Source: a bacterium (GTDB lineage Bacteria > Bacillota_I > Bacilli_A > RF39 > UBA660). Taken from it: a DNA stretch of 39,176 nt. A model generated the notes under the pieces. It saw only the letters and a program-made list of their open reading frames with translations, was not told where the DNA came from and ran no database searches. Positions within the stretch are counted from its first letter, which is position 1. Each line of letters begins with the position of its first letter. The translations under genes and the position numbers were made by a program. The stretch lies in contig JAUNMG010000012.1 in assembly GCA_030531905.1 (NCBI GenBank), forward strand, positions 1-39,176. The letters are read 5' to 3'. Positions 1 through 39,176 of this stretch are shown here, one piece after another.

Positions 1-155
1 ATGGGATAAAGGAAGGAATAAAGCAAGGTGTAGAAAAAGGTTCACTTGATAAATCACTTGAAATAGCTAAGTCTATGTTAGAAAAAAATATGGATATAGA
101 ATTAATCTCTGAATTAACTAATTTATCTAAAGAACAAATCGAAGAATTGAAATAG
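1..155 (+). CDS. C-terminal end of a PD-(D/E)XK nuclease family transposase-like protein (5' partial)
   Basis: An open frame enters from the left edge (codons in phase with base 3) and ends at TAG 153-155, giving the last 50 residues. It reads GIKEGIKQGVEKG, then a helical stretch and a final NLSKEQIEELK. This pattern of EG/QG repeats followed by 'isklTgLskeeIe.L' is typical of the C-terminus of Rpn/PDDEXK_2 transposase-like proteins, which are abundant in low-GC gut Firmicutes. The nuclease domain lies outside the window, so activity cannot be judged. The assignment rests on this short tail only. Confidence 0.5.
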   Translation, partial: GIKEGIKQGVEKGSLDKSLEIAKSMLEKNMDIELISELTNLSKEQIEELK

Positions 156-195
156 AAAAATATAATATGCAATATCAATGATTAGGAGGGTTAAT

Positions 196-1227
196 ATGAG
201 TAGGATAGATGTTGATTACATTAATACAAAATTAATAGAGAAGGAAGATGCTCCATTTAAATTAAGTGATTTGGAGTATCCTGAAATTATAACTAACGGT
301 AGTTATTTATTAGATAGTAATGGTAAGCCTATTGGTACTAAAGGTGATATGTATGCTAAAACAATAATGGATAAAATTTTAAGAGAAGGTTGTTATGATG
401 AAACTCCAAGACCTGTATATGAAACAGATGGTAAAAAAGCTAATACTTTATCTCTTAACAATAAGGTATTGTTCCAATATGATTTATCTAAAGGAGAATC
501 TCCAATGATAACACTTCGCCCTATAGCTGTAAAGAAAAGTATTGGTGAAATTTTATGGATTTATCAAGATGCATCAACTGATTTAAATTTGTTAAAAAAT
601 AAATATGGTATAACTTGGTGGGATGAATGGGATTTAAAAGATAGTGACGGTAACTTTTTAAGGAATATTGGTTCTGTTTATGGAAATACAGTAGCTGACT
701 ATGACCAAATGAAAAATTTAATAATTGGTTTAATAGTAGATCCAGATGGAAGACGTCATATCATTGATTTATGGCAACTTGAGGAGTTTAAGAAACCTCA
801 TGGTTTAAAACCTTGCGCTTATCAAAGTGTTTGGAATGTTAGGCATGGAAGAGATGGAGTAGATTATCTTGATATGAAATTAATTCAAAGATCAAGTGAC
901 TTCATGGTAGCTGGTTGTATTAATCAAATGCAATATGTTGCACTAATGCAAATGGTTGCTCAAGCTACTAACTATACTCCTGGAGTATTTACTTGGGATG
1001 TTGAAAATATTCAAATTTATGATAGACATATTAAACAAGCTGTTGAGCAACTTAATAGAGAACCAGTTAATTGTGTTGATGGAAAACATAAAGAGCCTTA
1101 TCTAGAATTAAATCCAGATATTAAAGACTTTTATGATTTTACTTTGGATGATATTAAGGTTAAAAACTATCCTCGAGAACTTATAAAAGTAAAAAATAAA
1201 CAACAAACCTTTGATAAAGGTATTTAA
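196..1227 (+). CDS. thyA: Thymidylate synthase
   Basis: Makes dTMP from dUMP using methylene-tetrahydrofolate, in the cytoplasm. The ATG at 196 is chosen because AGGAGG (184-189) sits just before it; an in-frame ATG at 178 lies upstream of that site. The 343-residue protein has the catalytic Cys at about residue 207 in KPCAYQSVWNVRH, the dUMP phosphate-binding RSSD motif in QRSSDFMVAGCINQ, and a YDRH segment for the sugar contacts. It is longer than the 264-residue E. coli enzyme, with an N-terminal extension and inserts as in the B. subtilis ThyA-like branch. No dihydrofolate reductase gene follows. TATAAT at 161-166 is a possible -10, without a clear -35. Family assignment is firm. Confidence 0.93.
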   Translation: MSRIDVDYINTKLIEKEDAPFKLSDLEYPEIITNGSYLLDSNGKPIGTKGDMYAKTIMDKILREGCYDETPRPVYETDGKKANTLSLNNKVLFQYDLSKGESPMITLRPIAVKKSIGEILWIYQDASTDLNLLKNKYGITWWDEWDLKDSDGNFLRNIGSVYGNTVADYDQMKNLIIGLIVDPDGRRHIIDLWQLEEFKKPHGLKPCAYQSVWNVRHGRDGVDYLDMKLIQRSSDFMVAGCINQMQYVALMQMVAQATNYTPGVFTWDVENIQIYDRHIKQAVEQLNREPVNCVDGKHKEPYLELNPDIKDFYDFTLDDIKVKNYPRELIKVKNKQQTFDKGI

Positions 1228-1338
1228 TTATGAGTATTAATAGTTTTCACATAAGAAATATAACTTGAAAAACAGTGTTCCATTTTTAACTAAAGTGTGT
1301 TAAAATTTAGTTAAATAAAAGATAAAAGGAGATAGAGT

Positions 1339-1803
1339 ATGGAAGATAAAAATATGGGTATTTTAAATAAAAACGCTCAAAGACAACAAGTTGTATTTTT
1401 ATTTGGAGCAACAATAACAGTTATTTTAGTAGTAGTGGTTCTATTAAATTTCTTAAAACCAAAAGAGGTTGAAAAATTAAATGTATCTAAACTAGTTGAA
1501 AATGCAGAAACTAAAATAATTTTTGTTGAAAATAGTGATAAAACTAAATGTAAGAAATGTAGTGATATTAAAAAGTATTTGGATGATGAACAAATCAACT
1601 ATGTAACATATGATGTATCTTTATATACAAAAAAAGAATATAATGATATGTTAAAAACTATTGAAATTAATCCAGATGATTTTGGATATCCCGCAGTGAT
1701 TTATATTAGGGATGGAAAGTTATATTCAAATGTTATTAATTTAAGTGATACTAAGCCAGTAAAAGAGTTTATAAAAACATATGAATTAAAGAAAGTTAAG
1801 TAA
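1339..1803 (+). CDS. Membrane-anchored thioredoxin-like protein with a CxxC motif
   Basis: 154 residues; AAAGGAGAT at 1325-1333 precedes the ATG. One hydrophobic segment spans about residues 19-41, followed by a domain of about 110 residues with KCKKC at 71-75, so the redox pair is Cys71-x-x-Cys74. The later beta-strand part contains a GYPAVIYIRDGK segment, resembling the cis-Pro region of thioredoxin folds (here YPAV). The topology implies an outward-facing domain tethered to the membrane. It may be a thiol-disulfide oxidoreductase or a bacteriocin-transport-accessory-like protein; the partner is unknown. It stands alone between thyA and parE and is closed by a strong terminator. Confidence 0.6.
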   Translation: MEDKNMGILNKNAQRQQVVFLFGATITVILVVVVLLNFLKPKEVEKLNVSKLVENAETKIIFVENSDKTKCKKCSDIKKYLDDEQINYVTYDVSLYTKKEYNDMLKTIEINPDDFGYPAVIYIRDGKLYSNVINLSDTKPVKEFIKTYELKKVK

Positions 1804-1814
1804 TAAAAACGTAA

Positions 1815-1852
1815 AAATAAGTCAAATTGTTTGAAGATTGACTTATTTTTTT
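1815..1852 (+). terminator. Rho-independent terminator after the thioredoxin-like gene
   Basis: An 11-bp perfect stem AAATAAGTCAA / TTGACTTATTT with a 12-nt loop (1826-1837), running into seven Ts at 1846-1852. It separates this gene from parE. Confidence 0.9.
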
Positions 1853-1859
1853 GTATAAT
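1831..1859 (+). promoter_or_regulatory. Candidate parE promoter overlapping the terminator
   Basis: TTGAAG (1831-1836), 17-bp spacer, TATAAT (1854-1859), about 32 bp before the parE ATG. The -35 matches 4 of 6 consensus bases and lies in the loop of the preceding terminator, so the two signals share DNA. Confidence 0.6.
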
Positions 1860-1891
1860 AAATTATGGAATGTAATGGAGTTGATTAGATT

Positions 1892-3793
1892 ATGGCATTA
1901 AAATATGATGATTCATCGATAAAAATACTAGAAGGATTAGAGGCTGTTAGAAAACGTCCTGGTATGTATATAGGTTCTACTGATAAAAGAGGATTACATC
2001 ATTTAGTATGGGAAATTGTAGATAATTCAGTAGATGAGGCTATAAATGGCTTCGGTGATTACATTAAAATAATAATTCATTCTGATAAGAGTATTAGTGT
2101 AGAAGATCATGGACGTGGTGTTCCTGTTGGAATGCATGAGACAGGTAAATCTACTCCAGAAGTTATTTTTACAGTACTACATGCTGGTGGTAAATTTGAA
2201 ACTGATGGTTATAAAGTATCAGGTGGACTACATGGAGTTGGTTCTTCTGTAGTTAATGCTTTATCAAAATGGATGGAAGTAACAATTAAAAGGGACAAGG
2301 GAGAATACTATATTCGTTTTGAAGATGGAGGAAAGGTTGCAACTCCGCTTAAGAAGATTGGTACTACTAATAAAACAGGAACTACTGTAAGATTTCTACC
2401 AGACCCTGAAATTTTTACAACTACTAATTTTTCATACACTACTATTTGCGAAAGAATGCAGGAGTCTGCCTTTCTTTTAAAAGGAATAACTATTGAAATT
2501 GTAGATGAAGAAGATGAACGTGAAGTAAAATATTGTTATGAAAGGGGAATCGAAGAGTTTGTCGAAGATTTAAATAAAGGTAAAAATACTCTTCACAAAG
2601 TTTTATCAATATCAGGATTAAGAGATAAAATCGAAGTTGATATTTCCATGCAATATACAGATACTTATAACGAAAATATTGTTAGCTTTGTAAATAATGT
2701 TAAAACAGTAGATGGTGGTAGTCACGAGGTTGGATTTAAAACAGCTTTAACTAGATGCTTTAATGATTATGCTAAGACTAATGGATTTATAAAAGGAAAA
2801 GATAAACCACTAGAAGGTAGCGATGTTAGAGAGGGATTAACTGCAGTTATAAGTTTAAAAATACCGGAAGATTTGTTGCAATTCGAAGGTCAAACCAAAG
2901 GAAAACTTGGAACACCTCAAGCTAGAGTTGTAGTTGACTCCATTGTTACAGAACAATTAAGAGTATTTTTAGAAGAAAATAAAGTAATCGCAACAGATAT
3001 TATAAATAAATCTTTAAGAAGTAAAGTAGCAAGAGAAGCAGCACGAAAGGCAAGAGAAGAGGCTAGAAAAGGTAAGAGTAAAAATTCAAAAGAAAGAAGT
3101 CTTTCTGGTAAACTTGCTCCTGCCCAAAGTAAAGATAAAACACAAAAAGAATTGTTCTTAGTCGAAGGAGATTCAGCAGGTGGTTCTGCTAAACAAGGTC
3201 GTGATCGTAAATATCAAGCAATTCTACCTTTACGTGGTAAAGTTTTAAATACTGAAAAAACAAAAGAAGAAGATATTTTGAAAAATGAAGAAATCAATAC
3301 AATGATTTATACAATTGGAGCTGGATATGGTTCTAATTTCTCCATAGATGATTGTGAATATTCAAAAGTCATTATCATGAGCGATGCAGATGAAGATGGT
3401 GGACATATTCAGTGTTTATTATTAACTTTCTTTTATCGTTACATGAAACCATTAATAGAAGATGGAAGACTCTTTGTAGCACTTCCACCACTATTCAAGA
3501 TCCAAAGTGGTAAAAATATCGACTATGCTTACACAATTGAAGAGATGAAAGAAAAATCTAAAGGTAAAAAATGTGAAATTCAAAGATACAAAGGACTTGG
3601 TGAAATGAATGCCGATCAGCTTTGCGAAACTACTATGCAAAAAGGTACAAGAACACTAATAAGGGTTAATATTGAAGATGCACAACTTGCCGAAAAACGT
3701 GTATCTGTTCTTATGGGAGATGATGTTCCACCTCGTAAAGAATGGATTGATGAAAATGTTGAGTTCACTTTAGAAGATGAATATCAAATATAA
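1892..3793 (+). CDS. parE: DNA topoisomerase IV subunit B (ATPase)
   Basis: ATP-driven subunit of topoisomerase IV, which decatenates replicated chromosomes with ParC. The 633 residues follow the GyrB/ParE order: a GHKL ATPase with EIVDNSVDEA near residue 45 and the GGLHGVGSSVVNALS ATP lid near 110; the transducer with QTKGKLG near 335; and the TOPRIM domain with EGDSAGGSAKQGRD near 425 and DADEDGGHI near 500. ParE rather than GyrB is favoured by ILPLRGKVLNTEK, by QRYKGLGEMNADQL and by parC downstream. The start is supported by GGAG at 1877-1880. Unusually, the parE-parC junction holds a decayed Bro-N gene. Confidence 0.93.
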   Translation: MALKYDDSSIKILEGLEAVRKRPGMYIGSTDKRGLHHLVWEIVDNSVDEAINGFGDYIKIIIHSDKSISVEDHGRGVPVGMHETGKSTPEVIFTVLHAGGKFETDGYKVSGGLHGVGSSVVNALSKWMEVTIKRDKGEYYIRFEDGGKVATPLKKIGTTNKTGTTVRFLPDPEIFTTTNFSYTTICERMQESAFLLKGITIEIVDEEDEREVKYCYERGIEEFVEDLNKGKNTLHKVLSISGLRDKIEVDISMQYTDTYNENIVSFVNNVKTVDGGSHEVGFKTALTRCFNDYAKTNGFIKGKDKPLEGSDVREGLTAVISLKIPEDLLQFEGQTKGKLGTPQARVVVDSIVTEQLRVFLEENKVIATDIINKSLRSKVAREAARKAREEARKGKSKNSKERSLSGKLAPAQSKDKTQKELFLVEGDSAGGSAKQGRDRKYQAILPLRGKVLNTEKTKEEDILKNEEINTMIYTIGAGYGSNFSIDDCEYSKVIIMSDADEDGGHIQCLLLTFFYRYMKPLIEDGRLFVALPPLFKIQSGKNIDYAYTIEEMKEKSKGKKCEIQRYKGLGEMNADQLCETTMQKGTRTLIRVNIEDAQLAEKRVSVLMGDDVPPRKEWIDENVEFTLEDEYQI

Positions 3794-3878
3794 GAAAGTA
3801 ATTTGTAATATGCAGCTAAAACTAAATTAATATATCATCTATAATATTTATAATGATTGTAAATAAAAAAGAGATATA

Positions 3879-4230
3879 ATGAAGAAAGAAAAAATAGAAA
3901 TAATTACAAATTTATTTGAAGACAGTGAAACAAGAAGCATATGGAACAGTGAAGAAGATTATTACTTTAGTGTTGTTGATGTGATTGGTGCATTAACTAA
4001 TTCTAATAACCTTAGAGAATATTGGCCTATTTTGAAAGTTAGGCTAAGAAACAGAAGTTAGTAAAGCCACTACAAATTGTAGTCAGTTGAAAATGTTGGC
4101 TCCTGATGAAAAAATGAGACTAAGAGATACAATGTCAACAAAAAATATTCTTAGATTTATTGGATCTGTTCTTGGCCCTAAAGCTGAACCTTTTAAACTT
4201 TTGCTTGTTAATTTTGTAGTGATAGAATAA
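3879..4230 (+). pseudogene. Frameshifted Bro-N domain (antirepressor-like) gene between parE and parC
   Basis: The first frame (3879-4061) encodes 60 residues with ETRSIWNSEEDYYFSVVDV and LREYWPILKVRLR, typical of the Bro-N domain seen in phage antirepressors and baculovirus BRO proteins. It stops at TAG 4059-4061, but the family match continues in the +1 frame from 4054 with EVSKATTNCSQLKML and the Bro-N hallmark GPKAEPFK, ending at 4230. A one-base insertion therefore broke the gene, and the C-terminal part of the family is missing. The remaining 110 bases to parC hold only a short open stretch (MKESVVTRNNDLNY from 4234) of unclear origin. It looks like a dead mobile-type gene lodged in an otherwise conserved operon. 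Confidence 0.75.
4069..4083. repeat. Inverted repeat inside the Bro-N remnant
   Basis: ACTACAA-A-TTGTAGT: a 7-bp perfect stem with a one-base centre. It covers the codons of TTNCS, where intact Bro-N proteins usually read TNCHQL. It is comparable in place to the longer repeats in the RhuM and ORF6N genes, but alone it is short enough to arise by chance. Confidence 0.5.
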
Positions 4231-4340
4231 AAAATGAAAGAATCAGTAGTAACAAGAAATAATGATTTAAACTATAAATATATAGATGATAATATACAGA
4301 TTGAAAATAAATCTTAAAAATAAAAGAAAGTAGTGATAGT

Positions 4341-6875
4341 ATGGCAAAGAAAAAAACAGAAACACAGGAAGTTATAGAAAAAATATTTGATTATACTCTA
4401 GAAGATATTATGGGAGAGCGTTTTGGAAGTTATTCTAAATATATTATTCAAGATCGTGCTATTCCTGATGCTAGAGATGGTTTAAAACCAGTTCAAAGAA
4501 GAATTTTATACTCTATGCATAAAGAAAGAAACACTTATGATAAAGGATATCGTAAGAGTGCTAAAACTGTTGGTGATGTTATAGGTAATTATCATCCACA
4601 TGGTGATACATCTATATATGATGCTATGGTTAGAATGAGTCAGTCATGGAAAACAAGACTTCCATATATTGATATGCATGGTAATAATGGTTCAATTGAT
4701 GGTGATAGCCCTGCAGCTTATCGTTATACTGAAGCTAGACTTTCTAAAATAAGTAATGAAATGTTACGTGATATAGACAAAGATACAGTTGAATTTGCTC
4801 CTAACTTTGATGATACTACAGAAGAGCCAACTGTCTTACCTGCAAGATTTCCAGCTTTGCTTGTATATGGTGCTCAAGGAATTTCAGCAGGTTATGCAAC
4901 AAACATTCCTCCACACAATTTAGGAGAAGTAATTGATGCTACAATTCATCAAATAGATAATCCAAATTGTAGTCTAGAAACTTTAATGAAATATGTTAAA
5001 GGACCTGACTTTCCAACAGGTGGTATTATTGAGGGGTTAGACGGAATCAAACAAGCTTATGAAACTGGTCGAGGTAGAATTGTTGTTAAGAGTAGATATC
5101 ACTTAGAAGAAGATAAGAATAAAACTTCTATCGTTATTACGGAAATTCCATTCGAATCTAATAAAGCTATGATGGTTAAAAAAATGGATGATATCAGACT
5201 TGATAAAAAACTTGATGGTATAATTGAAGTTAGAGATGAATCTGCTCAAGATGTTAGAGTAGTTATTGATGTTAAAAAAACAGCAAACATTGATTTAATA
5301 ATCAATTATTTTTTAAAGAATACTGACATGCAAATAAGTTATAACTTTAATATGGTATCAATTGTAAATAAACGTCCTAAATTACTAGGATTAAAAGATG
5401 CTTTGAAAGCTTTTATCAATCATCAAAAAGAAGTAGTTACAAGACGTACAAAGTTTGATCTTGATCATGCAGAAGCTCGTCTACATATTGTTGAAGGTCT
5501 AATTAAATGTATCTCTATTTTGGATGAAGTTATCAAAGTGATTCGTGCTAGCAAAAATAAAGCGGATGCTAAAGATAATTTAGTAAAAGAATTCTCATTT
5601 ACCCCTGTTCAAGCAGAAGCAATTGTAACATTACAACTATATAGATTAACTAATACTGATGTTGTTGAACTAGAAGAAGAGATGGCTAATTTGAAAAAGA
5701 TAATTGCTGGTTTAAATTCAATTTTAGGTGATGAAGAAGTTTTAAAATCTGTTATGAAAAAAGATTTACGTGATGTTAAGAAAAACTATGCAGAAGATAG
5801 AATTACTGATATAAAAGAAGAAATAACAGAGATTAAAATTGATACAACAGTAATGATTCCAAAAGAAGATGTTGTAGTATTAATTACTAAAGACGGTTAT
5901 ATTAAAAGAACTAGTACCAGAAGTTATCAAGCAAGTAATAACGATATGCCAACATTAAAAGAAAACGATTATATTATTGGTTTATATGAAATGTCTACAC
6001 TAGATACATTACTTGTATTTACTAATAAAGGAAACTATTTATATATACCAGTTCATACTATCTTTGATATTAAATGGAAAGATATTGGTAAACATATTTC
6101 TAATTTAATAGAAATATCTCCAGATGAAAGAATTATTTCAGCTATACCTGTATATGATTTTGAGTCAAACAAAAATATTATCATTACTTCTAAAAATGGT
6201 ATGATTAAAAGAAGTAAGTTAAGTGACTTTAAACTTACAAGATATTCTAAACCAACCAGTTGTATGAAATTAAAAGATGGTGATGAAGTAATTGATGCTT
6301 ATATGGAGTCAAATCCTTGTATATTCTTAACTACAAATAGTTGTTATGGACTAAGCTTCCCAGTTAGTGATATTCCTTTAGTTGGAGTTAAAGCTAGCGG
6401 GGTTAAAGCTATTATGTTAAAAGATGATTATTTAGTTTCTTCTAATAATTTTGATTATAATAGTCAAGAATTTATCTCAATTATTACTGATAAAGGTAGT
6501 GCTAAGAGAGTTAGATTAAGTGAATTTCCAATATCTTCAAGAGCAAGACGAGGATTACTACTTTTAAGAGAGGTTAAGACTAATCCTTATCAAATCTTAA
6601 AAACATTTATTATAAGTCCTAAGGAACATATAGGAATTAAAACTTCAGAAATTGATATTTTAAAAGTAACTGAACTTCCTATTATGGATCGATATTCAAC
6701 AGGTAGCCAAATATCTAAAAAAGAAATAGTAGATGCCTTTGAAATTAAAAATCTAGAAACAAAAGAAAAGTTTAATGAAGTAAAAAAGGAAGTAGAAAGT
6801 ACTCCTAAGAAGGATCAAATAGATTTAAAATCAATCGATGATAGATTAATGACTATAGATGATTTTCTAAATTAA
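4341..6875 (+). CDS. parC: DNA topoisomerase IV subunit A
   Basis: DNA-cleaving subunit of topoisomerase IV, partner of ParE. The 844 residues include RDGLKPVQRRILYSM near residue 45, the quinolone-resistance region HPHGDTSIYDAMVRMSQ near 90, the catalytic Tyr129 in AYRYTEARLSKIS, and the IPPHNLGEVIDA segment near 190. The C-terminal half is a beta-pinwheel with repeats such as ITKDGYIKRTS and TSKNGMIKRS; no clear GyrA box (QRRGGKG) is seen, which favours ParC over GyrA. The upstream ribosome binding site is weak (AAAGAAAGTAGTG). It ends in a terminator 4 bases after the stop. Confidence 0.93.
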   Translation: MAKKKTETQEVIEKIFDYTLEDIMGERFGSYSKYIIQDRAIPDARDGLKPVQRRILYSMHKERNTYDKGYRKSAKTVGDVIGNYHPHGDTSIYDAMVRMSQSWKTRLPYIDMHGNNGSIDGDSPAAYRYTEARLSKISNEMLRDIDKDTVEFAPNFDDTTEEPTVLPARFPALLVYGAQGISAGYATNIPPHNLGEVIDATIHQIDNPNCSLETLMKYVKGPDFPTGGIIEGLDGIKQAYETGRGRIVVKSRYHLEEDKNKTSIVITEIPFESNKAMMVKKMDDIRLDKKLDGIIEVRDESAQDVRVVIDVKKTANIDLIINYFLKNTDMQISYNFNMVSIVNKRPKLLGLKDALKAFINHQKEVVTRRTKFDLDHAEARLHIVEGLIKCISILDEVIKVIRASKNKADAKDNLVKEFSFTPVQAEAIVTLQLYRLTNTDVVELEEEMANLKKIIAGLNSILGDEEVLKSVMKKDLRDVKKNYAEDRITDIKEEITEIKIDTTVMIPKEDVVVLITKDGYIKRTSTRSYQASNNDMPTLKENDYIIGLYEMSTLDTLLVFTNKGNYLYIPVHTIFDIKWKDIGKHISNLIEISPDERIISAIPVYDFESNKNIIITSKNGMIKRSKLSDFKLTRYSKPTSCMKLKDGDEVIDAYMESNPCIFLTTNSCYGLSFPVSDIPLVGVKASGVKAIMLKDDYLVSSNNFDYNSQEFISIITDKGSAKRVRLSEFPISSRARRGLLLLREVKTNPYQILKTFIISPKEHIGIKTSEIDILKVTELPIMDRYSTGSQISKKEIVDAFEIKNLETKEKFNEVKKEVESTPKKDQIDLKSIDDRLMTIDDFLN

Positions 6876-6879
6876 AATT

Positions 6880-6903
6880 CAGAAATTTATTTTCTGTTTT
6901 TTT
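6880..6903 (+). terminator. Terminator after parC
   Basis: CAGAAA (6880-6885), loop TTTAT, TTTCTG (6891-6896), then seven Ts. A short stem, but correctly placed immediately after the stop codon. Confidence 0.7.
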
Positions 6904-6904
6904 C

Positions 6905-6933
6905 TTGACTAAATTACAAAATTTTTCTATTAT
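6905..6933 (+). promoter_or_regulatory. Promoter of the surface protein gene
   Basis: TTGACT (6905-6910), 17-bp spacer, TATTAT (6928-6933), 22 bases before the ATG at 6956. The TTG of the -35 box is also an in-frame TTG codon, so a longer reading from 6905 would begin inside the promoter and is unlikely to be real. Confidence 0.7.
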
Positions 6934-6955
6934 TAATAATAGAGGAGATGTGGGT

Positions 6956-9196
6956 ATGGATAAAGGAAAAAAGAAAAATAATATTAAATTATTAGTAGGT
7001 GCTATTATTCTGACGTTAGTTGTAGTACTAGGAACAACTTATGCTTGGCTTAGGATAACAAGAAATTCTAATGTTATAAATAAGATTAAAGCAGGTAGTT
7101 TAGAAATGATATTAGATGATTCTACAACAGACGGAATAAAGTTAATTAATGAAGTTCCAAAAAGTTATAGACAAGGAATGGAGACTAAAGAGTATACATT
7201 TACATTAACAAATACAGGAACAACAAATAATAATTATTCAATCTATTTGGATGATGTATTAACATTTACAAATGATGAAAATCAAGAAGTGACAATAACA
7301 GATGACAATAAATTAGCAGATACTAAAATAAGATATATCTTATTAAAAGATGATGAGGTAGCAGCAGCAAGTAAATCAAAACTTTTAAGCAACACAATAG
7401 AAAGAAGTATAGATGGGGGTAAAATAACAAGTAAACAAACAATTAAATATAGTTTAAGAATATGGATAGATTCCAAAGCAGGAGATAATAACACTCAAGA
7501 TGAGGTAATGGGAAAATTGTTTAATGCAAAACTAAGGGTAGAGGCAAGTCAAACTGTTAATAAAGGTGATTATCAAGTTACGTTTAATACAGATGGTGGT
7601 AGTTCCATTGAATCACAAACGTTAAAAAGTGGAGAGATAATAGAAAAACCACTAGATCCTATTAAAGAAGGATATGCTTTTAGATATTGGTCATTATCAA
7701 AAAATGGTAATGAATATGATATTAATACACCAGTTACAAGTGATATAACATTATATGCTGTATATAAATTGTCTAAAAATCCAGTACTTGCAGTATCCAC
7801 TGAAACATCATTATTTAACAATTCAACCATTAGTAGAAGTGTTTATAAGGTCGTTTTTTCTGATTCAATAGATGGAATGGTAGAGTGTAGCAGCAGTGAA
7901 ACAAATAATTGTTATACAACAAAATGGGATGCTTCTGCTAACTTAGATAATTCTGTTAATGGATATTATAATAATAATACTGGAATACTTACAATAGCTG
8001 CAGATGGAGAAAAACCAATTGCAAATCCTGATTCTAGTAAGATGTTTTATAAATTTGGTGCATATGCTGGGATTGATGCAGCAAAATTAGACACTTCTAG
8101 GGTTACTAATATGGAATATATGTTTTCAAGTTCTGGTATAAGAGGTTCAATTACAGGACTTGAAAATTGGAATACGAGTAAGGTAACAAATATGCAAGGA
8201 ATGTTTATGGGACAATACAGTGGAAACGATGCAGTAAATCCTGTTAATGAAATTTCTGATATATCAAAGTGGGATGTATCAAATGTTACAAATATGAATT
8301 ATTTATTTGAATATACTAGAACATTAACTAAAGATATAGATTTATCAAAATGGAATGTAAAAAATGTAGAAAAAATATCAAGTATGTTTTACTATTCTAA
8401 TGCTAATGTTAATATGAGTAATCTAAAATTCGATAAAATTGATGGGTTAAATTATATGTTTTATGGTTCTTCTGGAAACATAAATTTAAGTCATACAGAA
8501 TTTAAAAATGTTACTAATTTAAATCGGAATGCTTTTGATAATGCTAGTGGAACTGTTGATTTATCATATGCTTCTTTTCCAAAAGTAACAGAGGCTAGTT
8601 ACTTAGTAAGTAATAGTAATATTACTTCACTGGATGTTACTAATTTGGACCTTAGCAACGCTGTGACATACTTCTATTTTATTTATAAGTCAACTGCTTT
8701 AAAAGAAATTAACGGCTTAGCTACATTAGATACTTCTAAGGTGACAACATTTGAAAATGTATTTTCATATTTACCTTCATTAGAAACATTAGACCTATCT
8801 GGATGGGATACATCGAAAGCAACAACAATCAGTGACCTTGCATATGGTTCCAGTAGTGTTCCAATGGCTAGTTTAAAGACAGTTAAGCTTACCAATATGA
8901 CATTTAATAATAATTTTAAATTATCCTATTATTTAATAAGTGATGCACCTGCATTAGAATATTTGGATATTAGTAGTTTAGACAATCTTTCTTACGATAC
9001 AAGACCAAGTTTATTAATTGGTGCTAGTCCATGCGATACTATAGTAAAGGGAAAGCCTCTTACTATTAAAATAAAAAATGAGACAATTGCTAATAAGTTA
9101 TTAAACGGTGTTGATGGTTATTCAACTTCTGGTTTATGTGGTTTTGATTCTAGTTATACAAAAGGTGTTTTACCAGGAGTTAAATTTGAATATTAG
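6956..9196 (+). CDS. Surface protein: SipW/TasA-type N-terminus, InlB B-repeat, BspA-like DUF285 repeats
   Basis: 746 residues from the ATG at 6956 (GAGGAG at 6942-6947). The N-terminus is KGKKKNN, then a hydrophobic helix and GTTYAWL, the style of signal segment seen in SipW-processed TasA/camelysin-like proteins. Next comes a beta-rich region to about residue 190, an InlB B-repeat (about 200-275, with FNTDGGSSIESQT and TSDITLYAVYK), and from about 370 tandem DUF285/BspA-like repeats such as DTSRVTNMEYMF, NTSKVTNMQGMF and DVSNVTNMNYLF grading into leucine-rich-repeat-like units. No LPXTG motif or C-terminal anchor is visible. It is probably an exported adhesin-like protein. A lipoprotein gene follows after 9 bases. 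Function is inferred from domain type only. Confidence 0.75.
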   Translation: MDKGKKKNNIKLLVGAIILTLVVVLGTTYAWLRITRNSNVINKIKAGSLEMILDDSTTDGIKLINEVPKSYRQGMETKEYTFTLTNTGTTNNNYSIYLDDVLTFTNDENQEVTITDDNKLADTKIRYILLKDDEVAAASKSKLLSNTIERSIDGGKITSKQTIKYSLRIWIDSKAGDNNTQDEVMGKLFNAKLRVEASQTVNKGDYQVTFNTDGGSSIESQTLKSGEIIEKPLDPIKEGYAFRYWSLSKNGNEYDINTPVTSDITLYAVYKLSKNPVLAVSTETSLFNNSTISRSVYKVVFSDSIDGMVECSSSETNNCYTTKWDASANLDNSVNGYYNNNTGILTIAADGEKPIANPDSSKMFYKFGAYAGIDAAKLDTSRVTNMEYMFSSSGIRGSITGLENWNTSKVTNMQGMFMGQYSGNDAVNPVNEISDISKWDVSNVTNMNYLFEYTRTLTKDIDLSKWNVKNVEKISSMFYYSNANVNMSNLKFDKIDGLNYMFYGSSGNINLSHTEFKNVTNLNRNAFDNASGTVDLSYASFPKVTEASYLVSNSNITSLDVTNLDLSNAVTYFYFIYKSTALKEINGLATLDTSKVTTFENVFSYLPSLETLDLSGWDTSKATTISDLAYGSSSVPMASLKTVKLTNMTFNNNFKLSYYLISDAPALEYLDISSLDNLSYDTRPSLLIGASPCDTIVKGKPLTIKIKNETIANKLLNGVDGYSTSGLCGFDSSYTKGVLPGVKFEY

Positions 9197-9205
9197 GAGG
9201 GAAAT

Positions 9206-9655
9206 ATGAAAGGGTATAAATTATTAATTGTATTTTTATGTATATTGGTTATTACAGGGTGTAATAAAATAAATAACAAACAAGAAAAAAGTAATAACCA
9301 AAATGAAAAATATTCACATATTAAAAAAATAGATGAAAATATAACAGGAAATTATATATATGTAAAGAACATTCAAGAAGAAAAGACAAAAGATGCAGTA
9401 ACAAACATAACGTTTAAATTTGAAGAAAATAAATGTGTGTCTGTTTTGTATGAAATTACTTATAAGAACAATAAACAAGCAAAAAAAGAGTATGATAATA
9501 TAAAAGATAATGATGTTAATTTTAAAAATGTTTCTATTTCAAATAATGTAGTAAAGTATGATGCTATAACAGATGGAAATATAAATTTAACGTTTTATGA
9601 TGCATATATTTCAATACTAAGCAAATATGAAATAAAAAATGTATCTTATAAATAA
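9206..9655 (+). CDS. Small lipoprotein of unknown function
   Basis: 149 residues. The signal peptide LLIVFLCILVITGC has a lipobox with Cys19, so the mature protein should be lipidated and outward facing. The rest is Lys/Asn-rich with predicted beta-strands (GNYIYVKNI, NITFKFEENKC) and no family I recognise. The ribosome binding site AGGAGGG overlaps the stop region of the preceding surface protein gene, so the two are probably cotranscribed. Its stop abuts the convergent ZIP transporter stop with no gap. Confidence 0.65.
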   Translation: MKGYKLLIVFLCILVITGCNKINNKQEKSNNQNEKYSHIKKIDENITGNYIYVKNIQEEKTKDAVTNITFKFEENKCVSVLYEITYKNNKQAKKEYDNIKDNDVNFKNVSISNNVVKYDAITDGNINLTFYDAYISILSKYEIKNVSYK

Positions 9656-10390
9656 TTATTTAAAGAATATCATAAAAATAAATCCAATTAGGAAGAATAT
9701 ATATGATATTCTTTTTTTCTTGTATTCAAGTGAATTCTTTAATAGTTCAAATATCGATATATATATCATAATACCCGTAGTTAGAGAAAGAATTATTCCT
9801 ATGAAGTAATTATTAATATATTTAAATAAAAAAAGGTAAGTTAAGATAGCTCCAAATACTTCTGAAAATCCAGATATAGCCGTATAAAAAACAGCTTTTC
9901 TTCTACTGTTTGTAGAGTAATAAATTGGGATTGATATAGATAATCCTTCTGGAATATTGTGAAACATTATAGAAAGAGCAAGAGTAAGTCCTAATGAAAT
10001 ATTAGTTGTAGTTGTACTGAATGTTAAAATACCTTCTGGGATATTGTGAATCATAAGTGCTAACATATTAATAATTCCTATTTTATAAAGTTTGTTATCA
10101 AGCTTTTTAAATACTTTATCTATGAAACTTGTAAGTAATACTCCAATCAGAAAAAATAAAATCATTAAAACAATTACTTTGTTATAACTAAGCTTTTCTT
10201 TTAGAAGATTATAACTTTCTGGAACAAGAGAGTTAATTGATACTGAAAACATTATACCTGATGCAAAGGCAAGTGCTATACAAATTAGTTTGTTTGTATC
10301 TTTAAATTTGATGTAGATGGGAATTATACCAAGCATAGTAGAAAGTCCCGCTACTGTTGTCACTAAAAAAGCAAATACTATATTATTCAT
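9656..10390 (-). CDS. ZIP family metal transporter
   Basis: 244 residues with about eight hydrophobic segments. The two ZIP metal-site signatures are present: HNIPEGILTF and FHNIPEGLSISIP, each with the His and Glu that coordinate the metal in the pore. A later E in GFSEVFGAIL fits helix V or VI of the family. It likely imports or moves a divalent cation such as zinc, as ZupT and GufA-type members do; the metal cannot be told from sequence. It is a single gene, convergent with the surface-protein operon and divergent from queH. Confidence 0.85.
   Translation of the reverse strand: MNNIVFAFLVTTVAGLSTMLGIIPIYIKFKDTNKLICIALAFASGIMFSVSINSLVPESYNLLKEKLSYNKVIVLMILFFLIGVLLTSFIDKVFKKLDNKLYKIGIINMLALMIHNIPEGILTFSTTTTNISLGLTLALSIMFHNIPEGLSISIPIYYSTNSRRKAVFYTAISGFSEVFGAILTYLFLFKYINNYFIGIILSLTTGIMIYISIFELLKNSLEYKKKRISYIFFLIGFIFMIFFK
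9662..9718 (+). terminator. Terminator of the lipoprotein gene, located within the 3' end of the convergent ZIP gene
   Basis: A 12-bp perfect stem AAAGAATATCAT (9662-9673) / ATGATATTCTTT (9703-9714) with a 29-nt loop, then Ts to 9718. On the plus strand it ends the lipoprotein transcript; the same bases encode the last residues of the minus-strand transporter. Confidence 0.65.
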
Positions 10391-10411
10391 AATAAAGTTA
10401 TATGTTTAGAA

Positions 10412-10440
10412 TTGTAAAAATATTAAAAATATGTTATTTT
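10412..10440 (+). promoter_or_regulatory. Candidate queH promoter
   Basis: TTGTAA (10412-10417), 17-bp spacer, TATTTT (10435-10440) with an upstream TG at 10432-10433 (extended -10). The start codon lies 24 bases downstream. Confidence 0.5.
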
Positions 10441-10463
10441 AAGAAGAAGAAAGAGGGATATAT

Positions 10464-11060
10464 ATGAATTATAATCTTTTAATGAAAGAAGAAATTAAAA
10501 AATTAAATGGTAATGTTAAAACTTTGTTGTTGCATGCTTGTTGTGCACCATGTTCTTCTGCAGTAATAGAAAACTTATCAAATTATTTTAAGATTACAAT
10601 TTTATATTACAATCCAAATATTACAGATCAGATTGAGTATCAAAAAAGACTTGATGAAATTCATTCGTTTATATCTAGGTTCAATACTAAGTATAAAGTA
10701 GATATCATTGATGGCAGATATGATACAAGTGAATTTTTTAAGATGAGTGAAGGACTAGAAGAGGAAAAGGAAAGAGGTAAGCGTTGTTATAAGTGTTATA
10801 ACTTAAGAATGGAGGAAACTGCTAAGGTGGCTTCAAAACTAGGATTTGACTATTTTACGACAACACTTTCTTTAAGTCCTTATAAAAATAGTAATTGGAT
10901 TAATGAAATAGGAGTTAGTCTAGATAAAAAATATAATTGTAAATATTTATATTCTGATTTTAAAAAAGGAAATGGTTATAAAAGAAGTATAGAACTTTCT
11001 AGCAAATATAATTTATATAGACAAAACTATTGTGGATGTATTTATTCAAAAAGAGATTAA
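10464..11060 (+). CDS. queH: Epoxyqueuosine reductase QueH
   Basis: Catalyses the last step of queuosine formation in tRNA, reducing epoxyqueuosine; QueH is the non-B12 alternative to QueG. The 198-residue protein has the family's conserved cysteines: LLHACCAPCSS (Cys26, Cys27, Cys30), GKRCYKCYNLRM near residue 110, and YCGCIYS at the end. These bind a 4Fe-4S cluster and an adjacent iron in the characterised family. Ribosome binding site AAGAGGG lies before the ATG. No other queuosine biosynthesis gene is in the window, so the cell may depend on salvage or on genes elsewhere. It is followed after about 23 bases by the peptidase gene. Confidence 0.9.
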   Translation: MNYNLLMKEEIKKLNGNVKTLLLHACCAPCSSAVIENLSNYFKITILYYNPNITDQIEYQKRLDEIHSFISRFNTKYKVDIIDGRYDTSEFFKMSEGLEEEKERGKRCYKCYNLRMEETAKVASKLGFDYFTTTLSLSPYKNSNWINEIGVSLDKKYNCKYLYSDFKKGNGYKRSIELSSKYNLYRQNYCGCIYSKRD

Positions 11061-11083
11061 TTATGTAGTAGGGGGATTTGGAA

Positions 11084-12253
11084 ATGGAACTTTTTACAAA
11101 CGATATTAGTTTTATAGAAAAACAAACAAATTATTTAAAAGAACAAATTCATCATGGCTATAATTTAGAAGATAAAACAAGTATTATTAATTCTCTTAAG
11201 AATTTAGATTGTATTTCACATTATTTGAATGCAGAAAATAATTTATTAAAGAAAATTGAGAAAAATAAGGATATAATAATTAAACTTAATACTAGGGATA
11301 AGAAGCTGCATAGTAAAAATATAGATAATTCTATAGAAAATAAGACTGAACATCTTTCGTTTGTTAGTAGTATTTTTAACGATAGTAAAGATATATGCAT
11401 ACCAATATTAAGTGAATATCTAGAGGAAGAATTCTTAAGTGATGAGGAAATGTATGAGATAATGAGTGACTATTTTTTAAGTATAAGTGATACCATGGGA
11501 TATGAAATACTTAAAAAAACTGTAGACGAAAATAAAATGTATATGGTGGAGCTTGATAGTTTTTCTTTTAATGGAATAACATTTTTTAACACATTTTTAA
11601 ATGACTTTAGAGTAATTATAGATGAAGCAACTATTAATAATTCAATTGATTTAATGACTACTATAATGCATGAAATGGGACATGTTATAGATTATGCATA
11701 TTTAGAAAATAATTCAGTTTATTATTCGACAAAATCAATATTTATTGAAACACTGTCCAGTATGTATGAAAAGGATTTTCTTGATTATTTAATAAGAAAT
11801 TCAATTTATAAAAGAAAAGCTATAGAAAGAATTACAGACTTTTATAGAAATATGTATGATGAACTTAATTACATTGCTTTATCATGTAATATTCCAGATA
11901 ATTTGTTAAGAAGAGAAAAATATAAAAGAGTAACTAGAGAAAAGCTATATGGAAAAGTTTCAGAAGAGGCGGAGTTATTAGTTCCATTGGAAGAGTTTCC
12001 TCTTCCTCAATCACTTGATATGATGGAATCATTAGAATATGGATATGGCAAGGCTTTAGCAACTTACTTTCTAAGATTAAAGAAAACTGATTATGATAAG
12101 TATCAAGATGAATTTTCAAAGTTTATGGAGTTAAGAACAGATTATTTTCCTAAAAATTTCTTGGAAAAGATAGGTACAAAACAAAATACTTTAGCGCAGA
12201 CTATAGATGAAGAAATTATGGATTCTCCTTGTAAAATAATAATTAAAAAGTAG
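11084..12253 (+). CDS. M3-like zinc metallopeptidase (oligoendopeptidase-related)
   Basis: The ATG at 11084 is preferred over TTG 11078 because GGGGGAT (11071-11077) is then 7 bases away. The 389-residue protein has the zinc motif HEMGH at residues 196-200 and a likely third ligand Glu222 in IFIETLSSMYEKDF, matching the 'E-x-x-S-x-x-x-E' pattern of M3 peptidases. It is much shorter than PepF (about 600 residues): the N-terminal part is reduced, though YGYGKALATYFL near 320 matches the Y-x-Y-G active-site loop region. No signal peptide is present, so it is probably cytosolic peptide turnover. Assignment to the M3 clan is good; substrate unknown. Confidence 0.7.
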   Translation: MELFTNDISFIEKQTNYLKEQIHHGYNLEDKTSIINSLKNLDCISHYLNAENNLLKKIEKNKDIIIKLNTRDKKLHSKNIDNSIENKTEHLSFVSSIFNDSKDICIPILSEYLEEEFLSDEEMYEIMSDYFLSISDTMGYEILKKTVDENKMYMVELDSFSFNGITFFNTFLNDFRVIIDEATINNSIDLMTTIMHEMGHVIDYAYLENNSVYYSTKSIFIETLSSMYEKDFLDYLIRNSIYKRKAIERITDFYRNMYDELNYIALSCNIPDNLLRREKYKRVTREKLYGKVSEEAELLVPLEEFPLPQSLDMMESLEYGYGKALATYFLRLKKTDYDKYQDEFSKFMELRTDYFPKNFLEKIGTKQNTLAQTIDEEIMDSPCKIIIKK

Positions 12254-12260
12254 AAATATA

Positions 12261-12289
12261 TTGTTAAATTTTACTTTTTGGTTTATAAT
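12261..12289 (+). promoter_or_regulatory. Promoter of the T-box / hisS operon
   Basis: TTGTTA (12261-12266), 17-bp spacer, TATAAT (12284-12289). Transcription would start near 12296, a few bases before stem I of the T-box. Confidence 0.8.
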
Positions 12290-12303
12290 TAGTATATCTT
12301 CAT

Positions 12304-12483
12304 GTAAGAGGAGTAAATTGTTTTAATCTTTTAGAGATAATGTGGTTGGTGAAAACGTTAATTTTAAAATAATTGAAGACACTTACTATAAAGTGAAGCG
12401 GATGACTCTGATAAAGGTTTTAATAAGAATAAATTAAGGTGGCACCACGAAGAGATTCGTCCTTATGCGGTGTGACCTTTTTT
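12304..12483 (+). promoter_or_regulatory. T-box riboswitch leader of the hisS-aspS operon, with Asp-type specifier
   Basis: The antiterminator T-box sequence AAGGTGGCACCACG is at 12436-12449. Stem I can be drawn: base helix GTAAG (12304-12308) / CTTAC (12382-12386); specifier loop with 5' AGTA (12312-12315) and 3' GAAGACA (12375-12381); 11-bp helix 12316-12326 / 12364-12374 (one G.T); then AGAGA and a distal GGTGAAA loop (12348-12354). Counting from the base helix the specifier is GAC (Asp), which overlaps CAC (His). The bulge UGGC would pair with an acceptor end GCCA. Bacterial tRNA-Asp has discriminator G73 and tRNA-His has C73, so both readings favour tRNA-Asp. Confidence 0.88.
12436..12483 (+). 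terminator. Regulatory terminator of the T-box
   Basis: AAGGTGGCACC (12436-12446) pairs with GGTGTGACCTT (12469-12479) with a single mismatch, enclosing the hairpin ACGAA-GAGA-TTCGT, and is followed by Ts to 12483. Its 5' arm contains the T-box bulge sequence, so it competes with the tRNA-stabilised antiterminator. Confidence 0.8.
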
Positions 12484-12504
12484 GTTTGTAAGGGAGGAAT
12501 AAAA

Positions 12505-13893
12505 ATGATAACAAAACCAAAGGGATGTAAAGATATTTATGGAAATGGTGCTAAAACTTGGAAATATATAGAACAAGTTATAGATTCTGTAATGGAAAAA
12601 TATAATTATGGATATATTCGTACACCTATTTTTGAATCTAGTGAATTATATCATAGAGGAGTAGGAGAAACTTCTGACATTGTAACAAAAGAGACATATG
12701 ATTTTACTGATCGTGGTGAAAGAAAGATGACTTTAAGACCAGAAGGAACTGCTGGAGTTGTGAGAAGTTATATTGAAAATAAGATGTATGGAGATATGAA
12801 TCCAGTTAAACTTTATTATAATGGAACAATGTATCGTTATGAACGTCCTCAAGCAGGACGTGAAAGAGAACTTACTCAGTTTGGTGCTGAAGCAATTGGT
12901 TCTGATGATCCAATGATGGATGCAGAAATAATTTCACTTGCTTATAATATTTATAAGTTATTAGGATTAAAAGATATTACAGTACACATTAATTCATTAG
13001 GAGATACTGAGTCTCGTAATAACTATCGTGATGCTTTAGTAAGATATTTTTCACCATATATTAATGATTTCTGTGATGACTGTAAAATGCGTATTGCTAA
13101 AAATCCATTGAGAATTCTTGATTGTAAAGTTGATAGTGAAAACGAAGTCTTTAAAAAAGCTCCAACTACTATTGATTATTTAAATGAAGAAAGTAAGAGT
13201 CGTTTTGAAAAAGTTAAAGAATACTTAGACTTACTTCAAATTCCATATGTAGTTGATCCTAAGATTGTTAGAGGGCTTGACTATTATAATCATACTGTTT
13301 TTGAATTTGTTATTGATGTTAAGGAACTTGGTGGTCAAAATGTAATAGGAGCAGGTGGAAGATATAATGGTTTATGTGAACAATTAGGTGGACCTTCAAC
13401 TCCTGGTATTGGTTTTGCATCTGGACTTGACAGAATTTTAGTAGCAATGAAATATCAAGAGGTAAAAGTAAATGTTAAAGAGCAAATTGATTTATTCTTG
13501 ATGTATGTAAATGATGAAGAAAAAAATTATGCTCTATACCTTGCCCAAGAATTACGTCTTAATGGATTTAATGTTGATACAGAGTATACTTCACGTAGCT
13601 TGAAAGCTCAATTTAAACAAGCAGATCGTCTAAAATCTAAATTTACAGCAGTTTTGAATAGTGATGATTTAGATAATAATGAAATTAAAATTAAAAACAA
13701 TGAAACAAAAGAAGAAGAAATAATATCAATTGATGCATTAGTTTTCTATTTAGATGAAAAATTAACTACAGATGAAGATCTTTATAACTATGATTTTACA
13801 TCAGATGATGAGTGTCACTGTCATGATGATGAATGTTCTTGTTTTGATGATTGCTCATGTGATAGCGAGTGTCATTGTAATCATGAGGATTAG
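12505..13893 (+). CDS. hisS: Histidyl-tRNA synthetase with an acidic Cys/His-rich C-terminal tail
   Basis: Charges tRNA-His. GGGAGG (12492-12497) fixes the ATG at 12505; an in-frame reading from 12439 would begin inside the T-box. The 462 residues contain class II motif 2 (MYRYERPQAGRERELTQFG), the His-specific motif RGLDYYNHTVFEF near 256, motif 3 (GIGFASGLDRIL) near 315, and an anticodon-binding domain to about 425. The usual length is about 420-430. The final 29 residues (434-462) are Asp/Glu-rich with four CxC units (CHC, CSC, CSC, CHC) and extra His. The tail looks like a metal-binding or redox appendage; its role is not known to me. It heads the hisS-orf-aspS-proS-murC cluster. Confidence 0.93.
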   Translation: MITKPKGCKDIYGNGAKTWKYIEQVIDSVMEKYNYGYIRTPIFESSELYHRGVGETSDIVTKETYDFTDRGERKMTLRPEGTAGVVRSYIENKMYGDMNPVKLYYNGTMYRYERPQAGRERELTQFGAEAIGSDDPMMDAEIISLAYNIYKLLGLKDITVHINSLGDTESRNNYRDALVRYFSPYINDFCDDCKMRIAKNPLRILDCKVDSENEVFKKAPTTIDYLNEESKSRFEKVKEYLDLLQIPYVVDPKIVRGLDYYNHTVFEFVIDVKELGGQNVIGAGGRYNGLCEQLGGPSTPGIGFASGLDRILVAMKYQEVKVNVKEQIDLFLMYVNDEEKNYALYLAQELRLNGFNVDTEYTSRSLKAQFKQADRLKSKFTAVLNSDDLDNNEIKIKNNETKEEEIISIDALVFYLDEKLTTDEDLYNYDFTSDDECHCHDDECSCFDDCSCDSECHCNHED

Positions 13894-13896
13894 AAT

Positions 13897-14298
13897 ATGA
13901 AGTTTAGTGATGAAGAGAAAGCTTTCGCAAGAAAAATAGTTGATGCTTGTAGTTATTCTTTTTTAAGTATAGAAGATATAAGTAATAATTTCAAAGACCT
14001 AGGTTTTTTAGTAAATAAAAATAAAATGATAGGTTATACTTCATACATGGAATATAATAAAGAAAAGAATAGTGGGATTATTTCATATAGTATAGAAGAA
14101 AATTTAAAAAGACAACAAGAAATTTTGCTTCTTAATTTTTCATATTTTATTACTAGTAGTGATAAAAATATGAAAATCTATTATAAAGATATTCCAAGAA
14201 AAAATGCTATGAAGAAATTTTCAAAATTACTTGTAGATACTTCGGCAGATAAGGAATTTGGGGTATATGATAATAAACAAGGAGGTATAAGAAAATAA
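13897..14298 (+). CDS. Unknown protein between hisS and aspS
   Basis: 133 residues, soluble, Lys-rich, no signal peptide or membrane segment. It starts 4 bases after hisS, and its TAA shares one base with the aspS ATG (TAATG), so it is translationally coupled in the operon. The N-terminus (FSDEEKAFARKIVDACSYSF) and the centre (EENLKRQQEILLLNFSYFI) look helical. I do not recognise a family. Its location suggests a function tied to, or simply carried with, the synthetase genes; base composition is like its neighbours. Confidence 0.6.
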   Translation: MKFSDEEKAFARKIVDACSYSFLSIEDISNNFKDLGFLVNKNKMIGYTSYMEYNKEKNSGIISYSIEENLKRQQEILLLNFSYFITSSDKNMKIYYKDIPRKNAMKKFSKLLVDTSADKEFGVYDNKQGGIRK

Positions 14299-16043
14299 TG
14301 AAAAAAATTTATAATACAGATTTAAGTCTAAATGATATTGAAAAAAATGTTACTTTATATGGATGGGTCCAAAAGAAACGTGATTTAGGAGGAGTTTTAT
14401 TTATTGACTTAAGAGATCGTAGTGGTATTATTCAATTAGTTATTAATGATGATAATGAATTTTTTGATACTGCAACAACTCTAAAAAATGAAAGTGTAAT
14501 TAAGGTTACTGGTTTAGTACGTGAAAGAGAAAATAAAAATGATAATTTAAAAACAGGGGCAATTGAAGTTGTAATATCTAGTTTAGAAGTATTAAATCAA
14601 AGTGTTGATCTTCCTTTTGAAATAGTTGATGATACAACAGCACTTGAAGATACAAAACTAAAATATCGTTATTTAGATTTAAGAAGAAATCCAGTTAAAA
14701 ATAGATTAATCGCAAGACATAAAATTGTTACTTCTATTAGAGAATATTTGAATAATTTAAATTTTATAGAAATAGAAACACCTATTTTATGTAAATCAAC
14801 TCCAGAAGGAGCAAGGGACTACCTAGTACCTAGTAGAGTAAATAAAAATAAGTTTTATGCTTTACCACAATCTCCTCAAATATTAAAACAATTACTTATG
14901 GTAGGTGGAATGGAACGTTACTATCAAGTAGCTCGTTGTTTTAGAGATGAGGACTTACGTGCTGACCGTCAACCAGAATTTACTCAAATCGATATGGAAA
15001 TGAGTTTTATAGATGAAGAAGATATTGAAACAATTGTTGAAGGTTTAATGAAAAAAGTTTTCAAAGAAATTAAAGGAATAGATATAAAAACACCATTCCT
15101 TAGAATGAAATATGATGAGGCAATGGCTCGCTTTGGTTCAGATAAGCCAGATATGAGATTTGGAATGGAACTTCATGATGTAACTAAATTATTTGAAAAA
15201 AGCGAATTTAAAGTATTTAGTAGTGCAATAGAAAATAATGGTATTATTTCAACTATCAAAGTAGAAAATGAAGCTAGTAACTTCTCACGTAAGAAAATTG
15301 ATGAATTAACTGAATTTGTTAAACAATACAAAGCTAAGGGACTTGCTTTTATAAAATTAGAAAATAATGAATTTACGGGTGGTATTAGTAAATTTTTAAC
15401 TGATCAAGAAAAAGCTAGTTTGAAAACTGAATTAGATCTTCATGATAATGATTTAGTATTCTTTGTATCAGATAAAAAAGAAATTGTTTATGCCTCTTTA
15501 GGTTCTCTTAGATGTTTACTTGGAAAAGAATTAGGTTTAATTAAAGAAGATGATTATAAATTCTTATGGGTAGTAGATTTTCCAGTGTTTGAGTGGAGTG
15601 ATGAAGAAAATCGTTTTATGGCATGTCATCATCCATTTACAATGCCTAAAGATGAGGATGTTGATAAATTGTTAACTGATAAAGCAAATTGTCATGCAAA
15701 AGCATATGATATCGTACTTAATGGATATGAAGTAGGTGGAGGAAGTATTAGAATTCATAAAGAAGAAATTCAAGAAAAAATGTTTGAAGCTTTAGGATTT
15801 ACAAAAGAAGAAGCTTATGATAAATTTGGATTCTTAATTGATGCTTTTAAATATGGAACACCACCACATGGAGGACTTGCTATTGGACTTGAACGTTTAG
15901 TTATGATTTTAACAGGAACAACTAATATTCGTGATGTTATAGCATTTCCAAAAACTACATCTGCATCTGATTTAATGATGAGTTGTCCATCATTCGTTTC
16001 AGAAAAACAATTAGAAGAATTATATATAGATACAAAGGAGTAA
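14298..16043 (+). CDS. aspS: Aspartyl-tRNA synthetase
   Basis: Charges tRNA-Asp. The 581-residue length is the usual bacterial AspRS size. It has an N-terminal OB-fold anticodon domain (about 1-105, with YGWVQKKRDLGGVLFIDLRDR), class II motif 2 in CFRDEDLRADRQPEFTQID near 215, a bacterial GAD insertion (about 285-405), and motif 3 GLAIGLERLVMILTG near 535 followed by NIRDVIAFPK. Translation is coupled to the upstream orf by the TAATG overlap. The Asp-type T-box at the operon start is consistent with this gene being a main regulated target. Confidence 0.95.
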   Translation: MKKIYNTDLSLNDIEKNVTLYGWVQKKRDLGGVLFIDLRDRSGIIQLVINDDNEFFDTATTLKNESVIKVTGLVRERENKNDNLKTGAIEVVISSLEVLNQSVDLPFEIVDDTTALEDTKLKYRYLDLRRNPVKNRLIARHKIVTSIREYLNNLNFIEIETPILCKSTPEGARDYLVPSRVNKNKFYALPQSPQILKQLLMVGGMERYYQVARCFRDEDLRADRQPEFTQIDMEMSFIDEEDIETIVEGLMKKVFKEIKGIDIKTPFLRMKYDEAMARFGSDKPDMRFGMELHDVTKLFEKSEFKVFSSAIENNGIISTIKVENEASNFSRKKIDELTEFVKQYKAKGLAFIKLENNEFTGGISKFLTDQEKASLKTELDLHDNDLVFFVSDKKEIVYASLGSLRCLLGKELGLIKEDDYKFLWVVDFPVFEWSDEENRFMACHHPFTMPKDEDVDKLLTDKANCHAKAYDIVLNGYEVGGGSIRIHKEEIQEKMFEALGFTKEEAYDKFGFLIDAFKYGTPPHGGLAIGLERLVMILTGTTNIRDVIAFPKTTSASDLMMSCPSFVSEKQLEELYIDTKE

Positions 16044-16047
16044 TTAT

Positions 16048-17478
16048 ATGGATAAAAAAAATAATGCGATTACACCTCGTAATGAGGACTTTGCTAAATG
16101 GTATACAGATGTTGTTCGTGCTGCACACTTAGCTGATTATTCATCTGTAAAGGGATGTATTGTAATAGAACCAAATGGTTATGCTATCTGGGAGAAAATG
16201 CAAGAAATACTTGATAAAGAATTTAAAAGGCTTGGTCATGTAAATTGTCAAATGCCGCTACTTATTCCTGAAGATTTACTAAAAAAAGAAGGTGAATTAG
16301 TAGAAGGTTTCGCTCCTGAGGTTGCTTGGGTAACAAAAGGTGGAGAAAAAGAGTTAGAAGAAAGACTTGCTATTCGTCCAACTAGTGAAACTTTATTTTG
16401 TGACTATTATGCAACACATGTTAAATCTTATCGTGATCTTCCAAAATTATATAACCAGTGGTGTAATGTCTTAAGATGGGAAAAGGAGACTAGACCATTC
16501 TTAAGAAGTCGTGAATTCTTATGGCAAGAAGGTCACACTATTCATGCAAGCCGTGAAGAAGCAGAACGCGAAACAGACCAAATGATGGGTGTATATCACT
16601 CTTTCCATAATAATATTTTAGCAATTCCTTCAATTCGTGGGGTAAAAACTGAAAAAGAAAAATTTTCCGGTGCTGAATACACATTAACTAATGAGGCTTT
16701 GATGTATAATGGTGTAGCTTTACAAGCTGGAACTTCTCATTATTTTGGACAAAAGTTTTCTAAAGCTTATAATGTTACTTTTTCAAATAAAGATAATGAG
16801 TTAGAATATGCTTATCAAACATCATGGGGAACAACAACTAGAATGATTGGTGGTTTAATTATGGTACATAGTGATGATTATGGATTAGTTCTTCCGCCAA
16901 GAATTGCACCAAGACAAGTTGTTATTATTCCAATTGGTGAAGATGAAGAAGTTTTATCTTTAGCAAGCAAATATAAAGATGAATTACTAAAAAATGATAT
17001 TACTGCTTATATAGATGATTCTAAAAAATCTCCAGGATTTAAGTTTGCTGAAGCTGAAGTTAATGGTATTCCTGTTAGAATTGAATTAGGTAAAAGAGAT
17101 TTAGATAATGGAATTATTACAGTCGCAAGACGTGATACTAGAGAAAAATTAACTACTACTAGAGATGTAGAAATTGTTTCATATATTAAAAATTTATTAG
17201 AAACAATTCAAAATGATATGTATAATCGAGCAAAAACTCGTCGTGATAATTTAACATTTGAAGCTCATAATTTAGAAGAAATGGAAAAAATTCTGAATAC
17301 TCAACCAGGATTTATTCATGCTATGTGGTGTGGAGATAAGGAATGTGAAGAAAAAATCAAAGAAATTCGTGGTTGTAAATCAAGATGTATCTTACCTGAT
17401 GCCGAAAAAATTGATGATGTTTGTGTATGTTGTGGCAAAAAAGCTAAACATCATGTAGTCTGGGGAATTCAGTATTAA
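16048..17478 (+). CDS. proS: Prolyl-tRNA synthetase, archaeal/eukaryal type
   Basis: Charges tRNA-Pro. The 476-residue form lacks the INS editing domain found in the roughly 570-residue bacterial type. Class II motif 2 (YNQWCNVLRWEKETRPFLRSREF) is near 135, preceded by AIRPTSETLFCDYYA near 110. The C-terminus carries the zinc-binding extra domain of this type, with Cys in MWCGDKECEEKI, CKSRC and VCVCCGKKAKHH, and ends with a terminal Tyr. Ribosome binding site AAAGGAG lies just after the aspS stop (4-base gap). Confidence 0.95.
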   Translation: MDKKNNAITPRNEDFAKWYTDVVRAAHLADYSSVKGCIVIEPNGYAIWEKMQEILDKEFKRLGHVNCQMPLLIPEDLLKKEGELVEGFAPEVAWVTKGGEKELEERLAIRPTSETLFCDYYATHVKSYRDLPKLYNQWCNVLRWEKETRPFLRSREFLWQEGHTIHASREEAERETDQMMGVYHSFHNNILAIPSIRGVKTEKEKFSGAEYTLTNEALMYNGVALQAGTSHYFGQKFSKAYNVTFSNKDNELEYAYQTSWGTTTRMIGGLIMVHSDDYGLVLPPRIAPRQVVIIPIGEDEEVLSLASKYKDELLKNDITAYIDDSKKSPGFKFAEAEVNGIPVRIELGKRDLDNGIITVARRDTREKLTTTRDVEIVSYIKNLLETIQNDMYNRAKTRRDNLTFEAHNLEEMEKILNTQPGFIHAMWCGDKECEEKIKEIRGCKSRCILPDAEKIDDVCVCCGKKAKHHVVWGIQY

Positions 17479-17531
17479 AATAACAAATACTAGATTTTAA
17501 CATAATTTATAGTAATGAAAGAGGTATAAAA

Positions 17532-18836
17532 ATGAAATATTATTGTATAGGTATCAAGGGTACAGGTATGTCAACACTTGCCCAAATATTATATGATTTA
17601 GGTAATGAAGTATCAGGATATGATGATGCTAAAGACTATAAGTTTACTGAGGAACATTTAAGACAAAGAAATATTAAAATATTTTATGATCAGTCAGCAG
17701 AGCTTTCTAAAGATACAATTGTCACTTATTCTGTTGCTTGCCCTTTGGATCACAAAGAGTTAGTAAGAGCAAGACAACTTGGCATAACTATTAAAAAATA
17801 TAATGAAATAGTAGGTGATATTACTAGTTTATTTGAAGCAATTTGTGTTTCAGGTACACATGGAAAAACAACTACAACATCAATTATTCGTCATATTTTA
17901 GAAAAGACAGTTGGTTGTAATTATTTTGTAGGATCAGGAGACGGGAAAGTATCAAAAGATAATAAATACTTTGTTATTGAGTCAGATGAATTCAATCGTC
18001 ACTTTTTAGCATATCATCCAACATATACAATTATTACAAATATAGAACGTGAACACTTAGAATGTTATAAAGATATTGATGATATTAGAAATACTTTTGA
18101 AAGTTTTGCAAATAAAACTAAAGACTTAATTGTAGTATGTGGTGATAACGAGGAAATAAGAAAAATAAATTATATAAATAAGCCAATTTACTATGGTTTT
18201 AATGAAGATAATGATGTTGTAATAAAAAACTTACAACTAGATGAAAATGGTTCTAAATTTGATTTATATTTTAATAATGAATTGTATGGAAATTTTATGA
18301 TTCCTTTATATGGAAAACATATGGTAATGGATGCAACTGCTGCAATCATCATTACTAAAAATATAGGTATTAAAAAAGAAGATATTTCTAAATCTTTAGA
18401 AGATTTTGAAAATGCTAAGAGACGTTTTGCTATTGAAAAAGTAGGAAATACTATTTTAGTTGATGACTATGCTCATCATCCAACAGAAATTAAAGTTACA
18501 CTAGAAGCTGTAAAGCAAAAATTCCCACATAAACATATAGTAGTAATCTTTAAACCTAATACTTATTCTAGAACGAAAGATTTTACTGATGAATTTATTG
18601 ATGCTTTGCAAGTAGCAGACAAAGTCTTTTTAACAGAAATTGATTCAAACAGAGAAAAACAAGAAGATTATCCAGAAGTTAATTCTTCATTAATTACAAA
18701 TAAAATTAAGGATGCTGAGATTATAAGTGAGGATGATTTAAAAGATTTAGCTAATTATAAAGATTCAGTTATTTGCTTTATGAGTTGTGCCTCAGTCTCA
18801 CATCTAATAGATAAAGTAAAGGAGATTTTAAAATAA
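17532..18836 (+). CDS. murC: UDP-N-acetylmuramate-L-alanine ligase
   Basis: Adds L-Ala to UDP-MurNAc in peptidoglycan precursor synthesis. The 434 residues have the N-terminal nucleotide-binding motif GIKGTGMSTLA (7-17), the Mur-ligase P-loop SGTHGKTTTT near 108, the central SDEFNRHF near 153, and the C-terminal DDYAHHPTEI near 316, which is characteristic of MurC/Mpl. Length fits MurC. GAAAGAGGT precedes the ATG. It lies 53 bases after proS and ends in a terminator overlapping its stop, so it is probably the last gene of the T-box operon. It shows the organism makes a cell wall. Confidence 0.93.
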   Translation: MKYYCIGIKGTGMSTLAQILYDLGNEVSGYDDAKDYKFTEEHLRQRNIKIFYDQSAELSKDTIVTYSVACPLDHKELVRARQLGITIKKYNEIVGDITSLFEAICVSGTHGKTTTTSIIRHILEKTVGCNYFVGSGDGKVSKDNKYFVIESDEFNRHFLAYHPTYTIITNIEREHLECYKDIDDIRNTFESFANKTKDLIVVCGDNEEIRKINYINKPIYYGFNEDNDVVIKNLQLDENGSKFDLYFNNELYGNFMIPLYGKHMVMDATAAIIITKNIGIKKEDISKSLEDFENAKRRFAIEKVGNTILVDDYAHHPTEIKVTLEAVKQKFPHKHIVVIFKPNTYSRTKDFTDEFIDALQVADKVFLTEIDSNREKQEDYPEVNSSLITNKIKDAEIISEDDLKDLANYKDSVICFMSCASVSHLIDKVKEILK

Positions 18837-18847
18837 ATCTCTTTTTT
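18822..18847 (+). terminator. Terminator of the hisS-murC operon
   Basis: GAGATTT (18822-18828), 6-nt loop, AAATCTC (18835-18841), six Ts. The 5' arm is inside the last murC codons. Confidence 0.85.
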
Positions 18848-18967
18848 CATATTTTCCCATAATTGCTTGATAATTATTCTACATTTTTCTAGTATCATAG
18901 ATTTAGAAAAGGAGGTATGATAATTATAAGGGTTTCATAAAATTTTCAAAAACAAAATAAAATTACA

Positions 18968-18976
18968 TGTTATACT
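18968..18976 (+). promoter_or_regulatory. Extended -10 promoter of the two-component operon
   Basis: TGTTATACT: an extended -10 (TGn plus TATACT at 18971-18976), 20 bases before the response regulator ATG at 18997. No convincing -35 is seen. Confidence 0.55.
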
Positions 18977-18996
18977 ATATGTAGTAGGTGATTTAG

Positions 18997-19656
18997 ATGT
19001 ATACAATATGTTACGTAGAAGACGAGGCTGACCTTTCTGTCTTAATAAAAACTTATTTAGAAAAAGCAGGTTATAAAGTTGTTTGCTTTGAAAAAGGATT
19101 AGATGCAATTAACTATATAGGAGAAAAAGTTGATCTTTGGATTCTTGATATTATGCTTAAAGACGGTGTTAGTGGTTATGACATAATTAAAGAAATCAGA
19201 GAAAAAGATTTAACTACACCGGTTATTTTTACATCAGCAAGAGACCATGACCTAGATAAAATTTTGGGTTTAGAACTAGGAAGTGATGATTATATTACTA
19301 AACCTTTCTCACCAAAAGAATTAGTTTTAAGAGTAAATAACATTATTAAAAGAGTTTACAGTAGTAAAGAAGTTAATGTTATAAACTATTTAGATTATGT
19401 TATAGATATTAAAAGAAGAAATGTTTTTCTAGATAAAAAAGAGATAAAACTAACTACTTTAGAATTTGATTTATTACTTTTATTTATCAAAAATACAGAT
19501 AAAAGTTTCTCCAGAGAAGAGATTTTAAGTGGTGTTTGGGGAGATGATTATTTTGGTTCAGATCGTGTTGTTGATGATTTGGTCAGACGCTTGCGTAAGA
19601 AAATGCCTAAACTAAATATAAATACTATTTATGGATATGGATATCGTCTTTCATGA
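18997..19656 (+). CDS. OmpR/PhoB-family response regulator
   Basis: 219 residues. The receiver domain (1-115) has the acidic pair in VEDEADL, the phospho-acceptor Asp51 in LWILDIML, Thr/Ser in FTSARD near 80, and Lys in YITKPFSPKEL near 102. A winged-helix DNA-binding domain (about 125-219) ends with IYGYGYRLS, the typical OmpR-family C-terminus. It overlaps the kinase gene by 4 bases (ATGA). Target genes are unknown; the SDR gene downstream lies beyond a terminator. Confidence 0.92.
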   Translation: MYTICYVEDEADLSVLIKTYLEKAGYKVVCFEKGLDAINYIGEKVDLWILDIMLKDGVSGYDIIKEIREKDLTTPVIFTSARDHDLDKILGLELGSDDYITKPFSPKELVLRVNNIIKRVYSSKEVNVINYLDYVIDIKRRNVFLDKKEIKLTTLEFDLLLLFIKNTDKSFSREEILSGVWGDDYFGSDRVVDDLVRRLRKKMPKLNINTIYGYGYRLS

Positions 19657-20927
19657 GATATATAAAAAACAAATTAAGTAGACAACTTTTATTTTTAATA
19701 GGCATAATCTTTGTTATTGTTTTTATTTCATTAGGAATCGTTCTTCCACAATTACTTTTAAGTGTATCAGAAAATAGTATGTATACGTATTTAAGTGAAC
19801 CATTAAAAGTTATAGAATCAGATGTAGATGATAAACTTTTAAATACTAAAGTTGCTTACTTATATATCATTAATAACAGAATAGTTATGAATGATAATTT
19901 TGATACCTTAAAGGGAATTGATAATCCTGTTAAAATCCTACCTAAAATGAAAAAACAATATGGCAAATTTTTATATAATCACCAACTATATTATTATTAT
20001 AAAATTGAAGATAACAGTGGTACTAAGATTGCTATCAGTGATGATAGTTATATCATTGAAGTACGTGAAGAAATATTAAAAGCAATCTTTCCAATAATTT
20101 TAATAACTTGTCTTTTAATAGGAACAATCCTAGTTTTATGGATTTCTATTATAGTTAGAAAAATAGGTAAGTTAAAAAATAAAATAGATAATATCGATAA
20201 TTTAGATTATCCTCATACAATTGATTTTACAATTGATGATGAGATTAAATCTTTGGCTCTTGCAATAGAAGATATGCGAATAGGACTAATTAATCAAGAA
20301 AAATACAGAAATCAGATGTATCAAAACATTTCTCATGATTTTAAAACACCGCTTACAGTTATAAAATCATATATAGAGGCTGTTCATGATGGTATTGAAG
20401 ACAAAGATACTGCATTAAAAGTAATTGAAGAACAGTCTTATAAACTCGACCAAAAAGTACACTCACTTCTTTACTTAAATAAACTTGACTATCTAAAGAC
20501 AAGTAAAAATATAAATATAGAACAAGTTGATATGAAAAAGATTTTAGAAGATGAAATAGAAAAATTTAAATTTCATCGTAAAGAAATTAAATTCATATTA
20601 GAAACTGATAAAAAATCAAAATATTATGGTACATATGAACATTGGGAAACTATTCTTGATAATTTGCTAAGTAATTTTATGAGATATACAAAAACTACAA
20701 TTAAAATTACTGCTAAACAGAATAAATTAGTTTTATATAATGATGGTGATAATATCGAAGATGAACTGTTAGAAGCTATATTTACACCATATCGTAAGGG
20801 AATTAAAGGTGAATTTGGACTAGGGCTATCTATTGTTAAAAAAACTTTAAATATTATTGGTTATGATATTTTAATAAAAAACGAAAAAAGAGGTGTTTCA
20901 TTTATAATTTCAAGAAGAAATTCATGA
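19653..20927 (+). CDS. Membrane sensor histidine kinase
   Basis: 424 residues. Two membrane segments (about 11-33 and 144-166) flank an extracytoplasmic sensor of about 110 residues. Then comes a HAMP-like linker, the dimerisation/phosphoacceptor helix with His228 in NISHDFKTPLTVIKSY, the N-box ETILDNLLSNFMRYT near 333, and the G-box GEFGLGLSIVKKTL near 390. The start ATG overlaps the regulator stop, which makes this a cognate pair. The signal it senses cannot be inferred. Confidence 0.9.
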   Translation: MRYIKNKLSRQLLFLIGIIFVIVFISLGIVLPQLLLSVSENSMYTYLSEPLKVIESDVDDKLLNTKVAYLYIINNRIVMNDNFDTLKGIDNPVKILPKMKKQYGKFLYNHQLYYYYKIEDNSGTKIAISDDSYIIEVREEILKAIFPIILITCLLIGTILVLWISIIVRKIGKLKNKIDNIDNLDYPHTIDFTIDDEIKSLALAIEDMRIGLINQEKYRNQMYQNISHDFKTPLTVIKSYIEAVHDGIEDKDTALKVIEEQSYKLDQKVHSLLYLNKLDYLKTSKNINIEQVDMKKILEDEIEKFKFHRKEIKFILETDKKSKYYGTYEHWETILDNLLSNFMRYTKTTIKITAKQNKLVLYNDGDNIEDELLEAIFTPYRKGIKGEFGLGLSIVKKTLNIIGYDILIKNEKRGVSFIISRRNS

Positions 20928-20945
20928 ATTTGGATTTCTTTTTTT
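20915..20945 (+). terminator. Terminator after the histidine kinase gene
   Basis: AAGAAAT (20915-20921) / ATTTCTT (20934-20940), followed by Ts to 20945. The 5' arm lies in the last kinase codons. Confidence 0.6.
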
Positions 20946-20970
20946 GGTTATACTATAAATGGTGATATCA

Positions 20971-21762
20971 ATGAAAATTTTAATAGTAGGAGCAACATCA
21001 GGTATAGGATATAGTTTAGTAAAGTTTTTAGCAAGTAAAGCTAATCTTGATATTTTTATTGGAGTACATTACAAGGAAGAAATAATACCGTTAAAGGAAA
21101 AATTAATTCATGATGGAATAGTTGCTGAAGTTGTAAAATTAGATGTATGTGAATCTAGAGATAGACTTAAGATAAATTCTATTAATCCAGATTGTTTAAT
21201 AGTCCATGATGGAGTAGGTAATGGTGGCTCAATCTTGGAAGAAGATATAAGTGTTTTAAAAGATAATTATGAAACTAATGTTTTTGGAAATTTTTCTTTA
21301 ATTAAACAATTTTATAACTTAAAGAAAAAGAATAAGGAAAAGGGAAAAATTTTTGTAACTTCTTCACTTGCTTCTATAATACCAATTCCCTTTTTAGGGT
21401 GTTATACATCTTCTAAAGCTGCTATTTCAATGCTTTGTAAAACTCTAAGACAAGAACTATTATATCTTAATAAGAATATTACAATTACTTTGATAGAACC
21501 CGGTGCATATCTAACAGGATTTAATCAAGTTATGATTGATAATAAGGATAAATTTACTAATTTTGATAGTGAAATATATAGAAATAGAAAATTTATTAAT
21601 CGTATTCAAAGAAATATATTTTTCTTAGTTGAAAAGAAAGATTATACTGATTTGGTTAAAAAAGTAGGAAAAGAAATATATAAAGAAAAACCAAAATTTA
21701 GAATTAGAAGACCTATAATACAGAGTGTTTTTATAAAAATATATCTTATATTATTTGGGTAA
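20971..21762 (+). CDS. Short-chain dehydrogenase/reductase (SDR family)
   Basis: 263 residues from ATG 20971; GGTGAT at 20962-20967 supports this over the in-frame ATG at 20959. Classical SDR features are present: the NAD(P)-binding GATSGIG at 7-13, catalytic Ser region TSSLASI near 132, and the YTSSK motif near 150 (Tyr and Lys of YxxxK). The end (KFRIRRPIIQSVFIKIYLILFG) is hydrophobic and may touch the membrane. Substrate unknown; some members of this shape act on sugars or lipids. Confidence 0.8.
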   Translation: MKILIVGATSGIGYSLVKFLASKANLDIFIGVHYKEEIIPLKEKLIHDGIVAEVVKLDVCESRDRLKINSINPDCLIVHDGVGNGGSILEEDISVLKDNYETNVFGNFSLIKQFYNLKKKNKEKGKIFVTSSLASIIPIPFLGCYTSSKAAISMLCKTLRQELLYLNKNITITLIEPGAYLTGFNQVMIDNKDKFTNFDSEIYRNRKFINRIQRNIFFLVEKKDYTDLVKKVGKEIYKEKPKFRIRRPIIQSVFIKIYLILFG

Positions 21763-21786
21763 TATTTAAAAAAGTTCAAAAAAGAC

Positions 21787-21815
21787 TTGATAATATTTCA
21801 AATATTTGATATATT
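21787..21815 (+). promoter_or_regulatory. Promoter of the tRNA-Met gene
   Basis: TTGATA (21787-21792), 17-bp spacer, TATATT (21810-21815); 17 bases before the mature tRNA 5' end. Confidence 0.75.
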
Positions 21816-21832
21816 TAATGTGCTTGTTAAAT

Positions 21833-21909
21833 GGCGATGTAGCTCAGTTGGCTAGAGCGCTCGGTTCATACCCGAAAGGTCGTGGGTTCAACTCCCTCCG
21901 TCGCTACCA
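21833..21909 (+). tRNA. tRNA-Met (anticodon CAU), elongator type
   Basis: 77 nt with a full cloverleaf: acceptor GGCGATG / CGTCGCT, D-arm AGCTCAGTTGGCTAGAGC, anticodon loop TTCATAC within CTCGG/CCGAA, T-arm GTGGGTTCAACTCCC with the TTC motif, discriminator A and encoded CCA. The paired G1-U72 end and the similarity to Firmicutes elongator tRNA-Met argue against the initiator (which has C1-A72). A CAU tRNA could also be a lysidine-modified tRNA-Ile, but the overall body fits Met. Confidence 0.93.
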
Positions 21910-21920
21910 AAGTGAGTATA

Positions 21921-21948
21921 AACTAACTAGTGATAGTTAGTTTTTTTT
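21921..21948 (+). terminator. Terminator of the tRNA-Met gene
   Basis: AACTAACTA (21921-21929), loop GTGA, TAGTTAGTT (21934-21942), T run to 21948. A 9-bp perfect stem. Confidence 0.92.
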
Positions 21949-21949
21949 A

Positions 21950-23091
21950 AGTAACAATAATTTTTTAATTAAAAATACAAAAGTTACTAAAGCAATTTTA
22001 GAAAAAGTAGATTCAATTACAAGAACAATAAAATATGATGCTTCTTTTGAGGATTATGAGAATCTATTAAAAAATGAAGCTGTTTGGTATTATTTTGAAT
22101 CAAAGCATAATTTAAGTATAGGTGAAAATGAATTAGTAAAAAACTTATATCAACTATATTGTATTTCCAACGATATTGATTTTCAAGCCTTTGATGAAGT
22201 AATAGATGAACAAGAATCTGTCATTGATAAATATAATGAAAATGCATATACTGAAGATTCTGTCGCAACATACTTAAGGGATATTAATAAAATACCTCTA
22301 TTATCTAAAGAGGAGGAAAAAGAATTAGCTATAAGAATAGAAAATGGCGATAGTGAAGCTAAGGAAAAGTTTATAAATGCAAACTTAAGATTAGTTACTT
22401 CTGTTGCAAAATACTATAGATGTTCTAGTCTTTCCTACCTTGATTTAATCCAAGAGGGTAATATTGGACTTATGAAGGCAGTAGATAAATTTGATCCAAG
22501 TAAAGGATATAAATTTTCAACATATGCGAGATGGTGGATAATGCAGTCTATAAATCGTTCAATAAAGACTAACGATAGAACAATTAGATTGCCAGAACAT
22601 ATAGCTGTTAAGTTGCATAATTATAAAAAATCTAAGTTAAGTCTTGCTGATAAAATAGGCCGATTCCTACTTCTTCTGAAATCTCTGAATATTTAGACTT
22701 ACCAATTAGTAAGGTTTCACAATACGAATCATTTTTATTAAAAGAAAGCAGTCTTAATTCGACTTTTGTAAAAAATGATGAAGGAAGTGCTGAATTAGTT
22801 AATTTTGTTGTTGATGATAAGCAAAACATTGAAGATATAGTGCTTGATAACACTTTAGAAAGAGAAATAGAAGATCTATTACGTGATTTAGATTCAAGTG
22901 AAAGGGATATTGAAATTGTTAAATACAGATTTGGATTTAAGGAAAATGGCGGTGAGTGTCTTACTCTCAATGATATTGGAAATATGTATGGAATAACAAG
23001 AGAACGTGTAAGACAGATTGAAGAAAAAACTTTAAGTAAAATTAAATCTAAAGCCAAAAGAAGAAAACTTAAAATGTATTTAGAAAATTAA
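21950..23091 (+). pseudogene. Sigma-70 family (RpoD-like) sigma factor gene, no start codon and a one-base frameshift
   Basis: From 21950 an open frame without any ATG, GTG or TTG until 22472 encodes sigma region 1.2 (DSVATYLRDINKIPLLSKEEE, from about 22258), region 2 (NLRLVTSVAKYY, LIQEGNIGLMKAVDKFD, KFSTYARWWIMQSINRSI) and early region 3. At about 22660 one base is missing: the reading ADKIGR runs out at TAG 22696, while the match continues in another frame as IPTSSEISEYLDLPI and on to region 4 (LTLNDIGNMYGITRERVRQIEE), ending at TAA 23091. Only 22472-22696 and 22840-23091 would be called as separate short ORFs. It begins directly after the tRNA terminator, as if truncated there. Probably a dead second primary-like sigma factor. 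Confidence 0.85.
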
Positions 23092-23116
23092 AAAGTCGTA
23101 CAGGGCTTTTTTTTTT
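23091..23116 (+). terminator. Terminator after the sigma-factor pseudogene
   Basis: AAAAGTC (23091-23097) / GGCTTTT (23104-23110) with one G.T pair, then Ts to 23116. Confidence 0.7.
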
Positions 23117-23166
23117 AATAATAATGTGTTATCATTGATAATAGAAAAGAATAGGAGGATTTATAT

Positions 23167-23829
23167 ATGGTGGACTTTAAGTATGATTTTTCATTTTTAA
23201 TAAAGATGATTAAATTTGTCTTTTTACCAGTTTTAGCTGTAGTTATCTTAACTGCTTTTATTATTTTTATTTATTCAAAGAAAGTGAAGAAAAAAGATAT
23301 AAAACGCTATAATTACTTAGTTGAATTTTGGACTACGTTATTAGCAATTATGGTTATAGGATCATTATCTGCAGTAACAATAGGATTTTCTGTTTCTTTA
23401 TCTAAATCTATTAAAATGTATAATTTAGTAGAAGGACATGAAATTATCTATTACATGGTTTTATTAGTTCCAGTAATACCATTAATATTTTTATGTGTTT
23501 ACGCATATAGGATTATTATAGTATTAATTAATAAACCTAAAAAAGAGAAAAATATAGAAATACCTCAGGATGAGATTGTTCCTGAACCAAGTGTTATCGA
23601 AAAAGATGAGTTAGATAATAACATTAATAATGAAGTTTCAACAAACACTGATGATTTTACTCCGCCCTTGGTTTTTTCTGGTAATGTTCAAACAAATGAA
23701 GAAAAAGAAGAAGATAAGATTGATAATTTGAATGAGAACGATACTATTGTTGAGGAAGATAATAATTTGGAACAGATTAAAGAATTAGATGAAACATCTG
23801 ATACATCAGAAGAAATAGAAGTATTATAG
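23167..23829 (+). CDS. Unknown membrane protein with an acidic cytoplasmic-type tail
   Basis: 220 residues; TAGGAGG at 23152-23158 before the ATG. Three hydrophobic segments (about 14-37, 55-80 and 95-118) are followed by a Lys-rich stretch and a roughly 95-residue tail rich in Glu, Asp and Asn (for example NEEKEEDKIDNLNENDTI). The tail is probably disordered. I do not recognise a family. It is 9 bases upstream of another membrane protein gene, likely one transcript ending at the 24346 terminator. Confidence 0.6.
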   Translation: MVDFKYDFSFLIKMIKFVFLPVLAVVILTAFIIFIYSKKVKKKDIKRYNYLVEFWTTLLAIMVIGSLSAVTIGFSVSLSKSIKMYNLVEGHEIIYYMVLLVPVIPLIFLCVYAYRIIIVLINKPKKEKNIEIPQDEIVPEPSVIEKDELDNNINNEVSTNTDDFTPPLVFSGNVQTNEEKEEDKIDNLNENDTIVEEDNNLEQIKELDETSDTSEEIEVL

Positions 23830-23838
23830 GATTGTTAT

Positions 23839-24354
23839 ATGAAAAAAGAAAAAAGCCCTGTATTAGTCATTTTATGTATTGTTTTTCTCTCTTTATTTAT
23901 TATACTTCCACCAACTTTTAGAGCTATAATTCCTAGAACAATAGTCGAAGATAATAATGATTCCTCTTCAAATCCTAAGCTAGTTATTATCAACTGTAAT
24001 AAAATATATCCTAATGAATTGTATCAAGTTAATTCAAAAACTAAATTTGTTAATAATACTTCAACTAACATAATTACGTATCAAAAACTAGAAACGTTAC
24101 CTGATAATTATGTTTCTTCAACTGTTAGTGATGTAGATGAAACAAATGCAACAACTGAAATTGCTTATTTTAAAAATCTTGTAGAAATTAAAATGGAAGA
24201 AAATGAAAATATGGTACGTTTCACTATTGATAATAATCTTATCAACAATAATCAAACAGATACAACCTTAGTTAATTATTTAGCAGCAAGTCCAGATATG
24301 CAAAAAACAAATTATGAAAACTTAGGTTATACATGTAATAAAATGGAAAGCTAA
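23839..24354 (+). CDS. Unknown secreted or membrane-anchored protein
   Basis: 171 residues with a basic start (MKKEKS) and one hydrophobic helix (about 8-28), then a polar beta-rich region with SKTKFVNNTSTNIITYQKL and VRFTIDNNLI. It has one Cys pair candidate (INCNK near 52 and YTCNK near 166) that could form a disulfide outside the cell. No recognised family. Cotranscribed with the upstream membrane protein; its end overlaps the convergent ger gene by 4 bases. Confidence 0.6.
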   Translation: MKKEKSPVLVILCIVFLSLFIILPPTFRAIIPRTIVEDNNDSSSNPKLVIINCNKIYPNELYQVNSKTKFVNNTSTNIITYQKLETLPDNYVSSTVSDVDETNATTEIAYFKNLVEIKMEENENMVRFTIDNNLINNNQTDTTLVNYLAASPDMQKTNYENLGYTCNKMES

Positions 24355-24368
24355 TTGCTTTCTTTTTT
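24346..24368 (+). terminator. Terminator between convergent transcripts
   Basis: GAAAGC (24346-24351), loop TAATT, GCTTTC (24357-24362), six Ts. It spans the stop codons of both converging genes and may act in both directions, though the minus-strand T run is weaker. Confidence 0.8.
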
Positions 24369-25121
24369 GATGATGTTTTTCATAATATTAATAATTAGGC
24401 TTAAAGCTATAGTATATTCAAATAAATAAATAAAAGAAAACAATTTATCTAAGTGATTTACAAAGTTAAAAAATGTAATAGTTTTTAGAATAGATATTCC
24501 TGGGTAAGAATAGGTAAGAGGAAGTTTAGTTCCAAGTGTTCCAATAACAAGTAAAATATCAAAAAATGATGAACAAGAACCTATGATATATCCTGTAACA
24601 ATATTATTCTTTCTAATATAGAATAAAACAAAGACTAATAAATATGGTAAATAGCTTATTCCAAAATTATTAAATTTAACAAAACTTTCATAATTTCCTA
24701 CTTTGATTAAAGAAATTAAACTAATAGAAATAAGTAGAGCTATTACAATAAAGATAAATAAAAATATTTCACTAATAGAGGCAATTGTTTTAATTTTATC
24801 TTTACCAATTATATAAGAAATAGTAAGAAGAGAAAGTCCTACAGAAAGATAATTATTATATCTGAAATAATTAATATTTATAAAATTAGTAGCGTTAATT
24901 AATATAATTGTAAATATAAGTAACATAGAAATTAAATATAACCATTTAAATAGTTTTGTTTCTAAAATATTTATCTTTATTTGTTTCATTATAATAATTA
25001 AAATAAGAATAGAACTTGCAGTTAAAAGATAAGAATAGATATTTGTAAAAGTATACATATTAAAAAAACATCTTGTTAAGAAAAATGAAAGAGCAATCAT
25101 TGATAAATCTTTTCTAGGCAT
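24351..25121 (-). CDS. Short GerB-type (GerAB/GerKB) spore germination permease-like protein
   Basis: 256 residues with about eight hydrophobic segments, against about 360 residues and ten helices in GerAB proteins of the amino-acid permease superfamily. The region SYPGISILKTITFFNFVNHLDKLF resembles the 'YP.l.llr.i..gdfleRlD' segment of GerAB proteins, and the gene follows gerA- and gerC-like genes. It starts inside the gerC-like gene (8-base overlap, ATGCCTAG), indicating coupling. It may be a shrunken but expressed receptor subunit or an eroding one. In germinant receptors this subunit binds the nutrient. Confidence 0.6.
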   Translation of the reverse strand: MPRKDLSMIALSFFLTRCFFNMYTFTNIYSYLLTASSILILIIIMKQIKINILETKLFKWLYLISMLLIFTIILINATNFININYFRYNNYLSVGLSLLTISYIIGKDKIKTIASISEIFLFIFIVIALLISISLISLIKVGNYESFVKFNNFGISYLPYLLVFVLFYIRKNNIVTGYIIGSCSSFFDILLVIGTLGTKLPLTYSYPGISILKTITFFNFVNHLDKLFSFIYLFEYTIALSLIINIMKNIIKKESN

Positions 25122-25686
25122 TATTATTACCTCCTAATTCATCATATTTATAAAAAATTAATCTTTTATTTTTATCAATCTTAACTATTGGAATCTTAAT
25201 TTTCTTATTTTCTAGTTTAGCTTTTTTAATACTACGTAAGGTAATGTTATCTTTTATAAGATTATTTACATATTTATAACTATTATTATATTCTAATATT
25301 TTAACAGGATCAGTTTCACTTAAGATGATATTAAAATTATCTAAATCACTCTTTAAAAACTTATCTAAGTCATAGATGATGTTAGCATCATCAGTCTTAA
25401 TAATAATATTTTCTAAGTGTTCTAAGTAAACTTCTTTAGTAACATCTTCTTCTAAATTATAAAAAGCATGTTGTAAGCTATTACTTGTATTAGTATAGTA
25501 TTTAAAATTTTTAACTACTTTATTATCTTCACGCTTAGGGATTATTTCTTGGAATGTTACTTTATAATTTTCTTTTTCTTTAACAATACTTATATTTGTG
25601 ATAATAGCTAAATTATTTAATTCAATATAATTCTTATTACCAATAAAAATAATTAAAAATATTATTACATAGCTTATCTTTTTCAC
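25114..25686 (-). CDS. Short GerC-type germination protein lacking the lipobox Cys
   Basis: 190 residues from a GTG at 25686, sharing one base with the upstream gerA stop. The N-terminus ISYVIIFLIIFIGN leads into ELNNLAIITNISIVKE, which aligns with the 'dR.Ei.dLAivtgigiD' start of GerAC/GerKC lipoproteins. Those carry a lipobox Cys where this protein has Gly-Asn, so lipidation is not expected. It is also about half the usual 370-400 residues: the N-terminal domain is kept and the C-terminal domain is missing. It may be tethered by the uncleaved N-terminal helix. Confidence 0.6.
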   Translation of the reverse strand: MKKISYVIIFLIIFIGNKNYIELNNLAIITNISIVKEKENYKVTFQEIIPKREDNKVVKNFKYYTNTSNSLQHAFYNLEEDVTKEVYLEHLENIIIKTDDANIIYDLDKFLKSDLDNFNIILSETDPVKILEYNNSYKYVNNLIKDNITLRSIKKAKLENKKIKIPIVKIDKNKRLIFYKYDELGGNNNA

Positions 25687-27086
25687 TAATATTCACCTCG
25701 TCTTTTATTTGTAGTTAGTAAAACATTACGATACTTTTTTCCTTCATTTTTAGTTTTTATAATAGCGTCTTTTTGTTCCTTTTTTATGAATGGTGAAAAT
25801 GGAGCAAGATAAGGTTTATTAAAAGGAGCAAGAGTAATTAATTTAAATAAAAGGTAAACTGCTCCTAAATAAATTCCATAAATTCCAAGGATAGATGCGA
25901 TTAAAATAAAGATAATTCGATAAATTCTAATAGCGTTAATAAGTTCAATTGAGGTAAAGACAAATGAAGCAATAGATGAGATTGCGATTACTATTATCAT
26001 AATAGGGGACATTATACCTGCTGATACAGCGGCATCTCCTAATATTAATCCTCCTAAAATTGATATTGCACTACCAGTAGTAGATGACATTCTTAAGTCA
26101 CTTTCTCTTAAGACTTCAAATGATAAAATCATAAACAAAGCTTCAATAGTCGCAGGAAATGGAACCGATGCTCTTTGGGCTTTTAATAAAAGTAAGAGGG
26201 ATAAAAAACAAGAATCTTGGTTATAGGTAGTAATGGCAATATAATAAGCAGGCACGAATATTGCTATAAAGAAAGCAAACATTCTAACAATTCTAATAAA
26301 AGTAGTGTTAAAAGATTTTTGATAATAATCATCAACTGTATGAAAATAATCAACAAAGAAGTTAGGTAAAATAATCGCATATGATGACATATCTACTAAG
26401 ATAACAGCCTTTCCTTCTAAAAGTGCCATTGAAACTTTATCAGGACGTTCAGTTAGAATGACTGTAGGAAATAAATTATCACTTTCCAACTTATCTTTTA
26501 GATAACTAGAATCAATTATGCCATCAATATTAATGCTTTTTAATTTCTTTTCTATATCGTTAATAAGCTTTTTATCAACAATATCATTCATATAAATAAG
26601 ACCCATTTTAGTTTCTGTTTTAGTACCTAGATTAATCTCATTCCACCATAAATTATTTGACTTTATTCTTCTTCTAATAAGACCTAGATTAGTATTGAAG
26701 TTTTCTGAAAAAGAATCTTTCGGACCGGTTAAGGATAATTCACTTTCTATAGTTGTAACTCCTCGTTCTAAACTTTTTTTAACCTCAACTGAAAGAATTT
26801 TATCATTTATAATGATAACTAAAAATCCTTTATTTAAGTAAGTAGTCATTTCTTCTTTAGTTATATCTTTAATATTACAAGCTGGAAGATTGTCTTCTAT
26901 TTTTTTTAACTGTTTTTTTGAAAGAAGTACTAACTCTTTTAAAATAAATTCTCCAATATCATCATTGCTAGTTAATACTTCATTAAACACAAGTAATATA
27001 TTAGTATTTGAAACAGTTAGTTCTTTATAAATATAATCTTTTGATGCACCAGTTTCTTCTTTAATAAGTTTAATATATTTATTCAT
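25686..27086 (-). CDS. gerKA: GerA-type spore germination receptor subunit A
   Basis: 466 residues. The N-terminal cytoplasmic domain (about 1-240) precedes about five membrane segments. Hallmarks of GerAA/GerKA are present: the motif PFPATIEALFMILSFEVLRE near 305, DLRMSSTTGSAISILGGLILGDAAV near 330, and FKLITLAPFNKPYLAPFSP near the end. Full length for the family. The gene order A-C-B matches the gerK arrangement rather than gerA (A-B-C). It is divergent from the methyltransferase gene, with AGGTGAAG before its ATG. It implies a spore-forming ancestry or lifestyle, though no other sporulation gene is in the window. Confidence 0.88.
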   Translation of the reverse strand: MNKYIKLIKEETGASKDYIYKELTVSNTNILLVFNEVLTSNDDIGEFILKELVLLSKKQLKKIEDNLPACNIKDITKEEMTTYLNKGFLVIIINDKILSVEVKKSLERGVTTIESELSLTGPKDSFSENFNTNLGLIRRRIKSNNLWWNEINLGTKTETKMGLIYMNDIVDKKLINDIEKKLKSINIDGIIDSSYLKDKLESDNLFPTVILTERPDKVSMALLEGKAVILVDMSSYAIILPNFFVDYFHTVDDYYQKSFNTTFIRIVRMFAFFIAIFVPAYYIAITTYNQDSCFLSLLLLLKAQRASVPFPATIEALFMILSFEVLRESDLRMSSTTGSAISILGGLILGDAAVSAGIMSPIMIIVIAISSIASFVFTSIELINAIRIYRIIFILIASILGIYGIYLGAVYLLFKLITLAPFNKPYLAPFSPFIKKEQKDAIIKTKNEGKKYRNVLLTTNKRRGEY

Positions 27087-27129
27087 CTATCTTCACCTAA
27101 TTATAGTATGGTAGATTTTAAAAGAAGTA

Positions 27130-27138
27130 TGCTATAAT
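27130..27138 (+). promoter_or_regulatory. Extended -10 promoter of the methyltransferase gene
   Basis: TGCTATAAT, a consensus extended -10, 19 bases before the ATG at 27157. On the opposite strand a TATAAT (27100-27105, read on minus) could serve the ger operon. Confidence 0.6.
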
Positions 27139-27156
27139 AAGAGCGAGGATGATTAG

Positions 27157-28371
27157 ATGAAAGTTTTAAGATTAGATCATTATGGTCGCGGAATTGTTAA
27201 TGTTAATAATAAAGTTTGTTTTGTAGAAAATGCTTTAAAAGATGAAGAAGTTGAAATTAATATAAAAAAGGAAAATAAAAAATTTTTACTAGGTGAAGCA
27301 AGAACAATCAGTAATATTAGTGTTGAAAGAGTAAAACCTAAATGTAAATATTATGGATTATGTGGTGGTTGTAATTTAGAACATATGAGTCTTCTTTTAC
27401 AAGAAAAATTTAAATGTGAAAAGATTGAAAATATTTTAGAAAGAACTTTAAAAAGAAAAGTTATGATAGAACAGTTTGTTAAACTTAATGATTATAATTA
27501 TCGTAATAAAGTAGTTTTACATGTAGAAAAAGAAAAATTAGGTTTTTTTGAGAAAAAGACTAATAGTCTAATTGATATAGATGAGTGCTTACTTCTTGAC
27601 TTTAAAATAAATGCTATTATTAAAAAGCTAAGAGATTATATTAAGAATGAACATGATATTAAGACTATTACGATAAAACTTGGAAATAAAACAAATGAAG
27701 TAATGCTTATCATAGAAGGTAGTGTTAATGATTATGAAAGTTTACTAAAACTATGCGATGTTTTATTCATTAACGATAAATGTTTTTCTAAAAAGGATTA
27801 TATAACTTCGTTTATTGGTAGTAAGAAATATTTAGTTAGAAAAAATAGTTTCTTTCAAATAAATTATTTAATTTCAACAGCTATGTATGATGAGATTAAA
27901 AAGCATGTTGTTGATAGTAAATCTTCTAATGTTTTAGATTTATATTGTGGTTCTGGGACTATTGGAATTTATATAAGTGATGTTGTAGATAACGTTATTG
28001 GAGTAGAAGTTGTTAATGATTCTATAAAATCAGCAAAAGAAAACAAAGAAATTAATAATTGTCAAAATATAGAGTTTCTTTTAGGAAAAGCAGAGGATAA
28101 AATTGATTCTATTTCTAATAATAATATAGATACTATTATAGTAGATCCTCCACGTAGTGGATTACATAAAAAAGTCATTAATTCTTTACAAAAAATAAAT
28201 CCAAAGACTATAATCTATGTATCATGTGATCCAATGACTATGGCAAGAGATATAGATTTGTTAAGTAATAATTATGAATTAAAAAGAGTTTCTATTTATG
28301 ATATGTTTCCAAATACATATCACGTTGAATGTGTGTCTGTACTACATCGAAAAAACTTGAAAAATAAGTGA
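27157..28371 (+). CDS. rlmCD: 23S rRNA (uracil-5-)-methyltransferase, RlmCD/TrmA family
   Basis: SAM-dependent methyltransferase making m5U in 23S rRNA. The 404 residues carry an N-terminal TRAM-like region, a 4Fe-4S site with CKYYGLCGGC near 62-71 and a fourth Cys likely in IDECLLLD, the SAM-binding DLYCGSGTIGIYI near 266, and the catalytic region VDPPRSGLH near 328 plus YVSCDPMTMARDI near 352 (nucleophile Cys in SCDP). The iron-sulfur motif separates it from TrmA. In low-GC Firmicutes one enzyme often serves both U747 and U1939 (RlmCD); which site is used here cannot be told. Confidence 0.9.
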   Translation: MKVLRLDHYGRGIVNVNNKVCFVENALKDEEVEINIKKENKKFLLGEARTISNISVERVKPKCKYYGLCGGCNLEHMSLLLQEKFKCEKIENILERTLKRKVMIEQFVKLNDYNYRNKVVLHVEKEKLGFFEKKTNSLIDIDECLLLDFKINAIIKKLRDYIKNEHDIKTITIKLGNKTNEVMLIIEGSVNDYESLLKLCDVLFINDKCFSKKDYITSFIGSKKYLVRKNSFFQINYLISTAMYDEIKKHVVDSKSSNVLDLYCGSGTIGIYISDVVDNVIGVEVVNDSIKSAKENKEINNCQNIEFLLGKAEDKIDSISNNNIDTIIVDPPRSGLHKKVINSLQKINPKTIIYVSCDPMTMARDIDLLSNNYELKRVSIYDMFPNTYHVECVSVLHRKNLKNK

Positions 28372-28514
28372 TTTAAAAAAATAAAAAATTAGAAATTTTA
28401 TAAAAATTGAAAGATTTAATCAATAGGTTGTCTGAAGAGTATATGTTTCTACATACCACATTACTTATATAAAGATATACTAACTAAAAATTAATTTGAG
28501 AGGATATGAGATAT

Positions 28515-29465
28515 ATGAATGAAAATTTAATTGGAAATGAAAATAATATTATATTTTATGAAGATGAAGAAGGAAACTCAAAAGTAGAAGTTGTTTTGAA
28601 AGAAGATAATGTTTGGTTAAATGCTAATGCTATTGCAAATTTATTTAATGTTCAAAGACCTGCGATTGTAAAACATATTAACAATATATATAATGATGAA
28701 GAATTAGATAAAAATTCAACTTGTTCCATTTTGGAACAAGTTCAACTTGAAGGAAATCGAAAAGTTTCAAGAAAAAAAGACTACTATAATTTAGATATGA
28801 TTATTTCTATTGGGTTTAGAGTTAATTCCAAAACTGCAATAAAATTTAGAACTTGGGCTAATAAACTAATAAAAGAATATATGGTAAAAGGATTTACTCT
28901 AAATGATGATAGATTTATTAATGGTAATAGATTTGATACAAGATATTTTGATGAATTATTAGAACGTATAAAAGTAATTCGTACAAGTGAAAGAATGGCT
29001 TATCAAAAAATTACAGATATTTTTATTACAACTAGTGTGGATTATGATAAAAAATCTGAAGAAGCTTATGCCTTCTTTAAAATAGTTCAAAACAAATTAC
29101 ACTTTGCTATTACCGGACATACTGCTGCAGAACTTATTTATGAAAGAGCCAGTAGTGAAAAAATACATATGGGACTTACTAATTGGAAAAATAGTCCTGA
29201 TGGATTAATTTATAAATATGATGTTGGAATAGCTAAGAATTACTTAAGCAAAGAAGAATTAAAAAAATTAAATAATTTAACAACATTATTTTTAGATTAT
29301 GCTGATGATATGGCAGAAGAACAAAATATTATGACAATGCAAAAATGGATAGATATAACTGACAAATTAATTTCTTTTAGGGATAAGAAAGTATTGAAAG
29401 ATTCTGGCAAAGTATCTCATAAACAAGCTATAGAAAAAGCAGAAAATGAATATAAAGCAAGATAG
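28515..29465 (+). CDS. RhuM-family protein, C-terminus frameshifted
   Basis: RhuM proteins are widespread but poorly understood; the name comes from a Salmonella SPI-3 gene. The protein shows the usual order: an N-terminal HTH-like part (VWLNANAIANLFNVQRPAIVKHI), then YYNLDMIISIGFRVNSKTAIKFRTWA, YFDELLERIKVIRTSERMAYQKITDI, and a C-terminal helical domain with HTAAELIYERA. ATG 28515 is preferred to 28506, which sits only about 3 bases from AGAGGA. The family tail 'QDREYISxxDxxxKxYL' is present in the next frame (29455-29526, QDREYISSMDEMYKKYLEEN), so a one-base shift near 29452 removes about 22 residues. An 11-bp inverted repeat lies at 28718-28742. Confidence 0.8.
   Translation: MNENLIGNENNIIFYEDEEGNSKVEVVLKEDNVWLNANAIANLFNVQRPAIVKHINNIYNDEELDKNSTCSILEQVQLEGNRKVSRKKDYYNLDMIISIGFRVNSKTAIKFRTWANKLIKEYMVKGFTLNDDRFINGNRFDTRYFDELLERIKVIRTSERMAYQKITDIFITTSVDYDKKSEEAYAFFKIVQNKLHFAITGHTAAELIYERASSEKIHMGLTNWKNSPDGLIYKYDVGIAKNYLSKEELKKLNNLTTLFLDYADDMAEEQNIMTMQKWIDITDKLISFRDKKVLKDSGKVSHKQAIEKAENEYKAR
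28718..28742. repeat. Perfect inverted repeat inside the RhuM gene
   Basis: AACTTGTTCCA-TTT-TGGAACAAGTT: an 11-bp perfect stem with a 3-base centre, around codons 69-76 (STCSILEQV). It lies between the N-terminal HTH-like part and the YYNLDMI block. Confidence 0.85.
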
Positions 29466-29548
29466 AGAATATATTTCAAGTATGGATGAAATGTATAAAA
29501 AATATTTAGAAGAAAATAAAAAATAGTAATTTGCGGAGGAAAGTCAGT

Positions 29549-29979
29549 ATGAAAAAAATTAATATATTGTTGATACTTATATGTAGTATTATTATAATTG
29601 TAGGAAGTATTATATTAATAAATAACAAAGAGCACTATATTACAGATAACGAATATTTATATGATATTGCTTTGAATTATTTAATTAACCAAGATGATGA
29701 AGAGTCAAATTCTGATCATGATAGAGAAAATTATCATTTTTTTGCAACATATGATGGTTTTGGAATAACTGAAAAAAATAATATACAATATATTCAATGT
29801 TCTACAAATTTACTTTTGAAAATAATAAAATAATAAATGTTGAAATTCCAGAAGATGGAAGTAATTATAAAAAATCTATTAAAAAAATGTGTCCAGATAG
29901 TAAAATGATTAATAAAGTTCTTAATTATAATTCAAAGTTAAGCCTAACAAAACAAGTTAATCAATATTATAATAGATAG
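29549..29979 (+). pseudogene. Frameshifted membrane-anchored protein gene of unknown family
   Basis: GGAGGA (29535-29540) precedes ATG 29549. The first frame gives a basic start, a hydrophobic helix (ILLILICSIIIIVGSIILI) and about 75 polar residues, and stops at 29833. The second half continues in the +1 frame from about 29798 with FYKFTFENNKIINVEIPEDG to TAG 29979. The joined reading IQYIQ-FYKFTFENNKIINVEIP is smooth, as in small Firmicutes proteins with an N-terminal anchor, so a single gene was probably split near 29797. I do not recognise the family. It follows the frameshifted RhuM gene closely. Confidence 0.6.
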
Positions 29980-30417
29980 TTAATTTATATATGGATAAAA
30001 ATCTTATCAATTATACACATAGTATCTTTGTAGTTTGTGCATAATATAATACAAAAAAATAACAAACAAGTAGAAAGGCAACTAGCATAATCTACACACA
30101 ATACACGTGGAATCTATATCGCTACTTGAAAGAGAAAGTGTTGAAAAATAAGAAATTTTAAATGTTTTTTTGACTATGTCCTAGGAAAATATGTTTTTCA
30201 GTTTCAAGTTAAAAACTACTTGTAAATAATTTCAATACACAAAAACAGATAAGAAATTAGAAGATTTATATGATGGTAAATTTAATAAATTAAATAAAAC
30301 AAAAAAGACCAAGTAAATAAAAAATATGCATATATTAGAAAGATATATTAATAAAAAATAACTTTGTTCGATTGTATTTATAAGAATAGTATGATATATA
30401 TAAACTGTATTAATTAT

Positions 30418-30536
30418 CTTGCTACGAGTTAATATGACAATTTGGACGCTAAGGTTCTAATTCTTTAAGGCAAGAAAAGAATTATTGCATGTTGCGGGAT
30501 ATCCCTTTCAATAGGATGAAGGGATATCCTTTTTTT
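30418..30536 (+). ncRNA. Putative structured RNA leader before the first ORF6N gene
   Basis: A hairpin TAATTCTTT (30458-30466) / AAAGAATTA (30476-30484) has loop AAGGCAAGA. The loop GCAAG could pair with CTTGC at 30418-30422, or GCAA with TTGC at 30492-30495, forming a pseudoknot. A strong terminator follows at 30497-30536, and the ORF6N start is 23 bases further. The order aptamer-like fold, terminator, gene resembles a riboswitch or attenuator, but it matches no class I know and could equally be a small RNA gene. Structure is inferred by eye. Confidence 0.35.
30497..30536 (+). terminator. Strong terminator built of two GGGATATCC palindromes
   Basis: GGATATCCCTT (30497-30507) / AAGGGATATCC (30519-30529), 11-nt loop, seven Ts. 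Each arm is itself nearly palindromic (GGGATATCCC at 30496-30505, GGGATATCC at 30521-30529), so the site could also be a pair of protein-binding sites. Confidence 0.8.
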
Positions 30537-30559
30537 ATTCTAAAGATGGAGGTTTAATT

Positions 30560-31444
30560 ATGAATGAAATAGTAGAGAAAGATGTTATAAACATTGAAAA
30601 CATGATTTATGAAATTGATGGAAAGGAGGTAATGCTAGATTCTGATTTAGCAAAATTATATAATGTAGAAACAAAAAGGGTTAATGAAGCAGTTAAGAAT
30701 AATCCAGAAAAATTCCCAAGAAGATTTAGTTGGATTCTAACTAATGAAGAAAAAAATAATTTGTGGTCGAAATTTTCGACCGCAAATATAAGTTCTATGT
30801 CTAGATCAAATCCAAGAGTATTTACTGAACAAGGAGTGTATATGCTTGCAACAATACTAAAATCAAAAATAGCTACTGAAGTAAGTATTAGAATAATGGA
30901 TACATTTGTAAAAATGAGACATTACATTAAATATAATGAGCAATTATTACCACGTAAATATTTACTTTTAGAAGAAAAAGTTGATAATAATACAAAGAGA
31001 ATAGATGAATTATTTGACAAGTTTAATCCGAAAGTAATAACTAAAAACTCTATATTTTATAAGAATGATATATATGATGCATACTCAGTTTTAATAGAAA
31101 TTTTTAAATTATCAGAAGAAGAGATAATAATTATTGATAATTACGCTGGAAAAGAATTACTTGATATATTAAGAATAATTCATAAAAAAATCTTAATAGT
31201 TTCGTCTAGTATAGATGAGATTCAAAAGAAAAAATATTTAAAACAGTATAATAATGTATCATTTATAAAAAATGATTCATATCATGACAGATTTATAATT
31301 ATAGATAGAAAAAGAGTATTCCACTCAGGAGCATCATTTAAAGATCTAGGCAATAAATGTTTTGGAATTAATGAAATAGAAAACAAGATTGAAATTGATA
31401 AACTAGTAAATGAAGTTATTAAGAATTGTAGTATAAATAATTAA
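30560..31444 (+). CDS. ORF6N-domain protein with a PLD-like C-terminal domain, copy 1
   Basis: 294 residues; GGAGG before the ATG. The N-terminal ORF6N domain (about 10-115) has IYEIDGKEVMLDSDLAKLYNVETKRVNEAVKNN and the hallmark VFTEQGVYMLATIL; such domains occur in phage antirepressor-type DNA-binding proteins. After a linker helix (LLLEEKVDNNTKRIDELF) the C-terminal part (about 175-285) has IIIIDNYAGKELLDIL and SYHDRFIIIDRKRVFHSGASFKDLG, a phospholipase-D-like fold with HDR in place of HKD. The gene contains an inverted repeat at 30761-30785. A tandem copy follows at 31479. Probably a DNA-binding regulator or mobile-element gene; activity unproven. Confidence 0.8.
   Translation: MNEIVEKDVINIENMIYEIDGKEVMLDSDLAKLYNVETKRVNEAVKNNPEKFPRRFSWILTNEEKNNLWSKFSTANISSMSRSNPRVFTEQGVYMLATILKSKIATEVSIRIMDTFVKMRHYIKYNEQLLPRKYLLLEEKVDNNTKRIDELFDKFNPKVITKNSIFYKNDIYDAYSVLIEIFKLSEEEIIIIDNYAGKELLDILRIIHKKILIVSSSIDEIQKKKYLKQYNNVSFIKNDSYHDRFIIIDRKRVFHSGASFKDLGNKCFGINEIENKIEIDKLVNEVIKNCSINN
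30761..30785. repeat. Inverted repeat inside ORF6N copy 1
   Basis: TTGTGGTCGAAA (30761-30772), centre T, TTTCGACCGCAA (30774-30785). Twelve pairs, one of them T.G. It encodes LWSKFSTA, about codons 68-75, just before the VFTEQG hallmark block. Confidence 0.85.
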
Positions 31445-31478
31445 GACTATTTTTTATTCTAAAGATGGAGGTTTAATT

Positions 31479-32363
31479 ATGAATGAAATAGTAGATAAAG
31501 ATGTTATAAATATTGAAAACATGATTTATGAAATTTATGGAAAGGAGGTAATGTTAGATTCTGATTTAGCAAAATTATATAATGTAGAAACAAAAAGAGT
31601 TAATGAAGCAGTAAATAGAAATAAGGAAAAGTTTCCTAATAGGATATCATGGATAACAAATGATAAAGAAGTTGATGTTTTGTGGTCGCAAAATGCGACC
31701 GCAAATATTAGTTCAAAGTCCAGAACTAATCCTAGAGTATTTACTGAACAAGGAGTGTATATGCTCGCAACAATACTAAAATCAAAAGAGGCAATCCAAA
31801 CCAGTATTAGAATAATGGATACATTTGTAAAAATGAGACATTATATTAATTATAATAAAAATATATTACCTAGACGTTTTTTACTTTTAGAAGAAAAAGT
31901 TGATCATAACACAAAGAGAATAGATGAATTATTTGATAAATTTAATCCAAAAGAAATAACAAAAGATTCTATATTTTTTAAAGGTGATATTTATGATGCT
32001 TATTCTGTACTATTAGAAATATTCAATCTTGCAAAAGATGAAATAATAATTATAGATAATTATGTAGGAAAAGTATTATTAGACGAGCTAAGAAGGATTG
32101 ATAAAAATATAATAATTATTTCATCAAATATAAATGCTAATTTAAGAAAAAAATACTTGAAACAATATAATAATATAAAATTTATAAATAATGATTCTTA
32201 TCATGATAGATTTATCATTATAGATAGAAAAATAGTATTCCACTGTGGAGCATCATTTAAAGATTTAGGAAGAAAATGTTTTGGAATACATGAAATAGAA
32301 AATTCCGTTGAAATCAAAAAACTAATAAATGAAGTTATTAAAAAATGTAGTATAGATAATTAA
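31479..32363 (+). CDS. ORF6N-domain protein with a PLD-like C-terminal domain, copy 2
   Basis: 294 residues, a diverged tandem copy of the gene at 30560. ORF6N domain with LDSDLAKLYNVETKRVNEAV and VFTEQGVYMLATIL; linker LLLEEKVDHNTKRIDELF; PLD-like part with SYHDRFIIIDRKIVFHCGASFKDLG. Compared with copy 1 it has Tyr for Asp in EIYGKE, a different stretch RNKEKFPNRISWITNDKEVD, and WSQNAT for WSKFST at the inverted repeat. Both copies look intact. Starts 35 bases after copy 1 with the same ribosome binding site, so it may be cotranscribed. Confidence 0.8.
   Translation: MNEIVDKDVINIENMIYEIYGKEVMLDSDLAKLYNVETKRVNEAVNRNKEKFPNRISWITNDKEVDVLWSQNATANISSKSRTNPRVFTEQGVYMLATILKSKEAIQTSIRIMDTFVKMRHYINYNKNILPRRFLLLEEKVDHNTKRIDELFDKFNPKEITKDSIFFKGDIYDAYSVLLEIFNLAKDEIIIIDNYVGKVLLDELRRIDKNIIIISSNINANLRKKYLKQYNNIKFINNDSYHDRFIIIDRKIVFHCGASFKDLGRKCFGIHEIENSVEIKKLINEVIKKCSIDN
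31680..31704. repeat. Inverted repeat inside ORF6N copy 2
   Basis: Arms TTGTGGTCGCA (31680-31690) and TGCGACCGCAA (31694-31704), centre AAA, with one T.G pair. Same codons as in copy 1; the outer nine bases of each arm are the same, but the core differs (CAAAATG against AAATTTT) and an A-T pair is replaced by C-G. Confidence 0.85.
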
Positions 32364-32418
32364 TGCTATTTATGATAAGATTTAAATGAAATAGTAAGTT
32401 GCAAGGGAGATTAGAAAA

Positions 32419-32925
32419 ATGAAAATAAGTTTTTTTGTAATATTTATGTTGATAGGCTTAATTCTGTTAATTTTATCATTAATATTTAAGATTAAAGACA
32501 AAAAGATGGTTGAACAATGTATTCTAACAACAAAAGGAAAAGTTATAAAGTACACATTATGGAATAATAATGGAGTACATTTTCCTATAGTAGAGTATAT
32601 TATTAACGGTGTTAAATATAATCAAAGACTTAAATATGGTTGGATTGTAAATAAGTCGTCGTCTTTTAATAAAATAAAAACTAAAGTAGAAAATAATGTT
32701 CAAGAAGAAAGTTTAATAATTAATAGTAATATCCATATTTCTACCAATGTATTAAAAGAACATTTTCCTATAGGCACAGAATTAGATGTTTTTTATAGTC
32801 CACAGAATCCAAATAAAAGCTATGTGATGAGATTTGTAAAAAATCCAGCAGAAAAAGTTTTATTTTTTGTAGGATTACTATTTATTGTTTTAGCATTTAT
32901 TGGACTTGTCTTTTTACCAAAATAG
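32419..32925 (+). CDS. DUF3592-like membrane protein
   Basis: 168 residues. Two membrane helices, at the N-terminus (about 4-25) and C-terminus (about 146-166), enclose a region containing KGKVIKYTLWNNNGVHFPIVEYIINGVKY and later FPIGTELDVFYSPQNPNKSYV. This 'tG.V......Y.pvveY.v.G..y' and 'G..v.v.YdP.nP..s.l' pattern is typical of DUF3592 proteins, whose function is unknown. AAGGGAGAT precedes the ATG. No operon partner is evident. Confidence 0.65.
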   Translation: MKISFFVIFMLIGLILLILSLIFKIKDKKMVEQCILTTKGKVIKYTLWNNNGVHFPIVEYIINGVKYNQRLKYGWIVNKSSSFNKIKTKVENNVQEESLIINSNIHISTNVLKEHFPIGTELDVFYSPQNPNKSYVMRFVKNPAEKVLFFVGLLFIVLAFIGLVFLPK

Positions 32926-33123
32926 AAAGTAGTATACATGTGTATGAAGTTATATATTGATTAAAAATATCACTTGATAGCGTCCATGATAAAGTATTAG
33001 TATAATATAAAATAAGATAGATTATATAAATTAGACTTTGATTTGTCATTAGAAGAAAGTGATAAATAGTAAATTGTTGAATAAAAGACAGAATAAAAAG
33101 TAATAAAATGGAGATGAGAAAAA

Positions 33124-35673
33124 GTGTATTTTAAAAACGAGGAAGATATATTTAAAACATTGAATAGTAATATTGATGGATTAGATAGTAAAGAAGCAAA
33201 GAAAAGATTAAATGATTATGGGCAAAATATTATTTTAAATAAAAAGAAAACACCTTTAATTTTAAGATTCTTAAAGCAGTTTAATGATACGATGATTATC
33301 ATATTATTAGTTGTTGCAGTACTTTTATATTTTTATGGATGTTTTTATTCCCATGAGTATACTGATACTATTGTTATTCTTTTTGTAGTTTTTATAAATG
33401 CTATTGTTGGATTTATACAAGAAGAAAAAGCTTCTTTAATACTAAAAGATTTAAAAAAATATGAAACCAGTACTTCTAAAGTAAAAAGAGATGACAAAAT
33501 ACTAATAATAAATACTAAAGAATTGGTTCCAGGGGATATAATATATTTAGAATCTGGAGAAACAGTTCCTGCTGATATTAGAATACTTAGATGTGAAAAC
33601 TTAAAAGTAGATGAATCTGCTTTAACAGGGGAAAGTATTCCAGTTCAAAAAAGTGCTGATGTTTTAAAAGAAAATTTAATTATTCAAGAACAAAAAAATA
33701 TGTTGTTTTTAGGAACAAATATTACAAATGGAAAATGTACTGGTATAGTTGTAAGTACAGGAAAAAATAGTGAGTTAGGTAAAATTGCATTATCACTAAA
33801 TGAAATTGATAGAATTGAAACTCCATTGCAATTAAAGATAAAAGAACTATCTAAAAAGATAACATTAATAGTATTTGTTATTTTAATCTTTATCTTTATT
33901 TTAGCTTTAATTAATAAATATACTATACTTGAAATTATAATGCTATGTTCATCACTAGCAGTTGCTGCTATTCCTGAGGGACTACCAACTGTAATTACAA
34001 TAACTTTATCTGTTGGAATATCTAATCTAGCAAAAAAGAAAACTGTAGTAAAACAAATGCAAGCTGTAGAAACATTAGGAGCAATAGATATTATTTGCTC
34101 TGATAAGACAGGTACTATAACGCAAAATAAAATGACTGTTAAGGATGAATATGTAATAGATGAAAAGATGCTTAATTACATATGTGCTCTTTGTAATGAT
34201 GGTCTTATTTATAAAGATAAATATGTGGGTGATCCTACAGAAACTTGTTTATATGATTATTTATATAATAAAAAAATTAATTCTCTTAATTTAAGAAAAA
34301 AATGTGAAAGATTATTAGATGTACCATTTGATAGTGATAGAAAGATGTTTACTACTTTAAATAAAATAGATGATAATGTCTATGTTTTATGCAAGGGTAG
34401 TATGGATTCTTTAATTGAAAAAGTAAATTTATCTAAGACTCAAAAAGAAGAGATTTTAGATAAAGTTAAGAATTTTTCTAAAAATGCACTAAGGACTTTA
34501 GGATTTGCTTATAAAAAGTTAGATTATGTACCAAAAAATATTAAAGAATTAGAAAAAGAGGAAAATAATTTATCTTTTGCTGGTATTTTAGGTATGATAG
34601 ATCCACCAAGAAAAAGCGTTAAGGAAAGTGTTGCTTTATGTAAAAATGCAGGAATTAGACCTATTATGATTACAGGTGACTCTATAGATACAGCAACTGC
34701 TATTGCTAAGGATGTTGGTATTATAACAAGTGATAATGAAGCAATACTTGGAAGCAAACTTGATAAATATAATGATAAAGAACTAGAAGATATTGTTAAA
34801 AAATATTCTGTTTATGCAAGAGTTAATCCAATTCATAAAGAAAAAATTGTTTTTGCACTTCAAAACAGTGGAAAAATAGTAGCGATGACAGGAGATGGAG
34901 TAAATGATGCTCCAGCTATTAAAGATGCTCATGTTGGTGTAGGAATGGGTATTACAGGCACTGATGTTACAAAGTCAGCTTCTGATATAGTATTAATGGA
35001 TGATTCTTTTTCAACGATAGTCGTAGCAGTTGAAGAAGGAAGAAGAATATATAATAATATTAGAAATAATATAGTATTTTCATTATCAAGCAATTTTGCT
35101 GAGATATTTACTATTATCATAGGGTTGTTTACTAAAACGACAATTTTATTACCAATTTATATTTTATTTATTGACTTGGTAACAGATTCTATTCCTAGTA
35201 TATGTTTGTCCTTTGAAAAAAGTGAAGATGGCATAATGAATAAAAAACCAAGAGGAATAAACAAACCGTTATTTACACCATTTATTAAAGCTAGTATCGC
35301 ATTTTCAGCTATAATTGAAACTATATTTGTAGTTCTTACTTATTTTATTAGTCTGAAAATGTATGGACAAGAAATAGCTATGTCTTTAGCACTTCTTTCA
35401 ATGGTAATACAAGAAATTGTTTATTCACTATCTTGTAGAAACTTAAAACAATCAGTTATTAAACAAGGATTATTTTCTAATAAAGCAATGAATTATGGAC
35501 TATTATTAATAATTTTAATTGAACTTATAGTGTTTATTACACCAGTTGGAAAATTAATAAGGGTAACATCAATAAACATTAGTTTAATATTAGTAGTATT
35601 CTTAATAAATTTCATGGCAATATTTATTTATGAATTAATTAAGCCTTTATTAGTAAAATGTTTTAAAGATTAA
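33124..35673 (+). CDS. P-type Ca2+-transporting ATPase (SERCA/PMR1-like, P2 type)
   Basis: Exports cations, probably Ca2+, using ATP. 849 residues from a GTG start (GGAGATGAG upstream). Order: N-terminal cation-ATPase domain, LTGESIPVQ actuator motif near 160, helix 4 with AAIPEGLPT near 283, phosphorylated Asp327 in CSDKTGTITQNK, nucleotide-binding domain with KGSMDSL near 425, MTGDGVNDAPAIKDAHVGVGMG near 592, then helices 5-6 with SSNFAEIF and IDLVTDSIPS. PEGLP and the helix 5-6 acidic residues fit Ca2+ pumps; helix 6 has Asp-Leu where SERCA has Asn-Leu in NLVTD, so ion specificity is less sure. Single gene. Confidence 0.9.
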   Translation: MYFKNEEDIFKTLNSNIDGLDSKEAKKRLNDYGQNIILNKKKTPLILRFLKQFNDTMIIILLVVAVLLYFYGCFYSHEYTDTIVILFVVFINAIVGFIQEEKASLILKDLKKYETSTSKVKRDDKILIINTKELVPGDIIYLESGETVPADIRILRCENLKVDESALTGESIPVQKSADVLKENLIIQEQKNMLFLGTNITNGKCTGIVVSTGKNSELGKIALSLNEIDRIETPLQLKIKELSKKITLIVFVILIFIFILALINKYTILEIIMLCSSLAVAAIPEGLPTVITITLSVGISNLAKKKTVVKQMQAVETLGAIDIICSDKTGTITQNKMTVKDEYVIDEKMLNYICALCNDGLIYKDKYVGDPTETCLYDYLYNKKINSLNLRKKCERLLDVPFDSDRKMFTTLNKIDDNVYVLCKGSMDSLIEKVNLSKTQKEEILDKVKNFSKNALRTLGFAYKKLDYVPKNIKELEKEENNLSFAGILGMIDPPRKSVKESVALCKNAGIRPIMITGDSIDTATAIAKDVGIITSDNEAILGSKLDKYNDKELEDIVKKYSVYARVNPIHKEKIVFALQNSGKIVAMTGDGVNDAPAIKDAHVGVGMGITGTDVTKSASDIVLMDDSFSTIVVAVEEGRRIYNNIRNNIVFSLSSNFAEIFTIIIGLFTKTTILLPIYILFIDLVTDSIPSICLSFEKSEDGIMNKKPRGINKPLFTPFIKASIAFSAIIETIFVVLTYFISLKMYGQEIAMSLALLSMVIQEIVYSLSCRNLKQSVIKQGLFSNKAMNYGLLLIILIELIVFITPVGKLIRVTSINISLILVVFLINFMAIFIYELIKPLLVKCFKD

Positions 35674-35785
35674 AGTGTATTTTAAGAAGTAAGAAATTAA
35701 AAATACTAGTTTGAAGTTGTGATTATAACTAGCTTCATAAATAGTAATTTATCAAGTAGATCAATAAAAAAATTTACTTTTCTTA

Positions 35786-35794
35786 TGGTATAAT
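35786..35794 (+). promoter_or_regulatory. Extended -10 promoter
   Basis: TGGTATAAT with no clear -35, 50 bases before the start of the HExxH membrane protein gene. Confidence 0.55.
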
Positions 35795-35844
35795 ATAAGT
35801 GATGTACAAATGGTAAATTTGTAGTAATGATAGGAGTTGTTAGT

Positions 35845-36432
35845 ATGGCTAGATTAAAGATGGTTGGTATTATAAATGAAAATGAAATTATTAAGTATCA
35901 AAAATATAATACAAATAAGAAAATGACTTTAATTAATAATGATAAGGATAATATACAAATAAAAGCAATACCTATTTGTGTATTCTTAATAATACTATGT
36001 AATGTAGTTTTATTTCTTAAATTATTTAATAGTAATATATCAATAAAACCTATTTTTTTAATTTTAGGTTTTTTGATAGGATGTATGTTATTAATTGTTC
36101 ATGAAATTTTACATGGGATCGTTTATCCCAAAAATGTTAATGTTAGTATAGGATTTATAAAACCTATAACATTTGTAGCATTAGCGTCCTATCCTATGAG
36201 TAAAAGCAAATTTATTACAATGTGCTTATTACCATTTATATTAGGAATAATCCCAATGTTAATTTTTACATTAACAAATAATTCAACAATATGTAGTTTA
36301 AGTTTTGGTATGATGTGTATGGGTATAATATCTCCATATCCAGATGTATATAATGTATTTCAAATTATTAAGAAAGTGCCTAAAGGCAAAAAAGTGTTGT
36401 TTTATGAGGAGACTTTATCATATATAGATTAA
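35845..36432 (+). CDS. DUF3267-like membrane protein with an HExxH motif
   Basis: 195 residues from ATG 35845 (AGGAG at 35832-35836; the ATG at 35827 would precede that site). About four membrane segments; the second ends in HEILHGIVYPK (HExxH at 86-90), and a downstream segment has PYPDVYN. This layout, HExxH in a membrane helix followed by a later Asp/Asn-containing segment, is typical of DUF3267 putative zinc metalloproteases related in topology to site-2-type proteases. Substrate and activity unknown. Confidence 0.7.
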   Translation: MARLKMVGIINENEIIKYQKYNTNKKMTLINNDKDNIQIKAIPICVFLIILCNVVLFLKLFNSNISIKPIFLILGFLIGCMLLIVHEILHGIVYPKNVNVSIGFIKPITFVALASYPMSKSKFITMCLLPFILGIIPMLIFTLTNNSTICSLSFGMMCMGIISPYPDVYNVFQIIKKVPKGKKVLFYEETLSYID

Positions 36433-36518
36433 TCATAATATTTATAATCATGAACAACATAAATTAAAATTTAGTAATTGGTTAAAGAATAGTGATAGTT
36501 GAAAATAGAGGATTAATT

Positions 36519-37199
36519 ATGAAAAAGATTGTATTTACTATTTTAGTATGTGGGATTATAGTTTTAGAATTAACAGGATGTAATAATTTAAAACAAAAAC
36601 AAAAAGATGATATTCATTCTTTTGTTGGAACTATAATAAAGTGTGAAGAAAAGTCTATGATTGTTCGTCCAAATGAAAACGAAGAAGAATATAATTCTAG
36701 CGATAAATTTAGAATTAAATATATTGATGGTTTTGATTCCTGCAAAATTAATGATGAGGTAAAAATTACTTACAAAGGTATGATTAATGCAAGTTATCCA
36801 GCACAAGTAGGGACAACAAATATTGAAATTAACGATTTTGATTTTTACATAACAAAGCTAGAAAGTTATAATGATATTAGATTTAATGATTATTATACAG
36901 CTGATAATCGTACAGTTTATTTAGCAGGAAATATAGGTGAGTTTTATATTAAAGAGCAAGATACGGATATTACTTTGAAAACTTATCTTTCAACTGCATT
37001 TGAAACAGTTGATGATGGTATAAAACATATTACTAATAAGTTAGAATTAAAAAAAATATTAAAAGATGGAGGAACAAGAATCTACAAATCCAAAGATAAA
37101 AATGTTACTATGATAATATGTAACACTATTAAAAATGATAAAAATATATTAATTGGAGATTATTCTATGGAATATGTAGAAGGAGATTGTAAGAATTAA
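36519..37199 (+). CDS. Lipoprotein of unknown function
   Basis: 226 residues from ATG 36519 (GAGGA just upstream; the in-frame ATG at 36492 lacks a good site). Signal peptide VFTILVCGIIVLELTGC with lipobox LTGC. The mature part begins with a region resembling an OB-like fold (IIKCEEKSMIVRPNENEEE and DEVKITYKGMI), seen in DUF3221-type small lipoproteins, followed by a second, unassigned domain. Two further single-helix/extracellular genes follow. Function unknown. Confidence 0.6.
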   Translation: MKKIVFTILVCGIIVLELTGCNNLKQKQKDDIHSFVGTIIKCEEKSMIVRPNENEEEYNSSDKFRIKYIDGFDSCKINDEVKITYKGMINASYPAQVGTTNIEINDFDFYITKLESYNDIRFNDYYTADNRTVYLAGNIGEFYIKEQDTDITLKTYLSTAFETVDDGIKHITNKLELKKILKDGGTRIYKSKDKNVTMIICNTIKNDKNILIGDYSMEYVEGDCKN

Positions 37200-37229
37200 T
37201 AAGTTATAATTTGTTAAGGAGAAAAAAAC

Positions 37230-37802
37230 ATGGAAAAGAAAAAAATTATTATAGTTATTGGAATTATTATTTTAACAATTTTAGGTATATTGTCATTTAT
37301 ACTTTTAAATAGAAAATATCCTTATGAAGATGAGAATACGTTATATTTTAAAGAGTTTAATAATACAATTATTAGACTTGAAAGAGTAGATTATTCACTA
37401 GGTCAAAATCAAGTAGTTATAGTCCAAAAAAGTACAAATAGAGGTAAATCGTTTGAAGATATAACAAAAGAACCAATAATTTTAAGTATGGAACCTAAAG
37501 TTACTTTTTTAAACGAAAAACTAGGATTTGTACTTGCTAAATCAAATTTAACAAAGAATAATAATTATTTAGGTTTGTATATAACAAAAGATGGTGGTAA
37601 AACTTTTGAAAATTGTAAAATTAATTATAACAACTCAAATGTTGAAATGTTAACTATTGTATCTACACCTTTTTACGATAATGATATTTTAAAAATGGAA
37701 GCATCAATATATATTGTTAAAGAAGATCAAAGTGGTTATGAAAACAAAAAATTAATATTTATAAGTGATGATAAAGGGTTATCGTGGAAAATGGAAAAAT
37801 AG
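37230..37802 (+). CDS. Membrane-anchored Asp-box (BNR repeat) protein
   Basis: 190 residues; AAGGAG before the ATG. One N-terminal helix (about 7-26), then a beta-rich domain with three Asp-box-like motifs: STNRGKSFEDI, TKDGGKTFENC and SDDKGLSWKME. Asp boxes mark beta-propeller blades in sialidases and other extracellular proteins, but this protein is too short for a full propeller and shows no sialidase catalytic motif (such as FRIP). It is probably a small cell-surface protein. Expression may be shared with the lipoprotein 30 bases upstream. Confidence 0.6.
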   Translation: MEKKKIIIVIGIIILTILGILSFILLNRKYPYEDENTLYFKEFNNTIIRLERVDYSLGQNQVVIVQKSTNRGKSFEDITKEPIILSMEPKVTFLNEKLGFVLAKSNLTKNNNYLGLYITKDGGKTFENCKINYNNSNVEMLTIVSTPFYDNDILKMEASIYIVKEDQSGYENKKLIFISDDKGLSWKMEK

Positions 37803-37910
37803 TTTATAGCTGGTAAAGAAATAAAGTATAAAACAAAAAGTATTCAATAGACTTTATTAATTTAGTTTGATAAAATGATAGTAATAAAAGAGTAGTAAGG
37901 ATGTTGTAGT

Positions 37911-38549
37911 ATGAGTAAAACCTATAAAGATTATTTAAATAAAAACCATGACTTTGATAAATTAATGCTAGTTGGAATATTTGCCTTAGTAATTGTTATA
38001 TCAGGTATATTTGGTTTTTTATATGAGTTTATTTTTTATTATTTTAATGGCGGTATGGAAAAATTTTATTGGAGAGGTGGTAATTTTCTTCCTTGGATTA
38101 ATATCTATGCAACTGGTTCTTTAATGATTTATTTTTTAACATATAGATATAGAAAAAAGCCATTAAAAGTATTTTTTATAAGTTTATTTTCAACTGGAAT
38201 ACTTGAATATATTTCTGGACTTGGTATGTACATAATTGGAAATGGAAAAAGATGTTGGGACTATAGTAAAGAAATTCTGAATTTTGGTAATATAAATGGT
38301 TTTGTTTGCTTAAGAAGTGTTTTGTTCTTTGCTATATCAGGATTGTTTCTGATTTATGTAGTAATGCCATTTTGTTTTTATCTAGCTAAAAAAATTCCTA
38401 AAAAGATATTTTTAACAATTAGTTTTACATTATGTACTATAATTCTAATAGATGAATTTTATAATTTATTAATCGCAAGAATTTTTTATCTACCAAGAGC
38501 TTATGATGTATATAGTAAATTGGGATTTAATTATGTTAAGTTTAAATAA
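37911..38549 (+). CDS. CmpB-like (ABC_trans_CmpB family) membrane protein
   Basis: 212 residues with about five hydrophobic segments. Features matching the 'putative ABC transporter permease' family PF06541: GFLYEFIFYYFNGGMEKFYWRGGNFLPWINIYATGSL condensed as an N-terminal block, LEYISGLGMYI in the middle, and RCWDYSKEILNFGNINGFVCLRSVLFFAISGL, equivalent to the 'wWDYs..plNi.grIcl...l.Wg' signature. The family is common in Firmicutes; the ABC link is by name only and no ATPase gene is adjacent. AAGGATG lies before the ATG. Confidence 0.65.
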   Translation: MSKTYKDYLNKNHDFDKLMLVGIFALVIVISGIFGFLYEFIFYYFNGGMEKFYWRGGNFLPWINIYATGSLMIYFLTYRYRKKPLKVFFISLFSTGILEYISGLGMYIIGNGKRCWDYSKEILNFGNINGFVCLRSVLFFAISGLFLIYVVMPFCFYLAKKIPKKIFLTISFTLCTIILIDEFYNLLIARIFYLPRAYDVYSKLGFNYVKFK

Positions 38550-38675
38550 GTGCGTATCATTTTAGTTATAGTGAATACATCTTTTAAATGTAGATATATT
38601 AATTATTAAGATAAATATAGAGTTATTATTGTTATAGTAATGATTTATTATCTAAGATATAAAACGATAAGAAAG

Positions 38676-38720
38676 TTGCAACAGTAGTTGACGTAGCTGA
38701 CTACTGATACTTACTTGCAA
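38676..38720. repeat. Nested inverted repeat
   Basis: CAGTAGT (38682-38688) / ACTACTG (38700-38706) with an 11-base loop, flanked by TTGCAA at 38676-38681 and again at 38715-38720, which can also pair with each other. No T run follows, so it is not a terminator. Confidence 0.5.
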
Positions 38721-38803
38721 ACTAGTTATTAAATATCAAAAAAAGAATAATTTATTGATATAAAATTTCTCTAGTTCACAAGTTAGTCATTACTTTAGAA
38801 TAA

Positions 38804-38886
38804 GATATTTTAGAAGATGATTTTGAAAAAAATATCTCACTGAAGAGCAAATTATAGAAGATATCAAAAAAATAATTAAAGACTAG
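38804..38886 (+). pseudogene. Short remnant of a coding sequence
   Basis: The frame from 38804 reads DILEDDFEK, and across an A-run (38826-38832) the next frame continues KYLTEEQIIEDIKKIIKD to TAG 38886. The joined reading LEDDFEKKYLTEEQIIEDIKKIIKD is plausible as a broken gene end, closed by a terminator whose stem overlaps the stop. No start or family can be given. Confidence 0.3.
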
Positions 38887-38899
38887 AAATAGTCTTTTT
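38878..38899 (+). terminator. Terminator with GAAA tetraloop
   Basis: AAAGACTA (38878-38885), loop GAAA, TAGTCTTT (38890-38897), Ts to 38899. Confidence 0.85.
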
Positions 38900-38912
38900 C
38901 TTTTAAATAAAA

Positions 38913-38941
38913 TTGACTTTTAAATATATTTTTTCTATAAT
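38913..38941 (+). promoter_or_regulatory. Strong sigma-A-type promoter of the last gene
   Basis: TTGACT (38913-38918), 17-bp spacer, TATAAT (38936-38941); the start codon is 32 bases downstream. Confidence 0.85.
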
Positions 38942-38972
38942 TTAAATATATTAAGGTAGGAGAGTGAAATAA

Positions 38973-39176
38973 GTGGAAGAAAAAGAAAAAACAACTATTG
39001 AAGAACCAGAAGCTAAACAGACTTTAGCAGATACTGAATCTAATAAGGTTCAACAAAGTAATACTACTAGAAAAACAAGTAAAAAAGCAATATTAGTAGT
39101 AATTATTTGTGTAGTTTTATTTTTACTTTTAATATTTGGGGTAGTCTATTTCAAGATATCTAGAAATAATAAAAGG
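38973..39176 (+). CDS. N-terminal part of a single-pass membrane protein (3' partial)
   Basis: 68 codons from a GTG start at 38973 (GTAGGAGAG at 38956-38964) to the window edge. A polar, Glu/Thr-rich N-terminal segment of about 37 residues with a Lys-Thr-Ser-Lys-Lys stretch precedes one hydrophobic helix (ILVVIICVVLFLLLIFGVVYF), then basic residues. Probably the N-terminal anchor of a larger exported domain lying outside the window. No family can be assigned. Confidence 0.65.
   Translation, partial: MEEKEKTTIEEPEAKQTLADTESNKVQQSNTTRKTSKKAILVVIICVVLFLLLIFGVVYFKISRNNKR

Follow-up and report, generated by a model that had tools for sequence, protein, structure and literature searches.

The T-box leader and its operon

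On the forward strand of the window, by which we mean the whole stretch of 39,176 nucleotides that was analyzed, a T-box leader is followed by four genes in the order hisS-orf-aspS-proS, with gene names assigned by NCBIfam: histidine--tRNA ligase (hisS, 12505..13893; TIGR00442, 482 bits), a 133-aa ORF to which the NCBIfam search assigned no family (13897..14298), aspartate--tRNA ligase (aspS, 14298..16043; TIGR00459, 812 bits), and proline--tRNA ligase (proS, 16048..17478). Neighboring genes are separated by a few bases or overlap, and aspS lies two genes downstream in the series that begins with hisS, as an initial annotation of this DNA had it. Because proS starts only 4 nt behind aspS, it would probably share the same transcript, and prolyl-tRNA synthetase would therefore probably also fall under the control of what we interpret below as an Asp T-box. 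As a separate observation, the C-terminal tail of the window's HisRS (DDECHCHDDECSCFDDCSCDSECHCNHED, encoded at 13760-13893) is rich in Cys, His, Asp, and Glu and may possibly bind metal; low-complexity tails like it, 15-59 aa in length, are present in many relatives.

The leader is matched by the T-box covariance model RF00230 at 12297-12467 on the forward strand, over the whole model (1-219), with 74.1 bits and an E value of 1.7e-16. This score is below the curated Rfam gathering threshold for the family (93 bits), so that a scan at default threshold misses the leader. Immediately upstream, the sequence TTGTTA-17 nt-TATAAT (12261..12289, forward strand) resembles a sigma-70-type promoter purely by consensus match (10 of 12 positions), and transcription from it would be predicted to start at approximately the first base of the T-box.

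The base helix of Stem I is formed by GTAAG (12304..12308) and CTTAC (12382..12386), and the corresponding helix shows compensatory changes in relatives. Alignment to the RF00230 consensus places AGUA (12312..12315) on the 5' side of the specifier (loop E) internal loop, and GGUUGGUG (12344..12351) at the distal Stem I loop motif, which contacts the tRNA elbow in canonical T-boxes. Directly before the 3' strand of the base helix lies the specifier segment GAA-GAC-A (12375..12381), made up of GAA at 12375-12377, the Asp specifier GAC at 12378-12380, and A12381; the initial annotation had located the specifier correctly in assigning GAC to this position. It was equally right that a His codon would need a base of the helix: read from the sequence, the CAC register occupies 12380-12382, and C12382, the last base of any His CAC, pairs with G12308.

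Further downstream, the consensus alignment and the sequence define an antiterminator (12435..12465) consisting of UAAGG 12435-12439 paired with CCUUA 12461-12465 and ACGAA 12447-12451 paired with UUCGU 12456-12460, with a 7-nt bulge, UGGCACC, starting at 12440. Its UGGC (TGGC in the DNA; 12440..12443) is complementary to GCCA, and thus to a tRNA with discriminator G73. A competing terminator hairpin with a T-run spans about 12436..12483 (fold -18.7 kcal/mol, z -3.6), and this hairpin is absent from the list produced by a simple terminator scan. The leader thus has the UGGN bulge within an antiterminator competing with a terminator by which T-boxes are recognized. It shares Stem I with an internal specifier loop, the distal elbow motif, the UGGN bulge, and the terminator with class I transcriptional T-boxes (RF00230; the B. 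subtilis tyrS type), from which it does not differ fundamentally.

The sole tRNA-His of the genome (anticodon GTG) has G-1, C73, and an encoded CCA, and its discriminator is therefore not the G that the initial annotation had named as counterevidence. No tRNA-Asp was found among the 23 tRNAs of the assembly, which is 92% complete; the G73 to which we compare the bulge comes from the tRNA-Asp of three congeners (G003, G004, and G005). Across the class, G73 is present in 18 of 18 distinct tRNA-Asp sequences, those of the congeners included, and C73 in 27 of 28 distinct tRNA-His sequences, as the initial annotation had expected for each tRNA. The bulge UGGC therefore fits tRNA-Asp and not tRNA-His, and the window's leader combines an Asp codon in the canonical GAA-GAC-A frame with the bulge that matches the discriminator of its congeners' tRNA-Asp. 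Genome G032 encodes a further tRNA-His (GTG; L119:1470-1544), which is atypical in having G73 and not C73.

Specifier and bulge among related leaders

We compared the hisS loci of about 110 genomes from the window's class, 66 of which (the window and 65 relatives) have a T-box before hisS. Specifiers were located by eye and the strings then checked by script; an automatic base-helix finder chose wrong helices in about half of the leaders, and two leaders containing two GACs each (L190 and L204) were counted as GACAC. All 66 leaders have GAC as their specifier, so that the codon is kept across the relatives, and the two bases that follow it are AC in 52, AU in 5 (giving CAU), and another combination without a His codon in 9. 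The bulge reads UGGC in 39 leaders and UGGU in 27, with no instance of UGGG or UGGA; the search for joint changes of specifier and bulge that the initial annotation had proposed thus yielded only combinations that fit G73, which supports tRNA-Asp as the likely main ligand. Wherever a T-boxed hisS locus has enough 3' sequence, aspS lies downstream (65/65), and a T-box precedes hisS in 65 of 101 loci with aspS downstream versus none of the nine in which the search downstream turned up no aspS (Fisher p 0.001, calculated over genomes that are not independent of one another). The base helix shows compensatory changes, such as TGGGA/TCCCA in L062 and GTTTGA/TCAAAC in L068. Furthermore, the first base after the specifier A covaries with its partner in that helix (L062, L068, and L140), which is the behavior of a helix position and not of a codon base.

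Other T-boxes of the same class serve as controls for both signals. Those before asnS, gatA, and asnB in the same genomes (gene names from translated ORFs) read AAC-A-C. Because Asn T-boxes also have A-C after the codon, the AC that follows GAC is generic T-box grammar; we accordingly rejected its conservation as proof of dual reading. GACAC would then arise from GAC plus a generic AC without any His function, and the overlapping CAC would mostly reflect T-box grammar. A T-box before aspS alone in genome G020 (L035) has GAC-A-U and UGGU. In five genomes, genuine His T-boxes precede hisZ; they have the specifier segment GAA-CAC-A and a UGGA bulge, a signature that the window's leader does not share. 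The initial annotation's statement that tRNA-His would need UGGG is not borne out by these five leaders; the discriminator argument works instead by contrast of signatures, and not by complementarity to C73. The UGGA of the hisZ leaders (L234 and L253-L256; also L246, L248, and L232) is neither a Watson-Crick nor a wobble match to the C73 of tRNA-His, and UGGN is hence no predictor of tRNA-His leaders by simple complementarity. TBDB leaves discriminator matching aside when it comes to His T-boxes, since the tRNA-His discriminator can pair internally (PMC7778990). Matches of the pattern GAACACAYYYNGGAG at L251, L252, and L257-L259 were dropped as non-T-box sites.

Outside the class, GAC together with UGGC or UGGU occurs in named genomes of Paenibacillus, Exiguobacterium, Enterococcus, lactobacilli, Fictibacillus, and Gottfriedia, and in Paenibacillus and Exiguobacterium the segment is often GACTT, GACCT, GACAU, or GACCC, mostly leaving a non-His codon in the overlapping frame. 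Most Bacillaceae hisS-aspS leaders instead have GAA(T/A)GAACAC with UGGC or UGGU (L271, L274, L279-L285, L288, L289, L292, and L295), where GAAC-AC gives AAC in the frame set by the helix and CAC if that frame slips. As these homologous leaders have AACAC and not GAC, Asp specificity is not universal. Three Planococcaceae hisS-aspS leaders (L286, L305, and L307) combine AACAC with UGGA, the bulge of genuine His T-boxes; UGGG matches in Bhargavaea (L309 and L316) lacked T-box context and were dropped. The specificity of hisS-aspS T-boxes seems to have changed between lineages by way of the GACAC/AACAC overlap.

Probable aspartate sensing and its alternatives

In our best reading, the window's leader is very probably a T-box that senses tRNA-Asp, because GAC is found in 66 of 66 class leaders, the bulge is only ever UGGC or UGGU, the T-box is confined to loci with aspS downstream, and the minimal relatives described below keep only GAC. 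The leader would act as a class I, transcription-terminating T-box in which the anticodon GUC of uncharged tRNA-Asp pairs with the specifier GAC in Stem I (12378-12380) and the tRNA 3' end GCCA pairs with the bulge UGGC (12440-12443). Such docking would hold the antiterminator in place and allow RNA polymerase to read into hisS-orf-aspS-proS; charged Asp-tRNA would be unable to dock, and the terminator would form. Under this scheme, hisS and proS, if cotranscribed with aspS, would be carried along by the charging of aspartate tRNA.

This idea is not new. GACAC is described as the characteristic specifier-loop sequence of hisS-aspS T-boxes (PMC5313534), and that paper credits Gutierrez-Preciado et al. 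2009 with the suggestion that it interacts mainly with tRNA-Asp. The published leaders have the operon, the GACAC of the specifier loop, and the proposed preference for tRNA-Asp in common with the window. The window differs from them in belonging to an uncultured, small-genome lineage of Bacilli, in having an additional ORF that separates aspS from hisS, with proS following, and in that GAC could be tested here against lineages that have lost CAC. The Asp-sensing design is thus already proposed in the literature and the window's leader is ordinary in kind, with its relatives showing the design more clearly; what the comparison adds is an answer, within one large uncultured lineage, as to what the GACAC leaders of hisS-aspS operons sense: Asp, His, or the two together. 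A T-box of Clostridium acetobutylicum, the subject of work by Saad et al. in 2013, reportedly carries two codons, either tRNA inducing, with a different codon pair. That system resembles the window in placing overlapping codons in one specifier loop before a tRNA-charging operon but involves another codon pair and other genes, and in the window's lineage one of the two codons is not maintained in relatives.

A dual sensor of this type, in which GACAC lets either tRNA-Asp (on GAC) or tRNA-His (on CAC, opening the first base-helix pair) induce the operon, would account for the presence of both hisS and aspS and for the CAC that is intact in the window and in 52 of 66 class leaders, and dual His/Asp sensing is a suggestion cited in PMC4342826. 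However, CAC requires the paired C12382, Asn T-boxes, too, normally have AC behind the codon, and the two overlapping codons are not maintained together, CAC being gone in 9 of the 66 leaders and changed to CAU in 5 more. In addition, the UGGC of the window differs from the UGGA that marks true His T-boxes, and the relatives with a minimal Stem I are mostly without CAC. We consider dual sensing unlikely, and the room for it that the initial annotation saw in GACAC is kept here at low weight; a minor His reading alongside the Asp reading is possible, since GACAC with an intact CAC is kept in so many leaders.

Exclusive sensing of tRNA-His in a shifted register, which is the usual annotation of hisS leaders, would agree with hisS being the adjoining gene, with the name histidine T-box given to the S. 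aureus hisS-aspS leader (PMC7927825), and with the AACAC and His-type UGGA of the Planococcaceae leaders. The invariance of GAC, the UGGC or UGGU bulge, the dependence on aspS, and the different signature of true His T-boxes in the same class make this reading highly improbable. Less credible still is a decayed or non-functional T-box, as might be supposed from a score of 74 bits where the threshold is 93: no functional element has been lost, and both the congeners and many genomes of the family retain these elements, with helix changes that compensate each other. The proposal of the initial annotation that hisS is under Asp control is therefore the one that the class comparison supports.

Relatives with a minimal Stem I

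The hisS leaders of one family (G095, G122, G155, G315, G322, and G357), and of a genus within the window's family (G015 plus seven relatives), lack a long Stem I. In its place stands a hairpin of about 15-19 nt with the specifier in its loop, as in GAAG-CUGACAA-CUUC, AAAU-CUGACAA-AUUU, UGAG-CUGACAA-CUCA, and GGAA-A-GUGACGA-C-UUCC (loci L340 and L343-L347 in the G095 family and L083 and L358-L364 in the G015 genus). Further loci with such a hairpin, lying before hisS-aspS or aspS alone, are L261, L411, L414, L399, L402-L404, and L406. All five pairs of the hairpin show changes on both sides, with 84% of cells paired versus 60% in shuffles, although the sequences were hand-chosen and aligned around the hairpin, so that the 84% leans toward it; the covariation score is 0.62 versus 0.20 in shuffles, and slid versions score far lower. 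A model built from these leaders brought up further examples: four genomes of another genus have such a hairpin in front of aspS alone, and two more genomes of the window's family have one before hisS. Strong terminators lie 3' of the mini-leaders in two of two tested.

Every one of these loops has a U directly before the codon, like U33 of a tRNA. The codon is GAC in all of them except that of L363, and most are without CAC; the retention of GAC by such minimal sensors supports Asp sensing of the hisS-aspS operon in this lineage. We think it reasonably likely that a mini-Stem-I form exists in at least two separate hisS-aspS lineages and, in front of an aspS that stands alone, in a third genus; that its loop (CUGACAA and variants) imitates an anticodon loop (Y/G32-U33-GAC-R37-A38) and binds tRNA-Asp through a loop-loop (anticodon-anticodon) kiss, with a transcription terminator still under its control; and that the window's leader shows this sensor with a large Stem I. 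To our knowledge, these leaders, if functional, are the smallest transcriptional T-boxes, and they would then offer a natural minimal anticodon sensor of wider use. This variant, although it lies outside the window, is unexpected and is a newer point than the window's own leader.

Transcriptional T-boxes are said generally to need a long Stem I (PMC7583486), and our search of the literature found no report of a mini-Stem-I form in Bacilli, which is weak evidence of absence. The class III T-box with a short Stem I (Nocardia farcinica ileS; PMC10482949) is like the mini relatives in having its specifier in an apical hairpin loop and in having no elbow motif. Class III T-boxes are, however, described as mostly translational, with a loop of 5-6 nt (penta- or hexanucleotide; PMC10482949), whereas the mini relatives have terminators, a loop of about 7 nt (CUGACAA), and an Asp codon. 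In the exceptional L363, which lies upstream of hisS, the loop is CUAACAA, with AAC for GAC, a possible switch to tRNA-Asn.
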